From Saccharomonospora viridis DSM 43017 (GTDB lineage: Bacteria; Actinomycetota; Actinomycetes; Mycobacteriales; Pseudonocardiaceae), in the NCBI RefSeq assembly GCF_000023865.1, contig NC_013159.1, positions 620,001-684,000 on the forward strand: a stretch of DNA of 64,000 bases, written 5' to 3'. Position numbers and translations under genes: made by a program. Shown here piece by piece: positions 1 through 64,000 of the stretch. The notes beneath the pieces were generated by a model that was given only the letters and a program-made list of their open reading frames with translations, did not search any database and was not told the origin of the DNA. Each line of letters begins with the position of its first letter. Position 1 is the first letter of the stretch.

Positions 1-188
1 CACAGCCCGCGGACTCGTCCGTTACCGCACGGCCGTCGGGAAGACCACAGGTGTTCCGCGACGGCGACCCGGTCGCCCAACGGGCCGGCCCCGGCGAGCC
101 GGGACGACGGTGGAAAGACGTCCGCCCGCGGTGGCGGTCCGCTCACCGAAGCCTTCCACCGGGGGCGGTCCGCTCGGTCGCCGGCTGT
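1..188. other. left-edge stretch, no gene assigned
   Basis: No reading frame here shows a convincing domain or a start with a ribosome binding site. The segment lies 3' of the minus-strand gene ending at 189 and may hold its terminator or the end of a gene lying to the left. The 11-mer GCGGTCCGCTC occurs twice about 30 bp apart. Confidence 0.4.
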
Positions 189-896
189 TTAGCCCAATTC
201 GACGGTGGTGCGTTCGGTGTCGCGGTGCTCGGCGACCTTGACCGGGTCGGCGTTGGTCACCTGCACCAGATGGGCACCCGCCGCCACCGGCGCCAGCACC
301 GCGTCCACCACCCCGTCGGGCAGCGTCCACGCGCGGGTGGACAACACCCGGTCGCCCTCGCCGATGCCCAACGCCGTCGCGCGTTCCCGAGCGCGAGCGG
401 TCAACTCGGCCACGGTGATGCCGAGCAATGCCGGCGTGTCGTCGTCGACGGGGAACAAGGGGGAGAAGTCGTCCCCGCACGCCCGTGCCTCCGACAGGTA
501 GTCGAACGCGCCGTCGGGTGGTTCCGTGGTGAGTCCCCGACCGAGTGGGTCGAGGGCGACGATCGCCGTCGCGTCCGCCGCGCTGCCGTCGGCGTCCGGA
601 CCGACGAAGGCGACGGCCGCCTCGGCGGGACCCTGGACGACGTGCGCGCCACACCACCAGGCACCGAACAGCACCCCCGCCGTCTGCCAGTGTGCGGGCA
701 GGTCGACGGCGACCTCGTCTCCCGGCTCGATGTCGAATTCCTCCACGAGCCAGTTCGCGGTTTTCGCCGCCCAGTTGGCGAGGGTGGCCACCGAGAGCTC
801 GATCCGGCTGCCGTCGGCGTCGTCGTAGTGCGTGATCGCTGGCCGGGCCGCCGAGGACGACAGCAGCGGCCGCAACAAGTGCTCGGTGAGGCTCAT
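189..896 (-). CDS. TIGR03089 family protein (AMP-binding-like)
   Basis: A 235-aa protein of the actinobacterial TIGR03089 family, which resembles the N-terminal part of acyl-CoA synthetases but is far shorter than a full enzyme (about 500 aa). The N-terminus has the synthetase-like stretch around residues 40-85 (WLVEEFDIEPGD, then GAWWCGAHVV), but no P-loop or adenylation core can be recognised, so catalysis cannot be assumed. It lies 3' of the LytR-CpsA-Psr gene on the same strand, an arrangement I recall from mycobacteria (Rv3268 beside Rv3267). A tandem-repeat tract separates the two genes. Family assignment is good; function is unknown. Confidence 0.8.
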   Translation of the reverse strand: MSLTEHLLRPLLSSSAARPAITHYDDADGSRIELSVATLANWAAKTANWLVEEFDIEPGDEVAVDLPAHWQTAGVLFGAWWCGAHVVQGPAEAAVAFVGPDADGSAADATAIVALDPLGRGLTTEPPDGAFDYLSEARACGDDFSPLFPVDDDTPALLGITVAELTARARERATALGIGEGDRVLSTRAWTLPDGVVDAVLAPVAAGAHLVQVTNADPVKVAEHRDTERTTVELG

Positions 897-935
897 GCGA
901 CCACGCTAACGCCCCACACCGAGTGAAGCCGCACC

Positions 936-1008
936 GTGTCCGCAGGCTGGGTAGCCGTGTCCGCAGCCCACGTAGTCGTGTCCGCAGCCCACGTAGTCGT
1001 GTCCGCAG
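936..1008 (+). repeat. 21-bp tandem repeat, locus 1
   Basis: Four units beginning GTGTCCGCA start at 936, 957, 978 and 999, exactly 21 bp apart. Two of them are identical (GTGTCCGCAGCCCACGTAGT plus C). The last unit abuts the stop codon of the minus-strand LCP gene, so the tract lies directly 3' of that gene. The same repeat family recurs near 18.5 kb and 47.2 kb, always at gene 3' ends. Confidence 0.9.
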
Positions 1009-2553
1009 TCAGTTCACACACGTCACGCCGTCGGCGGTGATCTTTGTGCCGTCGTTCTGCGGTGCCGATCCACCCCCGGAAGGTCGTTCCCCCGCCGTCC
1101 GGTCGTCCCGGCCTCGTCCGTCGCCCTGCTCCACGACACCGGCGATGAACTTCCGTACTTCCTCCACGTCGACCTGCACGATGCTCTGCTTCCCGTCCGG
1201 GCTCCACGCGGCGATGTCGACGACGGGGATCGTGACGAACGAGAAGTCCCCCGACGCGATCCCGCGGGTTTGCCTGGCGAACTTCAGCAGGTCCAGGTCG
1301 GAGTCCAGGACCAGCGAGCGTCGCAGGGCGTTGGCCAGCTTCTTCAACTTGCCGGTGTCGGTGAGAGTGCCCGCCGACAACACCTTGTTGAGCGCGGACG
1401 CCAAGAACGCCTGTTGCCGCTGGATCCGGTCGAGGTCACCGCGGGGCAGATTGTTGCGTTGCCGTACGAACGACAGCGCCTCCCCGCCGGAGACGGTCTG
1501 CCGTCCGGCCGCGAAATTGGCACCGGAGTCGGTGTCGAACGTGGCGTGGTTGAGACACACCTCCACGCCGTCGAGTGCCTCGGTGATCAGGTAGAAACCG
1601 AAGAGGTTCACCTCGGCGTAGTGGTCGATGCGGACCTGGGTGAATTCCTGCACCGTGCGCACCAGCGCCGCACGGCCCGCCTGGTCGGATCGGCGTTCCA
1701 CTTCGGAGCGATCGGTGACGCCTTCCCGGCGTAGTTCGTTGGCGGTCCGGTACTTCTCCGTGCCGTACACCGAATTGATCTTGGCGTGTTCGTCGCCGGA
1801 CACCGCGACCCAGGTGTCGCGGGGAATCGAGATCCCGGTCGGGGGCGCGCCGTCGTGCGGGATCCGCAGCAGGATCAGGGTGTCCGTGCTGATGCCGGGC
1901 TTGTTCTCGGTGCGCAGTTGTCTGAGTACGTGCGGCGGGAGGGGATTGCCCTCCATGTCGGTGCGCGCATCGGTACCCACGAGCAGGATGTCGGTGGCGC
2001 CGTCGTCCTCGGGAGGCGGTGGGGGTTCGCCGTCGTCCGGTTCGTCGTTCTGCCGCAACGCGTCGGTGGTGTTGACGTTGTCCTGGAGGGTGTCCAGCGT
2101 GGAGTAGGCGTAGCCGGTGATGGCCAGCGCGATCACCGACAGCAGAGCGCCCACCGAACGGACCAGGGCCTTCGCGGCTTTCCGGCCGCGGTTGCGACCC
2201 CGTCCACGGGTCGGGGCTCTGCTCGCGGCGTCCGGCTCCTCGGCGGGCCCTCGAGCGGATTCCCCCGCCCCGGATTCCCCGGTTTCCTCGGCGGTCTCCG
2301 GTTCGGTTCGCGCGCCGGGACCACTGCCAGCGCCGTCACCGTCGTCGCCGTCGTGGTCCCTGTCGCTGTTCTCGCTGTCGTCGCTTCCGGGGTGGGAGTC
2401 GGTGTCGGCCGCGTCGGTGTCGCTTCGATCGGGGATCATGCCGCCGTCGGAATCGGACCGCGCGTCGGGCCCATGTTCGGACTCGATCTGGCCGGGCGAA
2501 GCTCCCTCGTGTTCCTCGCCCTCGGTGGTAGGGCGCTTCTCACCCTTGTCCAC
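1009..2553 (-). CDS. LytR-CpsA-Psr (LCP) family glycopolymer transferase
   Basis: A 514-aa LCP protein. LCP enzymes sit in the cytoplasmic membrane and transfer lipid-linked glycopolymers (arabinogalactan or teichoic-type) to peptidoglycan. A long acidic Asp/Ser/Glu-rich cytoplasmic tail (about residues 1-120) precedes one membrane span near residues 130-150 (LLSVIALAITGYAY). The LCP domain follows, with DILLVGTDARTD, the Arg-containing SIPRDTWV segment and GDLDRIQRQQAFL. There is no LytR_C domain, unlike its neighbour. The extreme C-terminus (ITADGVTCVN) nearly matches that of the next LCP protein. It lies about 44 bp downstream of the second LCP gene on the same strand, so the pair may be one transcription unit. 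Confidence 0.9.
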   Translation of the reverse strand: MDKGEKRPTTEGEEHEGASPGQIESEHGPDARSDSDGGMIPDRSDTDAADTDSHPGSDDSENSDRDHDGDDGDGAGSGPGARTEPETAEETGESGAGESARGPAEEPDAASRAPTRGRGRNRGRKAAKALVRSVGALLSVIALAITGYAYSTLDTLQDNVNTTDALRQNDEPDDGEPPPPPEDDGATDILLVGTDARTDMEGNPLPPHVLRQLRTENKPGISTDTLILLRIPHDGAPPTGISIPRDTWVAVSGDEHAKINSVYGTEKYRTANELRREGVTDRSEVERRSDQAGRAALVRTVQEFTQVRIDHYAEVNLFGFYLITEALDGVEVCLNHATFDTDSGANFAAGRQTVSGGEALSFVRQRNNLPRGDLDRIQRQQAFLASALNKVLSAGTLTDTGKLKKLANALRRSLVLDSDLDLLKFARQTRGIASGDFSFVTIPVVDIAAWSPDGKQSIVQVDVEEVRKFIAGVVEQGDGRGRDDRTAGERPSGGGSAPQNDGTKITADGVTCVN

Positions 2554-2597
2554 GGTGGTTCCCCTCCCACCCCGTGTGCGGTTACCAGCGAGTCAGC

Positions 2598-4214
2598 CTA
2601 GTAGATGCACGGCACTCCACCAGCGGTGATCGGTCCGTCCTCGGCGTCCTCCGATCCCTCGTCCGTACCGGGTTCCCCGGACTCCGGAGCGCTCTGCCCG
2701 GTGTCCGACTGTTGTTGCGCCCGATACCCCACACTCCCGGTCCGCAGCGGCTGAACCCCGGTGAGCCCTTCCGCGCCCTGGGTCGTGGGGGGCAACGTGA
2801 AGTCCCCGCCGAGGTACAGGTTGAGCGTTCCGGGGGCCAGCTGTGGGTCGGCCTGGGCGGCGAAGTCCACGCCCAAAGCCGTACGCAGCGCGTCGACACC
2901 GGCTTGCTCGCCCGGAGCATGGTAGATCACCGTGGAGTTCTGCGGGTCTGATTGTGCGTAACTTTCCCCGCCGAAACCCTGACTCGCCAACAGCGTTCGC
3001 GTGGCCTCACCCAGGGAGGGGTCCGCCGTGGCGTTGTAGATGTGCACCGTGTAGGCCTCCGCGCCCGGCACCGTCTGCGGCACCGAGTCCATGCGCGGAT
3101 CGCCTTCGGTCTCCCTCGGGACCAATTCGTCGATGAAAGCCCTGATCTGCGCGGGGTCCACCTCCAGCACGGACGCGCCGTTGACGTACATGTCCTGCAC
3201 CACGGGGACCGTGTGGAACTCGATCTGCCCACCGGAGAGGTTGCGCATCTGATGGGCGAACTCCAGCAGGTCCCAGTCCTTGGAGACGACCACCGACTTC
3301 TGCACGGCCGAGATCACCTCGGACAGGCGTGACGGGTTCAGCAGGATCTCCTTGGAGAGCATCTTGCGGGCGAGGCCGGACAAGAACGCCTGCTGCCGGT
3401 TGATCCGGTCCAGGTCACCGCGGGGGAGTCCGGTGCGCTGTCGCACGAACGCCAGCGCCTGCACCCCTTCGATGGTCTGCCTTCCTGCGGGGAGGTTGAT
3501 GCCGGACTTGGCTTCCTTCGCGGGTTGTTTCAGGCAGACCTCGATGCCGCCGATGGCTTTGGTGATCTCGTAGAAACTCGCCAGGTTCACCTCGGCGTAC
3601 CGGTCGATCATGCCGGGCCGGCCGATGAGCTGTTCGATGGTGGCGATGAGGTTCTTGCGCCCCTCGGCCTCGGCCTGCTTCTCGATCGCCTCGGTGTCGG
3701 TCTCCCCCTGGGCGAGCAGGGTGTTGCGGGTGTGGTTGTAGGCGAAGCGGAACGCGGTGTTGAGCCGGTTGGTCCCGTAGCCGCCCGCCAGCTCCACCCA
3801 GGAGTCCCGGGGGAAGGAGATGGCGGTGGCGCTGGTGCCGTCCTGGGGGATGTGCACCAGGATCATCGTGTCGGTCTGTTTGGTTCCCTCGTCCTTGCCG
3901 GCGTGGAGCATGTCGAGCACTTCCTGCGGCAGGGGGTTGCCCTGCGCGTCGGTGCGACTGTCGATGCCGACGAGGAGGATGTCGACGGAGCCGTCCAGCG
4001 GTTTCGCTCCGGGCTCCTGGTCGTCGAACACGTCGGTCGTGGCGAGGTTCGACTGTGCGGTCCCGATCATCTGCCAGCCGTAGGCAGTGAGTGCCAACAC
4101 CACGACGGACAGCAAGGACACGAGGGTTCTGCCGCCGATGAGGCCGATGGTGCGAAGCCGGGACTTGCTTCGTATGACTGGCGTGTCGAGCGGTTCCCGT
4201 GCCCCGTCGGTCAC
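2598..4214 (-). CDS. LCP family protein with C-terminal LytR_C domain
   Basis: A 538-aa wall-glycopolymer ligase. The GTG start at 4214 is chosen because a GGGGAGGGG motif lies 6 nt upstream; longer in-frame starts run into the rmlB promoter region. It has a short cytoplasmic tail, a membrane span (about residues 30-50, LVSLLSVVVLALTAYGW) and the LCP domain with DILLVGIDSRTD, SFPRDSWVEL and RGDLDRINRQQAFL. A LytR_C domain lies near residues 370-460 (YTVHIYNATADPSLG to LNLYLGGDF). It ends ITAGGVPCIY, echoing the downstream paralogue. It is transcribed divergently from rmlB, which makes dTDP-rhamnose precursor, consistent with attachment of a rhamnose-containing wall polymer (an inference). Confidence 0.92.
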   Translation of the reverse strand: MTDGAREPLDTPVIRSKSRLRTIGLIGGRTLVSLLSVVVLALTAYGWQMIGTAQSNLATTDVFDDQEPGAKPLDGSVDILLVGIDSRTDAQGNPLPQEVLDMLHAGKDEGTKQTDTMILVHIPQDGTSATAISFPRDSWVELAGGYGTNRLNTAFRFAYNHTRNTLLAQGETDTEAIEKQAEAEGRKNLIATIEQLIGRPGMIDRYAEVNLASFYEITKAIGGIEVCLKQPAKEAKSGINLPAGRQTIEGVQALAFVRQRTGLPRGDLDRINRQQAFLSGLARKMLSKEILLNPSRLSEVISAVQKSVVVSKDWDLLEFAHQMRNLSGGQIEFHTVPVVQDMYVNGASVLEVDPAQIRAFIDELVPRETEGDPRMDSVPQTVPGAEAYTVHIYNATADPSLGEATRTLLASQGFGGESYAQSDPQNSTVIYHAPGEQAGVDALRTALGVDFAAQADPQLAPGTLNLYLGGDFTLPPTTQGAEGLTGVQPLRTGSVGYRAQQQSDTGQSAPESGEPGTDEGSEDAEDGPITAGGVPCIY

Positions 4215-4393
4215 GTGCTGCCCCTCCCCCGTGGTGTGTCGCCCGGTCAGGTTACTGGCGTCTCGCGAAACAAGACGTGCATCAGTTCCAAAACGTTGCT
4301 TTTCATTCCGTTCGACTCGGGCCGGTTGCCTGGCGCGCCGGACGTGCGTGCATGGCACACTGCCCTGGCAAGGCGAGGTTGTGGGAGGACACG
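4215..4393. promoter_or_regulatory. divergent promoter region, LCP / rmlB
   Basis: A 179-bp spacer between divergently transcribed genes that must hold both promoters. A locally AT-richer patch lies near 4285-4310. No -10/-35 pair could be assigned with confidence. Confidence 0.4.
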
Positions 4394-5386
4394 ATGCGGG
4401 TTCTGGTCACGGGCGGCGCGGGTTTCATCGGCTCGCACTACGTGCGGCAGGCGCTGTCCGGCGCGTACGACTCGTTGCGTGATGCCGAGGTCATCGTGCT
4501 CGACAAGTTGACCTACGCGGGCAACCGCAGCAATCTCGACCCCGTCGCGGACAGTCCTCGGTTCCGGTTCGTCCAGGGCGACATCTGTGATTCCGCCTTG
4601 GTCCGTGAGGTCATGACGGGCGTGGACCTCGTGGTGCACTTCGCTGCTGAGTCGCATGTGGACCGTTCGATCGTCGGGTCGGCCGACTTCGTGCTGACCA
4701 ACGTCCTCGGCACGCAGACGCTGTTGCAGGCGGCGTGCGATGCGGAGGTCGGCAAGTTCGTCCACGTGTCCACCGACGAGGTGTACGGCTCCATCGACGA
4801 GGGTTCGTGGCCGGAGGACCATCCGTTGGAACCGAACTCGCCGTATTCGGCCTCCAAGGCGTCCTCCGATCTGATCGCGCGGTCGTTCCACCGCACCTAC
4901 GGACTGCCGGTGTGTATCACCCGGTGTTCGAACAACTACGGTCCGTATCAGTTCCCGGAGAAGGTCATCCCGCTGTTCATCACCAATCTCCTTGACGGCA
5001 AACGGGTTCCGTTGTACGGCGACGGCCTCAACGTCCGGGACTGGTTGCACGTGGACGACCACTGCCGCGGCGTCCAGCTCGTGGCCGACCGCGGCCGTCC
5101 GGGCGAGATCTACAACATCGGCGGTGGAACCGAACTGACCAACCGTGACCTGACGAAACGTCTGCTCGACGCCGTGGGCGCCGACTGGGAGATGGTGGAA
5201 CAGGTCGAGGACCGTAAGGGCCACGACCGACGCTATTCGGTGGACATCACCAAGATCAGTACGGAACTCGGATACCGGCCGGAGGTGGACTTCGAAACCG
5301 GTCTCGCGGAGACTGTGCGCTGGTACACGGAGAACCGGCAGTGGTGGGAGCCGTTGAAGGAGCGCGCCGCCCTGACCGCGCGCTGA
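4394..5386 (+). CDS. rmlB: dTDP-glucose 4,6-dehydratase
   Basis: A 330-aa short-chain dehydrogenase that converts dTDP-glucose to dTDP-4-keto-6-deoxyglucose, the second step of dTDP-L-rhamnose synthesis. The NAD-binding motif GGAGFIGSHYVR begins at about residue 7. The catalytic Thr-Asp-Glu triad appears in VHVSTDEVYGS and YSASKASSD carries the catalytic Tyr and Lys. Other family signatures are HFAAESHVDRSI and TRCSNNYGPYQFPEK. The start is set by GGGAGGAC upstream of ATG 4394. rmlD follows after 64 bp. rmlA and rmlC are not in the window and must lie elsewhere. Confidence 0.97.
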   Translation: MRVLVTGGAGFIGSHYVRQALSGAYDSLRDAEVIVLDKLTYAGNRSNLDPVADSPRFRFVQGDICDSALVREVMTGVDLVVHFAAESHVDRSIVGSADFVLTNVLGTQTLLQAACDAEVGKFVHVSTDEVYGSIDEGSWPEDHPLEPNSPYSASKASSDLIARSFHRTYGLPVCITRCSNNYGPYQFPEKVIPLFITNLLDGKRVPLYGDGLNVRDWLHVDDHCRGVQLVADRGRPGEIYNIGGGTELTNRDLTKRLLDAVGADWEMVEQVEDRKGHDRRYSVDITKISTELGYRPEVDFETGLAETVRWYTENRQWWEPLKERAALTAR

Positions 5387-5450
5387 AGCCGCCGCTGTTC
5401 GGGCACCGGGACCGAATCCGGGACCACATGCGAGGGCAAGGCGGGTGGCG

Positions 5451-6392
5451 ATGAGTCGATCGGATGACACGGAAGGCGCGGGGATCGCGGTTCTGGTGCC
5501 GGGAGGCCGGGGACAGCTCGGCCGGGATCTGGTCGCCGCGGCGGCCGCCCTCGGCGACCGGATCGACGTGATCGCACCCGGTTCGGCGGAGCTGGACGTC
5601 ACCGAACCCGGAGCCGTGGTGGAGGCGGTGACCGATCTCGCCACGGGAGCGGCTCAGTCGGGCCGACGGGCCGTGGTGATCAACGCTGCCGCCTACACCG
5701 CTGTCGACGCGGCGGAGGAGGACGAGGGTACGGCGTTCTCGGTGAACGCCGACGGGCCGAGGATGTTGGCGGCCGTGTGCTCCTCCCGCGGGGTGCCCCT
5801 GGTGCACGTGTCCACCGACTACGTGTTCAGCGGAACCGCCGACCGTCCTTACGAGCCCGAGGACGCATTGGGGCCGCGCAGCGCGTACGGTCGCACCAAG
5901 GCCGCGGGGGAGAACGCCGTCCTCGGTTCCGGTGCGCGGGCGTGGGTGGTACGCACGGCGTGGCTTTACGGTGCGGGCGGGAACAATTTCGTGCGGACCA
6001 TGATGGAATTGGAGTCCCGTCGCGACACTGTGTCCGTTGTGGACGACCAATGTGGTTCTCCGACGTCGTCGGCCGATCTCGCGCGGGGACTGCTGGAGCT
6101 GGCCGACCGCATCACCTCAGGGCGAGGCCCCCGACGTAAGGTCCTGCACTGTACGAACTCCGGGCAGACCACGTGGTTCGGGCTGGCGCGGGCCGTGTTC
6201 GAGGAACTCGGGGCCGATCCGGGCCGGGTACGTCCGTGTTCGACGGAGGACTTCCCCCGTCCCGCACCGCGTCCGCCCTACTCCGTGCTGTCCAACGCGG
6301 CGTGGCTCGAATCCGGGCTGACTCCGCTGAGGCCGTGGCGGGAGGCTCTCACGGCGTTCTTCGCAGAGCTGCGGTCCCGAAGGACCGCTTAA
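5451..6392 (+). CDS. rmlD: dTDP-4-dehydrorhamnose reductase
   Basis: A 313-aa NADPH-dependent reductase for the last step of dTDP-L-rhamnose synthesis. It has a GxxGQLG nucleotide-binding loop (VPGGRGQLGRDL), VINAAAYTAVDAAE, HVSTDYVFSGT and the Tyr-x3-Lys pair in YGRTKAAGE, plus VRTAWLYG. The start is ATG 5451 or GTG 5445, six bp upstream; neither has a perfect ribosome binding site. The stop codon (6390-6392) overlaps the stop of the convergent glycosyltransferase gene. It is the rhamnose donor pathway for the glycosyltransferases that follow. Confidence 0.95.
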   Translation: MSRSDDTEGAGIAVLVPGGRGQLGRDLVAAAAALGDRIDVIAPGSAELDVTEPGAVVEAVTDLATGAAQSGRRAVVINAAAYTAVDAAEEDEGTAFSVNADGPRMLAAVCSSRGVPLVHVSTDYVFSGTADRPYEPEDALGPRSAYGRTKAAGENAVLGSGARAWVVRTAWLYGAGGNNFVRTMMELESRRDTVSVVDDQCGSPTSSADLARGLLELADRITSGRGPRRKVLHCTNSGQTTWFGLARAVFEELGADPGRVRPCSTEDFPRPAPRPPYSVLSNAAWLESGLTPLRPWREALTAFFAELRSRRTA

Positions 6393-7474
6393 GAGGACAC
6401 GGCGCGGCGATAGGCCGCCAACGTGGCCTCGGCGCACCGACGCCAGGTGAAACTGGCCGCGTGCGCCCTGCGGGTGGCGGAGGTGGACGCGGCGGAGGGT
6501 TCGTCCACGGCCTGGCGGAGTGCCTCGGCGAGCCCGTCCACGTCCCCGTACTGCACCAGTCGTGCCAGGCCGCCGGACACCTCCCGCAGCGACGGCACAT
6601 CGGTGCACACCACGGGCACGTCGCATGCCATGGCCTCGAGGATGGGCAGTCCGAATCCCTCGTCTCGGGAAGGGAGCACCAACGCCGACGCGCCGGCCAC
6701 GACCCGCTGGAGGTCTACATCGGACAGATAGCCGATGTGTCTTGTGCGCTCGGTGACGGGGAAGTTCCCCGGCCCCGCGAACACCAACGGCGGCAGACTC
6801 GAGTCGGTCGCATGCGCCCGAAGCAGCCAGTCGAGTCCCTTGCGCGGTCCCGGAGCCCCCGCGAACAACAGGTACTCGTCGGGCAGGCCGAGGCGGAGAC
6901 GTCGCTCCTCCCCGGGAGGCCGCCCGGTGAACCAGCCCGCGTCCACCCCCAGCGGTGTCACCTCGATCTTGTCACGGTCCACGTCGAGCCGTTCGGCGAC
7001 GGAATCGGCGACCGCGGCCGTCGGGGTGCAGATCACGTCGGCTCCGGCCGCGCCGCGTCGCACCAGCTCGGGCAGGTTGTGATCACTGGGCGCCAGTTCC
7101 TCCGGCGCGTCGAGGAACGCCAGGTCGTGGATGGTCAGTACGCGTGCGGCCCGCAAGGTGGGGGGCAGCACGAAGTTCGTGCCGTGCACGACGTCGGCAC
7201 GACCGGCGAACGTCTCCACCGGGGGGAAGTTGGACCGCAGCCAGGACGCGCGCAGCAGTCGCGCGGCCACGGGCATCCCCCTTGCACGTACCCCGTGTGG
7301 GAGCACGGAACGGAGCCCACGCCAGCCACGGAGCGTGAACCCTACGGCGCGGGTATCCACCCCGGACAGCGAGGCGAGTTCCTCCGACAACGAGGCCGTG
7401 TAACGGCCGATACCCGTGCGGTGTCCCAGCAGCGGGGTACCGTCCAGCAGTACTCGTAACTCTCGCTTAGCCAC
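6389..7474 (-). CDS. glycosyltransferase family 4 (GT-B)
   Basis: A 361-aa GT4-type glycosyltransferase. The GTG start at 7474 begins VAKRELRVLLDG and sits in the GTGGCTAA overlap with the upstream gene, indicating translational coupling; longer forms would extend into that gene. The N-terminal domain has GHRTGIGRYTASL. The C-terminal donor-binding domain shows LLFAGAPGPRKGLDWLL and the family's E-x7-E region (SRDEGFGLPILEAMACDVPVV). It probably adds a hexose or deoxyhexose to a lipid-linked wall or exopolysaccharide intermediate; donor and acceptor cannot be read from sequence. Confidence 0.9.
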   Translation of the reverse strand: MAKRELRVLLDGTPLLGHRTGIGRYTASLSEELASLSGVDTRAVGFTLRGWRGLRSVLPHGVRARGMPVAARLLRASWLRSNFPPVETFAGRADVVHGTNFVLPPTLRAARVLTIHDLAFLDAPEELAPSDHNLPELVRRGAAGADVICTPTAAVADSVAERLDVDRDKIEVTPLGVDAGWFTGRPPGEERRLRLGLPDEYLLFAGAPGPRKGLDWLLRAHATDSSLPPLVFAGPGNFPVTERTRHIGYLSDVDLQRVVAGASALVLPSRDEGFGLPILEAMACDVPVVCTDVPSLREVSGGLARLVQYGDVDGLAEALRQAVDEPSAASTSATRRAHAASFTWRRCAEATLAAYRRAVSS

Positions 7475-9983
7475 GGCGCAGTCCTCGGCGGGCGAGCTTG
7501 AGAACCCGCCCCTTGACCCTGCGGGCGAGTTCTGAGGGACCTCCTTCGGCAAGATAGGACCTCACGAGCGCGAGGTCACGTCGCACCAGCTCGGCCGCGC
7601 TCTTCGGCGGCGAGGGGGCGAGGTGGTCACCGCCCGGCAGACGGTCGGCGGCCGGGCGTGGATCGCGGCAGAACTCCACCAGTGGGCGCAACACGTTCGG
7701 CCACGTGAACCGCTCGGCCACGGCGACCATGCGCTCGCGACAGCCCTGCGCGAACTCGGTGTCGTACAGACACCGCTTCAGGGCCTTGGCCAGTTCCTCC
7801 GGGTCCTCCGCGGGCACCACCACGCCGAGTCGTTCGTCCCGGACCAGGTCGGCGAAAGCGTCGCCGTCGGTGGTGACGATCGGCAGGCCCGCCCACAGGT
7901 AGTCGAGGACCCTGGTGCGGAAGGCGAACATGGTCTCCACGTGCTCGAAATGGGTGGTGACCCCGCAGTCGGCGTCGAGCAGCCAGTTCTGCCGCTCGTC
8001 GTAGGGCACCCACCCCTCGTTGAAGAACACGTGTTTGCCGGTCAGCCCCAGCTTGTCGGCGAGGCGTTGCGTGCGCCCGGCGATGTCCATCTCGCCGACC
8101 TCGGGGTTCGGGTGTTTCATGCCGAGGAACACCAACCGCACGTCGGGGCACTCGGTGCTCAGCAGGTCGACGGCACGGATGAGCGTGAGCGGGTCGAACC
8201 AGTTGTAGACCCCACCGGCCCACAACACCACGCGATCGTCGGCGGCGATCCCGAGCTTGGCGCGCAGCCCGGGACCGGTGCGGCGCGGAGGCTCGGGTGA
8301 CAGCCCGAACGGCACCACGGCCAGCAGCGACCGGGTCGTCGGGTCGGCGTCGTACAGCCGGGGGGACAGGCGGCCCAGCGCCGTGAGGTGGCCGAGCCAC
8401 AGGTGCCGCTGTCGCTCCGAGGCGCACAGGAAGAAGTCGCCGCGCTCCAGCTGGGCGTCGAGGACCTTGGTGACGCCGGCGAGGTCCGCCTCGCGGATGT
8501 CGTCGGGTGCGTCGCGGCCCTGTTCCAGCAGTTCCAGGTGCATGGGGTCGTACACGTCGCAGACGACGATCTTGTGTGCGTACTCGTGCTTGAGCGAGGG
8601 GGCCAGTTCCAGGATGTGCCCCTGGAGAATCACGATATCCGCCCAGGCGACGTGATGGTCCAGTTCGTGTCTGCTCGCGGCCACCACCGGGAACGGTGCC
8701 GGCGGGGGATCGGCGACCGGGTTGACGGTCACCAGCCGCACGTCGTGTTCGCGAGACAGCACGTCGGCGATGTTCCACGCGCGGATGGCGGGCCCGGCCA
8801 TCCGGCTGGTGAGCGTGTCCCCGGTGATGACACAGATCGAACGACGGCTGCCGAAGGCGTCCTCGATGCCGAAGACCTCGGTCAGGATGTCGTGGGCGGC
8901 GAGGTACCGCGGCAGGGGGTAGGCGGGTTCCAACGCCTTGCGCAGCAGCGGGAGCAGGTCCGCGTCGGTGCGGACGCGTTTGGCCTGTTCCTCCGCCCGT
9001 GCCTCGGCCAAGGCCGGCAGCCGCTCCACGAACGCGTCGATCGCCAACACGCCCGCCAGCGCGCTCCGGGACACCGGTACGGGCGTGGTCTCGGGCGGAC
9101 CGACGCCGGACGCCAGGTCGAGCAGGGCGGGGTCGAGTTCACCCCGGGCGGTGGCGCGGCGCACGGTCAACGCCAACGCGGCGGGCAACACCTTCGCCAG
9201 CGTGTCGTCGGACAGATTCTTGTAGAGCGCGCACAGGGCGTTGCGCTCCAGCAGGAACGTCTCCCTGCCGCTGTCGGGGGCGTCCACCGCGGACATCGTG
9301 CCGTGGTGGCGGTGGTAGGCGATCGACGCGGGTTCGTACCGCACCCGCCAACCTCGCAGGTTGAGTCTCCAGCCGAGGTCGACGTCCTCGTAGAACATGA
9401 AGAAGTCGTCGTCGAACCCGCCCAGTTCCGCGAACACACTCGCCCGCACGAACATGGCCGATCCGGTGGCGAACAGCACGTCCTTGGCGGTGTCGTGCTC
9501 GGCCTGCGGCAGGTCGGCGATCGGGGTGTCGGCGTGGCGTTTGTAGCCCATGCCGAACCACGTCAGTCCGCCGTCGACGAAATCGGCCTTCTCACCGTCG
9601 AGATCGAGCACCTTGCTGGCGACGGCGGCGACGGTCGGGTCCGCGCGCAGGGCCGTGACGGCGGCGTCGATCCAGCGTGGATGGGGGCGGGCGTCGTTGT
9701 TGAGGAACGCCAACACCGTGCCCTGCGCGTGCCGGGCACCCAGATTGCAGCCGCCCGCGAAGCCGAGATTGCGTTCGGCCGCGATCAACGTCGCCGACGG
9801 CACGGCGGCTCGGATGCGGTCGGCATCGTCGCCGGGAGAGGCGTTGTCGACGCAGATGATCTCCAGGCGTGGATAGTCGAGTTCGCTGAGCGCGCGTAGG
9901 CACGCGATGGTGTCGTCGGCACCGCGGTAGTTGACGACGACGACAGAGACCGACGGCTGTGCGGTTTCCCCCTGGGCCAACAC
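7467..9983 (-). CDS. bifunctional GT2-GT4 glycosyltransferase fusion
   Basis: An 838-aa two-domain glycosyltransferase. Residues 1 to about 270 form a rhamnosyltransferase-like GT2 (GT-A) domain: SVVVVNYRGADDT, CVDNASPGDD, NLGFAGGCNLG, the DxD-like FLNNDARPH, and FMFYEDVDLGWRL. From about residue 380 a GT-B domain of GT4 type begins (ICVITGDTLTSRMAGPAIR) and continues to VVLWAGGVYNWFDPLTLI and HPNPEVGEMD. A helical linker lies between. Single-domain relatives are normally 250-400 aa, so this is a genuine fusion that could add two sugars in sequence (an inference). Its stop is overlapped by the next gene's start. Confidence 0.9.
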   Translation of the reverse strand: MLAQGETAQPSVSVVVVNYRGADDTIACLRALSELDYPRLEIICVDNASPGDDADRIRAAVPSATLIAAERNLGFAGGCNLGARHAQGTVLAFLNNDARPHPRWIDAAVTALRADPTVAAVASKVLDLDGEKADFVDGGLTWFGMGYKRHADTPIADLPQAEHDTAKDVLFATGSAMFVRASVFAELGGFDDDFFMFYEDVDLGWRLNLRGWRVRYEPASIAYHRHHGTMSAVDAPDSGRETFLLERNALCALYKNLSDDTLAKVLPAALALTVRRATARGELDPALLDLASGVGPPETTPVPVSRSALAGVLAIDAFVERLPALAEARAEEQAKRVRTDADLLPLLRKALEPAYPLPRYLAAHDILTEVFGIEDAFGSRRSICVITGDTLTSRMAGPAIRAWNIADVLSREHDVRLVTVNPVADPPPAPFPVVAASRHELDHHVAWADIVILQGHILELAPSLKHEYAHKIVVCDVYDPMHLELLEQGRDAPDDIREADLAGVTKVLDAQLERGDFFLCASERQRHLWLGHLTALGRLSPRLYDADPTTRSLLAVVPFGLSPEPPRRTGPGLRAKLGIAADDRVVLWAGGVYNWFDPLTLIRAVDLLSTECPDVRLVFLGMKHPNPEVGEMDIAGRTQRLADKLGLTGKHVFFNEGWVPYDERQNWLLDADCGVTTHFEHVETMFAFRTRVLDYLWAGLPIVTTDGDAFADLVRDERLGVVVPAEDPEELAKALKRCLYDTEFAQGCRERMVAVAERFTWPNVLRPLVEFCRDPRPAADRLPGGDHLAPSPPKSAAELVRRDLALVRSYLAEGGPSELARRVKGRVLKLARRGLRRG

Positions 9984-10008
9984 CGAGCTCCTTCCCGCCG
10001 AGCCAAGA

Positions 10009-10980
10009 CTACTGCCCGGCCCACCGATGCCAGACTTCGGCTCGACCTGTCACGCTGCGCCGCCCCACGGCCGCGCGGGCCCGCAGTGTCGCGGGCAACC
10101 GGACGGCGATGTCGGCCAACACCCGGCAGCGCAGCGCCACTCGGAAGTTCGCGGCCGTCGGCACCGCCGCACCGTGGCGGGACCAGCCCCTTCTGCGCAG
10201 CGGCAACACCGCCGTGAGGGCCGCGAACCGGGCCAGTTCGCGGGCGGCCACAGTGATCGGCGCACACCGCAGCAGGGTCAGCAGCCGGTTCCGCTCGTTC
10301 CACCGGTGGAAGCGAGTCGAACCGGGGCGGGTGCTCGCGCCGTGCCGGTGCACGACGACGGCGTCGCGGGCCACGGCGATGTCGTAACCGGCCAGCCGAA
10401 GTCGCCAGGCCGTGTCGGTGTCCTCGTAGTAGCAGAAGTACTCGGCGGGTACACCGCCCACTTCACGCAACGTGTCCGTGCGCAGCAGCACCGCGCCGCC
10501 GCAGAAACCGAACGGGGGCCGGGGTTCGGTGAGGTCGGCGCCGTGGCCGTCGGCCGTCAGGCACACGCCGTACGACTGGGGTGTGCCGTCGGGGCGCAGC
10601 AGGAGCGAGGCGACGGCCGCGAGTCGTCCGTCGGCCCGCAGTGTGTCCTCGAGGGCGGAAAGCCAGCCGGGTTCGGGTACGGCGTCGTCGTTGAGCCAGG
10701 CCAAAAACGGTGTGTCCACGTATGGCAGGGCGGCGGCGACACCGCCGGCGTAGCCGGTGTTGCGGGGCAACCGGAGAACCCGCGGCCGACTCGGGTGCCG
10801 CGCGAGCACGACCGAGGTTCCGTCGTCGGAGGCGTTGTCGATCACGATCGTCCGGTGTGGACGGTCCTGTGCGGTAAGGCCGTCGAGACAGTCGGCGATG
10901 TGGTCCGCGCCGCGCCAGGTGACCACGACGACGGTGGTGGCGACGGGGTGAGACGTCGTGACGGGAACGTCGGTCGGCAC
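10009..10980 (-). CDS. glycosyltransferase family 2, rhamnosyltransferase-like
   Basis: A 323-aa GT-A glycosyltransferase. The motifs TVVVVTWRGADHI, TIVIDNASDDGT, RNTGYAGGVAAA, the metal-binding AWLNDDAVPEPGW and YFCYYEDTDTAWRL are typical of dTDP-rhamnosyl and related transferases. The GTG start at 10980 is chosen because a TATCCT hexamer lies exactly 6 nt upstream, suggesting leaderless translation, and because an upstream start would overlap the divergent gene. It lies 25 bp from the GT2-GT4 fusion on the same strand, probably one operon ending at 6389. Confidence 0.88.
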   Translation of the reverse strand: MPTDVPVTTSHPVATTVVVVTWRGADHIADCLDGLTAQDRPHRTIVIDNASDDGTSVVLARHPSRPRVLRLPRNTGYAGGVAAALPYVDTPFLAWLNDDAVPEPGWLSALEDTLRADGRLAAVASLLLRPDGTPQSYGVCLTADGHGADLTEPRPPFGFCGGAVLLRTDTLREVGGVPAEYFCYYEDTDTAWRLRLAGYDIAVARDAVVVHRHGASTRPGSTRFHRWNERNRLLTLLRCAPITVAARELARFAALTAVLPLRRRGWSRHGAAVPTAANFRVALRCRVLADIAVRLPATLRARAAVGRRSVTGRAEVWHRWAGQ

Positions 10981-11020
10981 CGGAGCAGGATAGCCGGGGT
11001 GGGGGCGGCAGAATGGCCGC
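10981..11020. promoter_or_regulatory. 40-bp divergent leaderless promoter pair
   Basis: Only 40 bp separate two divergently transcribed glycosyltransferase genes. On the minus strand TATCCT (10992-10987) lies 6 nt before GTG 10980. On the plus strand CAGAAT (11009-11014) lies 6 nt before GTG 11021. Neither start has a Shine-Dalgarno, so both mRNAs are predicted to begin at or near their start codons. Confidence 0.6.
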
Positions 11021-12160
11021 GTGCCGGAACTGGTGGTCGTCGCCGAGCAGTTACTCGCCGCCGTCCCGGGCGGCACGGGCCGCTACACCGCCCAGCTGTT
11101 GCGGGCGCTGGCCGCCACCGCGCCGCCCGGCTGGACGGTGTCGAGCGTCGTCGCCCGACGTCCTGACGTGGAGGCGGCGCGCGTAGAAGGGGTCGCGGGG
11201 CCGCGGGTGCTGCCGTTACCGCCCCGGGCACTGGTGGCGTCCTGGGAAGCGGGGATACCGCTGTGGCCGGGCGGCGACGCCGTGCACGCGCCCACCCCAC
11301 TGGCCCCGCCGAGGAGCCCCCGCGGCCGCACGCTGTCGGTGACGGTGCACGACACCGTGCCGTGGACCCATCCTGAGACCCTCACCCCGCGCGGCGTGAG
11401 TTGGCATCGGCGGATGGTCGAGCGGGCGGCACGGCGGGCGGACACGGTGGTGGTGCCCACCGAGGCCGTGGCCCGCGATCTCACCGCGCGAGTCCCGATG
11501 TGCGCCCGCGTCCGCGTGGCACCCCACGGGGTCACCGACCTCGGCCCACCCACACCCGTGCCGGGGTTGCCTCGACGCTACGTGCTGGTGGTGGGGACGG
11601 TGGAACCCCGCAAGGGGATCGACGTGCTCGTCGAAGCCGTCGCCGAACTGACCCGGTCCGGAGAGGCCGCCACCGACGTACCACTGCTGGTGGTGGGACA
11701 GCCGGGTTGGGGAGGACTGGACCCGCTTCGACTGGCGGCCCGACACGGACTGGTCGACGGGCGCGTGCGCGTGCTCGGCCGACTCACCGACGGCGAACTG
11801 GCGACCGTGCTGCGCAACGCGACCGTGGTGGCCGTGCCGAGCCTGGCGGAGGGCTTCGGGTTACCGGTCCTGGAGGCCATGGCCGCGGGCGTCCCCGTGG
11901 TCCACTCCGACGATCCGGCGTTGGTGGAGGTGTCGGCGAAAGCCGCGGAGGTGGTGCCGCGTGGGGACGCGCGGGCGCTCGCGACAGGGCTGCGGAAAGT
12001 GCTGACCGATCCCGATCTGGCCGCCGGCCGTGTCGCCGCGGGGAAAGCCCGGGCCCGTGACTTCTCGTGGCACCGGGCCGCCACGGTCGTCTGGGACTGC
12101 CACACGGGTAAAGACGGCGGTTTGTCGGATCCCGGCCAACAGCACGGCGGGGAGTCGTAG
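11021..12160 (+). CDS. glycosyltransferase family 4
   Basis: A 379-aa GT-B glycosyltransferase, related to mannosyl and rhamnosyl transferases. It has an N-terminal glycine-rich loop (AAVPGGTGRYTAQLL), the central VHDTVPWTHPETL, the interdomain VLVVGTVEPRKGIDVLVEA, and the C-terminal donor site SLAEGFGLPVLEAMAAGVPVV with the conserved Glu pair. The start is GTG 11021, leaderless with CAGAAT 6 nt upstream. The gene ends in TAG at 12160, which doubles as the first three bases of the next gene's -10 element. It is the first of three plus-strand transferases. Confidence 0.9.
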   Translation: MPELVVVAEQLLAAVPGGTGRYTAQLLRALAATAPPGWTVSSVVARRPDVEAARVEGVAGPRVLPLPPRALVASWEAGIPLWPGGDAVHAPTPLAPPRSPRGRTLSVTVHDTVPWTHPETLTPRGVSWHRRMVERAARRADTVVVPTEAVARDLTARVPMCARVRVAPHGVTDLGPPTPVPGLPRRYVLVVGTVEPRKGIDVLVEAVAELTRSGEAATDVPLLVVGQPGWGGLDPLRLAARHGLVDGRVRVLGRLTDGELATVLRNATVVAVPSLAEGFGLPVLEAMAAGVPVVHSDDPALVEVSAKAAEVVPRGDARALATGLRKVLTDPDLAAGRVAAGKARARDFSWHRAATVVWDCHTGKDGGLSDPGQQHGGES

Positions 12161-12169
12161 GCTGCACGA

Positions 12170-13318
12170 GTGCCCGAACCGCGTGTGTTGATCGACGCTA
12201 CGGCCGTACCGGCCGATCGTGGAGGGGTGGGTCGGTACGTCGATTCCCTCATCGCCGCGCTCGACGAGGGCGGCGCCCGCCTCACCGTGGTCTGCCAGGC
12301 CCGTGACGCACAGCTGTACTCCGAGCTGGCGCCGCACGCGCGGGTGGTGCATACCGCCCAGTCCGCGGCCACCCGGACCGCGCGGCTGACGTGGGAACAG
12401 ACCACCCTGCCCGGCCTGGCGCGCAGGCTCGCCGTCGACGTCGTGCACTCCCCGCATTACACGATGCCCCTGGCGGGCCGCACGGCCTCGGTGGTGACCC
12501 TGCACGACGCGACGTTCTTCACCGACGCGGGACTGCACTCCTCGGTGAAAGCGCGGTTCTTCCGAGCGTGGACGGTGACGGCGTTGCGTCGTGCGACACT
12601 GTGCGTGGTCCCCAGCTTCGCCACCGCCGAGGAGTTACGTCGGGTCACCCGGGTACGCGACGCGGAGCTGCGGGTGATCCAGCATGGGGTCGACGTCAAC
12701 CGGTTCCACCCGCCGACGGCGGAGGAGATACAGGCGGCCCGCGACGTGGTGGGACTGGGCGCCATGCCGTATCTGGCGTTCCTCGGTGCGCTCGAACCGC
12801 GCAAGAACGTACCGGCGTTGATCAGGGGTTTCTCGCTGGCGGTGGCCGACCGGCCCGATCCCCCCGCGCTGGTGCTGGCCGGGCAACCGGGATGGGACTC
12901 CCAAGTGGAGAGTGCCCTCGCCGCGGCCCCGTTGAGACTCCGGGTGATCCGAGCGGGATACCTGCCGTACGACACGCTCGCCGGGTTCCTCGGTGGGGCG
13001 GAACTCGTGGCGTATCCGAGTCTCGGGGAGGGATTCGGGCTGCCCGTGCTGGAGGCGATGGCCTCCGGTGCCTGCGTGCTGACCACACGCCGTCTCGCGC
13101 TGCCCGAAGTGGGTGGCGACGCCGTGGCGTACTGCGGAGTCGGAGCGGGGGACATCGCCGCCGCCCTGCGGGAGCTGCTCGACAACCCGGGCCGTCGGGC
13201 TGAACTGATGCAGGCCGCGCTGCGCCGGGCCAAGGAGTTCTCCTGGGCCACCAGCGCCGCTTTGCACCGGGAGGCCTACGACCGGGCCTGGCACAAGCAT
13301 CGCCGAGCCAAGGCGTGA
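12170..13318 (+). CDS. glycosyltransferase family 4
   Basis: A 382-aa GT-B enzyme paralogous to the preceding gene. It has DRGGVGRYVDSLI near residue 20, VVTLHDATFFTD, FLGALEPRKNVPALIRG and SLGEGFGLPVLEAMASGACVL, the GT4 donor-binding Glu motif. The GTG start at 12170 lies 6 nt after TAGGCT (12158-12163), so it probably has its own leaderless promoter even though only 9 bp separate it from the previous gene. It likely acts on the same glycan as its neighbours; specificity is unknown. Confidence 0.9.
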   Translation: MPEPRVLIDATAVPADRGGVGRYVDSLIAALDEGGARLTVVCQARDAQLYSELAPHARVVHTAQSAATRTARLTWEQTTLPGLARRLAVDVVHSPHYTMPLAGRTASVVTLHDATFFTDAGLHSSVKARFFRAWTVTALRRATLCVVPSFATAEELRRVTRVRDAELRVIQHGVDVNRFHPPTAEEIQAARDVVGLGAMPYLAFLGALEPRKNVPALIRGFSLAVADRPDPPALVLAGQPGWDSQVESALAAAPLRLRVIRAGYLPYDTLAGFLGGAELVAYPSLGEGFGLPVLEAMASGACVLTTRRLALPEVGGDAVAYCGVGAGDIAAALRELLDNPGRRAELMQAALRRAKEFSWATSAALHREAYDRAWHKHRRAKA

Positions 13319-13382
13319 CCACCGGTCCGCGCTGCCCGCCCTGCCGGAGTCTCACGTGGTGTCACGGGTGCACAATGGCACC

Positions 13383-14249
13383 GTGACGGAGCCGAAGAAT
13401 TACGGTGACGCGCTCGCCGTAGTGACAGTGACGTATTCGCCGGGGGAGACTCTGACCCGCTTCCTCGACACGCTGGAGAAAGCCACCGAGCGCGACGTCC
13501 AGGTGGTACTCGCCGACAACGGTTCCGTCGACGGTGCGCCGGAACGGGCCGCGGCCGAACGCGACAACGTCCGATTCGTCCCCACGGGCGGCAACCTCGG
13601 CTACGGCGGCGGCGCCAACGCCGGTGTCGCCTCACTCGGCGACGACGTCGGATGGATCGTCATCGCCAATCCCGACCTGGAGTGGGACCCCGGTTCGATC
13701 GACGCCCTGTTGGAAGTCGCGCAGCGTTGGCCTCGGGGCGGGGCGTTCGGCCCGTTGATCCGGGAACCCGACGGGACGGTGTACCCGTCGGCGCGGCTGC
13801 TGCCGTCGCTCGGACGTGGCATCGGGCACGCGGTGTTCGGCAAGATCTGGCCCCGTAACCCGTGGACCCGCTCCTACCGGCAGGAAACGGCCGCCCCCAC
13901 CGAACGCACCGCGGGTTGGCTGTCCGGATCGTGCCTGCTGCTGCGCCGGGAGGCGTTCGACGCCGTCGGAGGCTTCGACACCCGATACTTCATGTACTTC
14001 GAGGACGTCGACCTCGGCGACCGGTTGAGCCGGGCGGGTTGGCTCAACGTCTACGCGCCGTCGGCCAGCGTCATGCACATCGGCGGACAGTCGACGTCAC
14101 AGGCGTCGGCGCGGATGCTCGCCGCGCACCACGACAGCGCCTACCGTTACCTCGCCGATCGATACACCGGGCTGAGGTGGAAGCCGGTGTTGGCGGCCAT
14201 CCGGATCGGACTGGCGATCAGGCTGAAGCTCGAGACCCGAAAGGCGTGA
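13383..14249 (+). CDS. wbbL: WbbL-like rhamnosyltransferase (GT2)
   Basis: A 288-aa GT-A enzyme resembling mycobacterial WbbL, which transfers rhamnose from dTDP-Rha to decaprenyl-PP-GlcNAc to make the arabinogalactan linkage unit. Motifs are AVVTVTYSPGETL, VVLADNGSVDGAPE, GGNLGYGGGANAGV, the DxD-equivalent IANPDLEWDPG, GWLSGSCLLLRREAFD and YFMYFEDVDLGDRL. The GTG start at 13383 is chosen because CACAAT (13371-13376) lies 6 nt upstream; the in-frame GTG at 13356 has no such signal. Placement between rmlD and manB matches the mycobacterial order rmlD-wbbL-manB, from memory, with extra transferases inserted. Confidence 0.85.
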   Translation: MTEPKNYGDALAVVTVTYSPGETLTRFLDTLEKATERDVQVVLADNGSVDGAPERAAAERDNVRFVPTGGNLGYGGGANAGVASLGDDVGWIVIANPDLEWDPGSIDALLEVAQRWPRGGAFGPLIREPDGTVYPSARLLPSLGRGIGHAVFGKIWPRNPWTRSYRQETAAPTERTAGWLSGSCLLLRREAFDAVGGFDTRYFMYFEDVDLGDRLSRAGWLNVYAPSASVMHIGGQSTSQASARMLAAHHDSAYRYLADRYTGLRWKPVLAAIRIGLAIRLKLETRKA

Positions 14250-14344
14250 CCGCTACGCGCGTGGCCGTGCCGGACGGCACTCAACGTCGGCCGGACGTCC
14301 CGGATCGGATCCCCGGGGTGTCCTGACTGTCACAGCCCTTACCG

Positions 14345-14788
14345 TCACAGCCCTTCGAGACGACGGGCGACGTACGACTGCGGCTGCTGCTGTTTCGTGA
14401 CGGTGGGCACCAGCCCGCCCTCCTCGGTGCCGGGCTCCTCCTGCTCGGCACCGGCGGACGCCGCGTTGGGCCCGTCCGCACCCTCCGGTTGGATCCGCAA
14501 AGGCTGCGTGACCGTCGCCTGATCGGTGGCCTCCCGCAGCGACGTGGTCTGATCCGCCTCCGCGAGGTGGGACTCACGCCGCTCGGTGTCGTTGGCCCGG
14601 ATCATCGAGGCCGGCAGTTTCGTCGTCGTGTCAGGGTCGGGCTCGGCGTCGATGCGCTGCACCACTGCCCGCGGAATCTTGAGCGTGCTCGCGGAATCCA
14701 TCGGCGACGTCATGTTGTCCGGAGTGACAACGCCTTTACGCGCCCCTGCTCGTGCGAGCACGGCGTCCGCGCGGTCGCGGGGATCCAT
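14345..14788 (-). CDS. hypothetical protein, Gln/Glu-rich, 147 aa
   Basis: Unrecognised function. From ATG 14788 (GAGG just upstream, short spacing) the product starts MDPRDRADAVLARAGARKG, a terminus I recall in uncharacterised actinobacterial proteins. It is hydrophilic with no signal peptide or span. The middle reads as an ordered segment (TLKIPRAVVQRIDAE), the C-terminal half is low-complexity and Gln/Glu/Ala-rich, and it ends SYVARRLEGL. It is transcribed divergently from manB and convergently with wbbL. A 12-bp direct repeat GTCACAGCCCTT overlaps its stop. An alternative start is GTG 14812. Confidence 0.65.
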   Translation of the reverse strand: MDPRDRADAVLARAGARKGVVTPDNMTSPMDSASTLKIPRAVVQRIDAEPDPDTTTKLPASMIRANDTERRESHLAEADQTTSLREATDQATVTQPLRIQPEGADGPNAASAGAEQEEPGTEEGGLVPTVTKQQQPQSYVARRLEGL

Positions 14789-14940
14789 GTCCTCGTACCC
14801 CCATACCCTCACCGATGGCCCTCTCTGCACGGGGCCGCCGCCTTTGGTGTCTAGGGTAGGCCCTCTGGCACCCGACCGTCGAAGGTTGGGTGCGATTTGT
14901 GTTGGCGTCGATGAAGTGATGAGGGAGGGGTCCGCGCGAA
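14789..14940. promoter_or_regulatory. divergent promoter region, hypothetical / manB
   Basis: A 152-bp spacer between divergent genes containing AT-richer patches around 14850-14925. ATG 14941 follows GAGGGAGGGG with a longer than usual spacing. No operator is clear. Confidence 0.4.
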
Positions 14941-16020
14941 ATGGCGTCCGTGTCGGGTGTCGATGCCGTGATCCTGGTCGGGGGTAAGGGCACGCGGTTA
15001 CGTCCGCTGACGCTGTCGGCACCCAAGCCGATGTTGCCCACCGCGGGTGTTCCGTTCCTGTCCCACGTGCTCTCCCGCATCCGTGCGGTGGGGATCACGC
15101 ACGTGGTGCTCGGTACGTCGTACCGGGCCGAGGTCTTCGAGGAACACTTCGGTGACGGCTCCGAGCTCGGGCTCGACATCGAGTACGTGGCGGAATCGGA
15201 ACCGCTGGACACGGGCGGGGCGATCCGCAACGTCGCCGATCGGCTGCGCAACGACGACGTGGTGGTGTTCAACGGCGACATCCTCTCCGGCGCGGACCTC
15301 GGTGCACTGGTGACCACGCATCGCGAAGTGGCGGCCGACGTGACCCTGCACCTCCAGCGGGTCGACGACCCGTCCCGGTTCGGCTCGGTCCCCACCGACG
15401 CCGACGGTCGGGTCACGGCGTTTCTGGAGAAGACCCCCAATCCCCCCACCGACCAGATCAACGCGGGCTGCTACGTGTTCCGGCGTTCGGTGATCGAGGA
15501 GATCCCGGCGGGCCGGCCGGTGTCCGTGGAACGTGAAACGTTCCCCGGCCTGTTGGAGAGCGGTCGGCACGTGCACGGCTTCGTCGACGATTCGTACTGG
15601 CTCGACGTCGGGACCCCGGAGGCGTTCGTGCGCGGTTCGGCCGACCTGGTCACCGGTGTGGCCCCCACGGAAGCCCTGCCGGGACCCACGGGCGAGCGGC
15701 TCGTGCTCGACGGTGCCTCGGTGGCCGACGACGCCGTGGTCACCGACGGGTCGACGATCGGCGCGGGCGCGTACGTGGCCTCGAGCGCGCAGGTGCGCGG
15801 TTCGGTGCTGTTCGACGGCGCGTCGGTGGCCGAAGGGGCCGTGGTGGAGCGGTCGGTTCTCGGGAAGGGGGCGCGGGTCGGCAAGGGTGCCGTGTTGCGT
15901 GGGGTCGTCGTCGGGGACGGGGCGTCGGTGGGGGCCGACTGCGAACTGCTCGACGGCGCGCGGGTGTGGCCGGACGTCGAACTGCCCGAGTCGGCGATCC
16001 GGTTCTCCAGCGATGCCTGA
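14941..16020 (+). CDS. manB: mannose-1-phosphate guanylyltransferase (GDP-mannose pyrophosphorylase)
   Basis: A 359-aa nucleotidyltransferase making GDP-mannose from GTP and mannose-1-phosphate. The N-terminal domain carries the signature ILVGGKGTRLRPLTLSAPKP near residue 11, FNGDILSG for metal and sugar binding, and GCYVF. The C-terminal part from about residue 245 is a left-handed beta-helix of hexapeptide repeats (DGSTIGAGAYV, GKGARVGKGAVL). The symbol follows mycobacterial usage for the Rv3264c protein. GDP-mannose would feed mannosyl transfer in lipoglycan or glycoprotein synthesis. An 8-bp ATGCCTGA overlap couples it to the next gene. Confidence 0.9.
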   Translation: MASVSGVDAVILVGGKGTRLRPLTLSAPKPMLPTAGVPFLSHVLSRIRAVGITHVVLGTSYRAEVFEEHFGDGSELGLDIEYVAESEPLDTGGAIRNVADRLRNDDVVVFNGDILSGADLGALVTTHREVAADVTLHLQRVDDPSRFGSVPTDADGRVTAFLEKTPNPPTDQINAGCYVFRRSVIEEIPAGRPVSVERETFPGLLESGRHVHGFVDDSYWLDVGTPEAFVRGSADLVTGVAPTEALPGPTGERLVLDGASVADDAVVTDGSTIGAGAYVASSAQVRGSVLFDGASVAEGAVVERSVLGKGARVGKGAVLRGVVVGDGASVGADCELLDGARVWPDVELPESAIRFSSDA

Positions 16021-16924
16021 ACTGTCCCGCTGTTGGCGGCCGGCCTATCCGCTCGACGCGGTGACCGTGCTGTCGCCGCTGCGCCGCGGCCGGGGCGATC
16101 CGTGTCTGCGGCACGACGACGGCGGACGGACCTGGGTGACCGGTAACACCAGCGAGGGACCGGGCACGCTCGTCTTCCGCGTCTGCGGTGACGGCACCGT
16201 GGAGGCACGGGCGTGGGGCGACGGTGCGCAGGTGCTGTTGGACGGACTGCCAGACCTCCTGGGCGCGGCCGACGATGACAGCGGCTTCGTCGCCCATCAC
16301 GACGTCGTGGCGCGGGCACGCAGACGGTTGCCCTCGCTTCGACTCACGTCAACCGGCCGGGTGTGGGACGCGCTGGTGCCCGCCGTGCTGGAACAGAAGG
16401 TCACCAGGTACGAGGCCCACCGATCGTGGCGGGAGCTGTGTCGTTGGTTCGGCGCACCGGCTCCCGGCCCGGTGCCCGAAGGACTGCGGATCCCTCCGAC
16501 CCCCGCGGCGATTCTGTCTATCTCGGATTGGCAGTGGCACAGGGCCGGGGTCGATCTGCGACGACGCTCCACCCTGGTGGTGGCCGCCCGGGTCGCGCAC
16601 CGGCTGGAGGAGGCCGTGGCCCTGCGCGGCGAACGCGGACGTGCGCTGCTGCGAGCGGTGCCCGGCGTGGGCGTGTGGACGGCGGCCGAGGTCGCGCAAC
16701 GGGCCTGGGGCGACGCCGACGCGGTGAGCTTCAGCGACTTCCACGTACCCTCGATCGTCGGATACGCGCTGGTGGGGCGGGCACTGGACGACGAGGGCCT
16801 GGCCGAAGTGCTGGCGCCGTACGCGCCGCAACGGCAACGGGTCGTACGGTACCTCCAGGCGATGGGGTATTCGCGCCCTCGATTCGCTCCCCGATACCCG
16901 GTACGCGACTACCGCGCGATCTGA
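16013..16924 (+). CDS. DNA-3-methyladenine glycosylase 2 family (AlkA-like)
   Basis: A 303-aa base-excision repair glycosylase of the HhH-GPD superfamily, predicted to remove alkylated bases. The helix-hairpin-helix is LLRAVPGVGVWTAAEVAQR (about residue 215) and the catalytic Asp is expected in the following SFSDFHVPSIVGYAL. The N-terminal 120 residues form the AlkA-like beta domain. The ATG lies within the 3' end of manB (ATGCCTGA), so translation is coupled. Neighbourhood to manB is common in actinobacteria although no metabolic link is evident. Confidence 0.88.
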   Translation: MPELSRCWRPAYPLDAVTVLSPLRRGRGDPCLRHDDGGRTWVTGNTSEGPGTLVFRVCGDGTVEARAWGDGAQVLLDGLPDLLGAADDDSGFVAHHDVVARARRRLPSLRLTSTGRVWDALVPAVLEQKVTRYEAHRSWRELCRWFGAPAPGPVPEGLRIPPTPAAILSISDWQWHRAGVDLRRRSTLVVAARVAHRLEEAVALRGERGRALLRAVPGVGVWTAAEVAQRAWGDADAVSFSDFHVPSIVGYALVGRALDDEGLAEVLAPYAPQRQRVVRYLQAMGYSRPRFAPRYPVRDYRAI

Positions 16925-16967
16925 TCGCCAGAGTGAGTGGGCACCGCGATGTGGGGATGGTGGTGAG

Positions 16968-17579
16968 ATGCGCCTGCTGCCGTGCGCCGATGCGGGACTG
17001 CTCGTGGAACTCGACGACCTCGACCAGGTCCTGGGACTGCATGCGGCCCTGCAGGCCGATCCTCCCCCGGGAGTCGTCGATCTGGTGCCCGCGGCTCGCA
17101 CCCTGTTGCTGCGGTTCGACCCAGACACGGCCGACGCCGACGAGATCGAACGCGCCGTGCGTCGGGCGCGTCCCACACGTGTGGCCGAGCGGGAGGCCGA
17201 ACTCGTGGAGATACCGGTCACCTACGACGGCGAGGACCTCGCCGAAGTCGCCTCGATGGCCGGGCTGACGCCTCGGCAGGTCGTCGCCGCCCACACCGGC
17301 ACCGAGTGGACCGTGGCGTTCGGCGGATTCGCCCCCGGGTTCGGGTACCTGACCGGCGCGATGTGGCCTTTCGACATCCCTCGCCGGACGGAGTCCCGAA
17401 CCACCGTGCCCGCGGGGGCCGTCGCGCTGGCGGGAGCGTTCAGCGGTGTCTACCCCAGGTCCTCGCCGGGGGGCTGGCAACTCATCGGACGCACCGAGCT
17501 GATCATGTGGGACACCGATCGTGACCCACCCGCGTTGCTGCGGCCCGGGGTGCGCGTGCGGTTCGTGGAGGTCCGCTGA
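16968..17579 (+). CDS. pxpB: 5-oxoprolinase subunit B
   Basis: A 203-aa protein of the allophanate hydrolase subunit 1 (KipI-like) family. With PxpA and PxpC it forms the ATP-dependent 5-oxoprolinase that opens pyroglutamate to glutamate. Characteristic segments are IPVTYDGEDLAEVA, FGGFAPGFGYLTG and RSSPGGWQLIGRTE. The stop overlaps the ATG of pxpC by one base (TGATG). pxpA, normally adjacent, is not in the window. Confidence 0.9.
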   Translation: MRLLPCADAGLLVELDDLDQVLGLHAALQADPPPGVVDLVPAARTLLLRFDPDTADADEIERAVRRARPTRVAEREAELVEIPVTYDGEDLAEVASMAGLTPRQVVAAHTGTEWTVAFGGFAPGFGYLTGAMWPFDIPRRTESRTTVPAGAVALAGAFSGVYPRSSPGGWQLIGRTELIMWDTDRDPPALLRPGVRVRFVEVR

Positions 17580-18451
17580 TGGTCTCGGCGATACCGGCTG
17601 AACTGGAAGTGATGGAGCCGGGATTGTTGGCCACCGTGCAGGACCTCGGCCGTCCGGGGCTTGCGGGCATCGGGGTCGGCGCCTCCGGCGCGGCCGACCG
17701 GACGTCCTTCCGGCTGGCGAACCGGCTCGTCGGCAATCCCGAGGACGCGGCGGCCGTGGAGGTGACCTTCGGCGGGTTCGCGGCCCGAGCACGTCGCGAC
17801 CTCGTCGTCGCCGTCACGGGCGCACCGTGCCCGGTCACCGTGGGCGACAGGCAAGGCGCGGTCAACAGCGTGTTGTTCGTCCGGGCGGGGGAATGTCTAC
17901 GCCTGGGAAGGCCGGAGCGCGGCCTGCGCAGCTATGTGGCCGTCCGTGGTGGGCTCGCCGTGGAACGGGTGCTCGGTTCGGCTTCCACCGACGTGCTCTC
18001 CGGGGTCGGACCACCGCCTTTGCGAACCGGCCACGTGCTGCCGGTCGGAATCCCGCGCCTGCCGCTGCCGGACATCGGCTTCGCACCCGTGCCACCGCTG
18101 CCCGAGGACGAACTGGTGCTGCGGGTGGTGCCAGGGCCGCGGACCGACTGGTTCGCCGACGACGCACTGACCACGTTGTTCGGTGAGTCGTATGAGGTGA
18201 GTTCCCGCAGCAACCGTATCGGCATCCGGCTCGAGGGTCCCGCGCTCCGCAGGACCCGTGCCGACGAACTGCCGAGCGAGGGTATGGTTCCGGGCGCGCT
18301 GCAAGTGCCCCCCTCGGGCAGGCCGACGTTGTTCCTCGCGGACCATCCCGTCACCGGCGGCTACCCGGTGATCGCCGTGGTCGTGGCGAGCGATGTGGAC
18401 AAGGCCGCACAGGCACGGCCCGGGATGCGCATACGCTTCACGCCGCGCTGA
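17579..18451 (+). CDS. pxpC: 5-oxoprolinase subunit C / biotin-dependent carboxyltransferase family
   Basis: A 290-aa member of the allophanate hydrolase subunit 2 (KipA-like) family, partner of PxpB. Signatures are ATVQDLGRPGLAGIGVGASGAAD near the N-terminus, SRSNRIGIRLEG, ELPSEGMVPGALQVPP, and the C-terminal TGGYPVIAVVVASD. It is co-translated with pxpB. The gene is followed by a large convergent repeat region rather than by another pxp gene. Confidence 0.9.
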   Translation: MVSAIPAELEVMEPGLLATVQDLGRPGLAGIGVGASGAADRTSFRLANRLVGNPEDAAAVEVTFGGFAARARRDLVVAVTGAPCPVTVGDRQGAVNSVLFVRAGECLRLGRPERGLRSYVAVRGGLAVERVLGSASTDVLSGVGPPPLRTGHVLPVGIPRLPLPDIGFAPVPPLPEDELVLRVVPGPRTDWFADDALTTLFGESYEVSSRSNRIGIRLEGPALRRTRADELPSEGMVPGALQVPPSGRPTLFLADHPVTGGYPVIAVVVASDVDKAAQARPGMRIRFTPR

Positions 18452-18463
18452 ACCGAAGCCACC

Positions 18464-18615
18464 GTGTCCGCAGTTCCTGTAGCCGTGTCCGCAAGTTGTG
18501 GCGTCGTGTCCGCGACTCTCGTAGTCGTGCCGTAAGCCTTGTTGGTTCTCGCCGCTTGCTCCGACTCATGCCCTCGCGTGCGTACTCCTCGTCGTCGTGT
18601 CCGCGCCTTGCAACG
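18464..18615 (+). repeat. degenerate 21-bp repeats, forward orientation (locus 2, left part)
   Basis: GTGTCCGC-type unit starts occur at 18464, 18485 and 18506 with a degenerate unit at 18527, all 21 bp apart, and an isolated one at 18597. Units read GTGTCCGCAGTTCCTGTAGC and similar. They are oriented opposite to the perfect array that follows, so the region is a large imperfect inverted repeat between the convergent ends of pxpC and the Nudix gene. Confidence 0.8.
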
Positions 18616-18775
18616 CGGACACGACTGCACAGCCTGCGGACACGACTGCACAGCCTGCGGACACGACTGCACAGCCTGCGGACACGACTGCACAGCCTGC
18701 GGACACGACTGCACAGCCTGCGGACACGACTGCACAGCCTGCGGACACGACTGCACAGCCTGCGGACACGACTGG
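18615..18775 (-). repeat. perfect 21-bp tandem array, seven copies plus a partial (locus 2)
   Basis: The 21-bp unit GCGGACACGACTGCACAGCC+T is repeated seven times without a mismatch (starts 18615, 18636, 18657, 18678, 18699, 18720, 18741), followed by a 13-bp partial copy at 18762 that ends six bases before the Nudix stop codon. All six frames stay open through it because 21 is divisible by 3, which creates spurious repetitive ORFs. On the minus strand the unit reads GTGTCCGCAGGCTGTGCAGT+C, matching loci 1 and 3. Confidence 0.95.
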
Positions 18776-18780
18776 CTTGG

Positions 18781-19326
18781 TCAGGGTTTGGCTTCGAGGG
18801 CCGCGGCGATGAGTTCGGTGAGGTCCTCGGAGTCGGGTGGCAGTTCTCGCACCGGCCACCACCGCAGCTCCTCGGACTCGTCGCTGACCACCGGCCGCGC
18901 ACCCTCCGGGGCCATGGCCACGAACCGCACGTCGAAGTGTCGGGTGGGAACACCCAGCGAGCACGTCACCGGATGCACGTCGAGGTGCAGTGGTTCGGGG
19001 ACGAGTCTGAGCCCGCTGATGCCCGACTCCTCCGTGGCCTCCCGCAGCGCCGCCTCCGCCAGTGAGGAGTCCTCCGGTTCGCAGTGTCCGCCGAGCTGGA
19101 GCCAGCGGCCCACCCGCGGGTGCAGGGTCAGCAGTACGTGCTCGCCCGAGGCGTCCAACACCACGGTGGAGGCGGTGAGATGTCCCGCCGCGCACGACCG
19201 TTCGCACGCGTCCTCACGCGCGGCGAGGAAGCCGAGATAGCTCTGCCGCAGCGCTTCCTGCGCGGCGCTTTCGGGTTTCCACGCCTCCAGGGTCGCGGTC
19301 GCCTCGGTGTGCAGGGGGCTCACCAT
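18781..19326 (-). CDS. Nudix hydrolase
   Basis: A 181-aa hydrolase with a Nudix box from about residue 95 ([20 protein letters not shown] then EESG). It cleaves nucleoside diphosphates linked to another moiety; substrate unknown. The start ATG 19326 overlaps the fbiB stop by 7 bp (ATGGTGA), so it is the third cistron of an fbiA-fbiB-nudix operon. A role in F420 or nucleotide metabolism is suggested only by this context. Its 3' end runs directly into the 21-bp repeat array. Confidence 0.88.
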
Positions 19327-20666
19327 TCCACCAATCCTTCGGCCAGTTCACGGGGCTGTCGGGGAGACAGTGGGGTGGTCGGATGCCCGATCGCCACCGC
19401 GCCCAACGGATGCCAGTCCTCGGGCAGCCCCAGAGTCTGGCGTACGACGTCGGGCGCGAAGATCGTCGAGCCGATCCAGCACGAGCCGAGCCCCTCGGCC
19501 GCCAGTGCCACCAGCAACGCCTGCACGGCCGCGCCGCCCGCGACGGTGAACATGGTGCGTTCACAGGCGTTGCGCCGGTCGTCGCGGTAGACGTGCGCGC
19601 CGTCGGGGACGAGGAACGGCACCACCACCTCGGGGGCGGTGTACAGGATGTCGCCGCGCCGCAGTCGTTTGGTGATCTGCTCCTCGGTGAAGCCGTCGCT
19701 TTCCAGGTCGGCGCGCCATGCCTGGCGCATGGCGTCGAGCAGCCTCTCGCGCTGTGTCCGTGTGCGCAGCCAGCCGAACCGTACGGGCCTGGTGTGATGG
19801 GGCGCGGGTGCGGTGAGCGCGGCGGCCACGGCACGGCGCAACGCTTCCGGGGCCACGGGGTCGCCGGTGAATTCGCGCACCGAGCGGCGGACGAGGACGG
19901 CTTCCCGTCGCCCTTGGGCGATGGCTTCGGCGGTGCCCAGACGGAACAGGTCCTCCTCGGCCGGGCGGACGAGGTCGCGTGCGGTGGCCGCGCCGGGGAT
20001 GTCGTCGCCGATGCTCAGCCCCCGTACCACCGCTACGGGGACACCGGTCAGTTTGCCTTTCACCAGGTCGGCGGCCGCGGCGACCTCGTCGGCCACGGCG
20101 ATCTCGGTGACGGCGAGTTCATTGCCCTGGGCGTCGTATTCGCCCGCGTAGGAGCGCAGGACGCGTAGTCCTGACGAGCCGATGGCGGCGTCGGTCTGTC
20201 CGACCCGCCAGGCGCGGCCCATCGTGTCGGTGATGACGACGGCGACCTCGACGCCGAGTCGTTCGCGTAGCCCGTTGCGCAGCGCCAGTGCGGACGCGTC
20301 CGGGTCGGCGGGCAGGAGTGCGACCTCGCTTCTGTCCACGTTGGAGGCATCGACGCCGGAGGCGGCCTGTACCACGCCGAGGTGGTTCTCGGTGATCACG
20401 GTACGACCGATGCGTGCCAGGACCCGAACGGACTCCTGCTCGATCAGTTGCCTGCGGGCCTTGTCCCGGGCCTGCGGGTCGGAGGGGACACGTACGAGCC
20501 TGCCTTCGACCTTCGACACGACCTTGCTGGTGACGACCACGACGTCGCCGGAACGCAGCCAGGGCGCTTGACGTGCGATGGCCCCGGTCAGATCGTCGCC
20601 GGGGCGGAACTCCGGGAGCCCTTCGACGGGCAGGATCTCGATTCGGGTCGCCGCGTGTTCACTCAC
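19320..20666 (-). CDS. fbiB: coenzyme F420:L-glutamate ligase / dehydro-F420-0 reductase
   Basis: A 448-aa two-domain enzyme. The N-terminal half (about residues 1-240) is a CofE-like gamma-glutamyl ligase that adds the polyglutamate tail to F420-0 ([32 protein letters not shown]). The C-terminal half is an FMN-binding nitroreductase fold ([19 protein letters not shown]), which in actinobacteria reduces dehydro-F420-0. The GTG start at 20666 lies in an 8-bp GTGAGTGA overlap with fbiA; the longer in-frame ATG would intrude into fbiA. Confidence 0.95.
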
Positions 20667-21654
20667 TGTCCACTCCGGCCACTTCCAGGGCGGCCCGCAC
20701 CATGGCCGCCGTCGCCTCCACATCGGACATGATGAGCGGGACCGCGCGCACGGTCACCCCCGGTACTTCCGCGGTCTCCCCCTCGTGGATCAGCCATCCG
20801 TCGAGTAGGCCGTCCTCGGAGTCCCGTCGGGAGCCGTAGTGTCTGCCCACAGCCTCGGCCGAGGTGTCGACACCGATGGCTTTCAGGCACGCATCGGCCA
20901 TGCCCCGCAGTGGTTTGTCGCCGATGATGGGGGACACACCGACGACGCCAGCCTTCGTGCGGCGCAGCGCCTCGCGCACGCCGGGCACCGAGAGCACGGT
21001 ACCCACCGAGACCACGGGATTCGACGGTGCGAACAACACGGCGTCGGCCTCTTCGATGGCCGACAGCACGCCGGGCGCGGGTTGGGCCTCCTCCGCGCCG
21101 ATGGGCACGATCGAGTGCGCGGGCAGTTTCGCCCGGTAGCGCACCCACCATTCCTGGAAGTGCAGTGCTTTGCGTTGTCCCGGTTCGTCCGGGTCGTCGA
21201 CCACGACGTGGGTCTCCACCCGGTCGTCGCTCATGGGCAGTAGACGCACCCCGGGTCGCCAGCGGTCGCACAGGGCCTCGGTGACGGCCGACAGCGGGTA
21301 CCCCGCTCGGAGCATGCGGGTGCGGATGAGGTGGGTGGCGATGTCCTTGTCGCCGAGCGAGAACCATGTGGGTTCGGCACCGTAGGCCGCCAGTTCCGAG
21401 TGCACGGTCCACGTTTCGTCGGCGTGGCCCCAGCCGCGTTCGGGGTCCACTCCACCACCGAGCGTGTACATGCAGGTGTCGAGGTCGGGACAGATGCGCA
21501 GTCCGTGCATCCACACGTCGTCGCCGGTGTTGACGAGCGCGGTGATCTCGTGCGGTGATTCGCCCTCACCGACGGGGGGTAAGCCGAGGGCGGCCTTGAC
21601 GCCGAGCAGGAACCGAGCTCCGCCCACTCCGCCGACAACGACGACAACCTTCAC
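20659..21654 (-). CDS. fbiA: 2-phospho-L-lactate (phosphoenolpyruvate) transferase
   Basis: A 331-aa CofD-family enzyme that transfers the phospho-lactyl or phosphoenolpyruvyl group to Fo to form (dehydro)F420-0. The N-terminal glycine-rich [15 protein letters not shown] binds substrate. [21 protein letters not shown] and [14 protein letters not shown] are family signatures. The start is GTG 21654 with GAAGAGG upstream. It is the first gene of the fbiA-fbiB-nudix operon. F420 supports redox enzymes typical of actinobacteria; fbiC and fbiD are not in the window. Confidence 0.95.
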
Positions 21655-22280
21655 TGTGCTGGCCTCTTCTTCGGTGCTTCAGGTCCGTACTGTCCGGGTC
21701 CGGTGTCCGATCCTCGCACGGAAACCGGCGGCGGTGACGGTGACGTTCGACGAATCGAAGTGCGTACGGCACGGCCGGCTTCGGGGTCTCGACGTCGCCG
21801 GACGTATCCGGATCACGTCGAGGACGTGGTCGAATTCACATGCGCGTCGTGGGGTATGCGTAGCGTGGACGGCCGCGGCCGTGCTCTCGGGCGAGGTCTC
21901 GAAGAGATATCAAAAGGGTCGACGCGGTCCGTTCGTCGGTGCGGGCGGGCGGAGCCGATGAGGCGGTGGGAGGCCGGACCGGGGTTCCGCCCGGAAGTGG
22001 CAGCTGGTCGGGCTTCGGCCGGTCTTAAGGTCCCCTCTGCGCTGTGACCTTGTCCGGATCGTCCGCTCGAGGTGGACGTGCCCGAACGTTATGTCGTCGT
22101 TCACAATGGGTTGCGCCCGGTGAAACCATCCGTTCGAACAATGATCCATTGGAGTCCGTCATGCGGACGCTCACTCCGTGACACGTCGATGTCCCCTCGG
22201 GGACGTCGGCATAGGATGCGGAGGCGAGACAGCGAAGTGTCCGGCAAGGGCCAGACCCGAAAACCAAGCAGGAGAACGCA
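21655..22280. other. 626-bp intergenic region, fbiA / fdxA
   Basis: No supported gene in six frames: short ORFs lack ribosome binding sites, coding GC3 bias and recognisable domains. The stretch is AT-richer than its surroundings in places (near 21900 and 22085-22155). It holds the divergent promoters for fbiA and fdxA. Only the palindrome and -10 element near 22187-22217 could be assigned. Confidence 0.5.
22187..22217 (+). promoter_or_regulatory. inverted repeat and -10 element upstream of fdxA
   Basis: A 22-bp near-perfect palindrome at 22187-22208 (arms CGAtGTCCCC and GGGGACgTCG, one mismatched pair, 2-nt centre) is followed 3 bp later by TAGGAT (22212-22217), a plausible -10. The palindrome would cover the -35 region and so could be a repressor or activator site for fdxA-dapC. 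Confidence 0.5.
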
Positions 22281-22601
22281 GTGACCTACGTGATCGCCGA
22301 GCCCTGCGTCGACGTGCTCGACAAGTCATGCATCGACGAGTGCCCCGTCGACTGCATCTACGAGGGCGAGCGGATGCTCTACATCCACCCCGATGAGTGC
22401 GTCGACTGCGGAGCCTGCGAGCCGGTCTGTCCGGTGGAGGCCATCTACTACGAGGACGATGTGCCGGACGAGTGGGCCGCCTACACCAAGGCCAACGCCG
22501 ACTTCTTCGAGGAACTCGGTTCACCCGGCGGGGCCGCGAAGGTCGGCAAGGTCGCGCACGACCCGCAGTGGATCAAGGACTTGCCTCCGCAGGGCGAATG
22601 A
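22281..22601 (+). CDS. fdxA: ferredoxin, 7Fe type
   Basis: A 106-aa bacterial ferredoxin carrying a [3Fe-4S] and a [4Fe-4S] cluster. The first site is [17 protein letters not shown] and the second [16 protein letters not shown], with the usual extended C-terminus. It is a low-potential electron carrier for oxidoreductases such as P450s. GTG 22281 is preceded by AGGAGAACGCA. Its TGA overlaps the dapC ATG. Pairing of this ferredoxin with dapC is common in actinobacteria. Confidence 0.95.
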
Positions 22602-23689
22602 GCGGGCCTAAACTTCCCGACTTCCCCTGGGACTCGTTGGCCGGCCACGCCGCCACGGCGCGGGCACACCCGGGCGGGATCGTCGACCTGTCGGTTGGCA
22701 CGCCGGTGGACCCGGTGCCGGACAGCATCAGGGTCGCGCTCGCCTCGGTGTCCGACATCCCGGGCTACCCGGCTACGCACGGTACGCCCGAGTTGCGCGA
22801 GACGGTTGTCGAGGCGTTGCGCCGGCGCCACGGCGTCACCGGTGTGGAGCCCGATGCCGTACTGCCCACGATCGGCTCGAAGGAGCTGGTGGCGTGGTTG
22901 CCGACGCTGCTTGGTGCCGGTGAGGGGAAGACGGTCGTCATCCCGGAGTTGGCCTACCCGACGTACGAGGTGGGTGCGTTGCTGGCGGGCGCATCCATAG
23001 TGCGGGCCGACTCCCTGACCGCGCTCGGCCCGGCCCGGCCCGCCCTGTTGTGGCTGAACTCGCCGTCCAACCCCACCGGCAAGGTGCTGGGTGTGGAACA
23101 CCTGCGCAAGGTGGTGGAATGGGCGCGGGAACGCGGCACGGTGGTGGTGTCCGACGAGTGCTATCTGGCGTTGGGCTGGGACGCCGAGCCGGTGTCGATC
23201 CTGCATCCTGATGTGCACGGCGGCAGTCTCGACGGCTTGTTGGCGGTGCACTCGCTGTCGAAGTCGGCCAATCTCGCCGGTTACCGCGCGGGGTTCGTCA
23301 CGGGTGACCCCGAGTTGGTGCGCCGGCTGCTCGAGGTGCGTAAACACGCCGGGATGATCGTGCCGAGGCCGGTGCAGGAGGCCATGCGGGCCGCGCTGGC
23401 CGACGATGAGGCACTGTCCGAGCAGCGACGGCGTTACGCCGCCCGTCGCGCGGTACTGCGTCCGGCGCTGGAGAAGGCGGGTTTCCGCATCGACGACTCC
23501 GAGGCGGGCCTGTACCTGTGGGCGACCCGCGGTGAGTCCGCGCAGGACACGCTGTCGTGGTTGGCCGAGCGTGGCATCCTCGCCGCTCCCGGCACGTTCT
23601 ACGGCCCCCGAGGCCATTCCCATGTCAGGGTGGCTCTCACGGCCACCGATGAGCGGGTGAACGCGGCGGCGGAACGGCTGGCGGAGTAA
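22598..23689 (+). CDS. dapC: N-succinyldiaminopimelate aminotransferase
   Basis: A 363-aa class I/II PLP aminotransferase that makes N-succinyl-LL-DAP in lysine and meso-DAP synthesis. The PLP Schiff-base Lys lies in [25 protein letters not shown] and [12 protein letters not shown] are fold-type I motifs. The start is ATG 22598 in a 4-bp ATGA overlap with fdxA. dapD lies convergently 212 bp away and dapE is 1.7 kb further on, so three genes of the succinylase branch cluster here. Confidence 0.92.
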
Positions 23690-23814
23690 CCGCCCGGCGC
23701 GTTGCTCGATACCGGGCCGCAGCCCGGGACCGCTTCGTCACGACGGTGGGGGCGATGAGTCGACCCGGCCTCGGGACGGAACCGCTCGCGCCGCTGCAGC
23801 AGGTTTTCATCGAA

Positions 23815-23859
23815 CGGGCGCTCGCGTTCCGATGTGGGACCCGAGCGCCCGGTGTTTTC
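23815..23859 (+). terminator. intrinsic terminator 3' of dapC
   Basis: Perfect 10-bp arms (CGGGCGCTCG at 23815-23824 and CGAGCGCCCG at 23842-23851) enclose a 17-nt loop and are followed by GTGTTTTC. It lies between the convergent dapC and dapD genes. The loop is long, so efficiency is uncertain. Confidence 0.55.
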
Positions 23860-23901
23860 GGATCGATGAGGTGGAAGCGGTTTCCTCGGACGGAGACCCG
23901 T

Positions 23902-24888
23902 TCAGTCGTTGGCGTGCAGTGCGGCGTTGAGTTCCACGCCCGCACCGGTGCGTTCGACGACCTCGACCTCGCCGGTGGTGGAGTTGCGGCGGAACAGGGC
24001 GCCGGAGATGCCGGAGAGGTCGCGGGCCTTGACGGTGCGGCCTTCGAACTTCACCTTCGTGCCCGCGGTGACGTAGAGTCCCGCCTCGACCACGCAGTCG
24101 TTGCCGAGCGAGATGCCGATGCCGCCGTTGGCGCCGATGAGGCAGCGCTCGCCCACCGAGATGATCTCCTTGCCCCCGCCGGACAGCGTGCCCATGATGG
24201 ACGCGCCGCCGCCGAGGTCGGTGCCGTCACCCACCACGACACCCGCCGAGATCCGGCCCTCCACCATGGACGCGCCGAGTGTGCCCGCGTTGAAGTTCAC
24301 GAAGCCCTCGTGCATCACGGTGGTGCCACTGGCGAGGTGGGCGCCGAGTCGCACCCGGTCGGCGTCGCCGATGCGGACCCCGCTCGGGACCACGTAATCC
24401 ACCATGCGGGGGAACTTGTCGATGCTGTGGACGGTCACCGGGCCACGTGACCGCAGTCGCAGGCGCGTGGCCTCGAAGCCCTCCACGGGGCACGGGCCGT
24501 GGTTTGTCCACACGACGTTGGACAGCAGGCCGAACACTCCGTCGAGGTTCTGGCCGTGGGGGCGTACCAGCCGGTGGGAGAGCAGGTGCAGTCGCAGGTA
24601 CACATCATGCGCGTCGACGGGTGCCTGTGCCAGCGTCGCGATGGACGTGCGCACCGCCACGACCTCGACCCCGCGTGCCTCGTCGGGGCCGAGCAAGGAC
24701 GTCGCTTCCTCACCGAGCGCCTCGGCGGCCTGTTCCGCCGACAGCCGTTCGGTGCGGCTCTCGTGCGCCTCGGCGGTCAGCTTCGGCTGCGGGAACCACG
24801 TGTCGAGCACGGTGCCGTCATTGGTGACGGTGGCCAGACCGACACCGGTCGCACCGGTCGTTTCGGGATTCGGGTTAGCTGCGCTCAC
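23902..24888 (-). CDS. dapD: tetrahydrodipicolinate N-succinyltransferase
   Basis: A 328-aa enzyme of the long actinobacterial DapD type that succinylates tetrahydrodipicolinate with succinyl-CoA. The central segment is a left-handed beta-helix of hexapeptide repeats ([37 protein letters not shown]), with the active-site region [13 protein letters not shown]. The C-terminal domain follows. It is upstream of a lipoprotein gene in the opposite sense of transcription flow, with 21 bp between that gene's stop and this start. Confidence 0.93.
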
Positions 24889-24909
24889 GATCGCTACGGT
24901 AACCCGCGC

Positions 24910-25341
24910 TTAGCCCGATTGCGCCGTCACGTCCGGCAGCGCGGACAGCTCGGTGTGCAGGTCCGTCAGCGCCGACGCCATGTCCGTCAGCGCCGACGTG
25001 CACACATCGGCATCGCCGCTACCTGCGCAGTTGTTGTGGCGGTAGGCCCGCAACGTGGAGCTGAGGGTGTCGGCGGCCTCGGCCAGCCGTGGGTGCCCGG
25101 TCGCGTACTTGTGCGCGTTGCCCGGGATGTTCTCCACCTGGGTGACGTACTTCTCGCAGTCAGCGGGACGCACCTCGGTGGGCGCGGTGTGACAGTCGTC
25201 GGCCCGCAGCACCGTCACCTTCCTGGCCAGGGCGGCGGGGCCGGGGTCCGGCGTCCCTTTCGGGGTCGGTCCCGCTTCCCCGGAGCATCCGGTCAGCGTG
25301 AACAGTGCGGCGGCAAGAACGACACAGGCTCGGGTACGCAC
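24910..25341 (-). CDS. small lipoprotein of unknown function
   Basis: A 143-aa protein with a type II signal peptide: [14 protein letters not shown] followed by the lipobox LTGC (Cys about residue 19) and a Ser/Gly/Pro linker. The mature part has four further Cys ([25 protein letters not shown]), suggesting one or two disulphides, and is otherwise helical. It should be anchored on the outer face of the membrane. It precedes dapD on the same strand and is divergent from dapE; no function is inferred. Confidence 0.75.
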
Positions 25342-25377
25342 GCCACCACCGTACGCAGTTCACGTTACGGTGCGACC

Positions 25378-26454
25378 ATGCCCTCGCTTGACCTGCGTTC
25401 CGATCCCGTCGATCTCACCGCCGCGCTCGTGGACATCGAGAGTGTGTCCGGGGCCGAGGCCGGCATCGCCGATGCCGTGGAGGCCGCACTGCGTGCTCAG
25501 GCACCGCACCTGGAGGTGGTGCGCAACGGGGACGCCGTGCTGGCCAGGACCAACCTGGGTAGGCCGTCCCGCATCGTGTTCGCCGGTCATCTCGACACCG
25601 TGCCCGTCAACGACAACCTGCCGTCCAGGCGCACCGGTTCCGGTGACGACGAGGTGCTGCACGGCCTCGGCAGTGTCGACATGAAGGGTGGTGACGCCGT
25701 GTTCCTGCACCTCGCGGCGACCCTGCCGGAGCCGAGGCACGACGTCACGTTCGTGTTCTACGACTGTGAGGAGGTCGAGGCCGAGCGCAACGGCCTGGGC
25801 CGCATCGAACGTGAACTGCCCGAGTGGTTGCGCGGCGACCTCGCCGTCGTGGGCGAACCGTCGAACGCGGTGATCGAGGCGGGCTGCCAGGGCACCATGA
25901 GGGTCGAATTGCGTGTGGAAGGTGTCCGGGCCCACACCGCGCGGGCGTGGATGGGTTCGAACGCCATCCACGCGCTGGCCGAACCGTTGCGTCGGCTCGC
26001 GGAGTACGAGGCCAGGGTCGTGGAGATCGACGGCCTCACCTACCGGGAGGGGCTACAGGCGGTACGGATCGAAGGTGGGGTGGCGGGCAACGTCGTACCC
26101 GACTCCGCCGTCCTGACCGTGAACCACCGTTTCGCGCCCGACGTGTCGCCCGAGCAGGCCGAGGCCCGTCTGCGCAAGGTGTTCGACGGCTACGAGCTCA
26201 CCGTCGTCGACTGTTCACCCGGAGCGTTGCCGGGCCTGTCCGCGCCGGCGGCCGCGGAACTCGTCGCCGCCGCGGGAGGACGGGTCGCGGCCAAACTCGG
26301 ATGGACCGACGTGGCCCGGTTCGCCGCGCTCGGCATGCCCGCCGTCAACTTCGGGCCTGGCGATCCGACTCTGGCCCACACCAAACAGGAGCAGGTCCGA
26401 GTGGTGGAAATTCGCCGCGTCGCGGAGGTGCTTCGTTCACTGTTGTCCGGGTGA
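25378..26454 (+). CDS. dapE: succinyl-diaminopimelate desuccinylase
   Basis: A 358-aa M20 family metallohydrolase releasing LL-DAP from N-succinyl-LL-DAP. Metal-site motifs are [10 protein letters not shown] (His and catalytic Asp), [25 protein letters not shown] and [15 protein letters not shown], with the late His in [15 protein letters not shown] dimerisation domain lies at about residues 180-290 ([14 protein letters not shown]). ATG 25378 lies 6 nt after TACGGT with no Shine-Dalgarno, so the mRNA is probably leaderless. Confidence 0.95.
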
Positions 26455-26470
26455 ATCTACGCTGGCCGAT

Positions 26471-27253
26471 GTGACCGAGGTGACGCGCAACATCAACAAC
26501 GGTGACGACAGTCCGCCTGAACGACACCGTGGCCCAGTCGTCCTGCGCAGAGGCAGCCAAGCGGAGAAAACCACCACGGACCAGCGGCTGCTCGATTCCC
26601 GTGGGCCCTCCGACTGGGTTCATACGGATCCGTGGCGAGTGCTGCGCATCCAGGCCGAGTTCGTCGAGGGGTTCGGAGCGCTCGCCGAGATTCCGCGTGC
26701 GGTGACCGTGTTCGGTTCGGCCCGTACGCCCCGGGACCATCCCGAATACGAACTCGGTCGCAAGATCGGCGCGGCGTTGGCCGAGATCGGATTCGCCGTG
26801 ATCACCGGTGGGGGCCCCGGCACGATGGAGGCCGTGAACCGGGGCGCGTCCGAGGCCGGTGGACTGTCCGTCGGACTCGGTATCGAGCTGCCGTTCGAAC
26901 AGGGGTTGAACCGGTGGGTGGACCTCGGGGTGAACTTCCGCTACTTCTTCACGCGGAAGACGATGTTCATCAAGTACTCGCAGGCGTTCATCTGTCTTCC
27001 CGGCGGGTTCGGCACGCTCGACGAGTTGTTCGAGGCGTTGACGCTGGTGCAGACCAAGAAGGTCACCAAGTTCCCGGTGGTGCTGTTCGGCTCGAAGTAC
27101 TGGGGCGGGTTGTACGAGTGGGTGCGTGACACCATGCTCGCCGAAGGCAAGATCAACGAGCGGGACCTCCGACTGCTGCACGTCACCGATGACATCGACG
27201 AGGCGGTGGGTGTGGTGAAGGAAGCCTACAAAGCCTGGGAGGACACCCACTAG
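26471..27253 (+). CDS. LOG family protein (TIGR00730), long form
   Basis: A 260-aa Rossmann-fold protein of the lysine decarboxylase-like LOG family, whose members hydrolyse nucleoside monophosphates to release the base. The signature PGGFGTLDELFEAL is present, with VITGGGPGTMEAVNRGA. A 70-residue N-terminal extension precedes the fold (ERHRGPVVLRRG). The start GTG 26471 is leaderless-type (TACGCT 7 nt upstream). It is immediately followed by a shorter paralogue with no gap. Confidence 0.88.
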   Translation: MTEVTRNINNGDDSPPERHRGPVVLRRGSQAEKTTTDQRLLDSRGPSDWVHTDPWRVLRIQAEFVEGFGALAEIPRAVTVFGSARTPRDHPEYELGRKIGAALAEIGFAVITGGGPGTMEAVNRGASEAGGLSVGLGIELPFEQGLNRWVDLGVNFRYFFTRKTMFIKYSQAFICLPGGFGTLDELFEALTLVQTKKVTKFPVVLFGSKYWGGLYEWVRDTMLAEGKINERDLRLLHVTDDIDEAVGVVKEAYKAWEDTH

Positions 27254-27823
27254 ATGAAGCGGATCTGCGTCTTCTGTGGTTCGGCCTCGGGTAAGGACCC
27301 CGGCTACGCCGACGAGGCCGCCGCCGTGGGCAGGCTGCTGGCCGAACGCGGTATCGGCGTCGTCTACGGCGGCGGACAGGTCGGCCTCATGGGGGTCGTG
27401 GCCGACGCGGCGCTGGAGGCCGGGGGAGAGGTCATCGGGGTGATCCCGAAGCACCTGATGCGTGCCGAACTCGCCCACCACGGTCTCACCGAACTCCACG
27501 TGGTGGAGGACATGCACAAACGCAAGGCCACGATGGCCCGGTTGTCCGACGCCTTCCTCGCGTTGCCAGGCGGGGCGGGCACGTTGGAGGAGCTGTTCGA
27601 GGTGTGGACCTGGGCGCAGCTCGGTCTGCACGCCAAGCCGGTGGGGCTGCTCGACGTGGGCGGTTACTACACGAAGCTGGTCGAATTCCTCGACCACATG
27701 GTGATCGAGGGCTTCCTGGGTGAGGCCAGCCGCGACCTCGTCATCGTCGGCTCGGACCCGCGTGCCGTGCTCGACGCCTTCTCCCGGCACAGCTACACGC
27801 CGGTGGACAAGTGGGCGGGCTAG
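27254..27823 (+). CDS. LOG family cytokinin riboside 5'-monophosphate phosphoribohydrolase-like
   Basis: A 189-aa classical LOG protein: CVFCGSASGKDPGY at the N-terminus, VYGGGQVGLMGVVADAAL, MHKRKATM, and the catalytic signature PGGAGTLEELFEVWTW. Such enzymes release free cytokinins or hydrolyse other NMPs. ATG 27254 directly follows the TAG of the upstream paralogue. The gene's own stop lies inside a perfect GGGCGGGC-TA-GCCCGCCC palindrome (27813-27830) shared with the convergent plsC gene. Confidence 0.92.
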   Translation: MKRICVFCGSASGKDPGYADEAAAVGRLLAERGIGVVYGGGQVGLMGVVADAALEAGGEVIGVIPKHLMRAELAHHGLTELHVVEDMHKRKATMARLSDAFLALPGGAGTLEELFEVWTWAQLGLHAKPVGLLDVGGYYTKLVEFLDHMVIEGFLGEASRDLVIVGSDPRAVLDAFSRHSYTPVDKWAG

Positions 27824-27830
27824 CCCGCCC
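27813..27830. terminator. palindrome at convergent gene ends
   Basis: An 18-bp palindrome (8-bp arms GGGCGGGC and GCCCGCCC) contains the LOG stop codon and ends 6 bp before the plsC stop. It is loop-less as DNA and not followed by a T-tract, so a terminator role is only possible. Confidence 0.35.
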
Positions 27831-27835
27831 GGCGG

Positions 27836-28507
27836 TCAGGCGGCGCTGCGCGGAAGCTTGTGGTAGCTGTCCACGTACTCCTGACCGGACAGCTCCATGA
27901 TCGAGTACATGATCTCGTCGGTCACCGCGCGTCGGATCGCCGGTGAGGAACTGAGACCGTCGTAGCGGGAGAAGTCGAGCGGTTTTCCGAACCGCACGCT
28001 CACCTTCGCCAACCGGGGGATCTTCTTGCCCACCGGCAACAGCTTCTCGGTGCCGTGCAGCGCCACGGGCACCACGGCCGCCCCGGTCTCCAGCGCGAGC
28101 GTGCCGACACCGGTGTGCCCGCGGTACAGGCGACCGTCGAGTGAGCGGGTGCCCTCCGGGTAGATCGCGAACGTCTCGCCCGCCTCGAGCACTTCGCGGG
28201 CGGCCTTCAGCGCGGCGATGCCGGCCATGGCGTTGCCGCGTTCGACGGGGAGGTATCCGAGTGCGGACAGGAACGAGGCCACGAACCGGCCTTTCAAGCC
28301 TGTGCCGGTGAAGTACTCCGCCTTGCCGAGGAACCGGACCGGTCGAGGCGCCACGAGCGCGATGACGGCGGTGTCGATCGCTGACCGGTGGTTCGGGGCC
28401 AGGATCACCGGGCCGTCGAGCGGCACGTTCTCCAGCCCCTGCACGTCGGGCCGGTAGGCCAGCTTGGCCAACGGCGCGAGTACACCTCGGATCAGCAGTT
28501 GTAACAC
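27836..28507 (-). CDS. 1-acyl-sn-glycerol-3-phosphate acyltransferase (PlsC family)
   Basis: A 223-aa membrane-associated acyltransferase of phospholipid synthesis. The catalytic H-x4-D motif is NHRSAIDTAVIAL near residue 40, and the second block FPEGTRS occurs as YPEGTRSLDG near residue 110. Block II appears as LGYLPVERGNAMAG. It likely transfers acyl chains to lysophosphatidic acid, but PlsC paralogues can have other acceptors. It is divergent from gpgS. Confidence 0.92.
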   Translation of the reverse strand: MLQLLIRGVLAPLAKLAYRPDVQGLENVPLDGPVILAPNHRSAIDTAVIALVAPRPVRFLGKAEYFTGTGLKGRFVASFLSALGYLPVERGNAMAGIAALKAAREVLEAGETFAIYPEGTRSLDGRLYRGHTGVGTLALETGAAVVPVALHGTEKLLPVGKKIPRLAKVSVRFGKPLDFSRYDGLSSSPAIRRAVTDEIMYSIMELSGQEYVDSYHKLPRSAA

Positions 28508-28554
28508 GTTCCCTCCCAGTGGCTGTCCCTATCAGGATGGCACGATCGACATCC

Positions 28555-29475
28555 ATGGATGAGCGCTGGTTCCGTCGCCGCACCTGGCAATCTCCGCAGT
28601 GGAGTGTGTCGGAGCTGGTGTCGGCCAAGCGGGGGCGGACGGTGTCGGTGGTGCTGCCCGCGCTGAACGAGGAGGCCACGGTGGGTTCCGTGGTGGCCTC
28701 TGTACGTCCTCTGGTCGGCGGCTTGGTGGACGAGCTGGTGGTGTTGGACTCCGGGTCGAGCGACGGTACGGCCGCCGAGGCCGAGCGTGCGGGAGCGACC
28801 GTCGTCCGCCGTGAGGAGGTGCTCGTCGATCTCGCGCCCCTTCCGGGCAAGGGGGAGGCGCTGTGGCGGTCGTTGGCGGCGACGACGGGTGACCTCGTCG
28901 TGTTCCTCGACTCCGATCTGGTCGATCCCGATCCGGGTTTCGTGCCCGCGTTGCTCGGCCCGTTGCTGTGTGAGCCCGGTGTCGAGCTGGTGAAGGGTTT
29001 CTACCGCAGGCCGCTGCGGTTGGAGGAGGACGAACTCACCACCGGCGGGGGACGGGTCACCGAGTTGTTGGCTCGTCCGCTGTTGGCCGCGCTGCGTCCG
29101 TCCCTGTCCGGGTTGGTGCAACCCCTGGGAGGGGAGTACGCCGCCACCCGGCGGTTGTTGGAGGCGTTGCCGTTCGCCTGCGGTTACGGCGTGGAGATCG
29201 GGCTGTTGCTCGACACCGAGGCCACGTGTGGACTCGATGCGCTCGCCCAGGTGAATCTCGGGGTGCGGAAACACCGCAACCGATCGTTGACGCAGCTCGG
29301 GGTCATGGCCCGCGAGATCCTCGGCACCGCTTTGTCACGCTGCGGGGTGGACGCGCCCGGTGTGCCGGAGCTGACCCAGTTCGTGCAGGTCGGAGGCGAG
29401 TGGATACCCGATGTCAGCCCGGTGCCGCTGATCGATCGGCCGCCGATGCGGCAGGTGCTGGCGAAGCGCACGTGA
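28555..29475 (+). CDS. gpgS: glucosyl-3-phosphoglycerate synthase
   Basis: A 306-aa GT81 glycosyltransferase that joins glucose from an NDP-glucose to 3-phosphoglycerate, the first step toward glucosylglycerate and methylglucose lipopolysaccharide. Motifs are LPALNEEATVGSVV, DSGSSDGTAAEA, PGKGEALWRSL, FLDSDLVDPDPG with the metal-binding DSD, and VKGFYRRPL. The start is taken at ATG 28555; in-frame GTG 28519 is possible. Position ahead of a DivIVA-like gene, tag and DUF3117 matches mycobacterial order from memory. Confidence 0.92.
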   Translation: MDERWFRRRTWQSPQWSVSELVSAKRGRTVSVVLPALNEEATVGSVVASVRPLVGGLVDELVVLDSGSSDGTAAEAERAGATVVRREEVLVDLAPLPGKGEALWRSLAATTGDLVVFLDSDLVDPDPGFVPALLGPLLCEPGVELVKGFYRRPLRLEEDELTTGGGRVTELLARPLLAALRPSLSGLVQPLGGEYAATRRLLEALPFACGYGVEIGLLLDTEATCGLDALAQVNLGVRKHRNRSLTQLGVMAREILGTALSRCGVDAPGVPELTQFVQVGGEWIPDVSPVPLIDRPPMRQVLAKRT

Positions 29476-29502
29476 GTCCGGCGGGTATGTCACGATCGTG
29501 GA

Positions 29503-29817
29503 GTGACCACCGCCCTGATCTACCTCCTCGTGATGCTGTTGGTGGCGGCCGTGGTGTTCCTGCTGGCCTCGCTGGTCTTCGGCCGCGGGGAGGAACTCGC
29601 CCCGCTGGCGCCGGGGAGTTCGCCCACCCGGCTACCCGCCGAGGACATCACGGGCAAGGACGTGGAGCACGTCAAGTATCAGGTCGTCCTTCGCGGCTAC
29701 AAGATGTCGGAGGTCGACTGGGTGATGTCCCGGCTCGGCGCGGAGATCGACCTGTTGCGCGCCCGGGTGGCGGAGCTGGAGGCCGAACGGCAAAACTGCG
29801 AGGCGAGCCGTGAGTGA
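29503..29817 (+). CDS. DivIVA domain membrane protein
   Basis: A 104-aa protein with an N-terminal membrane span (IYLLVMLLVAAVVFLLASLVF) and a DivIVA-type domain: ITGKDVEHVKYQVVLRGYKM then SEVDWVMSRL, ending in a short coiled coil (EIDLLRARVAELEAE). It probably marks curved membrane or associates with the polar growth machinery. The GTG start is leaderless-type (CACGAT 6 nt upstream). Its last 8 bp overlap the next gene. Confidence 0.88.
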   Translation: MTTALIYLLVMLLVAAVVFLLASLVFGRGEELAPLAPGSSPTRLPAEDITGKDVEHVKYQVVLRGYKMSEVDWVMSRLGAEIDLLRARVAELEAERQNCEASRE

Positions 29818-30259
29818 GCTCGTGGCGTCGGTCGAGGTCGCCGCGCCCGTGGGGACGACGTGGCTGGCGTTGACCGATTGGGAGCGCCAGCGCGAGTGGA
29901 TTCCCGCCACCACCGTGCGAGTGGCGTCGGGCAACGGGCGCAGTGTCGGTTCCCGGTTGGAGGCGTTCACCGGTGTCGGCGGGATCGGCGTCACCGACAC
30001 CATGGAGATCGTGAACTGGGAGCCGCCGGTGCGGTGCACGGTGCGCCATCTGGGGCTGCTCGTGCGGGGGACGGGTACCTTCCACGTCCAGACCAAGGGG
30101 CCGCAGCGCAGCGTGTTCGTGTGGGCGGAGGAGTTCACCCCGCCGTTCGGCCCGGTGGGGAAGGTGGGGTGGATGTTGGCGCGACCGGCGTTCACGCTGG
30201 CGTTGCGTCGTTCGCTGCGGGCGTTCGCGCGGTTCGCCGAGAACTACACGGTGGGTTGA
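29810..30259 (+). CDS. SRPBCC family protein
   Basis: A 149-aa START/Bet v1-like protein: AAPVGTTWLALTDWERQREW at the N-terminus, VGSRLEAFTGVGGIGVTDTM in the middle, and a long C-terminal helix that closes the cavity (FARFAENYTV). Such folds bind hydrophobic ligands; the ligand is unknown. Start GTG 29810 overlaps the DivIVA-like gene and its TGA overlaps the tag ATG, so the three genes are one translationally coupled operon. Confidence 0.85.
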   Translation: MSELVASVEVAAPVGTTWLALTDWERQREWIPATTVRVASGNGRSVGSRLEAFTGVGGIGVTDTMEIVNWEPPVRCTVRHLGLLVRGTGTFHVQTKGPQRSVFVWAEEFTPPFGPVGKVGWMLARPAFTLALRRSLRAFARFAENYTVG

Positions 30260-30840
30260 TGGGTCCGGAACTGGTCGGTGTCGACGGTGTCGCCCGATGT
30301 TCCTGGGGCAACACCGCGCCCGATTACGCGGTCTACCACGACGAGGAGTGGGGGGTTCCGCTCCGGGGCGAGATCGCCTTGTTCGAGCGGTTGTCGTTGG
30401 AGGCGTTCCAGTCCGGCCTGTCGTGGCTGACCATCCTGCGTAAACGCGAGGACTTCCGCCGCGCGTTCGCCGGGTTCGACCCGGAACGGGTGGCCGCCTT
30501 CGACGCCGAGGACGTCGACCGCCTGTTGGCCGACGCCTCGATCGTGCGGAACCGGGCGAAGATCCTCGCCACGATCACCAACGCGAGGGCCGTCGTGGAA
30601 CTGGACGCGCCGCTGGACGAACTGTTGTGGTCGTTCGCCCCCGAACCCGGTAGGCGGCCGAGGCCCCGCACGATGGCCGACGTACCCGCCAGGACACCGG
30701 AGTCGCAGGCGATGGCCACGGCGTTGAAGAAGCGTGGTTTCGTCTTCGTCGGACCGACGACCTGCTACGCGCTGATGCAGGCCACGGGCATGGTGGACGA
30801 CCACGTGCAGGGCTGTTTCCGCGCGAACGACCGCGACTGA
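30259..30840 (+). CDS. tag: DNA-3-methyladenine glycosylase I
   Basis: A 193-aa base-excision enzyme removing 3-methyladenine. Conserved motifs are CSWGNTAPDYAVYHDEEWG with the zinc-ligating Cys, FQSGLSWLTILRKR with the catalytic Glu nearby (LEAFQSGLSW), and FVGPTTCYALMQATGMVDDH carrying the remaining zinc ligands His and Cys. Full length for the family. ATG 30259 overlaps the upstream stop. Together with the AlkA-like gene at 16 kb this gives two distinct alkylation-repair glycosylases in the window. Confidence 0.95.
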   Translation: MGPELVGVDGVARCSWGNTAPDYAVYHDEEWGVPLRGEIALFERLSLEAFQSGLSWLTILRKREDFRRAFAGFDPERVAAFDAEDVDRLLADASIVRNRAKILATITNARAVVELDAPLDELLWSFAPEPGRRPRPRTMADVPARTPESQAMATALKKRGFVFVGPTTCYALMQATGMVDDHVQGCFRANDRD

Positions 30841-30854
30841 CCGGGTCGGGCGAC

Positions 30855-31706
30855 CTACTTTCCGGTGAAATTCGGCCGGCGTTTTTCCACGAACGCCTCG
30901 ACGGCCTCCCGGTGGTCGGCGGTGCCGCCCAGTTCCGTCTGCGCCGCGTTCTCGGCGGCCAACGCTTCGGCCAGTGTGGACTCGGCGGCCCGCGTCACCG
31001 TCTGCTTGATCTTCGCGTACGCCCTGGTCGGACCCGCCGCGAGCGAGGCCGCCACGGTGCGGACCCGCTCGGGGAACTCGTCGTCGGGGACGACCTCGTT
31101 CACCAGGCCGAGCCGGAGCGCCTCCCCACTGTCCACCTTGTTCCCCAGCAGCATCAGTTCCATGGCCTTGCCGTATCCGACGAGTCGTTGCAGGGTCCAC
31201 GACGCACCCGAGTCCGGGCCGAGTCCCACGCCGGCGAACGCCATGCTGAAACTCGCCGACGTGGCGGCGATACGCAGGTCACAGGCGTAGGCGAACGCGG
31301 CGCCCGCTCCGGCGGCCGAACCGTTCACCGCCGCGATCACCGGTTTCGGCAGGTCCACGATCGCGGTCACGATCGGGTTGTAGTGCCGTGCCACGGTGCT
31401 CAGCGGCGCCAGGTCACCGGTACGCAGCCCCTCGACGTGCTCTTTGAGGTCCTGACCAGCGCAGAACGCCTTGCCCGAGCCGGTGAGCACGACCGCTCTG
31501 ACGGCGTCGTCCTCCGCCGCCTGCCGCAACGCCGCGAGCAGTCGTTCCTTCAACTCCACCGTCAGCGAGTTGTATGCGCGGGGCCGGTTCAGTGTCAGGG
31601 TGCGTACGCCGTCGACGTCGGTCACCAACAGCACGTCGTCGGTGGGGGGCGAGATGGTGTCCGGGCTGTCGTTCGTTTGCGCTTCCGTGCTCTTTTCTGC
31701 GGTCAC
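30855..31706 (-). CDS. enoyl-CoA hydratase/isomerase family
   Basis: A 283-aa crotonase. The oxyanion-hole segments are SGKAFCAGQDLKEH and AAVNGSAAGAGAAFAYACDL. The acidic residues expected for hydration lie in AFAGVGLGPDSGASW; the second position is Asp rather than Glu, as in PaaG-type isomerases, so exact chemistry is open. GTG 31706 is chosen because GGAGG lies 6-7 nt upstream. The protein has a hydrophilic 30-residue N-terminal extension. Confidence 0.88.
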   Translation of the reverse strand: MTAEKSTEAQTNDSPDTISPPTDDVLLVTDVDGVRTLTLNRPRAYNSLTVELKERLLAALRQAAEDDAVRAVVLTGSGKAFCAGQDLKEHVEGLRTGDLAPLSTVARHYNPIVTAIVDLPKPVIAAVNGSAAGAGAAFAYACDLRIAATSASFSMAFAGVGLGPDSGASWTLQRLVGYGKAMELMLLGNKVDSGEALRLGLVNEVVPDDEFPERVRTVAASLAAGPTRAYAKIKQTVTRAAESTLAEALAAENAAQTELGGTADHREAVEAFVEKRRPNFTGK

Positions 31707-31892
31707 CGAATCCTCCGTTGTCGTCCTCGCCCGGCGAGTCTGACAGGCTTGCGGCGCGCATACCAGCAACGATCCGGCCTCGCTAAGATCGGTCCACGTT
31801 CGCGGCCGACTCCTCATGGGGGACAATGGTCACGACGCGGTTGCTTTGGCGAGCCCGATCGGGCGCGCTGATTCAGACGGAGGGAGCACGCT

Positions 31893-32060
31893 ATGGCGGC
31901 CATGAAGCCCCGGACCGGAGATGGGCCCCTTGAAGTGACCAAGGAGGGGCGGGGCCTCGTGATGCGCGTACCGCTCGAGGGCGGTGGACGACTCGTCGTC
32001 GAGCTGACGATGGAGGAGGCCAAGGACCTCGGTGCGGCCCTGCAGCAGGCCACCAGCTGA
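31893..32060 (+). CDS. DUF3117 small conserved actinobacterial protein
   Basis: A 55-aa protein (MAAMKPRTGDGPLEVTKEG at the N-terminus, then LVMRVPLEGGGRLVVELTM, then EEAKDLGAAL). This matches the DUF3117 family, nearly invariant across actinobacteria (Rv1211 in M. tuberculosis, from memory). Function unknown. A strong GGAGG lies 10 nt before ATG 31893. It is divergent from the enoyl-CoA hydratase gene across a 186-bp spacer with possible -10 elements (TAAGAT near 31783, GACAAT near 31821). Confidence 0.93.
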   Translation: MAAMKPRTGDGPLEVTKEGRGLVMRVPLEGGGRLVVELTMEEAKDLGAALQQATS

Positions 32061-32133
32061 AAACCTGATCCACTTCTCGTGCCGGTGCCGAGGCAGGTTC
32101 GGCCTGGCCTGACCCGTTGTGCCTGGAGATCGT

Positions 32134-33600
32134 ATGGCGCGCTCGCCGGTCCCGTCCGTCCCCACGAGGCTGATCGACGTGGAGGTGGCCGACCGCGCCC
32201 GACGGGGCGCGCCGGTCGCGGTGCTCGTCGCCGAGGGGGACGACGCGGCGCACGTCGAGGTGCCTGCCGGTGTGGGGTTCAGCGGTAAGGCCGGTCAGGT
32301 CCAGATCCTGCCGGACGAGGACGGCCCCAGGTGGGTCGTCGGCGTCGGTGCGGGTACTCCACGGCACTACCGTGAGGCCGGTGCGGCGTTCGTCCGGGCC
32401 GCGCACGCCTACGCCGACACCGAAGCCGATTCGGGTGGCCGCCCACCGGTGACGGTGCAGGTACGGCCGCCGGAACAGGCCGGTGCTGGCGAGTACGCCG
32501 CGTTCACGACGGGCGCGATACTCGGTGGCTACCGCTATCGAGTGACCGGCTCGGACGAGCCCGCGCGGGTGCGCAGGCTTCGGCTGGTGGCCCCGGAAGG
32601 TTCCGTCGACGAGTGTGCCGCGGCGGTGGCCCGAGCCGGTGAGCTGGCCAGGGCCACGGCATTGGCGCGTGATCTGGCCAACACGCCGTCGAACGTGAAG
32701 AACCCGGCGTGGCTGGCGGACACGGCCCAACGGATCGCTGATGTACCCGGCTTGTCGGTGACTGTGCGAGACGACGAGTGGCTGGCTCAGCAGCGGTTCG
32801 GCGGCATGCTCGCCGTCGGGGGCGGTTCGGCCCATCCGCCACGGTTGATCGAGTTGTCGTACCGTCCGCGCGGTGCCGCTGCGCACTTGCTGCTCGTGGG
32901 TAAGGGCATCACCTTCGACACGGGCGGTATCTCGGTGAAGCCCGCGGCGGGCATGCACCTCATGCGTACCGACATGTCCGGTGGAGGCGCGGTCGTCGCG
33001 GCGATGCGGGCGATCGCCACGCTGAAACCGAGGGTACGGGTCACCGCTTTGGTCCCCGCTGCCGAGAACGCGATCTCCGGTTCGGCGTACCGCCCCGGTG
33101 ACGTGGTGAGGCACTACGGCGGGCGGACCACGCAGATCGACAACACCGACGCCGAGGGCAGGATGGTGCTCGCCGACGCCCTCGCCTACGGGATCGCGAC
33201 CTTCCGCCCCGATGTGGTGGTCGACGTGGCCACTCTCACGGGCGCGATGAAGGTGGCGTTGGGGCTGCGCACAGGTGGCCTGTTCGCCACCGACGACGAA
33301 CTCGCCGATCGCCTTCTGACGGCCGGCGCGGAGGTCGGTGAGCAGTGGTGGCGGATGCCGTTGTCGGACGAGTACGCCGACGCGATACGTTCCGAGATCG
33401 CCGATGTCCGCCAGGGCCCGCCCGGACCGGGTGGGATCACGGCCGCGTTGTTCCTGCGTGAGTTCACGGCCGGACTGCCGTGGGCGCACCTGGACATCGC
33501 CGGACCGGCCAGGGCGGAGAGCACCTACGCCGAGGTGGTGCCCGGCGGCACGGGCTTCGCCGCCCGTACCCTCGTGCAGTTCGTGGCCTCCTACGCCTGA
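32134..33600 (+). CDS. pepA: leucyl aminopeptidase (M17)
   Basis: A 488-aa cytosolic aminopeptidase with two metal ions. The C-terminal catalytic domain contains VGKGITFDTGGISVKPAAGM (Lys and Asp metal ligands), DMSGGGAVVAA and the M17 signature NTDAEGRMVLADALAYG, with Asp and Glu ligands and the Arg that holds bicarbonate. The N-terminal domain (about 1-170) is typical. ATG 32134 has GGAG upstream; GTG 32119 is an alternative. Its stop overlaps the stop of the convergent LysR gene. Confidence 0.95.
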   Translation: MARSPVPSVPTRLIDVEVADRARRGAPVAVLVAEGDDAAHVEVPAGVGFSGKAGQVQILPDEDGPRWVVGVGAGTPRHYREAGAAFVRAAHAYADTEADSGGRPPVTVQVRPPEQAGAGEYAAFTTGAILGGYRYRVTGSDEPARVRRLRLVAPEGSVDECAAAVARAGELARATALARDLANTPSNVKNPAWLADTAQRIADVPGLSVTVRDDEWLAQQRFGGMLAVGGGSAHPPRLIELSYRPRGAAAHLLLVGKGITFDTGGISVKPAAGMHLMRTDMSGGGAVVAAMRAIATLKPRVRVTALVPAAENAISGSAYRPGDVVRHYGGRTTQIDNTDAEGRMVLADALAYGIATFRPDVVVDVATLTGAMKVALGLRTGGLFATDDELADRLLTAGAEVGEQWWRMPLSDEYADAIRSEIADVRQGPPGPGGITAALFLREFTAGLPWAHLDIAGPARAESTYAEVVPGGTGFAARTLVQFVASYA

Positions 33601-34508
33601 GTGCGTACGCGGTCGTGGACGAACTCGCGGAACACCGCGGCGGCGGGGGAGAGCGGTCGATCGGCGGACCAGGCCAGGCTGATCTTCCGGGTCACGGGTG
33701 GATCGAGTCGGATCTCGGCGACCCCCGGCGGTGGGTGGGGTTCGAACGCGGGTAGGAGCGCTACGCCGAGTCCTGCCGCGACCAGTCCGCGCACCGTGTC
33801 GGACTCCTGCCCCTCGAACGCCACGGTCGGGGTGAATCCCGCCTTCGCGCAGAGGTCGTCGGTGATCTGCCGCAGGCCGTAGCCGGGTTCGAGCATCACG
33901 AACACCTCGTCGGCCAATTCGGCCAACCGCACGCTGGAGCGGTCGGCGAGGCGATGGTCCGTGGGTACGGCCACGAACAGTTCCTGTTCGGTGAGCACCA
34001 CGGATCCCAGATCCTCGTCGTGGGGCGGTGGTGCGACCAGGGCCAGATCGATGGTCCCGGCGGCGAGGTCGTCCACGATGTCCCGTCGGGATCCTTGGAC
34101 GAGGCTGAACCGGGTCCGAGGGTGTTCGAGGCGGAAGTCGCGGAGCAGGCCGGGCACCAGCGAGCGGCCCAGCAGGTGCAGGAAGCCCAGCACCACGTGA
34201 CCGGCATCGGGGTCGATCTCCTCGCGGACCTGTCGGACGCCGTGGTTGAGGATGTCGACGGCGCGTTCGGAGGCGTCGGCGAGGAGACGGCCCACCCGGG
34301 TGAGGCGGATACCGCGTCCGTCGGGCACGGTGAGGGGGACTCCGACTCGCGCGCTGAGGGCGGCGAGACGGCGGCTCGCGGTCGGTTGCGGGATACCGAG
34401 TTCGGCCGCCGCCCGAGTGAGGTTGGAAGTGAGTTTCAACACACGCAGCAATGCGGCGGCCGGGGCGAGTTCCGTCGTCAGTCGAGCGTCGTCGAATTCA
34501 TTCGTCAC
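33591..34508 (-). CDS. LysR family transcriptional regulator
   Basis: A 305-aa LTTR. The N-terminal winged helix-turn-helix is recognisable as LKLTSNLTRAAAELGIPQPT followed by ASRRLAALSARVG. A linker helix and the two-lobed inducer-binding domain follow (LALVAPPPHDEDLG, MLEPGYGLRQITDDLC). It is divergent from an MFS exporter 64 bp away, the classical arrangement in which the regulator controls the transporter. The effector is unknown. Confidence 0.92.
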   Translation of the reverse strand: MTNEFDDARLTTELAPAAALLRVLKLTSNLTRAAAELGIPQPTASRRLAALSARVGVPLTVPDGRGIRLTRVGRLLADASERAVDILNHGVRQVREEIDPDAGHVVLGFLHLLGRSLVPGLLRDFRLEHPRTRFSLVQGSRRDIVDDLAAGTIDLALVAPPPHDEDLGSVVLTEQELFVAVPTDHRLADRSSVRLAELADEVFVMLEPGYGLRQITDDLCAKAGFTPTVAFEGQESDTVRGLVAAGLGVALLPAFEPHPPPGVAEIRLDPPVTRKISLAWSADRPLSPAAAVFREFVHDRVRTQA

Positions 34509-34572
34509 GGTATCGATTGTCCTTGCAAAAGGTATTGGAAGTATTGATTAGCGGCGCTTACCGTCGGAGCAC
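34509..34572. promoter_or_regulatory. LysR / MFS divergent control region
   Basis: A 64-bp AT-rich spacer. It holds several T-N11-A type candidates, including TATTGGAAGTATTGA around 34532-34546 with the direct repeat TATTG, and GTATCGAT at 34508-34515. The LysR product is the expected binder; the exact site is not resolved by sequence alone. Confidence 0.45.
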
Positions 34573-35826
34573 GTGGGTGTGGTTGCGCGGGATTCCGCCG
34601 ATGGGGCGGTGAACGCCCGTAGGGTCACGGTGGCGGTGGCCGCCGCGGGTATCTGTTCGTTCTCGTTGCTGTACGCGCCGCAGCCTTTGTTGCCGCAGCT
34701 CGCGGCTGAGTTCGGCCTCGACCCCGGTGCCGCTTCGTTGGCCGTGTCGATGGGGACGGGCGGTCTCGCCGCGGCGGTGGTGCCCATCGCCGTGCTCTCG
34801 GAGATCGTCGGCAAACGGCCGGTCGTCATCGTGTCCGTCCTGGCCTCGGCTCTGCTGGGGCTGGTGTTGCCGTTCGCGCCCTCGTACGAGGTGTTGCTGG
34901 TCCTGCGCGTGTTGCAGGGGATCGCCATCGCCGGATTCCCGGGCGTGGCGGCCGCCTATCTGACCGAGGTGTTGGGGCGCGCCGGGGTGGCCGGCGCGGT
35001 CGGGGCCATGATCGCCGGTAACACCGTGGGCGGCATGCTCGGGCGCCTCGTCGCCGGAGGGGTCACCGAACGGCTCGGCTGGCACGGTGCTCTCGCCGTG
35101 GTCGGGGGTATCGGGCTGTTGTGCGCCCTGCTCACCGTCGCCACGCTGCCGCGGGTGCCGAGGGCGTCGCGACGGGATCGCGAGGGGGCCGGGGGAGTCG
35201 GGGAAGCCACCGAATCGCTCGGGTCGAAGCTGCGCGCCGTGCTGTCCGGCTTCCGGGTCGGTCTGCGCAGACCCGTGCTGTGGGCGCAGTACGGCGTGGC
35301 GCTGTTGGCGATGGGGTCCTTCGTGGCGTTGTACAACGCGGCGGGCTTCCGGCTCACCGGAGACCCCCTCAACCTCAGTCCCGCCGTCGCCTCGCTCGTG
35401 TTCCTCTGCTACGCGATGGGATCGGTGTCGTCGGCCACCGCGGGCAGGTTGGTGGCACGGTACGGCAGGATGCGCTGCCTGCTCATGTCGCTGGCGTTGA
35501 CCGCGGTGGGCGCGGCGGCCACGGTGTGGGGCTCGCTCGCCGTCGTCATCGCGGGGTTCGTGGTCTTCACCGGGGGGTTCTTCGCGGCGCACGCGGTCGC
35601 CAACGGGTGGGCCGCGGCCGAGGCTCCGACACAGGCGCGCGCGTCGGCGTCCGGACTGTACACGTTGGCGTACTACCTGGGCAGCAGCGTCGGCGGCACG
35701 GTGGGCAGCATCGTCTACGGGTACGCGGGCTGGACGTGGCTGGTCGGCACCGTCGCGGTGTGGCTGGGATGCGCGGCGGCTGGCGTGGTGTTGCTGGCGC
35801 GACGGCATGCGTCCGAGACGGTCTGA
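34573..35826 (+). CDS. MFS transporter (exporter-like)
   Basis: A 417-aa major facilitator with about 12 hydrophobic spans. Transporter motifs include SLLYAPQPLLPQLAAEFGLD near residue 33 and GKRPVVIVS in the first cytoplasmic loop. A charged central loop near residues 195-220 (RASRRDREGAGGVGE) separates the halves. It resembles YnfM/AraJ-type drug or sugar exporters. Likely controlled by the divergent LysR protein. Start GTG 34573. Confidence 0.9.
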   Translation: MGVVARDSADGAVNARRVTVAVAAAGICSFSLLYAPQPLLPQLAAEFGLDPGAASLAVSMGTGGLAAAVVPIAVLSEIVGKRPVVIVSVLASALLGLVLPFAPSYEVLLVLRVLQGIAIAGFPGVAAAYLTEVLGRAGVAGAVGAMIAGNTVGGMLGRLVAGGVTERLGWHGALAVVGGIGLLCALLTVATLPRVPRASRRDREGAGGVGEATESLGSKLRAVLSGFRVGLRRPVLWAQYGVALLAMGSFVALYNAAGFRLTGDPLNLSPAVASLVFLCYAMGSVSSATAGRLVARYGRMRCLLMSLALTAVGAAATVWGSLAVVIAGFVVFTGGFFAAHAVANGWAAAEAPTQARASASGLYTLAYYLGSSVGGTVGSIVYGYAGWTWLVGTVAVWLGCAAAGVVLLARRHASETV

Positions 35827-35843
35827 AAATCACCGGACCGTGT

Positions 35844-35859
35844 TCGAACAAATGTTCGA
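35844..35859 (+). promoter_or_regulatory. LexA (SOS) box
   Basis: TCGAAC-AAAT-GTTCGA is an exact match to the actinobacterial LexA consensus TCGAAC-N4-GTTCGA and a perfect palindrome apart from its 2-nt centre. It lies 18 bp after the MFS stop codon. A -10 element TATGGT (35869-35874) follows at a distance that puts the box over the -35 region, and an ATG lies 6 nt after that -10. The promoter points toward the O-methyltransferase gene in antisense orientation. Confidence 0.8.
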
Positions 35860-36039
35860 GATTCTGGTTATGGTGACGGCATGCCGACACTTTCCGCTTC
35901 CTCGCCGCCTTCGCGGCTCTCGCCGAGTCCGGTGTGCGTCGCTGTCCGGGTTGTCCGGGTTGTCCGGCGTCCCGGCGTCTGTCGGGGCCGTATCGGTCGT
36001 CGCCGATCGATGCCGGTCGTGGCGTTCCGTCGGGTCGTC
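35860..36039 (+). other. 180-bp region downstream of the SOS promoter, product unclear
   Basis: From ATG 35881 an open frame begins MPTLSASSPPSRLSPSP, but its composition is Arg/Ser/Pro-rich and it runs on as antisense of the methyltransferase gene, so it is not accepted as a coding gene. A short tandem GTTGTCCGG repeat lies near 35955. The transcript could be non-coding or antisense. Confidence 0.4.
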
Positions 36040-36699
36040 TCAGTCCTCCGGGGTGGCGACCGCCGCCACCAGCAGGCCGTTGCCCACGGGCAGCAGGGTG
36101 GGTACCAGGCGCTTGTCCTCCCGTACCGCTCGCGCCACGTCACGCAGCGCGAGCAGCTCCGGTTCTCGTCTCGTCGGGTCGGCGATCCGACCCGCGGCCA
36201 GTACGTTGTGGAACGCGATCACGCCACCGGGGCGGAGCAGTTGTACGCCGAGGTCGAAGTATCCGGGATACTCCACGCGGGAGGCGTCGGCGAACACCAT
36301 GTCGTACCCGCCGGTGGTGAGTCTCGACAGCACGTCCATCGCCCTTCCTATGATCAGGCGCGTGCGCCCTGCCGGATATCCGGCGTCGAGGAACGACTGA
36401 CGTGCGCTGCGATGGAACTCCGGCTCGATGTCGATCGAGGTCAGTACGCCGTCCTTGGCCATTCCGCGAAGCAGGTACAGACCACTGACGCCCGCTCCGG
36501 TTCCGATCTCGACGATCGCTCGGGCCTGAAGGGATGCCGCCAGGAAACTGAGCAGCGAACCCGTGGCACAGGACACCGGTGGGCAGCCGAGTTGTTCCGC
36601 GCGAAGGCGAGCCGAGGCCAGGACGTCGTCCTCGGGAAGGTACGCCTCGATGAATTCGCCGAGATCGACCCAACCGGTGATGTGCGTCTCGGAGTTCAC
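36040..36699 (-). CDS. SAM-dependent O-methyltransferase
   Basis: A 219-aa class I methyltransferase of the catechol-O-methyltransferase-like family 3. The SAM-binding motif is IVEIGTGAGVSGLYLLRG (about residue 63), followed by TSIDIEPE, MVFADASRVEYPGY (metal and acceptor acid) and LLRPGGVIAFHNVL. It corresponds to the Rv1220c-type gene that sits divergently next to sigE in mycobacteria. Substrate unknown. The whole gene is antisense to transcription expected from the SOS promoter at 35.87 kb. Confidence 0.9.
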   Translation of the reverse strand: MNSETHITGWVDLGEFIEAYLPEDDVLASARLRAEQLGCPPVSCATGSLLSFLAASLQARAIVEIGTGAGVSGLYLLRGMAKDGVLTSIDIEPEFHRSARQSFLDAGYPAGRTRLIIGRAMDVLSRLTTGGYDMVFADASRVEYPGYFDLGVQLLRPGGVIAFHNVLAAGRIADPTRREPELLALRDVARAVREDKRLVPTLLPVGNGLLVAAVATPED

Positions 36700-36902
36700 G
36701 CGCCAGAGATTAGCGCGGCACGGTCAGTGAACCAGGCCAGTACGTCCTCACAGGGTGCTGTTCGTCTCGCTCTCATCGCCGATGGCCCATCGGTCTCGGC
36801 GGTCGGCGGCGTCGAATTCGGTGTTTCTCTGTGGGCGAACGGGGTGCGTGGAAAACTGTGTTTCCGCTGGTGAGGGCGATGATCGCCATGGCAGAAGAGG
36901 TT

Positions 36903-36919
36903 TCTCAGCTTGCTCTCAG
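36903..36919 (+). promoter_or_regulatory. TCTCAG direct repeats upstream of sigE
   Basis: TCTCAG occurs at 36903-36908 and 36914-36919, exactly 11 bp apart, one helical turn. Such spacing is typical of OmpR-family response regulators. In mycobacteria sigE is controlled by MprA, which binds tandem direct repeats, so this is a candidate for an equivalent site. Confidence 0.4.
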
Positions 36920-36968
36920 GCGAACTTCACAGCAACCACAGGAAGCCGGGTAACACTGAGATATCGAA

Positions 36969-36998
36969 GACGGGAACTCCCGTCGCATCCGCCACGTT
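36969..36998 (+). promoter_or_regulatory. ECF-type promoter of sigE
   Basis: GGAAC (36973-36977) and GTT (36996-36998) are separated by exactly 18 nt, the consensus for sigmaE/sigmaH-like ECF factors, suggesting autoregulation. The -35 lies inside a perfect 7-bp inverted repeat GACGGGA-AC-TCCCGTC (36969-36984), which could additionally be an operator. Confidence 0.65.
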
Positions 36999-37024
36999 AG
37001 GTGGAGTAGTGAAGGGGACGGCCG

Positions 37025-37618
37025 ATGGAGGTGCCTCAGCTGCCACACGACAGCACACAGACCGCGCCGGTGTTGGTCGAGGATGACGCCACATGGACGC
37101 CGCCGACCTGGGACGAGGTCGTGCGGCAACACGCCGATCGCGTGTATCGGCTCGCCTACCGCTTGACGGGCAACGCCCACGATGCGGAAGACCTCACTCA
37201 AGAGACGTTCATCCGGGTGTTCCGTTCACTCGCCTCCTACAAGCCGGGAACGTTCGAGGGTTGGTTGCACCGCATCACGACGAATCTGTTCCTCGACATG
37301 GCGAGGCGTCGTTCCCGGGTCCGGATGGAGGGCCTTCCCGAGGACACCGACCGTCTCGTCGGCGACGGACCGAGTCCCGAACAGGTGTACTCGGACACGC
37401 ACCTGGACCCGGATCTGCAAGCCGCTCTCGACGAGCTGCCGCCCGAGTTCAAGGCGGCTGTGGTGTTGTGTGATGTCGAAGGCTTGTCCTACGAGGAGAT
37501 CGGTGCCACGCTCGGCGTTAAGCTCGGCACTGTTCGCAGCCGGATCCACCGTGGTCGACAGGCGTTGAAGTCTTCTCTCGAGCGCCGTCGCGCGCTCAAA
37601 CAGGAGGCACGGGTATGA
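37025..37618 (+). CDS. sigE: ECF sigma factor SigE
   Basis: A 197-aa group IV sigma factor. Region 2 spans about residues 30-100 ([20 protein letters not shown] then [32 protein letters not shown]). Region 4 has [20 protein letters not shown] then [20 protein letters not shown], a helix-turn-helix recognising the -35. It directs the envelope and heat stress response. GAAGGGGACGG precedes ATG 37025. It is followed, with ATGA overlap, by its anti-sigma factor, and then htrA and tatB as in M. tuberculosis. Confidence 0.95.
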
Positions 37619-38502
37619 CGGTTGGCAAGGGACGAAGGTGGCCCGAGTCGCATCTTCTTCCTGATGCCGTGGCGGCGTTCGTGGACCAGGAGCTGTCGCT
37701 GGGCGCACAGGAACGCGCGGCGGCGCATCTCGCCCACTGTCCCCGTTGCGCCGCCGAAGTCGCTGCCCAGCGCGCGGCCAGCGAAGCCGTGCGGCAGGCG
37801 CGAACACCGTCGATCTCAGCGAGTTTTCTAGCGAGTCTGCAGCGGATCCCCCAGACCGCCGACCTGCCGAACGGGCCAGACAACCTCGCCATCGGCCCGA
37901 ACGGCCAGGTCATGGCCGTGCAACGGCCCGACCACGTTGCGGGGCTCCGCGACGGACTCCCCTCCGGTGCGCTCGGCACCTCGGCGCCTTTGGGTACGTC
38001 CCCCACCGTTCTCGGCAACGGGCCGCGCCTGGCCGGAGGTCGGAAAAGAGCGACCCAGGGAGCCGGGGTCGTCGTCTCCGGATTGGTGCTCAGCGCGCTC
38101 GCGCTGGTCGCCACCACGAACCTGAGCGAGGAGGGGGCGCGGGACGCCGACCCCAGTGCCACGCCTCGCACCGATGTGTTGCCCGCGAAGTTCGGGGGCC
38201 ACGCTGCCACCGACACCCTCAAGGCCACTCCGCTGGTGGAGGAAACCGGAGTGGCGCCGGCCGAGTCGACCGAGCCTTCGGAGCCTCTCCACTCTTCCGA
38301 ACCCGGCCGACCTTCCGGGTCCGCTGAGACGTCCGAGGCGTCCGAGGCCTCCGAGGCCTCGGAGACCACGGTCACCTCCACCGTGCCCACCAGCATCGGC
38401 ATGACCGTGTCGTCGACGTCGGCGACCCCGGTTCCCCCGTCGGATGTCGTCGCGTCGGCCACCACGGGTGCCGTGATAGCGCCCCCGGGTGTTCCACACT
38501 GA
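37615..38502 (+). CDS. rseA: anti-sigma-E factor, zinc-binding (ZAS)
   Basis: A 295-aa membrane anti-sigma factor. The N-terminal zf-HC2/ZAS domain has the H-x3-C-x2-C motif in [12 protein letters not shown] (about residue 40), which holds SigE in a redox- or protease-sensitive complex. A membrane span lies near residues 148-168 ([18 protein letters not shown]). Beyond it the tail is Ser/Thr/Glu/Pro-rich with [11 protein letters not shown] repeats and lies outside the membrane. It is larger than mycobacterial RseA, mainly through this tail. Start overlaps the sigE stop. Confidence 0.9.
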
Positions 38503-38597
38503 CTTCACCGACCTGCGGGCAGCATCCCTGTGGGAAGCTTGGCGTAGGGTCACACGTCGAGCGATCCCAGTGATCACCGCAGTCCAACCGGGGAAGA

Positions 38598-40151
38598 ATG
38601 AACGAACCAGCCACGCCGAACCAGGAGGAATCCGGGCACCAGGAGTATCGGCTCAGGCCACGCCCGGTCATGCGGCCGCCGGTGGATCCCGAAGCGGCGG
38701 CTGTGTTCGGTAGGCCGAAGGGCGTGAAGGGTTCGTTCGACCTGCTTCACCGACCGGACACGAACGTGTGTCCGGTTTCGCTGCAGACCGGTCCGCCCCC
38801 ACCTGCGCTCGCGGAGGCTTTCGGACGTCGCCCGGGTGAGGAGAACGTAGTACTGCAACGCCCGGACGGGTACGGGCGTTCCGACGATCCCGCCGTCTCT
38901 GACGGGGACGGCGTCCGTGAGGACGAGGAAGGACCGCTGTGGGCCTCGGAATCGGACCCGTGGCGCGATCCCAACTCCCCCGTCGTGCTGGGTGCCCCCG
39001 CCTTACGGGAACAAGAGCGTGCCGAGGGCGACGTCGAACGACCCACCGGCCCGTTGTTGAGCTTGCCGGAGGTGTTGTTCGGTCGTCGTGTCAAGCCGAC
39101 GGCACTGGCGTTGCTCGCCGTCGTCGCGTTGTTGATCGGCGCCGGAGGCGGAGTGGTCGGATGGGCGCTCGCGTCGGCGGGCGACTCGCTCACCGGAGAG
39201 TTGAACTTCGCGGAGGCCGAAGCCGCCAAGGAACGGCCGCCGGACTCGGTCGCGGCGATCGCGCAGAAAGTGGCACCCGCGGTGGTGTCCATCGAGGTCG
39301 AGGCAGGCCAATCGGGTGGTGTCGGGTCCGGTGTGGTCATCGACCCCCAGGGCTACATCCTCACGAACCACCACGTGGTGTCCTCCGCGATGCAGGACGA
39401 CGACACGAAGGTGACCGTGGTGTTCATCGACGGCACCCGTACGCGTGGCGAGATCGTCGGCACCGATCCGAAAACCGACCTCGCCGTGCTCAAGGTCAAC
39501 GTCGAGAATCCCGTCGTCATCGAGATCGGTGACTCCGACTCCCTCGCGCCCGGCGATCGGGTCATGGCCATCGGTTCCCCCTTCGGGCTGGAGAACACGG
39601 TGACCGAGGGCATCGTCAGTGCCCTCAACCGGCCGGTGACCGCGCCGGGTGAGAACGGGGACCCTCCGGTGACCTATGACGCCATCCAAACCGACGCCGC
39701 CATCAACCCGGGTAACTCCGGGGGCGCGCTCGTCGACTCCACCGGTGCCCTCGTAGGCATCAATTCCATGATCCGCACCGTGGGTGATTCGGGTGAGGGC
39801 GGCAGCATCGGGCTCGGGTTCGCGATCCCGGCCAACCAGGCGATCAGGATCAGCGAATCGCTCGTGCGCGACGGCACCGTCAAACATGCTTCCCTCGGGG
39901 TGAATGCCGCGTCGGTGGCGGCCAACACCTCGCGGGGTGCCCAGGTGCGGAACGTCGTCCCGGGCAGCCCTGCGGCGCAGGCGGGTATCAAGGAAGGCGA
40001 CGTCATCGTGCGCGTGGGGGAACGGCAGGTGCGAAACGCCGCCGAGCTCACCGTGGCCGTGCGAGAGCACGACATCGGTGAGTCCGTCCCCGTGCGCTTG
40101 GTGAGAGGTGGACGTCAGCTGACTGTCGAGGTCACCCTCGGTTCAGATTGA
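38598..40151 (+). CDS. htrA: HtrA/DegP-family trypsin-like serine protease
   Basis: A 517-aa envelope protease. A 155-residue cytoplasmic N-terminus precedes one span ([21 protein letters not shown]). The trypsin-like domain has the catalytic His in LTNHHVVS (about 257), Asp in KTDLAVLKV (about 295) and Ser in [11 protein letters not shown] (about 374). A single PDZ domain follows ([19 protein letters not shown]). It degrades or refolds misfolded exported proteins and probably participates in SigE release. A -10-like TAGGGT near 38546 suggests a promoter of its own in the 95-bp gap after rseA. Confidence 0.93.
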
Positions 40152-40197
40152 CGGGTACGCTTTCACCGCATCGTGTTCCGAGGCGGAGGTTGGGCGC

Positions 40198-40611
40198 GTG
40201 TTCGACAACATCGGCTGGAGTGAGATCCTGATCTTGATCGTCGCCGGCCTGTTCATCCTCGGGCCGGAACGGTTGCCCGAGGCCGCTGCCTGGCTCGGCC
40301 GGACCGTGCGCAAGATCAGGGAATTCGCGACAGGCGCTCGGCAGCAGCTGCGTGAGGAGGTGGGAACGGACCTCGAGGAGTTCCGTAAACCCATCGAGGA
40401 GCTGCGAAACCTCCGCAATCTCGATCCGAAGCAGGTCGTGACGAAGCACCTGTTCGACGGCGACCCCGACCCCTTGGGACTGAACGACATCAACGGCACC
40501 GGCAACGGTACGAACGGTGCTCCGCAGAACGGCGGCTACACGGCCGCGCCGCGGCAGGTGGAGCCTTTGAAACCGGGCGAGAAGCCGCCGGTGGACCCGG
40601 ACGCCACCTGA
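40198..40611 (+). CDS. tatB: Sec-independent protein translocase subunit TatB
   Basis: A 137-aa TatA/B-family protein. One N-terminal span ([20 protein letters not shown]) with the Glu at the membrane entry typical of TatB is followed by an amphipathic helix ([20 protein letters not shown]) and an acidic, Asn/Gly-rich tail. It acts with TatA and TatC to export folded proteins. Length and the sigE-htrA-tatB order favour TatB over TatA. GGCGGAGG lies 9 nt before GTG 40198. Confidence 0.9.
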
Positions 40612-40623
40612 CGGCTTCTCGCC
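40576..40623. terminator. inverted repeat spanning the tatB stop
   Basis: Perfect 12-bp arms GGCGAGAAGCCG (40576-40587) and CGGCTTCTCGCC (40612-40623) flank 24 nt that include the tatB stop codon. It lies between the convergent tatB and mrp genes and could act as a bidirectional terminator, though no T-tract follows. Confidence 0.45.
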
Positions 40624-40630
40624 GGTGGGG

Positions 40631-41776
40631 TCATCGTCCCGCCGGGGTGACGTTGAGCATCATGCCCGCCAGGCCCCTGGCGCGGACGGACAGCTTCTCG
40701 GCGGCGTTGATGAGTACCTTGCTCGCCTCGGAGTCCGGTTCGGCGAGGACGATCGGTGTGCCCGCGTCGCCCTGTTCCCGCAGCTTCGGGTCGAGCGGTA
40801 CCTGTCCCAGCAGAGGCACCTCGGCACCCACGGACTTGGACAGCGACTCGGCGACGGTTTGACCTCCGCCGGAGCCGAAGATCTCCATGCGAGAGCCGTC
40901 GGGCGCTTCGAACCAGGACATGTTCTCGATGACTCCGGCGACCCGCTGTCGGGTCTGGAGTGCGATGGCACCGGCGCGTTCGGCGACCTCCGCCGCGGCC
41001 TGCTGAGGTGTCGTCACCACCAGGATCTCGGCGTTGGGGATCAGCTGTGCCACGGAGATGGCGATGTCACCGGTGCCGGGCGGCAGGTCGAGCAGCAGGA
41101 TGTCGAGGTCACCCCAGAAGACGTCGGCGAGGAACTGCTGCAGGGCGCGATGCAGCATCGGTCCACGCCACACCACTGGCGTGTTGCCGGGGGTGAACAT
41201 GCCGATGGAGATGACCTTCACGCCGTGCGCCTGCGGCGGCATGATCATCTTTTCGACCTTGGTGGGCTTGCCGTTCGCGCCGAGCATGCGGGGGATGGAA
41301 TGGCCGTAGATGTCGGCGTCGACCACACCCACCGACAGGCCCTTGCGTGCCATGGCGGCGGCGAGGTTGACGGTGACGCTGGACTTGCCGACACCGCCCT
41401 TGCCGGATGCCACGCAGTAGACCCGGGTGAGTGAGCCGGGCTGCGCGAAGGGGATCACCGGTTCCTCGACGTCGCCGCGGAGCTTCCTGCGCAGTTCGGT
41501 GCGCTGTTCGTCGCTCATCACGTCGAGTTCGACGTGCACGTCGCGCACGCCGGGCAACTTCGAGACGGCGGCCTTGGTGTCGCGCGTGATGGTGTCCTTG
41601 AGCGGACAACCGGCCACGGTGAGATAGATGGCGACGGTGACGACCCCGTCCTCCCCGACGGAGATGTCCTTCACCATGTCCAGTTCGGTGATCGGCTTGC
41701 GGATCTCCGGGTCGTGGACGGAGTTCAGCGCAGTGCGCACGTCCTCGACGCGGGGAATCTCTTGAGTGGTGGTCAC
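40631..41776 (-). CDS. mrp: Mrp/NBP35-family Fe-S cluster carrier ATPase
   Basis: A 381-aa protein: an N-terminal MIP18/DUF59 domain (residues 1-95, VRTALNSVHDPEIRKPITEL, with AGCPL) fused to a P-loop ATPase with the deviant Walker A GKGGVGKSSVTVNLA (about residue 128), VDADIYGHSIPRML and LLLDLPPGTGDI. It is thought to carry and deliver iron-sulfur clusters. The canonical C-terminal CxxC of NBP35 is absent, common in actinobacterial Mrp. GTG start 41776. It is convergent with tatB, matching mycobacterial mrp (Rv1229c). Confidence 0.93.
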   Translation of the reverse strand: MTTTQEIPRVEDVRTALNSVHDPEIRKPITELDMVKDISVGEDGVVTVAIYLTVAGCPLKDTITRDTKAAVSKLPGVRDVHVELDVMSDEQRTELRRKLRGDVEEPVIPFAQPGSLTRVYCVASGKGGVGKSSVTVNLAAAMARKGLSVGVVDADIYGHSIPRMLGANGKPTKVEKMIMPPQAHGVKVISIGMFTPGNTPVVWRGPMLHRALQQFLADVFWGDLDILLLDLPPGTGDIAISVAQLIPNAEILVVTTPQQAAAEVAERAGAIALQTRQRVAGVIENMSWFEAPDGSRMEIFGSGGGQTVAESLSKSVGAEVPLLGQVPLDPKLREQGDAGTPIVLAEPDSEASKVLINAAEKLSVRARGLAGMMLNVTPAGR

Positions 41777-42143
41777 TGCTGCGGCACCGACCTTCTCGTC
41801 GCTGATGAGTTCGTTGCGCCTCTCATGCTACGTGCTGGTAAACAGCCACCTCCCGCCCTATGACCGAGTGGCGGGACCACGGACGTCCCGGGACGCCGTG
41901 CGTCCGCATCCCCTCCCCGCCCGCTGCGACGACGCGGCACGGGTTCGGGGCCCGGCCGGGGCGGGTGGGAGTCGGTGCCAGCGGCCGGGTCGTGATGGGC
42001 CGCCGGATCCGGTGGTTGTCGGGGCGGCGAGGTCACGTGTCGATGTGTCCCGTTCACCCGGTTTCCGCTATGTGCGAGGCGTGAGATCATGGACACACGC
42101 GCCGGTGGAGGCTGGCGAGTGCAACCAGAGCAGAACATGGGTG
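41777..42143. other. 367-bp intergenic region, mrp / membrane stress protein
   Basis: No gene is supported here. It must contain divergent promoters; GAGATCAT near 42085 is a weak -10 candidate for the plus-strand gene. In mycobacteria several genes lie between mrp and the Rv1234-type gene, from memory, and they are missing here. Confidence 0.45.
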
Positions 42144-42662
42144 ATGATCGTGACCGGTCCATTCTCGTCGGGTCGACAGGCGGCGGGGTTGCCGCGTCTT
42201 CCCACGCCACCGTCCGGTTGGCCGATCGGGTCCTACGCCACGTATGAGGAGGCGCAGCGCGCCGTCGATTACCTCGCCGACAATGAGTTCCAGGTCCAGG
42301 ACGTGACCATCGTGGGCGTGGACCTGATGTTGGTGGAGCGGGTCATCGGCAAGTTGTCATGGGGCCGGGTACTGGGTACCGGGGCGTTGTCGGGCGCCTG
42401 GTTCGGGTTTTTCGTCGGCGTCCTCCTGATCATGGTCAGTAGGCCGGAGGAGATGTGGTCGCCCGTGCTGTTGGGCCTGGTCGCCGGTGTGGTGTTCGGC
42501 GCGGCGTTCGCCGCGATGAGCTACGCCTTCACGCGTGGACGACGCGACTTCTCGTCGGCGAGTCAGCTGGTCGCGGGGCGCTACGACGTATTGTGCCGGC
42601 CACGGAACGCTGAAAAGGGACGCGATCTGTTGGCCCGTCTGGCCATGGGGTCACACAATTGA
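42144..42662 (+). CDS. general stress protein-type membrane protein
   Basis: A 172-aa protein. Residues 25-70 form a small domain resembling the general stress protein 17M/YflT type (GSYATYEEAQRAVDYLADNE then VQDVTIVGVDL). Two membrane spans follow (GAWFGFFVGVLLIMV and VLLGLVAGVVFGAAFAAM), and a hydrophilic tail contains YDVLCRPRN. Function is unknown. It matches the mycobacterial gene (Rv1234) preceding lpqY. Start ATG 42144 or GTG 42141, with no clear ribosome binding site. The TGA is immediately followed by a LexA-like palindrome. Confidence 0.8.
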   Translation: MIVTGPFSSGRQAAGLPRLPTPPSGWPIGSYATYEEAQRAVDYLADNEFQVQDVTIVGVDLMLVERVIGKLSWGRVLGTGALSGAWFGFFVGVLLIMVSRPEEMWSPVLLGLVAGVVFGAAFAAMSYAFTRGRRDFSSASQLVAGRYDVLCRPRNAEKGRDLLARLAMGSHN

Positions 42663-42678
42663 TCGAACTTTAGTTCGC
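42663..42678 (+). promoter_or_regulatory. LexA-like palindrome
   Basis: TCGAAC-TTTA-GTTCGC matches 11 of the 12 fixed LexA-box positions, and its core CGAACT-TT-AGTTCG is a perfect palindrome. It starts one base after the stop codon of the preceding gene and lies 160 bp before lpqY. A possible -10 TACCGT lies at 42695-42700. It is weaker evidence than the box at 35844. Confidence 0.4.
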
Positions 42679-42715
42679 TCTTGTTTCCCATCGTTACCGT
42701 GAGTGCTTGCGCTGC

Positions 42716-42750
42716 GTGACCGGTGCACCTAGGTTTATGTCACCGGTCAC
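42716..42750 (+). promoter_or_regulatory. paired ACCGGT palindromes upstream of lpqY
   Basis: GTGACCGGTG (42716-42725) and its exact reverse complement CACCGGTCAC (42741-42750) flank a 15-nt spacer containing TAGGTTTATG, which could be a -10. Each arm is itself centred on ACCGGT and the two centres are 23 bp apart. This is a candidate operator pair for a sugar-responsive repressor of the transporter operon. Confidence 0.5.
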
Positions 42751-42838
42751 AGGTGTGCTGCCTGCCCTGTGGCATCAGTGTCTGTGCGTGACGAAGTGGG
42801 TGTGCTGTCCCACTCGGGCGCGGTGGGGAGGAGACTTC

Positions 42839-44164
42839 ATGGTGGAAGTCGCTGCACGGCGGCGACTACGGCGTTCACCCAGTCGTGTTGCGGCGATAGT
42901 CGGCGTCACCGCGGTGGCGAGTTCGGCGCTGGTCGCCTGCGGGGCGGACGACGGAATGCGGATCAACGTCTACTACGCCCCGGAAGACAACTTCCAGACG
43001 GTCGTCGACAACTGCAACACACAGGCGAACGGTCGCTACGAGATCGTCTATCACAAGCTCCCTAGGGACGCCGACGGCCAGCGTGAGCAGATGGTGCGCA
43101 GGCTCGCGGCGGGTGACACGTCGATGGACGTCCTCGGTCTCGACGTCACCTGGGTGCCCGAATTCGCCGAGGCAGGTTGGATCGAGGAGTGGACCGGTGA
43201 GAACAAGGCCGAGGCCGAGCGGGACGTCCTCCCCGGTCCGCTGAAGACGGCGCAGTGGGACGGCAAGCTGTACGCCGCGCCGAAGAACACCAACGTCCAG
43301 CTGCTCTGGTACGACGACCGGATCACTCCGGAGCCGCCCCGGACGTGGGAGGAGATGATGGAGACCTCGCGGCGGCTGCGGGAACAGGGCAAGCCGCACG
43401 AGATCGTGTTCACCGGAGCCCAGTACGAGGGTCTCGTCGTGGTGTACAACTCGATCACCGAATCGGCGGGCGGTCGCATCCTGTCCGAGGACGGCGAGTC
43501 GGTGATCGTCGACGAGGGCGCGGTCCGGGCGTTGGAGATCCTGCGGGAGGTCAGCTCCAGCGGGCTCACCGACCCGTCGCTGACCAACCAGCGGGAGGAC
43601 GAGGTCCGGCTCACGTTCCAGCAAGGGAACGCCGCGTTCCAGTTGAACTGGCCGTTCGTCTACGCCTCCTACGCCTCGGAGAAGCCCGACGAGCTGCAGC
43701 ACATGAAGTGGGCGCCGTATCCCGGGGTGGGCGATGCGGACTCCGGTCGCAGCACCATCGGTGGTTACGACCTCGCGGTCAGCGCGACCTCCCGGAACAA
43801 GCCGGAGGCGTTCGAGGCGGCGCTGTGCCTGCGTAGCGCGGAGAACCAGAAGTTCTCGGCGCTGATGGACGGGGTGCCGCCCACGATCGAGTCGGTCTAC
43901 GACGACACCACGCCGCTCGATCCGTCGAAACCGGCGGACCCCGAGGACAACCCGACGATGGAAATGAAGTACCCGATGAAGGACGCGATTCGGGACGAAC
44001 TGAAGGACGCGGCCGTGCGACCGCTGACTCCGGCTTATCAGAACCTGTCCATCGTGATGGCCAAGGTGCTCTCGCCACCGGGGGAGATCGACCCCGAGCG
44101 GACCGCGGCCGAGCTGCGCGAACAGCTTGAGGAAGCGTTGAGCTCGAAGGGTGTGATCCCGTGA
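42839..44164 (+). CDS. lpqY: trehalose-type ABC transporter substrate-binding lipoprotein
   Basis: A 441-aa family 1 extracellular solute-binding protein. The signal peptide ends in the lipobox LVAC (Cys about residue 34), so it is a lipoprotein anchored outside the membrane. The mature part has MRINVYYAPEDNFQ, LGLDVTWVPEFAEAGWIEEW, WPFVYASY and GGYDLAVS typical of sugar-binding proteins. By synteny it is LpqY, which recovers trehalose released by mycolyl transfer in mycobacteria; substrate here is inferred. GGGGAGGAG precedes ATG 42839. The stop overlaps sugA (GTGA). Confidence 0.9.
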   Translation: MVEVAARRRLRRSPSRVAAIVGVTAVASSALVACGADDGMRINVYYAPEDNFQTVVDNCNTQANGRYEIVYHKLPRDADGQREQMVRRLAAGDTSMDVLGLDVTWVPEFAEAGWIEEWTGENKAEAERDVLPGPLKTAQWDGKLYAAPKNTNVQLLWYDDRITPEPPRTWEEMMETSRRLREQGKPHEIVFTGAQYEGLVVVYNSITESAGGRILSEDGESVIVDEGAVRALEILREVSSSGLTDPSLTNQREDEVRLTFQQGNAAFQLNWPFVYASYASEKPDELQHMKWAPYPGVGDADSGRSTIGGYDLAVSATSRNKPEAFEAALCLRSAENQKFSALMDGVPPTIESVYDDTTPLDPSKPADPEDNPTMEMKYPMKDAIRDELKDAAVRPLTPAYQNLSIVMAKVLSPPGEIDPERTAAELREQLEEALSSKGVIP

Positions 44165-45126
44165 GCGACACGGCAGCGAGTCCGACAGCCACCGCCGGAT
44201 CGGCGACGAGGGTTGAGACGGGTGAGCGGGGCAAGGCCCCGATGAGCGAGGGCAAACGCGCGGAACGCAGGCTCGGGCTGCTGCTCGTGGCTCCCGCGGC
44301 GATCGTGATGCTGGCCGTCACCGGCTATCCGATCCTGTATTCGGTCTGGTTGTCGTTGCAGCGCTACGACCTCCGATTCCCGGATGACCGGGAGTTCGTC
44401 TGGTTCGCCAACTACGCCGCCGTGCTCACCAATTCGTATTGGTGGACGGCGTTCGGCGTCACGATGCTCATCACCGTGGTGTCGGTGGCCATCGAGTTCG
44501 TGCTCGGCATGGCGTTGGCGCTGATCATGCACCGTACGCTGGTCGGCCGTGGTCTGGTGCGCACGGTGACGTTGATCCCGTACGGCATCGTCACGGTGGT
44601 GGCGGCGTTCTCCTGGTTCTACGCGTGGACCCCGGGAACCGGGTATCTCGCCAACGCGCTGACACCGGGCAGCGCGCCGTTGACCGAACAAGGGTCGTCC
44701 CTGGCGATCATCATCCTGGCCGAGGTGTGGAAGACGACACCGTTCATGGCGTTGCTGCTCATGGCGGGTCTGGCGCTGGTGCCGGAAGACCTGCTCAAGG
44801 CGGCGTCGATGGACGGTGCGAACGCATGGCAGCGCTTCACCAAGGTGATGTTGCCGGTGATGAAGCCGGCCATCCTCGTGGCCTTGCTGTTCCGCACCCT
44901 CGACGCGTTCCGCGTGTTCGACAACATCTTCGTGCTGACAGGCGGCGCCAACGACACTTCCTCGGTGTCGATGCAGACCTACAACAACCTGATGAAGGGG
45001 CTCAACCTCGGCATCGGCTCCACGATGGCCGTGCTGATCTTCATCGCGGTGGCGATCATCGCGTTCATCTTCATCAAGGTGTTCGGCACGGCCGCGCCGG
45101 GCAGTGATCAGGAGGGGAAGCGCTGA
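44161..45126 (+). CDS. sugA: ABC transporter permease SugA
   Basis: A 321-aa inner-membrane permease of the MalF type with six predicted spans after a 40-residue cytoplasmic N-terminus. The EAA loop that docks the ATPase is [20 protein letters not shown] (about residue 217). It forms the sugar channel with SugB. Starts GTG 44161 within the lpqY stop and ends in TGATG overlap with sugB. Confidence 0.93.
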
Positions 45127-45974
45127 TGGCTGGGTCCGGTCTGGGGACGTCCCTCGCCGCACGTAAGGCGCGGTGGGCCTTGATCGACATCATCGTGGTG
45201 GTCTACGCGCTGGTGCCGGTGCTGTGGATCGTCTCCTTGTCGTTCAAGACGAAGGAGACGTTGGCCGACGGCAACTTCATTCCGAGGGAGTGGACGCTCG
45301 ACAACTACCGGGAGATCTTCGCGACCAACGAGTTCATCCGGCCGCTGCTCAACTCGATCGGTATCGCGCTCATCGCGACGCTGATCGCCGTGGTCCTCGG
45401 CATGATGGCGGCGTACGCGGTGGCCCGGCTCGACTTCCCCGGGAAGAAACTCCTGATCGGAGTGTCGTTGCTGATCGCCATGTTCCCGCAGATCTCGCTG
45501 GTGACACCGCTGTTCAACATCGAGCGGGAACTCGGGTTGTTCGACACGTGGCCGGGGTTGATCCTGCCCTACATCACGTTCGCGCTGCCGTTGGCGATCT
45601 ACACGTTGTCGGCGTTCTTCCGTGAGATCCCATGGGAGTTGGAGAAGGCGGCGAAGATGGACGGCGCCACGCCGGGCCAGGCGTTCCGCAAGGTGATCGC
45701 GCCGCTGGCCGCACCGGGTGTGTTCACCTCGGCGATCCTGGTGTTCATCTTCTGTTGGAACGACTTCCTGTTCGCCATCTCGCTGACGTCCACGGAGGCG
45801 TCGCGGACGGTGCCCGCCGCGTTGTCGTTCTTCACCGGCGCCTCGCAGTTCGAGGACCCGACCGGGACCATTTCGGCGGCGGCGGTGGTGATCACCATTC
45901 CGATCATTCTGTTCGTGTTGTTCTTCCAGCGACGTATCGTCGCGGGGCTGACCTCCGGTGCGGTGAAGGGTTAG
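45126..45974 (+). CDS. sugB: ABC transporter permease SugB
   Basis: A 282-aa MalG-type permease with six spans. The EAA motif is [20 protein letters not shown] (about residue 170), the ATPase-docking loop. The C-terminus ([15 protein letters not shown]) is the typical MalG-family ending. It pairs with SugA. Start ATG 45126 overlaps the sugA stop. Confidence 0.93.
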
Positions 45975-45977
45975 ACA

Positions 45978-47159
45978 ATGGCTGAGATCGTGCTCGACAA
46001 GGTGACCAAGCGGTTCCCCGACGGAGCCCTCGCCGTGTCGGAAATGGACCTCCACATCAAGGACGGGGAGTTCGTGATCCTCGTCGGCCCGTCGGGCTGT
46101 GGGAAGTCGACGGCGTTGAACATGATCGCGGGGCTGGAGGACATCACCTCCGGAGAGCTGCGGATCGACGGTGAGCGCGCCAACGAGAAGACGCCGAAGG
46201 ACCGCGACATCGCCATGGTCTTCCAGTCCTATGCGCTCTACCCGCACATGAGTGTGCGGGAGAACATGGCGTTCCCGTTGCGTCTGGCCAAGATGGACGA
46301 GGCCACCGTGAAACAGAAGGTGGAGGAGGCCGCGCGCATCCTCCACCTCACCCAGCATCTGGACCGTAAACCGTCCAATCTGTCCGGTGGACAGCGGCAG
46401 CGGGTGGCGATGGGCCGTGCCATCGTGCGTAACCCCAAGGCTTTCCTCATGGACGAGCCTTTGTCCAACTTGGACGCTAAGTTGCGGGGGCAGATGCGCA
46501 CGTCGGTGTCGAGGCTGCAGAGGAAGCTGGGCACCACGACGATCTACGTGACCCACGACCAGGTCGAGGCGATGACGTTGGGCGACCGGGTCGTGGTGTT
46601 GCGCAGCGGTGTGGTGCAGCAGGTCGGTTCACCGCAGTTCCTCTACGACCACCCGATCAACCTGTTCGTGGCCGGGTTCATCGGCTCCCCGTCGATGAAC
46701 TTCGTGCCCGCCACCCTGGAGAACGGGACGCTCAACAGCGTGTTGGGTGCCGTCGAACTGCCCGATCGGCTGCGGCGATTGGCCGAGCAGGCGAACGCGC
46801 CCCGCGAGGTCATCATGGGGGTCCGTCCCGAGCACTTCGAGGACGTCTCGTTGCTGGAGGAGGGACATCGCCGCGGTGGTGCCACGTTCACCGCCACGGT
46901 GGACGTCCTGGAGTCGATGGGTTCGGAGAAGTACGCCTACTTCACGGTGGACACCGAGCCGGTCACGACGGCCGGCCTAACCGAACTCGTGGCCGACACG
47001 GGCGCTGCCGACGTCCCGGGGCAGGGTTCCACCGTCGTGGCTCGCTTGTCCGCGGCCTCGGAGGCTCGCGAAGGCGATCAGGCGCAGGTGTGGTTCGACG
47101 TGGACAAGATCCAGTTGTTCGATCCGACTTCGGGGAAGAACCTCACCTACGAGGGATAG
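45978..47159 (+). CDS. sugC: ABC transporter ATP-binding protein SugC (MsmX/UgpC-like)
   Basis: A 393-aa ATPase of the carbohydrate uptake type 1 family. Walker A GPSGCGKSTALNMIAG (about residue 37), Q-loop MVFQSYALYPHM, signature LSGGQRQRVAMGRA, Walker B AFLMDEPLSNLDAKLR and H-loop YVTHDQVEAM are all intact. The C-terminal 150 residues form the regulatory OB-fold (TOBE) domain. It follows sugB after 3 bp. Its 3' end is followed by the third 21-bp repeat locus with a hairpin. Confidence 0.95.
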   Translation: MAEIVLDKVTKRFPDGALAVSEMDLHIKDGEFVILVGPSGCGKSTALNMIAGLEDITSGELRIDGERANEKTPKDRDIAMVFQSYALYPHMSVRENMAFPLRLAKMDEATVKQKVEEAARILHLTQHLDRKPSNLSGGQRQRVAMGRAIVRNPKAFLMDEPLSNLDAKLRGQMRTSVSRLQRKLGTTTIYVTHDQVEAMTLGDRVVVLRSGVVQQVGSPQFLYDHPINLFVAGFIGSPSMNFVPATLENGTLNSVLGAVELPDRLRRLAEQANAPREVIMGVRPEHFEDVSLLEEGHRRGGATFTATVDVLESMGSEKYAYFTVDTEPVTTAGLTELVADTGAADVPGQGSTVVARLSAASEAREGDQAQVWFDVDKIQLFDPTSGKNLTYEG

Positions 47160-47189
47160 CCACGTCGGACAGCACGACGCCGCATGGAT

Positions 47190-47280
47190 GTCCGCGGCCT
47201 GTGGGCACGGGCTACGCAGGCCGCGGACACGGCTGCATAGCCTGCGGACACGGCTGCATAGCCTGCGGACACGGTCGGTG
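47190..47280. repeat. 21-bp repeat locus 3 with hairpin
   Basis: A perfect 12-bp inverted repeat (GTCCGCGGCCTG at 47190-47201, CAGGCCGCGGAC at 47217-47228, 15-nt loop) is continued by units GCGGACACGGCTGCATAGCC+T starting at 47223 and 47244 and a partial at 47265, 21 bp apart. These belong to the same family as the arrays near 0.95 and 18.6 kb. The tract lies between the convergent sugC and the small ORF behind corA, a position fitting transcription termination. Confidence 0.85.
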
Positions 47281-47281
47281 C

Positions 47282-47398
47282 TCAGCCTCCGTGGAAGGCG
47301 TATTCCGGGTTCAGCGCAATGATGACGACGACCACGACGAGCCAGGTGAGTGCGCCGATCAGCGCCCAGAACTTCAGGTTGGTGAGCATGCGGAGCAT
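47282..47398 (-). CDS. 38-aa single-span membrane protein behind corA
   Basis: A short ORF starting MLRMLTNLKFWALIG and continuing through a strongly hydrophobic span (WLVVVVVIIAL) to a C-terminal NPEYAFHGG. AGGAGG lies 5 nt before ATG 47398, an ideal ribosome binding site, and there are 33 bp between the corA stop and this start, so it should be co-transcribed with corA. Small membrane proteins such as MgtR and MgtS modulate magnesium transporters in enteric bacteria; a similar role here is only inferred. Confidence 0.75.
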   Translation of the reverse strand: MLRMLTNLKFWALIGALTWLVVVVVIIALNPEYAFHGG

Positions 47399-47431
47399 GA
47401 CATCCTCCTAGCCGCGTAGCGGAGACAGGAA

Positions 47432-48523
47432 TCAGAGCCAGCGGTTTTTGCGGAATATCCGGTACAGCAACAGACAGAGGGCGAGGATCACGCCGAGTGT
47501 GAGCGGGTAGCCGTACTTGAAACCCAGCTCGGGCATGTAGTCGAAGTTCATGCCGTAGATCCCCGCGATGGCGGTGGGCACGGCGATGATCGCGGCCCAC
47601 GCCGTGATCTTGCGCATGTCCGAGTTCAGTTGGAGCGTGAGCTTGCCGAGGGTGGCGTCGACCAGGGTGGTCAGCAGCTCGTCGAAGGCGGACACCCTTT
47701 CGGACACGGTCGTGACGTGGTCGTGCACGTTGCGGAAGTACGACCGGATCTCCTCGGGGATCAGGCGACTGTGGCCCTCGGCCAGTCTGCGCAACGGCCT
47801 GGCCAGGGGCAGCACGGCTCGGCGTAGTTCCAATACCTCACGCTTGAACAGGTAGATCTGTTCCGAGGTGATGCGCGTGCGAGGCGCGAAGACCTCGGTC
47901 TCCATCTCGTCGATGTCGTCCTCGATGCGTTCGGTGACGACGAGGAAGTGGTCGACCACGTAGTCGGCGATGGCGTGCAACACCGCCGCCGGTCCGGGGA
48001 GGAGGCGTTCGGGGTCGGCGTCGAGCTCCCTGCGTAGATGCGTCAGTCCGGCGTGGTTGCCGTGCCGCACGGTGATGATGAAATCGGAGCCGAGGAACGC
48101 CATCAGCTCGCCGGATTCGACGATCTCGTTGGCGGTGGTGGGCGAGTCGTGTTCGACGTAGCGGATGGTGCGGAACACCATGAACAGCGTGTCGTCGTAG
48201 CGTTCCAGTTTCGGCCGTTGATGGGCGTGCACGGCGTCCTCGACGGCGAGTTCGTGCAGACCGAACGTCTCGGCGATGCCCTGGATCTGCTTCTCGTCGG
48301 GTTCGTGCAGTCCGATCCACACGAAGCCTTCGCCGCGTTTGCGCACTTCGGCGATGGCCTCGGCATGGGACCACTCGCCGGGCTGCCGCACACCGTTGAT
48401 GTAGACACCACAGTCGACGACACAGGCGGAGGTCTGCTTTTCCTGCCCCGTGCGGCGACGGTCACGGGAGGCACGGCCGTGGGCTCGGCCGCGCAGATTG
48501 CCGAGGGAGGAAATGGCGGGCAT
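47432..48523 (-). CDS. corA: magnesium/cobalt transport protein CorA
   Basis: A 363-aa CorA-family channel. The long N-terminal cytoplasmic domain (about 1-300) is followed by two C-terminal spans. The selectivity motif GMN is present in AGIYGMNFDYMPELGFKYG, and the C-terminus is basic (RIFRKNRWL). It admits Mg2+ as a pentamer gated by intracellular Mg2+. The ATG follows CAGGAG. The operon is preceded by a proline-rich leader ORF and followed by a 38-aa membrane protein. Mycobacterial corA (Rv1239c) is likewise next to lpqY-sugABC. Confidence 0.95.
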   Translation of the reverse strand: MPAISSLGNLRGRAHGRASRDRRRTGQEKQTSACVVDCGVYINGVRQPGEWSHAEAIAEVRKRGEGFVWIGLHEPDEKQIQGIAETFGLHELAVEDAVHAHQRPKLERYDDTLFMVFRTIRYVEHDSPTTANEIVESGELMAFLGSDFIITVRHGNHAGLTHLRRELDADPERLLPGPAAVLHAIADYVVDHFLVVTERIEDDIDEMETEVFAPRTRITSEQIYLFKREVLELRRAVLPLARPLRRLAEGHSRLIPEEIRSYFRNVHDHVTTVSERVSAFDELLTTLVDATLGKLTLQLNSDMRKITAWAAIIAVPTAIAGIYGMNFDYMPELGFKYGYPLTLGVILALCLLLYRIFRKNRWL

Positions 48524-48573
48524 GGGAATCTCCTGGCTGTGACGTCGTGGACTGTGACGACAGGCACATGCCG

Positions 48574-48594
48574 GCGATCCCGCCTCGGGCTCGC
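48574..48594 (-). promoter_or_regulatory. stem-loop between leader ORF and corA
   Basis: In mRNA sense, GCGAGCCC and GGGATCGC pair at 7 of 8 positions around a 5-nt loop. It lies 17 nt after the stop codon of the leader ORF and 51 nt before corA. It could take part in attenuation, but no competing antiterminator could be resolved by eye. Confidence 0.35.
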
Positions 48595-48610
48595 GGTGCT
48601 CGGAAGGTGT

Positions 48611-48688
48611 CTACCGCGGCAGCATCGCGTCGGCCCTGAAGGTAGGAACGCCGGCAGGACTAGGAAGCGGACTATCGCCACTGCTCAT
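48611..48688 (-). CDS. proline-rich 25-codon leader ORF upstream of corA
   Basis: ATG 48688 is preceded by AAGGAGGTGA ending 7 nt upstream, almost fully complementary to the 16S 3' end. The 25-codon product starts MSSGDSPLPSPAGVPTFR and ends ADAMLPR. It has five prolines, with a PLPSP cluster, and two Asp. The stop lies 87 nt before corA. It has no membrane span or domain, so a regulatory leader peptide is likelier than a functional protein. Proline-rich leaders control Mg2+ transporter genes in Salmonella (mgtL). A -10 element TATCCT lies around 48777-48782 on the minus strand. Confidence 0.65.
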   Translation of the reverse strand: MSSGDSPLPSPAGVPTFRADAMLPR

Positions 48689-48917
48689 TGCGTCCTCACC
48701 TCCTTGGAGTCGACGGATGGACCCCGCGCGGGCGGGCCTGTCGGATTCCCGGGGTTCCCACCGCGCCAACAGCTAAGGATACCTCTTGGAGACCTCCGTC
48801 GTCGGTGCAGGGCGGTGTGACGCGGAAAGAGGGCGATTCGCCGTGGTCTGCACACCCGGTCACAGGGCCGTTACGGTGGAGCCCTGCCGGTCCGTCGTCG
48901 TGAAGGCGTGAAACGGT
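48689..48917. promoter_or_regulatory. divergent region, corA leader / DUF2332
   Basis: A 229-bp spacer. For corA, GGTATCCTTAGC near 48774-48785 (minus strand) gives a -10, which would leave an 80-nt GC-rich 5' UTR before the leader ORF. For the plus-strand gene only weak elements (GTTACGGT near 48869) are seen. Confidence 0.45.
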
Positions 48918-50093
48918 GTGGCCGATGACGCGGATGACGTGGACGGTGCGGAGAAGACTGTTCGCCTCGCTTCGGGGACGGAGATGACCTCAAGTTTGGA
49001 AACGATCCGGGAACGGCTACGCCGGTTCTCCGCCGAGGAGGCGGCGGGGGTCTCACCGCTGTACGAACACCTGGCGGCGCAGGCCGCCGCCGACGACGAC
49101 GTGGCCGCGTTGTTGACGGCCGCCTCCGGTAACGATGCGCGTCCGACGTTGCTGTTGGCCGCCGCGCATCGGCTGTTGCAGGCCGAACCGATCCATCCGC
49201 TGTCGCGGTACTACCCGTCGTTGGGTGGTCCGGCCGGGCCGGACACGCAGACGTGGCCGCTGTTTCGGGAATTCGTCCTCGACCGTGCCGAGGCGATGCG
49301 TGAGTTGATCGCTCGCCGATTCACGCAGACCAACGAGGTGGGCAGAGCCGCCGTACTGTTCCCCGCCGTCGCGTCGGTGGCCAAACGGGTGCGCGGTCCG
49401 ATCGGGTTGCTGGAGGCGGGGTGCAGTGCCGGGTTGCTGTTGGGCATGGACACCTTCGCCTACCGCTATCAGTGCGACGGCGGGGAGCAGCTGTCGGCGG
49501 GACCGGCGAAGGCGTCGGTGGGACTGCACTGCGCCTTGTCGGTGGGTGAGGGGGCGGTGTTCCCGACCCTCCCGAAAAGAATGTCGGTGCGGGCTCGCGT
49601 GGGGTTGGATCGTGTGCCGGTCGACGCTTCCGACGAGGACGAGCTGGCGTGGTTGGAGGCGTGCGTGTGGGCCGATCAACCGGAGCGAGTGCGCCTGCTG
49701 CGTACGGCGGCCGCCGCGCAGGGTCGGTGGCGTCCGGAGTTGGTGACGGGCGATGTCGTGGACGACCTGGCGGACGCGGCCGCGCGGGTTCCGGAGGAAT
49801 TGCCGCTCGTGGTCTACACCAGCCACACTTTGCCTTATTTGCCGGAATCCCGGCGGGAGGATTTCATAGCGGCGCTGCGGGAGCTCGCGGTGCGACGTCC
49901 GCTGTGGTGGGTGGCGCTGGAAAGCTATGAGGCGGCGCTTCGGTACGTGCTTCCCGGACGCGACGAATTCGCCTACTCGGCGACGAGGCGGGCCACTTTG
50001 GGCGTGGTCTCGTTCGACGGGCGAGGGATGGACGTCGAGCTCAACGCCACGGCGACACCGCACGGCCGGCGTATGACGTGGTGTGCGCGGTAA
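48918..50093 (+). CDS. DUF2332 domain-containing protein
   Basis: A 391-aa protein of the DUF2332 family, common in actinobacteria and of unknown function. Recognisable parts are HPLSRYYPSLGG, the conserved GLLEAGCSAGLLLGMDTFAY (a glycine-rich, SAM-binding-like motif), ACVWADQPERVRLLRTA and VVYTSHTLPYLP. The motif order resembles class I methyltransferases but no activity is assigned. Start is GTG 48918; ATG 48984 with GGGACGGAG upstream is a credible alternative. Confidence 0.85.
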   Translation: MADDADDVDGAEKTVRLASGTEMTSSLETIRERLRRFSAEEAAGVSPLYEHLAAQAAADDDVAALLTAASGNDARPTLLLAAAHRLLQAEPIHPLSRYYPSLGGPAGPDTQTWPLFREFVLDRAEAMRELIARRFTQTNEVGRAAVLFPAVASVAKRVRGPIGLLEAGCSAGLLLGMDTFAYRYQCDGGEQLSAGPAKASVGLHCALSVGEGAVFPTLPKRMSVRARVGLDRVPVDASDEDELAWLEACVWADQPERVRLLRTAAAAQGRWRPELVTGDVVDDLADAAARVPEELPLVVYTSHTLPYLPESRREDFIAALRELAVRRPLWWVALESYEAALRYVLPGRDEFAYSATRRATLGVVSFDGRGMDVELNATATPHGRRMTWCAR

Positions 50094-50135
50094 GACGCCG
50101 TGCGGGGTGGTGTCGCAAGGGGCAGGTGGCGACCG

Positions 50136-50561
50136 TCAACGACGGGGTAGTGCGTTCCATAAGCGGAGGGTTTCGGCCAGGTCCTCGGTGAGGTGGCCCG
50201 CCTCGTCGAGGGCTGTGAATTCGGCTGAGTCCACCCACTTGACATCGTCGGCGTCGTCGCCGGGGCGCAGCTGTCCACCCTCGACTATGCATGTGTAGTC
50301 GTGGATCTCGTACTGGCCTCGGGTGAGGGTGCCGGCGAGGGTGAGCGGCCGCACCGCGAGCCCGGTCTCTTCACGAAGTTCTCTCATGACGGCCTCGGTG
50401 TCGTTTTCGCCGGTTTCCACTCGGCCGCCCGGTAAGGACCACAACCCTTTCCCGGGTGCGTGTCCGCGTCGGACGAGCAGCAGTCGACCCGAGGAATCGA
50501 ACACGATCCCCCCGACACAGCGCACGGTGGCCACCACGGTCTGTCCTCCCACTTTCGACAT
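50136..50561 (-). CDS. Nudix hydrolase (MutT-like)
   Basis: A 141-aa Nudix protein with the complete box GGRVETGENDTEAVMRELRE then ETGL (about residues 45-67), preceded by GLWSLP. The N-terminal strand is VRCVGGIVFDSSGRLLLVRR. Such small proteins commonly clean up oxidised nucleotides or NDP-sugars. ATG 50561 is preferred since TACACT further upstream fits a -10 with transcription starting near 50593; GTG 50597 is the longer alternative. Confidence 0.88.
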   Translation of the reverse strand: MSKVGGQTVVATVRCVGGIVFDSSGRLLLVRRGHAPGKGLWSLPGGRVETGENDTEAVMRELREETGLAVRPLTLAGTLTRGQYEIHDYTCIVEGGQLRPGDDADDVKWVDSAEFTALDEAGHLTEDLAETLRLWNALPRR

Positions 50562-50622
50562 GCACACGGAGTGTCGTACGTCACCCCGATTGGTCACGGA
50601 GTGTAATCAAAAGGAGATATCT

Positions 50623-50676
50623 TTGCAGAAGGCTGGCCCAAGCGCAGGACTTTACTGCCGTAACGGACCGCAGTGA
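50623..50676 (+). CDS. possible 17-codon ORF with strong Shine-Dalgarno
   Basis: AAGGAGATATCT precedes a TTG start, giving an ORF that encodes QKAGPSAGLYCRNGPQ after the initiator and stops at 50676, 66 bp before the small membrane protein gene. It has no known family. The Shine-Dalgarno is unusually good for a random occurrence, but a TTG start and the short length keep confidence low. It could be a leader peptide. Confidence 0.3.
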   Translation: MQKAGPSAGLYCRNGPQ

Positions 50677-50741
50677 GGTACAAACTTAGTGGCACCAAGC
50701 CGCCATACAGGTCTGCACTTCGAGAGACGGGATTGATCGCC

Positions 50742-50903
50742 GTGAACGCGAAAAAGCTTGCGTCGTTCGCCGGTATCGCGTTGGTCCTCTTCTTCGTGAT
50801 CGCCCGGCCAACGGAGGCAGCGGGGTTCGTCGACAGCATCATCACCGCGCTGCGCGATGCCGCAGAAGCGGTGATCACATTCGTCAGCAGCGTCTTCAGC
50901 TGA
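50742..50903 (+). CDS. 53-aa single-span membrane protein
   Basis: A small protein beginning VNAKKLASFAGIALVLFFVI, with one hydrophobic span and then PTEAAGFVDSIITALRDAAE and a hydrophobic end (AVITFVSSVF). It could be a signal-peptide-bearing small exported protein or a membrane protein with an amphipathic second helix. GAGACGGGA lies upstream of GTG 50742. It sits 19 bp before the PH-domain membrane protein gene, a pairing I believe is conserved in actinobacteria. Confidence 0.75.
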   Translation: MNAKKLASFAGIALVLFFVIARPTEAAGFVDSIITALRDAAEAVITFVSSVFS

Positions 50904-50922
50904 TCGACGATAGGTTGCGGCC

Positions 50923-51483
50923 ATGTTCGCGCCTCGCGATCCAGACGAGTACCTGCTCGACACTGAGCGCCGGGTGATCAGAGTCCGGCGGCATTGGTCC
51001 TGCCTCATCTGGCAGACCTTCGAGGCCGTCGCCCTGATCGCCGTGTGCGTGATGATCTCGTACATCCTGCCGCCGGCCATGTGGCTGATGCAGAACGTCC
51101 TCTGGTACGCCGCGCTGTTCCTCGTCCTGCGCTTCGCCTACCAGGTGATCGAATGGTGGGTCGAACGTCTGGTCGTCACGGACAAACGGTTCGTGATGAC
51201 CAAGGGGGTCTGGACCACGCAGGTACTGATGATGCCGCTCACGAAGGTCACCGACCTGACCTACGAACGTCCGTTCCTCGGTCGCATCCTCGGTTACGGG
51301 ACCATGATCGTGGAGTCGGCGGGGCAGATCCAGGCGCTGAACCGCATCGAGTACCTCCCGAGACCGGAGGAGTTCTACGACACGATCTCCGAACTCGTCT
51401 TCGGTGACAAACAGAAGCAAGCCGAGCGGTTCTCGATGATCAAGGCCCAGCGGGCGGCACGTCGAGGCAAGGTGGTCGGCTGA
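50923..51483 (+). CDS. PH domain-containing membrane protein (bPH2/DUF304)
   Basis: A 186-aa protein. Two adjacent spans (AVALIAVCVMISYILPP and LWYAALFLVLRFAYQVI) are followed by a bacterial PH domain: VVTDKRFVMTKGVWTTQVLM then MPLTKVTDLTYERPFLGRIL then GYGTMIVESAGQ. The N-terminus is hydrophilic (MFAPRDPDEYLLDTERRVIR). Function is unknown; such proteins are suggested to act at the membrane in stress. The C-terminus is basic (RAARRGKVVG). Confidence 0.9.
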   Translation: MFAPRDPDEYLLDTERRVIRVRRHWSCLIWQTFEAVALIAVCVMISYILPPAMWLMQNVLWYAALFLVLRFAYQVIEWWVERLVVTDKRFVMTKGVWTTQVLMMPLTKVTDLTYERPFLGRILGYGTMIVESAGQIQALNRIEYLPRPEEFYDTISELVFGDKQKQAERFSMIKAQRAARRGKVVG

Positions 51484-51517
51484 CGCGCACGGACGTGTGC
51501 GCTGGACAATGGTCGAT

Positions 51518-52396
51518 GTGCGCATCGACTTGCATACCCACTCCGCCGTCTCCGATGGCACCGACAGTCCTGCGGAACTCGTGCGTATCGCGGCGGAGTC
51601 GGGGCTCGACGTCATCGCTTTGACCGACCACGACACCACCGCGGGGTGGGAGGCCGCAGCAGCGGCGTTGCCGCCGGGGCTGCGGCTGGTACCGGGTGCC
51701 GAGCTGTCGTGTGAGTTGCCGGCCGCCGACGGGCGAAAAGTGTCCGTCCACGTGTTGGCCTATCTGTTCGACCCGGACGCGCCCGCGTTGGTGGCGGAGC
51801 AGCGTCGACTCCGGCAGGAGCGGCGGGAAAGGTTGCGGGCGATGGCCGAGCGGATGGCCGCGGACGGTCTTCCGGTCGATCCCGACGAGATACTGGCCGG
51901 TCTGGCGCCCGACGCACCGGCGGGGAGACCGCACCTGGCGCGGGCATTGGTTCGTGCCGGCGTGGTCGAGAACGTGAACGAGGCGTTCGCTCGTTTCCTC
52001 GGGGTCGGACGCGGCTATTACGTGCCGAGGATGGACACGCCCGTCGAAACCGCTGTCGACATGATCGCCGCGGCGGGAGGCGTGACGGTGCTGGCGCACC
52101 CGTTCGCGAACTCACGTGGCCCGGCGGTGTCGGAGGAGGCGATCGGCGAACTCGCCGAACGCGGCCTCGCCGGGGTGGAGGTCGACCATCCCGAACACGA
52201 CGCAAAGGCCCGGAAGCGACTGCGAGCGCTGGCCGATGACCTCGGACTGGTCCGCACCGGTTCCAGTGACTACCACGGTGCGAACAAGACGATCGCCATC
52301 GGACAGGAGACCACGGACCCCGAACAGTTCGAGGCGTTGTTGGCCCGCGCGGGCGACGCGTCGCAGCGGGCGGGGACGCGCAGGACGGCACCGTGA
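51518..52396 (+). CDS. PHP domain phosphoesterase
   Basis: A 292-aa metal-dependent phosphoesterase of the PHP family. Metal-ligand motifs are RIDLHTHSAVSDGTDSP, IALTDHDTTAGW, PGAELSCEL, VTVLAHPFAN, and the late GSSDYHGANK. Related enzymes hydrolyse 3',5'-nucleotide bisphosphates or 5'-to-3' RNA, so nucleotide salvage is likely. GTG 51518 lies 7 nt after GACAAT (leaderless type); ATG 51509 is the alternative. Its TGA overlaps the marC start. Confidence 0.9.
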   Translation: MRIDLHTHSAVSDGTDSPAELVRIAAESGLDVIALTDHDTTAGWEAAAAALPPGLRLVPGAELSCELPAADGRKVSVHVLAYLFDPDAPALVAEQRRLRQERRERLRAMAERMAADGLPVDPDEILAGLAPDAPAGRPHLARALVRAGVVENVNEAFARFLGVGRGYYVPRMDTPVETAVDMIAAAGGVTVLAHPFANSRGPAVSEEAIGELAERGLAGVEVDHPEHDAKARKRLRALADDLGLVRTGSSDYHGANKTIAIGQETTDPEQFEALLARAGDASQRAGTRRTAP

Positions 52397-53016
52397 TGAC
52401 TCAGGTGTTCGACGTGACGCTGTTCCTGGAGGCCTCGATCACCCTGTTGGTGATCATGGACCCACCGGGGACCGTTCCGGTGTTCCTCAGCCTCGTCGGT
52501 CGGAAACCACCCGCCGCGAGGGCGAAGGCGGCTCGGCAGGCGGTTCTGGTCTCGTTACTGGTCATCACGCTGTTCGCCGTGGCCGGGGAGTTCATCCTGG
52601 CCTACCTGGGCATCGGCATCCACGCGTTGCAGGGTGCGGGCGGATTGCTGTTGCTGCTCGTGGCGCTCGACCTGCTCACCGGTAGGGGGAGTTCGCAACC
52701 GGAGGCGGCCGAGGACGTCAACGTGGCCTTGGTCCCCTTGGGGACGCCGCTGTTGGCCGGACCGGGCGCCATCGCGGCGACGATCGTGTTCGTCCGGCAG
52801 ACTGAAGGGGACATCGACGGGTACCTGGCGCTGGGAGCCGCCATCATCGTCGTGCACCTGGGCCTGTGGGCCTGTATGCGGTTCTCCGGAGTGCTGATCA
52901 AGGTGGTGCGCGAGAGCGGTATCACGCTGTTGGCCAAGATCGCCGGTTTGTTGCTGGCGGCCATCGCCGTGGACCTGGTGGCCGACTCCGTCCGCGGTTT
53001 CATCGAAGGGACGTGA
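52396..53016 (+). CDS. MarC family integral membrane protein
   Basis: A 206-aa protein with six predicted spans. The family's symmetric motifs are present: MDPPGTVPVFLSL near residue 20 and PLGTPLLAGPGAIAATIVF in the middle. MarC proteins are of unknown transport function and are not linked to multidrug resistance. TGATG overlap with the PHP gene. Four bp then separate it from the nuclease gene, so the PHP-marC-nuclease genes form an operon. Confidence 0.92.
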   Translation: MTQVFDVTLFLEASITLLVIMDPPGTVPVFLSLVGRKPPAARAKAARQAVLVSLLVITLFAVAGEFILAYLGIGIHALQGAGGLLLLLVALDLLTGRGSSQPEAAEDVNVALVPLGTPLLAGPGAIAATIVFVRQTEGDIDGYLALGAAIIVVHLGLWACMRFSGVLIKVVRESGITLLAKIAGLLLAAIAVDLVADSVRGFIEGT

Positions 53017-53019
53017 GGT

Positions 53020-53880
53020 GTGGGGCAGCTCGGATTCGATTTCGGCATCGAACCTCGGCCGCTGATCAAGGTGACGCCGGCCCGGCTGTCGCTCTACGAC
53101 GATTGCCCGCGCCGTTTCCGCATGACGTATCTCGATCAGCCCGCGCCCTCGCGTACGGGACCGTGGGCGCACACCACGTTGGGCGCGGTGATCCACAACG
53201 CCCTGCGGGAGTTGTTCGCGCTCCCGGCGTCGGAACGCACTCCCGAACGAGCCGAGGCGCTGGTGAGCCGCCATTGGCGCAGCGGGGGGTTCGCCGACGC
53301 CGAACAGGTGGCCCGATACGCGGAGGCCGCCCGCCGATGGACCGCCGACTACGTGGAACGGCACGGCGCCGACGCCGAGCCGGTGGGGGTGGAACGTTGG
53401 GTGTCGGCGACGGTCGGCAGTGATCCGGCGTCGCCCTCGTTGATCGTCGAGGGCCGGGCCGACCGCATCGACGCCCACGACGGCGAGTTGGTCGTGATCG
53501 ACTACAAGACGGGTCGGACCCCACCGAGCGATGAGCACGCACGGCGGTCGCGTGCTCTTGCGCTGTACGCCATCGCGGCCTCACGCACGTTGCGCAAACC
53601 GTGCTCGCGGGTGGAACTGCACCATGTGCCCACAGCCACCGTCGCCGTCGCCGAACACACCGACGCCGATCTGAACGAACACGTGCAAAAGGCGGAGGAG
53701 ACCGCCGCCGCGTCGCGTGCGGCGGCCGATAAGCTCACCCGAGGGGGCGATCCAGACCAACTCTTCCCTGCGCGACCGGCGCCTCGTTGTGCCTGGTGCG
53801 AGTTGCGTTCTCACTGTCCCGAAGGACGGCAGGCGGTGCCGGCGGCACGCCCGTGGGACTTGCTGGCACCAACGACGTGA
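53020..53880 (+). CDS. RecB-family PD-(D/E)XK nuclease with Cas4-like cysteines
   Basis: A 286-aa nuclease. The fold core shows the PD-(D/E)xK residues GRADRID and ELVVIDYKTGR, with an N-terminal His motif in LGAVIHNALRELFAL. Cys 29 (YDDCPRRFR) and a C-terminal CAWCELRSHC (Cys 257, 260 and 266) are placed as in Cas4 and AddB, where four cysteines hold a [4Fe-4S] cluster. It probably processes DNA ends. No cas genes or CRISPR repeats are near, so an adaptation role is unlikely. Confidence 0.88.
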   Translation: MGQLGFDFGIEPRPLIKVTPARLSLYDDCPRRFRMTYLDQPAPSRTGPWAHTTLGAVIHNALRELFALPASERTPERAEALVSRHWRSGGFADAEQVARYAEAARRWTADYVERHGADAEPVGVERWVSATVGSDPASPSLIVEGRADRIDAHDGELVVIDYKTGRTPPSDEHARRSRALALYAIAASRTLRKPCSRVELHHVPTATVAVAEHTDADLNEHVQKAEETAAASRAAADKLTRGGDPDQLFPARPAPRCAWCELRSHCPEGRQAVPAARPWDLLAPTT

Positions 53881-53900
53881 CAACGATTGGCGGAGTGGAC

Positions 53901-54230
53901 ATGGCAGAGCCGGATACGGTGGAGCTGACTGTGGCATCGTCTCCGGAACCGATGCGAGCGCGGGTACCCGTATGGCGTGGGATCACCGGCTCGGTCGTCG
54001 CGGGATGGGTGGCGGTCCTCCTCGTGCTGCTGGGTGCTCAGGTCCTGGCGTGGGTGAACGGCGGTGAGGGGCCGGGCGTGTATCCCGTCGTGGGGCACCT
54101 CGTCGGTGTGGTGCTCGCGGGTGCCGCGCAGTATTGGGCCGAACGGAACAGCGGCGCGAGCGCGGGCGTGGCCGGAATGGTCGTCGTCGGTGTGAGCGCG
54201 ACGATGCTGTGGTTGTTCTGGTGGTCGTGA
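53901..54230 (+). CDS. small membrane protein, three spans
   Basis: A 109-aa protein with a hydrophilic N-terminus (MAEPDTVELTVASS) and three hydrophobic segments (GSVVAGWVAVLLVLLGAQVL, PVVGHLVGVVLAGAAQYW, GVAGMVVVGVSATMLWLFWW). No known domain is recognised. GGCGGAG precedes ATG 53901. It ends 24 bp from a convergent hydrolase gene. Confidence 0.75.
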   Translation: MAEPDTVELTVASSPEPMRARVPVWRGITGSVVAGWVAVLLVLLGAQVLAWVNGGEGPGVYPVVGHLVGVVLAGAAQYWAERNSGASAGVAGMVVVGVSATMLWLFWWS

Positions 54231-54253
54231 ACCGACGTGGTGCCGGACCCGGC

Positions 54254-55147
54254 TCACCGACGTAGCCAGGCGTGCCAGCGGGGGAGCAGCTCCTTCAGCA
54301 ACGCGTGTGGGGCTTCCGTGTTGGGGGAGTGCGCCGCGCCCGGGACGGCGACGAACTCCACGCCGAGTCGTTGGGCCATGTCCCGTTGGCTCGGCACGCT
54401 CCAGGCGTTGTCGTGTTCACCCGCCACCACCAGTGCCGGTATGTCGTGTTCACGCAGCGCGGTCGCCAGGTCGGGTACGAGATCGGGTTCGTTCCGCAGG
54501 GCGTCGGCCATGCCCAGCAGGGATGCCGCACTGGTGGACACGAACCGTTCCCGCAGGAAGCGGGCCAATTCAGGAGGCGGGGGTGGGATCTGCGGGGACA
54601 GCTGCGCGGTCAGCTGTTCCCGGAGGGCGTAGCACGCCTCCACGCCTTGGGTGCGCAACAGCTGTTCGCCGATGCTCAGGGCCGTGTACCGGGGTCCGGG
54701 CGGCAGCGCCGAGGGACCGCTGCACAGCAGCGTCAGCCCGGCGACCGGGGCGCCCGCGAGCACCGCGGCGCGCGCGACCAGACCGCCGTAGGAGTGGCCC
54801 AGCAGGAGCACCGGACGTTCCGCCGACAAAGCGGTCACCAGCTCGGCCACGGACTTACCCAACTGTGCCGGACCGTAGGCCGACTCGTCGTCGGGGCCGG
54901 GTGATTCGTACTGCCCCGGCAGGTCGATCGCCACCGGTAGGAGCCCTGCTTCCGCGATGCCGTCCAGCAACGGCGCGAAGTCCTCCTTGGAACCGGTGTA
55001 GCCCGGGACGAGCAGCACCGTCGCGGCGGGGTCGGTGGGCTGCGGGCCTTGTAGCGCCGCGACGGGACCGTACACACCGGGCAGTTCGACACGGTCGGCG
55101 CCGTGCGGACACAGCTGAGAAAATCCGCTCCTCGGTTCAGAACTCAT
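54254..55147 (-). CDS. alpha/beta hydrolase
   Basis: A 297-aa serine hydrolase. The nucleophile elbow is LLLGHSYGGLVARAA (Ser about residue 118), the oxyanion region VPGYTGSKEDFAPLL, the acid in VVAGEHDNAWS and the His in VPGAAHSPNTEAPH. A lid segment (residues 150-210) is proline-rich (QIPPPPPELARF). Substrate unknown. Its ATG overlaps the stop of the upstream PQQ-like gene (ATGA). Confidence 0.88.
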   Translation of the reverse strand: MSSEPRSGFSQLCPHGADRVELPGVYGPVAALQGPQPTDPAATVLLVPGYTGSKEDFAPLLDGIAEAGLLPVAIDLPGQYESPGPDDESAYGPAQLGKSVAELVTALSAERPVLLLGHSYGGLVARAAVLAGAPVAGLTLLCSGPSALPPGPRYTALSIGEQLLRTQGVEACYALREQLTAQLSPQIPPPPPELARFLRERFVSTSAASLLGMADALRNEPDLVPDLATALREHDIPALVVAGEHDNAWSVPSQRDMAQRLGVEFVAVPGAAHSPNTEAPHALLKELLPRWHAWLRR

Positions 55148-56499
55148 CTCAGTGCCACCAAAGTCCGTCCACGTTGCTCGATCAGGACCGGGCCTATCGC
55201 CTCCAGCTCGATCGACCCGTCGTGGCCTCGGCGGTCCACGGCCACGGTACGGGTCGTGGCACCGGTGCGCTCGTCGAGCACCGCCAGGCCGCCGGGGATG
55301 GGTACGACGTACTCCCCAGCGAATACCGTACCCGGCCCGAGGGTGTTTTCAGCGATCCAACGTGGTCGCAGCTCCCCCGCCGACAGGGCCACGGTGTGGG
55401 AGCCGGTGAACCAGTACACGTTCTCGCGGCCGGACGAGACGGGCACCACGCCCGAGTCCGGGACGGTGGCGAGCTCGGCCGTCGGCACGGCGATGTCGTG
55501 GGAGCTCCGTTGTTCGCCCTCGTAGTCGAACAACAGCAGCCGGCGCTGTTCGGGCAACGCCACGGCCACGCGTTCCTCCGACATGGCCACGAGCTGGGCG
55601 GTCGGCTCCGCCAGGAGGGTGCTGAACACCTGCTCGGGTTCGTCGGACTCCTCACCCGCGGCTTTCAGCACGGTCAGGCGCGCGCCCACTTCCTTCGGAC
55701 AGTGCTCGATGACCCCCACTTTGTCGGCCCCGGCCGACACGTTCGAGTACCGGCATCCCGAGCGGGGCTGACGCTGCGGGTTCTCGGGCGCGGGGACCCG
55801 GCCGTACTCCATGGTTTGAACCAGATCGCTACGCCAGGTGTTGAGCAGTCGTTCGCCGGTGGTGGTCACGTGCGCGTCGTCCACGACGAGCCGGGTGGGC
55901 GCTTCGGCGTCACCGTTGCGCTGGGCCGTGCGACGCCCCGTGCCGGGGTCGAGCTGGGTGACCTCACTGCACCCGAGGTCCTTGCGGTAGACGGCCACGG
56001 CCTTCGACCATGCGCCCGCGACCGTGCACAGTTCGAGGTCTCGTGAGTAGCTCCAACGGATCTCGCCGGTCAACGGGTCGCGGCCCGCGACCGTGCCCGC
56101 GGAAGCGGTGATCACGAACCCGCCCTCGGCGACCGGTTCGGGCGTGGCCTCGCTGGGGGCGCGCCACCGTTCCGCGAGGCTGCCCGGCACGGCCGCCGGG
56201 GGATCCAGCCGGGGTGGCGGTACCGAGGCCGTGCGGTGTTCCGTCGCACGGCTGTCACTGAACAGCCACACCACCGTGACCGCGGCGGCGCAGACGACCG
56301 CCAGAACCGCCGCGAGGACCCGGTCCCGAGGACGGTCCCAGGGGGAACGGCGCGATGACCGCGATGGCCGCCGGGAGAGCGCGGAGTCGGTGGGGTCGGT
56401 GGGACGGACGTCCGCGGACGCGAGCACATCCTCGGTTCCCGGCGGGTGCGCGGGCGTCGCGGGGCTGTGCTCGCTGGACCGATCGGGCGGGGTGCTCAC
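55144..56499 (-). CDS. PQQ-like beta-propeller membrane protein
   Basis: A 451-aa protein. A basic cytoplasmic N-terminus (RRPSRSSRRSPWDRPRDRVL) precedes one span (LAAVLAVVCAAAVTVVWLF), and the extracytoplasmic part (about 80-451) has repeats of the PQQ/WD type with AGRDPLTGEIRWSYS, LDPGTGRRTAQ and LDERTGATTRTV. The repeats resemble outer-face scaffold propellers. It matches the Rv3212-type gene next to rhlE in mycobacteria. Only 5 bp separate it from the helicase gene upstream on the same strand. Function is unknown. Confidence 0.85.
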   Translation of the reverse strand: MSTPPDRSSEHSPATPAHPPGTEDVLASADVRPTDPTDSALSRRPSRSSRRSPWDRPRDRVLAAVLAVVCAAAVTVVWLFSDSRATEHRTASVPPPRLDPPAAVPGSLAERWRAPSEATPEPVAEGGFVITASAGTVAGRDPLTGEIRWSYSRDLELCTVAGAWSKAVAVYRKDLGCSEVTQLDPGTGRRTAQRNGDAEAPTRLVVDDAHVTTTGERLLNTWRSDLVQTMEYGRVPAPENPQRQPRSGCRYSNVSAGADKVGVIEHCPKEVGARLTVLKAAGEESDEPEQVFSTLLAEPTAQLVAMSEERVAVALPEQRRLLLFDYEGEQRSSHDIAVPTAELATVPDSGVVPVSSGRENVYWFTGSHTVALSAGELRPRWIAENTLGPGTVFAGEYVVPIPGGLAVLDERTGATTRTVAVDRRGHDGSIELEAIGPVLIEQRGRTLVALR

Positions 56500-56504
56500 G
56501 CGCC

Positions 56505-58184
56505 CTAGTCTGCCCTCGCCGCTGTGTCGACCGTGTTGGCGGGGCCGGCGGCGACCACTCGACGCCTGCGTCGCCGTCGCCGAGCGGGTCGTTCACCTCC
56601 GTCGCCGGAGGTCGACTCCGCCTTCTCCGGAGGCGCGGTGAGATCGGCGGTCGGGGGATGGGAGCCGCCACGTGTCCTGCGCCTGCGTGGGCGAGGGGGG
56701 TCGGTGGCGGGACCGGCCTCGTCGGTCGCGTCGGTGGTGTCGGTTCCGGTGGTCGCGTCGTCGGAGCGTTCGACCGACTCCTTCCGCGTCGTCGTCGACG
56801 TGATCTCGCGACCGCCCCGGGTCCGTCTGCGCTGCCGTCGCGGACGCCTACCGGAGACACCCGTGCGGCCACGGCGCCTTCTGTCCCCGAAGTCCTCCTC
56901 GTCCTCGGCGGCGAGTCCGGCGCGGGTGCGCTTCGACAGCGGCAGCCGTCCGGTCGCGTCCTCCGGGATGCCGAGGTCGGTGAACAGGTGCTTCGACGTC
57001 GAATACGTCTCCACCGGCTCGGGCATGTCGAGTCCGAGCTCGTCCGAGATCAGTTTCCAGCGCGGCACCTCGTCCCAGTCCACGAGCGTGATCGCCACAC
57101 CCGTCCTGCCCGCGCGCCCAGTGCGGCCGATGCGGTGCACGTAGGTCTTCTCGTCCTCGGGCATCTGGTAGTTGATGACGTGGGTGACGCCCTCGACGTC
57201 GATGCCCCGAGCGGCGACGTCGGTGGCCACCAGGATGTCCACCTTGCCCGAGCGGAACGCCCGTAACGCCTGCTCCCGGGCCCCCTGCCCCAGATCGCCG
57301 TGGACGGCCGCGGCGGCGAACCCGCGTTCGACGAGGTCGTCGGCCACCTTCTGGGCCGTGCGTTTGGTCCGCGTGAAGATCATCGTCAGCCCGCGGCCCT
57401 CGGCCTGGAGCACCTTCGCGATCAGTTCCGGCTTGTCGAGCGAATGCGCCCGGTACACGAACTGGGTGGTCCGTTCGTGGATCGCGCCGGTCTCGCCGGC
57501 CTCGGCCCTGATGTGGGTGGGCTGCCGCAGGAACGTCCTCGCGAGCGTGAGGATCGGGCCGGGCATGGTCGCCGAGAACAGCATCGTCTGCCGGTCCTCG
57601 GGAACCATGCGCAGAATGCGTTCGATGTCGGGCAGGAACCCGAGATCGAGCATCTCGTCGGCCTCGTCGAGCACCAGGGTGGATATCTTGCCGAGCACGA
57701 GGTTCCGCTGTTCGGCGAGGTCCAGCAGCCTTCCCGGCGTGCCGATGACCACGTCCACGCCACTGCGGAGGGATTGGATCTGCGACTCGTAGGGGCGACC
57801 GCCGTAGATGGACGTGATGCGCACGCCCAGATACTTGCCCGCCTCCGCGAGGTCCTGGCTGACCTGCAGGCACAGTTCCCTCGTGGGGACCACGACGAGC
57901 GCTTGGGGCGTGCCGTCGCCCGGCGTGACGAGTCGCTGGAGGAGGGGCACCCCGAAGCCGAGCGTCTTGCCCGTTCCGGTCCTGGCCTGCCCGATGACGT
58001 CCTCACCGCGCAACGCGAGGGGGAGCGTCAGGGCCTGGATGTCGAAGGTGCGCTCGATACCGGATTCGCTGAGCGCACGAACGATGTCGGGGTGCACCCC
58101 GAGATCCGCGAATGTGGGATTGTCCGGTTTGCCGGCAACGGGTCCGGCGGTGTGGTTGTTCGGATCGATGTCGAATCGCCTCAT
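56505..58184 (-). CDS. rhlE: DEAD-box ATP-dependent RNA helicase
   Basis: A 559-aa helicase with Q motif (TFADLGVHPDIVRALSESGI), motif I ARTGTGKTLGFG, motif II VLDEADEML (DEAD), motif III SAT, motif V VATDVAARGIDVEGV and motif VI HRIGRTGRAGR. It unwinds structured RNA in ribosome assembly or mRNA decay, often at low temperature. Beyond residue 430 is a 130-residue Arg-rich tail (RRPRRQRRRTRGGR and RPARRRRRRRR) likely to bind RNA. ATG 58184 is chosen by domain start; ATG 58220 is possible. Assigned rhlE by synteny with Rv3211. Confidence 0.9.
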   Translation of the reverse strand: MRRFDIDPNNHTAGPVAGKPDNPTFADLGVHPDIVRALSESGIERTFDIQALTLPLALRGEDVIGQARTGTGKTLGFGVPLLQRLVTPGDGTPQALVVVPTRELCLQVSQDLAEAGKYLGVRITSIYGGRPYESQIQSLRSGVDVVIGTPGRLLDLAEQRNLVLGKISTLVLDEADEMLDLGFLPDIERILRMVPEDRQTMLFSATMPGPILTLARTFLRQPTHIRAEAGETGAIHERTTQFVYRAHSLDKPELIAKVLQAEGRGLTMIFTRTKRTAQKVADDLVERGFAAAAVHGDLGQGAREQALRAFRSGKVDILVATDVAARGIDVEGVTHVINYQMPEDEKTYVHRIGRTGRAGRTGVAITLVDWDEVPRWKLISDELGLDMPEPVETYSTSKHLFTDLGIPEDATGRLPLSKRTRAGLAAEDEEDFGDRRRRGRTGVSGRRPRRQRRRTRGGREITSTTTRKESVERSDDATTGTDTTDATDEAGPATDPPRPRRRRTRGGSHPPTADLTAPPEKAESTSGDGGERPARRRRRRRRVVAAGPANTVDTAARAD

Positions 58185-58552
58185 CTCATACCAGCGCGCA
58201 CGGCCGGGTGATCGCGGCATTCGACCATCACCACGCCGAAGCTTCGCTTCGCGGCGTGTCACACGAAACGGGATGGGACGCCGCTCGAGGCGTGCACGCA
58301 CATTGTCAATTCGTAGCGAAGTGCGACGGAAGACGGCGCTGAGAACCGGCACCGGCGGCCGAGATTTCGCTTGTTCTCCTGTTGATCGAGGCCGTACCGA
58401 GTGCCCACGCGCACCATCTCGACGTCGTGCACTACACAAGGGCAACTTCACTACCGACGTAAAGTCTAACCCCTTCTCCTGCCCGCTTTCGGAATCGCGG
58501 CGTTCGGACGGCGTGTTGTGGGTCTCGTTCCGGGCTGAACTACTGTTGTCGC
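58185..58552. other. 368-bp divergent region, helicase / ferritin-like gene
   Basis: No gene is seen. The plus-strand gene is served by TACTGT (58541-58546), 6 nt before its GTG. The helicase likely has a long 5' UTR, and a 10-bp palindrome CGAAGCTTCG lies near 58240. Long leaders are common for cold-regulated DEAD-box genes; an RNA element here is possible but not shown. Confidence 0.4.
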
Positions 58553-59221
58553 GTGACTGACGCGCAAGCTGGGGACACCGAGAGCCTCGGGACCGGGGTC
58601 GTCGATCTGCTCGGCGTACTCGCCTACAGCGAGTTGTCGGCGTTCGACAGGCTTGCTGAGGACGCCCGTACGGCTCCCACACTGGCCGGCCGCGTGGCCC
58701 TGGCGTCGATGGCGGCCGCCGAGATGGGGCACTACGCCCTGTTGGAGCGGTACCTCGCGGACCACGGGGTCTCGGTCGAGGACGCGATGCGGCCCTTCAT
58801 CCGGCACATCGACGCGTTCCAGGAGTCCACGACGCCCAGGATGTGGCTGGAGTCGCTCGTCAAGGCGTACGTGGTGGACAACCTCGCCGCCGACCTCTAC
58901 CGCGAGCTCGCCGAGGTACTCGACGAACGGACCCGGGAGCTGGTGGTCACCGTGCTCGCCGACACCGGGCACTCCGAGTTCGCTCAGCGAGAGGTCGCGG
59001 CGGCGATCGAGAACGACACGCCGACGCGCGACCGGCTGGCCCTGTGGAGCCGGCGGTTGTTCGGGGAAGCGTTGACGCAGGCCCAGTACATCGTCGCCGA
59101 ACGAGACGGGTTGGCCGAGCTCATCGTGGCCGGTAGCGGTGACCTGTCGGGTATCGCCGCGTTGTTCCGTCGCCTGCAGCAGCGGCACACCAAACGGATG
59201 CAGAACCTCGGACTCGGTTAG
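58553..59221 (+). CDS. ferritin-like fold protein (MiaE_2 type)
   Basis: A 222-aa all-helical protein resembling the Rv3210c family, related to the diiron tRNA hydroxylase MiaE. The paired metal-type motifs are [15 protein letters not shown] (E-x2-H) and [12 protein letters not shown], with a further Glu in LAEDAR. Whether the iron site is complete is not certain. GTG 58553 follows TACTGT by 6 nt, so the mRNA is probably leaderless. It is divergent from the helicase. Confidence 0.82.
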
Positions 59222-59262
59222 CCTGGACCCGACGACAGACACGACTCAGGCGGAGGTCGCAC

Positions 59263-59493
59263 GTGGAAGTCAAGATCGGCATCAAGGACGCGCCGCGGGA
59301 ACTCGTGGTGGCCAGCAACTCCTCGCAGGAAGAGGTGGAGAAGCAGGTCGCCGAGGCCTTGGGCGTCGACAACGGTCTGCTGCGGCTCAATGACGAAAAG
59401 GGCCGTACCTTCCTCGTGCCGGCCAGTCGGATCGCCTACGTCGAGATCGCGCCGTCCGACGTGCGCAGGGTCGGTTTCGCCGTCGGTTCCTGA
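59263..59493 (+). CDS. DUF3107 conserved small protein
   Basis: A 76-aa protein (MEVKIGIKDAPRELVVASN start) of the DUF3107 family, including mycobacterial TB9.4 (Rv3208A). It is highly conserved in actinobacteria, of unknown function, with a beta-strand-rich N-terminus and an acidic middle (SQEEVEKQVAEAL). GGCGGAGG lies about 6 nt upstream of GTG 59263. A strong terminator follows. Confidence 0.92.
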   Translation: MEVKIGIKDAPRELVVASNSSQEEVEKQVAEALGVDNGLLRLNDEKGRTFLVPASRIAYVEIAPSDVRRVGFAVGS

Positions 59494-59513
59494 CGCGGTC
59501 CCCGATACTTCAA

Positions 59514-59550
59514 GGCCACCCCCGTTCACACGAACGGGGGTGGCCTTCTT
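59514..59550 (+). terminator. intrinsic terminator after DUF3107 gene
   Basis: Perfect 14-bp arms GGCCACCCCCGTTC (59514-59527) and GAACGGGGGTGGCC (59532-59545), 4-nt loop, followed by TTCTT. This is the clearest rho-independent terminator in the window and may also serve the convergent DUF4873 gene. Confidence 0.9.
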
Positions 59551-59593
59551 CCGTGGGATTCGAAAGTCCTCGGGTGGGAGTCGGTTCGCCGGG

Positions 59594-59926
59594 TCAGCTT
59601 TCCGCAGGCGCCAGATCCTCCAGCGACGTGGGCACCGCGAACGGTGGCGTGCTCTTGCCCATGATCCGGTAGCGGTCCCACGGGTCGGGGTCGGAGATCT
59701 CCCCGTGGGCGCTGCCTTCGGGGGTCCGGATCTCGACCTTGTGTTTCTTGCCGCCCGCCAGCTCGGACAACGTGGGATTGGCCTTGATGCGGCCGTACCA
59801 GCGGTAGTAGCCGTCGATGGGCTGGAAGTGCCCGCGCAGCTCCACTTCGATGTCGAGTTCGGTCTCGCCGAGCACCAGTGTGGCCGCGCCCGTGTAACCG
59901 TCCTCGTCGTGCTCGTGTCCGCTCAC
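59594..59926 (-). CDS. DUF4873 domain-containing protein
   Basis: A 110-aa protein of the DUF4873 family: DGYTGAATLVLGETELDIEV then HFQPIDGYYRWYGRI and KHKVEIRTPEG, all beta-type. The family often appears as a C-terminal domain of flavin monooxygenases; here it stands alone beside an AurF-like oxygenase operon. GTG 59926 overlaps the tetR stop (GTGA), so it is co-transcribed with that regulator. Confidence 0.85.
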   Translation of the reverse strand: MSGHEHDEDGYTGAATLVLGETELDIEVELRGHFQPIDGYYRWYGRIKANPTLSELAGGKKHKVEIRTPEGSAHGEISDPDPWDRYRIMGKSTPPFAVPTSLEDLAPAES

Positions 59927-60693
59927 GATGTCTCTCCCGTCTGTTCGAAGGGGCCGGGTTTCAAGGTGACGACCTTGTTGGCTTCCAGCGGTTTGTTCGG
60001 GTCCAACACGATTCCGTGCTGGCGGGTCAGTCCGTCGATGGCGGCCCAGATGATCTGGGTCAGGTACTCCACGACGCTGTCACGGCTCATGGTCCGCTTG
60101 TCCAGCCACCATTCACCGGTGCTCTGCACCATGCCGACGAGTCCGTGGGCCCAGGGCTCGGCCGCGCCGGAGTCCATGTTGAGCATCCGCATGTAGTCGC
60201 CGAGCAGCGCGGTCAGTGCCGCGGCGATGAGTTGCTTGTCCTCGGCGACCACGTCGGTGCCCACGGGTTTGCCGCCGAACGACCTGCGCACCAGCAGTCG
60301 GTACAGATTCGGATGCTCCTCGATCACCGAGAAGAACGCGGTGAGCGCCATGCGGATCCGGGGCAGTGGGGCGAGTTCGGAGTTGATGGCCGGCATGAGC
60401 CGTTCGAAAAGGATCTCCGTGCCCCGTTGACCGAGCGCGAGGTACAGGTCGGCCTTGTCGGCGAAGTGCCGGTACAGCACCGGTTTGGTCACGCCCGCGG
60501 CGGCGGCCAGTTCCTCCATGCCCATGTCGGGTCCGTGTTCGTCGAGCGCTTTCAGCGCGGCCTCCACGAACTCGGCTCGCCGTGCGATCCGGTGTTTGCG
60601 CCAGCGGTCGCGTCGGGCGTCCCCGGTGGGTTTTTCGTCGGAAAACCGCGCCGACCTGCTGAGGCTGTTGACACGCTCGGGCATGTTGTCCAT
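59923..60693 (-). CDS. TetR family transcriptional regulator
   Basis: A 256-aa TetR. The DNA-binding helix-turn-helix is ALKALDEHGPDMGMEELAAA then AGVTKPVLYRHFADKADLYL at about residues 45-85. It has a 30-residue basic N-terminal extension and a larger ligand domain. ATG 60693 is preferred because TACTTC lies 7 nt upstream within the divergent spacer. It is divergent from the AurF-like oxygenase gene, which it probably represses. Confidence 0.9.
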   Translation of the reverse strand: MDNMPERVNSLSRSARFSDEKPTGDARRDRWRKHRIARRAEFVEAALKALDEHGPDMGMEELAAAAGVTKPVLYRHFADKADLYLALGQRGTEILFERLMPAINSELAPLPRIRMALTAFFSVIEEHPNLYRLLVRRSFGGKPVGTDVVAEDKQLIAAALTALLGDYMRMLNMDSGAAEPWAHGLVGMVQSTGEWWLDKRTMSRDSVVEYLTQIIWAAIDGLTRQHGIVLDPNKPLEANKVVTLKPGPFEQTGETS

Positions 60694-60696
60694 GCT

Positions 60697-60728
60697 ACCA
60701 GAAGTAACTGTTACCAAAGGTTACATAA
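60697..60728. promoter_or_regulatory. candidate TetR operator, divergent spacer
   Basis: The 57-bp spacer between tetR and the oxygenase gene contains GTAAC-T-GTTAC (60704-60714, perfect palindrome) followed by GTTACC-AAA-GGTTAC (60711-60724, near-palindrome with shared GTTAC half-sites). Repeated half-sites across both promoters suit a TetR-type operator. Confidence 0.6.
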
Positions 60729-60750
60729 ACGTGGAAGGTGGTGGGCCGCG

Positions 60751-61656
60751 ATGACGCGTGCCGTGACAGAGGCGACCCGCGAAAAGACCGCAGAACGGCT
60801 GCTGAGGTCGTCGGCCAACAAGTTCTACGACCCCGAGGTCGACATCGACTGGGATGCGCCTCTTGTCGAGGGCAAGCGCTACCTCCCGGATGAACGCACT
60901 TCTCTTTACGGCACCGCGCTCTGGGAGCGGTTGACCCCGGAACAGCGCATCGAGCTCGGCAAACACGAGGCCGCCAGCATCGCCACCAACGGCATCTGGT
61001 TCGAGGTGTTGCTGATGCAGATGCTGCTCAAGGAGGTCTACAACACCGATCCCACCACCAACTTCGCCCAGTACGCCCTCACCGAGGTCGCCGACGAATG
61101 CCGGCACTCCACCATGTTCGCCCGCTTCAGCGAGCGCATCGGTTGCCCGCACTACGGCCCGGTCGCCTGGCGCAGGAGGATGGGCAAACTGCTGAACGTG
61201 CTCGCGTACGGGCCCGCCATGTACGGGGCGATCCTCGTCGCCGAGGAGATCCTCGACCGGCTGCAGCGCGAGCAGATGAACGATCCCCAGATCCAGCCGC
61301 TCGTGCGCATGGTCAACCGCATCCACGTCCTGGAGGAGGCGCGGCACGTCACCTTCGCCCGCGAGGAGGTCCGCCGGGGCGTGGCGAAACTGCGTGGACC
61401 CGAGCTGGCGTACCAGCAGTGGCTGCTCGCCGTGGTGTCCCACGAGGTCACGCGCAGCCTCGTGAACCCGGCCGTCTACAAGGCCGTCGGTATCCGTCCG
61501 AGGGACGGCTACAGGGCGGCCATGAACAACCCGCACTGGCAGGCCACCATCCGCTACTTCGGTGAGCGGATCATGAGTTTCCTCGACGAGGTCGGCCTGG
61601 TCGGGGGGCCCGGGATGCCGTGGTGGCGCCGGTCGTTCCTGATCGCGGACAAATGA
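60751..61656 (+). CDS. AurF-like diiron oxygenase
   Basis: A 301-aa protein of the p-aminobenzoate N-oxygenase AurF / diiron oxygenase family. Candidate iron ligands lie in GKHEAASIATNGIWFE, LTEVADECRHSTMFARF (E-x2-x-H), and HVLEEARHVTFAREEV (E-x2-H and E). Family members oxidise amines or hydroxylate fatty acids; the substrate is unknown here. GGAAGGTGG precedes ATG 60751. The TGA overlaps the following hydrolase ATG, making a two-gene operon under the TetR regulator. Confidence 0.85.
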   Translation: MTRAVTEATREKTAERLLRSSANKFYDPEVDIDWDAPLVEGKRYLPDERTSLYGTALWERLTPEQRIELGKHEAASIATNGIWFEVLLMQMLLKEVYNTDPTTNFAQYALTEVADECRHSTMFARFSERIGCPHYGPVAWRRRMGKLLNVLAYGPAMYGAILVAEEILDRLQREQMNDPQIQPLVRMVNRIHVLEEARHVTFAREEVRRGVAKLRGPELAYQQWLLAVVSHEVTRSLVNPAVYKAVGIRPRDGYRAAMNNPHWQATIRYFGERIMSFLDEVGLVGGPGMPWWRRSFLIADK

Positions 61657-62543
61657 GCACGCGCCAGTTCGTCACCCGTGACGGCACCCGGCTGGCCGTC
61701 GAAACCGCCGAACCCGTCGGTTCGGCGGCGGAGACGACGGTCGTCCTCGTCCACGGGTGGACCCAGGATCGCCGGACCTGGGACCGCGTCGTCGGTCTGC
61801 TTCCGCCGGACGTTCGCCGGGTGCGGTACGACCTGCGTGGACACGGCGAATCGGCACCCGCCGAACCCGGAACGGCCACCATCGATCACCTCGCCGACGA
61901 CCTCGCCGAGGTGATCGACGCGGAGGCGCCCTCGGGCCGACTCGTCCTCGCGGGTCACTCGATGGGCGGCATGACGATCATGGCGTTGGCCGATCGACAC
62001 CCGGAGTTGGTGCGAAACCGTGTCAACGGGGTGGCGTTCGTCTCCACGGCGTGTTCCGGCATGGACCGGATGACCCTCGGTCTCCCCGGTTTCCTCGGAA
62101 ACCTCGCGCACCGTGTCGAACGCGGGCTCGCCGACCTGCTCACGCGGTACCGGGGAGACCGGTTGCCGATCGGGCGTATTCCGGCGAACCTGGCGATCCG
62201 GTGGCTCGTGTTCGGCCGCGGCCCCGGGAATGCCGATGTGGCCTCGGTGGTGGACCAGTTCCTCCGGGCGCACCCCGCGAGCGTCGGTGCGTTCCAGAAC
62301 GCGATCTCACTGCACGACCGCACGGCCGCGTTGGCGACCCTGCGCCACACACCCAGCGTGGTGCTGGCGGGTACGGCCGACCGGCTCTGCTCCCCTCGGC
62401 ACGCACAGGCCATCGCCGCCGAACTGGAGGCCGGTCACTTGGTGCTGTATCCGGACGCGGGGCACATGTTGCCGCAGGAACGCGCACACGACGTCGCCGA
62501 GCACATCGCGGCCCTGTGCCGCTTCCCGCTCGTGACGAAGTGA
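61653..62543 (+). CDS. alpha/beta hydrolase
   Basis: A 296-aa hydrolase. Oxyanion motif VLVHGWTQDRRTWDRV, nucleophile VLAGHSMGGMTIMAL (Ser about residue 105), acid in LAGTADRLCSPRHA and His in YPDAGHMLPQE. Resembles esterases and haloperoxidase-like hydrolases. Starts in the 4-bp ATGA overlap with the diiron oxygenase, so the two likely act in one pathway. Substrate unknown. Confidence 0.9.
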   Translation: MSTRQFVTRDGTRLAVETAEPVGSAAETTVVLVHGWTQDRRTWDRVVGLLPPDVRRVRYDLRGHGESAPAEPGTATIDHLADDLAEVIDAEAPSGRLVLAGHSMGGMTIMALADRHPELVRNRVNGVAFVSTACSGMDRMTLGLPGFLGNLAHRVERGLADLLTRYRGDRLPIGRIPANLAIRWLVFGRGPGNADVASVVDQFLRAHPASVGAFQNAISLHDRTAALATLRHTPSVVLAGTADRLCSPRHAQAIAAELEAGHLVLYPDAGHMLPQERAHDVAEHIAALCRFPLVTK

Positions 62544-62593
62544 ACGGCAGGCGACGACACCGAGACCCCGGAGGAGTCGGATCCCAGGGACGG

Positions 62594-62639
62594 GGGATTC
62601 CCGCTGTGCGGTCAGTCCCGGCCGGACAGCGGGAATCCC
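62594..62639. terminator. hairpin at convergent hydrolase / tetR ends
   Basis: Perfect 14-bp arms GGGATTCCCGCTGT (62594-62607) and ACAGCGGGAATCCC (62626-62639) with an 18-nt loop. The right arm lies within the last codons of the minus-strand tetR gene. It can serve both convergent genes; no strong T-tract is seen on either side. Confidence 0.6.
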
Positions 62640-63277
62640 GCGCCGATCCCACGCCACGCGAGCGTCGAGGTCAGTGACACCGCCTCTTCCAGGGACATCG
62701 AGCTGTTGGCCAGCCAGAACCTCGCGCTGACCTGACTCATCCCCACCAGCCCCACGGCCAGCAGTCGGGCCTTCTCCTCGTCGAGACCCGCGTCCGCGGT
62801 GATCGTCTCGGTGATCGCGTCGACGCTGGCCGAGGTGGCCCGGTCCACGGCCTCCTGCACCGCGGGTTCTCCCCGGAGATCGGATTCGAACACCATCCGG
62901 AACGCGCCCACGTCGTTGTTGACGAACTCGAAGAACGCGCGCACCGCGTTCCGCACTCGCTGCTTGTTGTCAGTGGTGGACGCCAAGGCCTGCTGCACCG
63001 TCGACACCAGGGTGTCCACGTGGCTTTCCAGCAGCGCGATGTAGAGGTCGAGTTTGCCGGGGAAGTGCTGATAGAGCACGGGCTTACTGACACCGGCGCG
63101 CTCGGCGATGTCGTCCATGGCCGCCGCGTGATAGCCGTTGGCCGCGAACACCTCTTGCGCGGCCGCCAGCAGCTGTGCGCGACGCTCCGTTCGCGGAAGC
63201 CGCACGCCACGGCCGAGTGTCGCCGTGTCGGTGTTTCGGCCCGAAGCGTGTGTCTGCGCCTGCTCCGTGTCCATCAT
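62612..63277 (-). CDS. TetR family transcriptional regulator (Rv3208-like)
   Basis: A 221-aa TetR resembling mycobacterial Rv3208. The DNA-binding domain is LPRTERRAQLLAAAQEVFAA then GYHAAAMDDIAERAGVSKPV, followed by LYQHFPGKLDLYIALLESHV. The ligand domain contains FFEFVNNDVGAFRMVFESDL. ATG 63277 has GGAGGGCGGGG directly upstream, and ATG 63274 follows in frame. It is divergent from the truncated hydrolase and may regulate it. Confidence 0.92.
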   Translation of the reverse strand: MMDTEQAQTHASGRNTDTATLGRGVRLPRTERRAQLLAAAQEVFAANGYHAAAMDDIAERAGVSKPVLYQHFPGKLDLYIALLESHVDTLVSTVQQALASTTDNKQRVRNAVRAFFEFVNNDVGAFRMVFESDLRGEPAVQEAVDRATSASVDAITETITADAGLDEEKARLLAVGLVGMSQVSARFWLANSSMSLEEAVSLTSTLAWRGIGAGFPLSGRD

Positions 63278-63364
63278 CCCCGCCCTCCGGTCGTACTTCC
63301 CACCGCACACTACTCGTGGGTATGTACCGCATGCCATACGCTACGTGTCGGGCATGCTGGAACC
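63278..63364. promoter_or_regulatory. divergent region, tetR / hydrolase
   Basis: An 87-bp spacer. GTATG (63330-63334) and CATAC (63345-63349) flank GCATGC, giving an imperfect palindrome that could be the TetR operator. CATGCT (63353-63358) lies 6 nt before GTG 63365 as the predicted leaderless -10 element. Confidence 0.5.
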
Positions 63365-64000
63365 GTGTCCGAGACGTTGAACAGTTCACCCGACAGCTCG
63401 ACATCCGTCAGTCCGGCCTCACGGCCACCACTCACGCACGTACCGCTGTCGAGCACGCCCCTGCCCGAACTCGACCTCGCCGCGGGCCCTTGGCCGGGGA
63501 CCCGGCGACAGGTCGGGGAACTCACCCTCCATGTCCGACACATAGCCGGCGCCGACACAACACGGACCCGATCCGTGCCCGCGGTCTACGTGCACGGACT
63601 CGGCGGTTCCTCAACGAACTGGACGGATCTGGGCAGACTGCTCGCCCCACATGCTCCTGGACACGCAGTGGACCTGCCCGGGTTCGGGCTGTCCGAGCCA
63701 CGAGACGGGTTCTCGTTCAGCCTTTCCGCGCACGCCGAGGTGCTGGCCGGCTACCTAGCCGAGCATACCGAGGCGCCCGTACACCTGATCGGTAACTCGA
63801 TGGGTGGCGCGATCTCGATGCTCGTCGCCGCACGCAGGCCCGAACTCGTGCGCACGCTGACACTCATCTCGCCCGCGGTGCCCGACCGGCGACCGGACCC
63901 GCGCAGGCTGGCCGATCCTCGACTCGCGTTGGCGTATCTGCCGTTGATCGGCAAACGGGTCCGGCGGACCCTGGCGGCGATGACCCCCCGACAGCGCGCC
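63365..64000 (+). CDS. alpha/beta hydrolase, truncated by the window edge
   Basis: An open frame from GTG 63365 running off the right end (212 codons visible). After a Ser/Thr/Pro-rich N-terminus (VSETLNSSPDSSTSVS) it shows the oxyanion motif VYVHGLGGSSTNWTDLG and the nucleophile elbow HLIGNSMGGAISMLVAA, with DLPGFGLSEP between them. The C-terminal acid and His lie beyond the window. The start is set by CATGCT 6 nt upstream (leaderless type). Confidence 0.85.
   Translation, partial: MSETLNSSPDSSTSVSPASRPPLTHVPLSSTPLPELDLAAGPWPGTRRQVGELTLHVRHIAGADTTRTRSVPAVYVHGLGGSSTNWTDLGRLLAPHAPGHAVDLPGFGLSEPRDGFSFSLSAHAEVLAGYLAEHTEAPVHLIGNSMGGAISMLVAARRPELVRTLTLISPAVPDRRPDPRRLADPRLALAYLPLIGKRVRRTLAAMTPRQRA

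What the first reader, a model, noticed from the sequence alone, without database searches (positions are those of the whole stretch)
48611..48688. Proline-rich leader ORF in front of corA, possibly a Mg2+-sensing attenuator
Seen: ATG 48688 preceded by AAGGAGGTGA, 25 codons with five Pro (PLPSP cluster) and two Asp, stop 87 nt before corA, stem-loop at 48574-48594 and a -10 element near 48780. Known: in Salmonella, proline-rich leader mgtL couples Mg2+ limitation to mgtA transcription, and corA there also has a leader ORF. Inference: ribosome stalling or destabilisation on the Pro/Asp codons under low Mg2+ or low proline controls corA. I know of no description of this in actinobacteria.
Basis: partly seen in the sequence, partly recalled or inferred. 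Interest (0 to 1): 0.75.

Follow-up and report, generated by a model that had tools for sequence, protein, structure and literature searches.

The report
Conserved leader peptide before actinobacterial corA
A 25-codon mini-gene in front of a magnesium-channel gene is real and conserved across a large bacterial family, resembles a puzzling mini-gene that follows a magnesium riboswitch in mycobacteria, and probably acts as a translation-operated switch for magnesium uptake.

Summary
The ORF at 48611-48688 (MSSGDSPLPSPAGVPTFRADAMLPR) has counterparts upstream of corA in 88 of 92 loci. N-terminal codons vary almost only synonymously (761 to 29 pairwise differences, 30 loci). In 120 family genomes, 83 of the 84 best matches to a leader model lie within 400 nt upstream of corA. 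A very similar mini-gene (MSSGDSPSRY..., same Shine-Dalgarno sequence) follows the Mg2+ M-box in mycobacterium-like genomes; by position and description it is uORF2/Rv1805A, published as mycobacteria-specific and of unknown function (PMC12810186). Two features were not in the finding. AGT is 53% of leader Ser codons but 1% in corA. In this family the leader's core tends to pair with a segment just before corA, forming a long hairpin; this is not supported in the few other families tested. Best reading: a cis-acting, ribosome-operated attenuator of corA. Mg2+ as signal is likely by association, unproven; output and polarity are inferred. AGU-serine, not proline clustering, is the universal feature.

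The parts
48776..48781 (-). possible -10 element TATCCT of the corA leader promoter
   Evidence: sequence; block conserved in the 31-locus alignment; not called by the sigma-70 scan; start site not mapped
48696..48705 (-). extended Shine-Dalgarno sequence AAGGAGGTGA of the leader ORF
   Evidence: GGAGGTG within 26 nt of the start in 87 of 88 leaders
48611..48688 (-). leader ORF, 25 aa, MSSGDSPLPSPAGVPTFRADAMLPR
   Evidence: counterpart in 88 of 92 corA loci; synonymous-biased change in codons 2-10
48659..48682 (-). leader codons 3 to 10, with Ser AGT at codons 3, 6 and 10
   Evidence: third-position minority fraction 0.00, 0.00 and 0.03 at these codons in 30 loci
48632..48661 (-). segment 1: 5' arm of the long-range hairpin, inside the leader ORF
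48563..48591 (-). segment 2: 3' arm of the long-range hairpin, upstream of corA
48544..48561 (-). small hairpin GTCGT...ACGAC just upstream of the corA Shine-Dalgarno sequence
   Evidence: read by eye in the alignment; no statistics made for it
48530..48536 (-). corA Shine-Dalgarno sequence CCAGGAG
47432..48523 (-). corA, Mg2+/Co2+ channel, 363 aa
   Evidence: PF01544, 2.1e-59; TIGR00383, 2.4e-58, 198 bits, just under its cut-off of 200.75; start supported by comparison

Best explanation
The ORF is a cis-acting regulatory leader of corA, one of a family of Mg2+-uptake-associated leader ORFs in Actinomycetes that very likely includes the mycobacterial M-box uORF (Rv1805A type). Shown here by comparison: conservation as a coding sequence, association with corA and elsewhere with M-boxes, an extreme AGU-serine codon bias, and, in its own family, a long-range hairpin whose 5' arm is codons about 10-19 of the leader and whose 3' arm lies just before corA. 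Inferred: how far ribosomes get along the leader decides whether the hairpin forms. A ribosome on codons 10-19 keeps it open; a ribosome slowed, paused or lost on the N-terminal AGU/Asp/Pro codons lets it close. The hairpin state then sets how much corA transcript is made, perhaps through Rho, since no terminator-like site was found on this strand and masking of the corA Shine-Dalgarno sequence is not consistent. By analogy with mgtL and corL, poor leader translation (low Mg2+) would mean more corA; this polarity is a guess.
For: 88 of 92 loci have the ORF. Codons 2-10 in 30 loci: 761 synonymous against 29 nonsynonymous pairwise differences; C-terminal tail: 94 against 842, so only the N-terminus is kept. 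83 of the 84 best R2 matches in 120 genomes lie within 400 nt upstream of corA, same strand; 91 of 111 corA-bearing genomes have one among the 100 rows compared. R1 finds one match in the window genome, at this place, and one in the window. Similar ORFs sit after M-boxes: 6 of 7 M-box loci and 14 distinct M-boxes among 20 scanned loci; Pfam confirmed an Nramp gene behind one of them (L220), other downstream genes were named by eye. AGT is 53% of 412 leader Ser codons against 1% of 1169 corA Ser codons and occurs in 88 of 88 leaders. Hairpin: pairing of the core with its own downstream segment, mean z -1.9 (30 of 65 below -2), against -0.1 (3 of 65) for the first six codons; own partners are stronger than other loci's (-24.2 against -20.6 kcal/mol). 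In an ungapped 11-nt test own beats the mean of other loci in 46 of 65; at its third position C-G 27, A-U 11, G-C 7, G-U 6, U-A 1, U-G 1, unpaired 12 of 65.
Against: No expression data. With the whole leader covered by ribosomes, predicted corA Shine-Dalgarno accessibility rises in 13 and falls in 18 of 65 loci, mean 0.34 both ways. The hairpin signal is statistical: 35 of 65 loci do not pass z -2, 35 of 65 do not pass p 0.05 in the ungapped test, and the own partner is in the best 5% of all partners in 13 of 65 (8 of 65 for the control). RNAalifold gave few both-side changes (0 of 18, 1 of 14, 3 of 14 pairs). It is not supported by shuffles in 9 leaders of other families (z -1.7 to +0.6); in 23 mycobacterium-like copies the mean z is -0.6, with L177, L179, L195, L213 and L226 positive. 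No such leader was recognised in 71 of 80 regions before corA genes of other families, though at least two of those genomes have it before another corA copy. For the mycobacterial M-box leader, PMC12810186 reports the main termination site upstream of the uORF and infers that Rho termination there does not depend on its translation. A rut site here is not shown (C/G 1.53 in codons 4-16).
Confidence: 0.58

Rival explanations
1. A charged-tRNA or rare-codon attenuator: the ribosome pauses at AGU serine codons when seryl-tRNA (or decoding speed) falls, and Mg2+ enters only indirectly.
For: AGT enrichment is extreme and position-specific: codons 3, 6 and 10 are AGT in 30, 30 and 29 of 30 loci, while codon 2 mixes Ser codons freely. 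198 of 286 Ser codons up to the core are AGT, against 2 of 170 in corA codons 2-20.
Against: No link between serine and magnesium transport is known to me (recalled). Some leaders have only one AGT (26 of 88), few for a classical regulatory-codon run.
Confidence: 0.16
2. The peptide itself acts in trans, for example as a small regulator or subunit of the transporter, as proposed for Rv1805A in PMC12810186.
For: The N-terminal residues are under strong amino-acid constraint, and similar mini-genes stand before different genes.
Against: The C-terminal half is free in sequence and length (18-34 aa). In the family 83 of the 84 best matches lie at corA. Codon identity is conserved besides the peptide. 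No hydrophobic stretch is seen by eye.
Confidence: 0.13
3. The ORF only keeps the long 5' region translated or stable, or raises corA translation by reinitiation, without sensing anything.
For: Strong Shine-Dalgarno sequence in 87 of 88. Reinitiation from leaders is proposed for Actinobacteria in PMC4833913 (passages seen).
Against: The gap of 59-224 nt, median 89, is far from the 10-11 bp peak of that paper. Peptide and AGT codons would not need conserving.
Confidence: 0.09

Closest known systems
uORF2 / Rv1805A after the M-box of pe20 in Mycobacterium tuberculosis (PMC12810186)
   Same: The mycobacterium-like copies found here (MSSGDSP, MSPGDSP, GAGGAGGTG in front, AGT codons) fit its description by position and features: conserved N-terminus, Pro at position 7, own Shine-Dalgarno sequence, magnesium context, Rho-dependent leader.
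   Different: The window genome has no M-box and the leader stands before corA. The paper calls the peptide specific for mycobacteria. Its printed alignment was not available here, so identity with Rv1805A rests on position and description.
mgtL and corL leaders of mgtA and corA in Salmonella and E. coli (PMC11552253)
   Same: Short leader ORF before a Mg2+ transporter, RNA structure overlapping the ORF, acidic and Pro residues in mgtL, Rho as one output.
   Different: Sequence relation was not tested; the AGU-serine bias and conserved extended Shine-Dalgarno sequence were not met in the parts of that paper read. Mg2+ response not tested here.
mgtQ between mgtC and mgtB of Salmonella (PMC8092293)
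   Same: A ribosome on the ORF excludes one of two helices; acidic residues near the start weaken translation; the downstream gene is a Mg2+ transporter.
   Different: mgtQ has 8 codons and controls the ribosome-binding site of mgtB. Here one search gave no consistent effect on the corA site.

Membership tests
Rv1805A-type uORF (M-box uORF2) | conserved N-terminus with Pro7 and its own strong Shine-Dalgarno sequence | tested here: met
   Window MSSGDSP with Pro7 against L174 MSSGDSP and L177 MSPGDSP; AGGAGGTG invariant in the 26 rows of alignment A2
Rv1805A-type uORF (M-box uORF2) | lies downstream of an M-box | tested here: not met
   No Rfam match at 47000-49500 up to E = 1; no RF00380 in the window genome
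M-box riboswitch (RF00380) | M-box aptamer in the leader | tested here: not met
mgtL/corL-type Mg2+ leader attenuator | short translated ORF in the 5' region of a Mg2+ transporter gene | tested here: met
   (coding constraint; translation itself not measured)
mgtL/corL-type Mg2+ leader attenuator | alternative RNA structures involving the ORF | tested here: inconclusive
   One helix supported in the family; a competing structure was seen by eye only, and the tail alone is weakly structured (mean z -0.86, 8 of 65 below -2)
mgtL/corL-type Mg2+ leader attenuator | expression of the transporter changes with Mg2+ through the leader | not testable with these tools
   needs reporters
mgtL/corL-type Mg2+ leader attenuator | Rho-dependent termination in the leader | not testable with these tools
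   only base composition looked at
intrinsic ribosome destabilisation signal | acidic and Pro residues near the N-terminus | tested here: inconclusive
   Both kinds in residues 2-12 in 77 of 87 leaders; 10 lack an acidic residue
proline-codon attenuator | conserved run of Pro codons | tested here: not met
   Pro7 and Pro9 kept in the near group but Pro11 in 3 of 31; Pro in residues 2-12 not enriched over corA

The most novel reading that the evidence does not exclude
Actinomycetes share an old translation-operated magnesium gauge: a short MS..DSP leader in which wobble-decoded AGU serine codons, whose decoding would be sensitive to Mg2+, set ribosome progress into a hairpin that gates Mg2+ uptake genes. 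It works alone before corA, while in mycobacteria it is stacked behind an M-box before PE/PPE and Nramp genes.
Probability: 0.2. Interest if true: 0.88.

Novelty: new variant of a known kind. Interest (0 to 1): 0.7.

Why it matters
It extends leader-ORF control of Mg2+ transporters, known from enteric bacteria, to Actinomycetes by comparative evidence. It also gives the mycobacterial M-box uORF of unknown function likely relatives in organisms where it stands alone before a known Mg2+ channel, so its role can be tested without the riboswitch. The AGU codon bias is an unusual, sharply testable feature.

Tried and rejected
Rejected: known riboswitch (nothing up to E = 1; no M-box in the window genome). 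Rejected: Pro run as the defining feature. Not supported: sequestration of the corA Shine-Dalgarno sequence. Not supported: intrinsic terminator (one terminator-like site in 48400-49100, on the other strand). RNAalifold on automatic alignments recovered the helix only in part; in group A segment 2 is shifted between genera. Helix tests were therefore made by script per locus. Weaknesses of those: the core was picked automatically and is misplaced in some loci (L016, L026, L029 and L032 at least, seen); arms were chosen by the best duplex, which repeats on shuffled sequence but the corA control windows do not; shuffles kept single-base composition only. R2 at class level gave mostly background, with a few corA-linked matches among it. 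Three R2 matches away from corA were fetched and looked at without a clear leader. NCBIfam has no model matching the peptide.

Literature: searches showed no description of a leader ORF before actinobacterial corA; the library is open-licence PMC only. One search found nothing for the phrase used.

Full report
What is there. The window lies in a single-contig genome of 4,308,349 bases. On the minus strand a possible -10 element (48776-48781), an extended Shine-Dalgarno sequence (48696-48705), a 25-codon ORF (48611-48688), 87 nt of spacer and corA (47432-48523) follow each other. The corA start is supported by comparison of 92 loci, and the protein is a CorA (PF01544, 2.1e-59). The divergent neighbour is a DUF2332 gene.

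Is the ORF real. I fetched 80 corA loci with record titles (the search had more candidates and kept the best 80) and 12 from the genus, the window's own among them. A leader ORF of the same kind is present in 88 of 92; the misses are L011 (masked) and L068, L079, L080 (corA copies with divergent starts). Lengths are 18-34 aa, start codons ATG 69 and GTG 19, and GGAGGTG lies before the start in 87 of 88. In 30 loci of the nearest genera, codons 2-10 show 761 synonymous and 29 nonsynonymous pairwise differences, while the tail (equal-length pairs only) shows 94 and 842. In 20 Saccharothrix- and Lentzea-type loci, codons 2-14 show 347 and 218, the tail 41 and 130. Pairwise counts repeat shared history, so they are descriptive. 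A sequence model of the second type (R2, 25 loci) was run on 120 genomes of the family. Of its 84 best matches (E up to 6.3e-4), 83 lie within 400 nt upstream of corA on the same strand, and 91 of 111 genomes with corA have such a match among the 100 rows compared. Some of these genomes may be the species the model was made from. A model of the first type (R1) finds one place in the window genome at E up to 0.05, this one.

What the family looks like. Near relatives: MSSGDSPLPSSAGVP. Saccharothrix: MSNDPHPASTSRVL. Lentzea: MSKDPHPASTKRVL. Pseudonocardia: MDPAPGSSTERVP (all). In regions fetched before corA genes of other families of the order and class, a similar leader was recognised in 9 of 80 (for example MDRSRPCSTTRSSGR and MRNDRPCSTSRVP). 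A pattern search in 118 genomes found it upstream of a corA gene in 8 genomes, two of which (G177, G228) had been counted as misses because another corA copy was fetched. That search had 24 matches in all, and its reversed-pattern control gave 18, so only the position makes the 8 credible.

The mycobacterial link. It is present in 6 of the 7 M-box loci. Model R1, which was built with six of these copies, hits 44 of 199 genomes of the order, in this group with up to five copies. Fourteen distinct M-boxes were found among 20 loci scanned. Pfam named an Nramp gene behind one M-box copy (L220) and a PPE gene behind a copy without M-box in the fetched stretch (L221); other downstream genes were named by eye. 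D'Halluin and colleagues (PMC12810186; I read passages and the discussion) describe the mini-gene after the M. tuberculosis M-box as Rv1805A: expressed in a reporter, conserved, with a conserved proline at position 7, under a translational M-box and Rho, specific for mycobacteria and of unknown function. The finding given here would be the same kind of mini-gene without the M-box, before corA. Caveat: their alignment figure is not held, so identity rests on position and description.

Two further features. First, codon choice: AGT is 53% of 412 Ser codons in 87 leaders but 1% of 1169 in corA, and GAT, CCT, GTT and CTT are also raised. Up to the core, AGT is 198 of 286 Ser codons, against 2 of 170 in corA codons 2-20, and every one of 88 leaders has at least one. 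In the nearest 30 loci, codons 3, 6 and 10 are AGT in 30, 30 and 29, while codons 2, 4 and 8 vary synonymously. Second, a hairpin: the core of the leader pairs with a segment just upstream of corA. In 65 loci (16 near-duplicates and 7 without a recognisable core left out of 88), the mean z is -1.9 with 30 below -2, against -0.1 and 3 for the first six codons. Own partners are stronger than those of other loci on average (-24.2 against -20.6 kcal/mol). An ungapped 11-nt test gives own above the cross-locus mean in 46 of 65, p up to 0.05 against shuffles in 30 of 65, and several pair types at single positions. Folding of the whole hairpin gives mean z -2.3 (38 of 65 below -2) against +0.1 (0 of 65) for corA windows, though the hairpin ends were chosen and the control ends were not.

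Against. The helix is not supported in the nine leaders of other families and only in part of 23 mycobacterium-like ones. RNAalifold shows few both-side changes. Leader occupancy does not change corA Shine-Dalgarno accessibility in a consistent direction. Acidic residues are missing from residues 2-12 in 10 of 87 leaders, and Pro11 of the window is shared by 3 of 31. In the mycobacterial case the published main termination site lies upstream of the uORF (PMC12810186, discussion), which speaks against a Rho switch worked by that uORF.

Mechanism. The most economical reading is an attenuator: ribosome progress on the N-terminal codons decides whether the hairpin closes, and this sets corA transcript level. 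Magnesium as the signal follows from association with corA, an Nramp gene and M-boxes, and from precedents: mgtL and corL (PMC11552253: abstract and first part of the discussion read) and mgtQ (PMC8092293: outline, abstract and discussion read), where acidic or Pro residues weaken leader translation and an ORF-overlapping structure is the switch. Rho is a guess from the lack of a terminator-like site on this strand in the scan and the Rho-dependence reported for the mycobacterial leaders. Sensing through AGU decoding is the boldest reading and is untested.

Verdict. It is a new variant of a known kind, not described before corA in actinobacteria in the nine literature searches made, and it connects to a recently published orphan mini-gene.

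Noticed in passing
window 47282-47398 (-): A 38-aa mini-gene with one hydrophobic stretch (MLRMLTNLKFWALIGALTWLVVVVVIIALNPEYAFHGG) follows corA by 33 nt; no Pfam hit. Similar ORFs (M.R.LTNLKFWAL...) follow corA in several Prauserella, Amycolatopsis and Saccharomonospora loci; a loose filter found some small hydrophobic ORF in 19 of 79 loci. It could be a small partner of CorA.
   Followed up: partly
window about 47220-47272 (-): Head-to-tail near-copies of a ccgtgtccgcaggctatgcag unit just downstream of that mini-gene (read by eye).
   Followed up: no
L211, L216, L219 (558-593), L221: Copies of the uORF in mycobacterium-like genomes for which one search found no M-box upstream in the fetched stretch; L221 is followed by a PPE gene.
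   Followed up: partly
L175: An M-box in group f7 g42 is not followed by this uORF (no R1 match) but by another short ORF with a GGAGGTGAGCG Shine-Dalgarno sequence.
   Followed up: no
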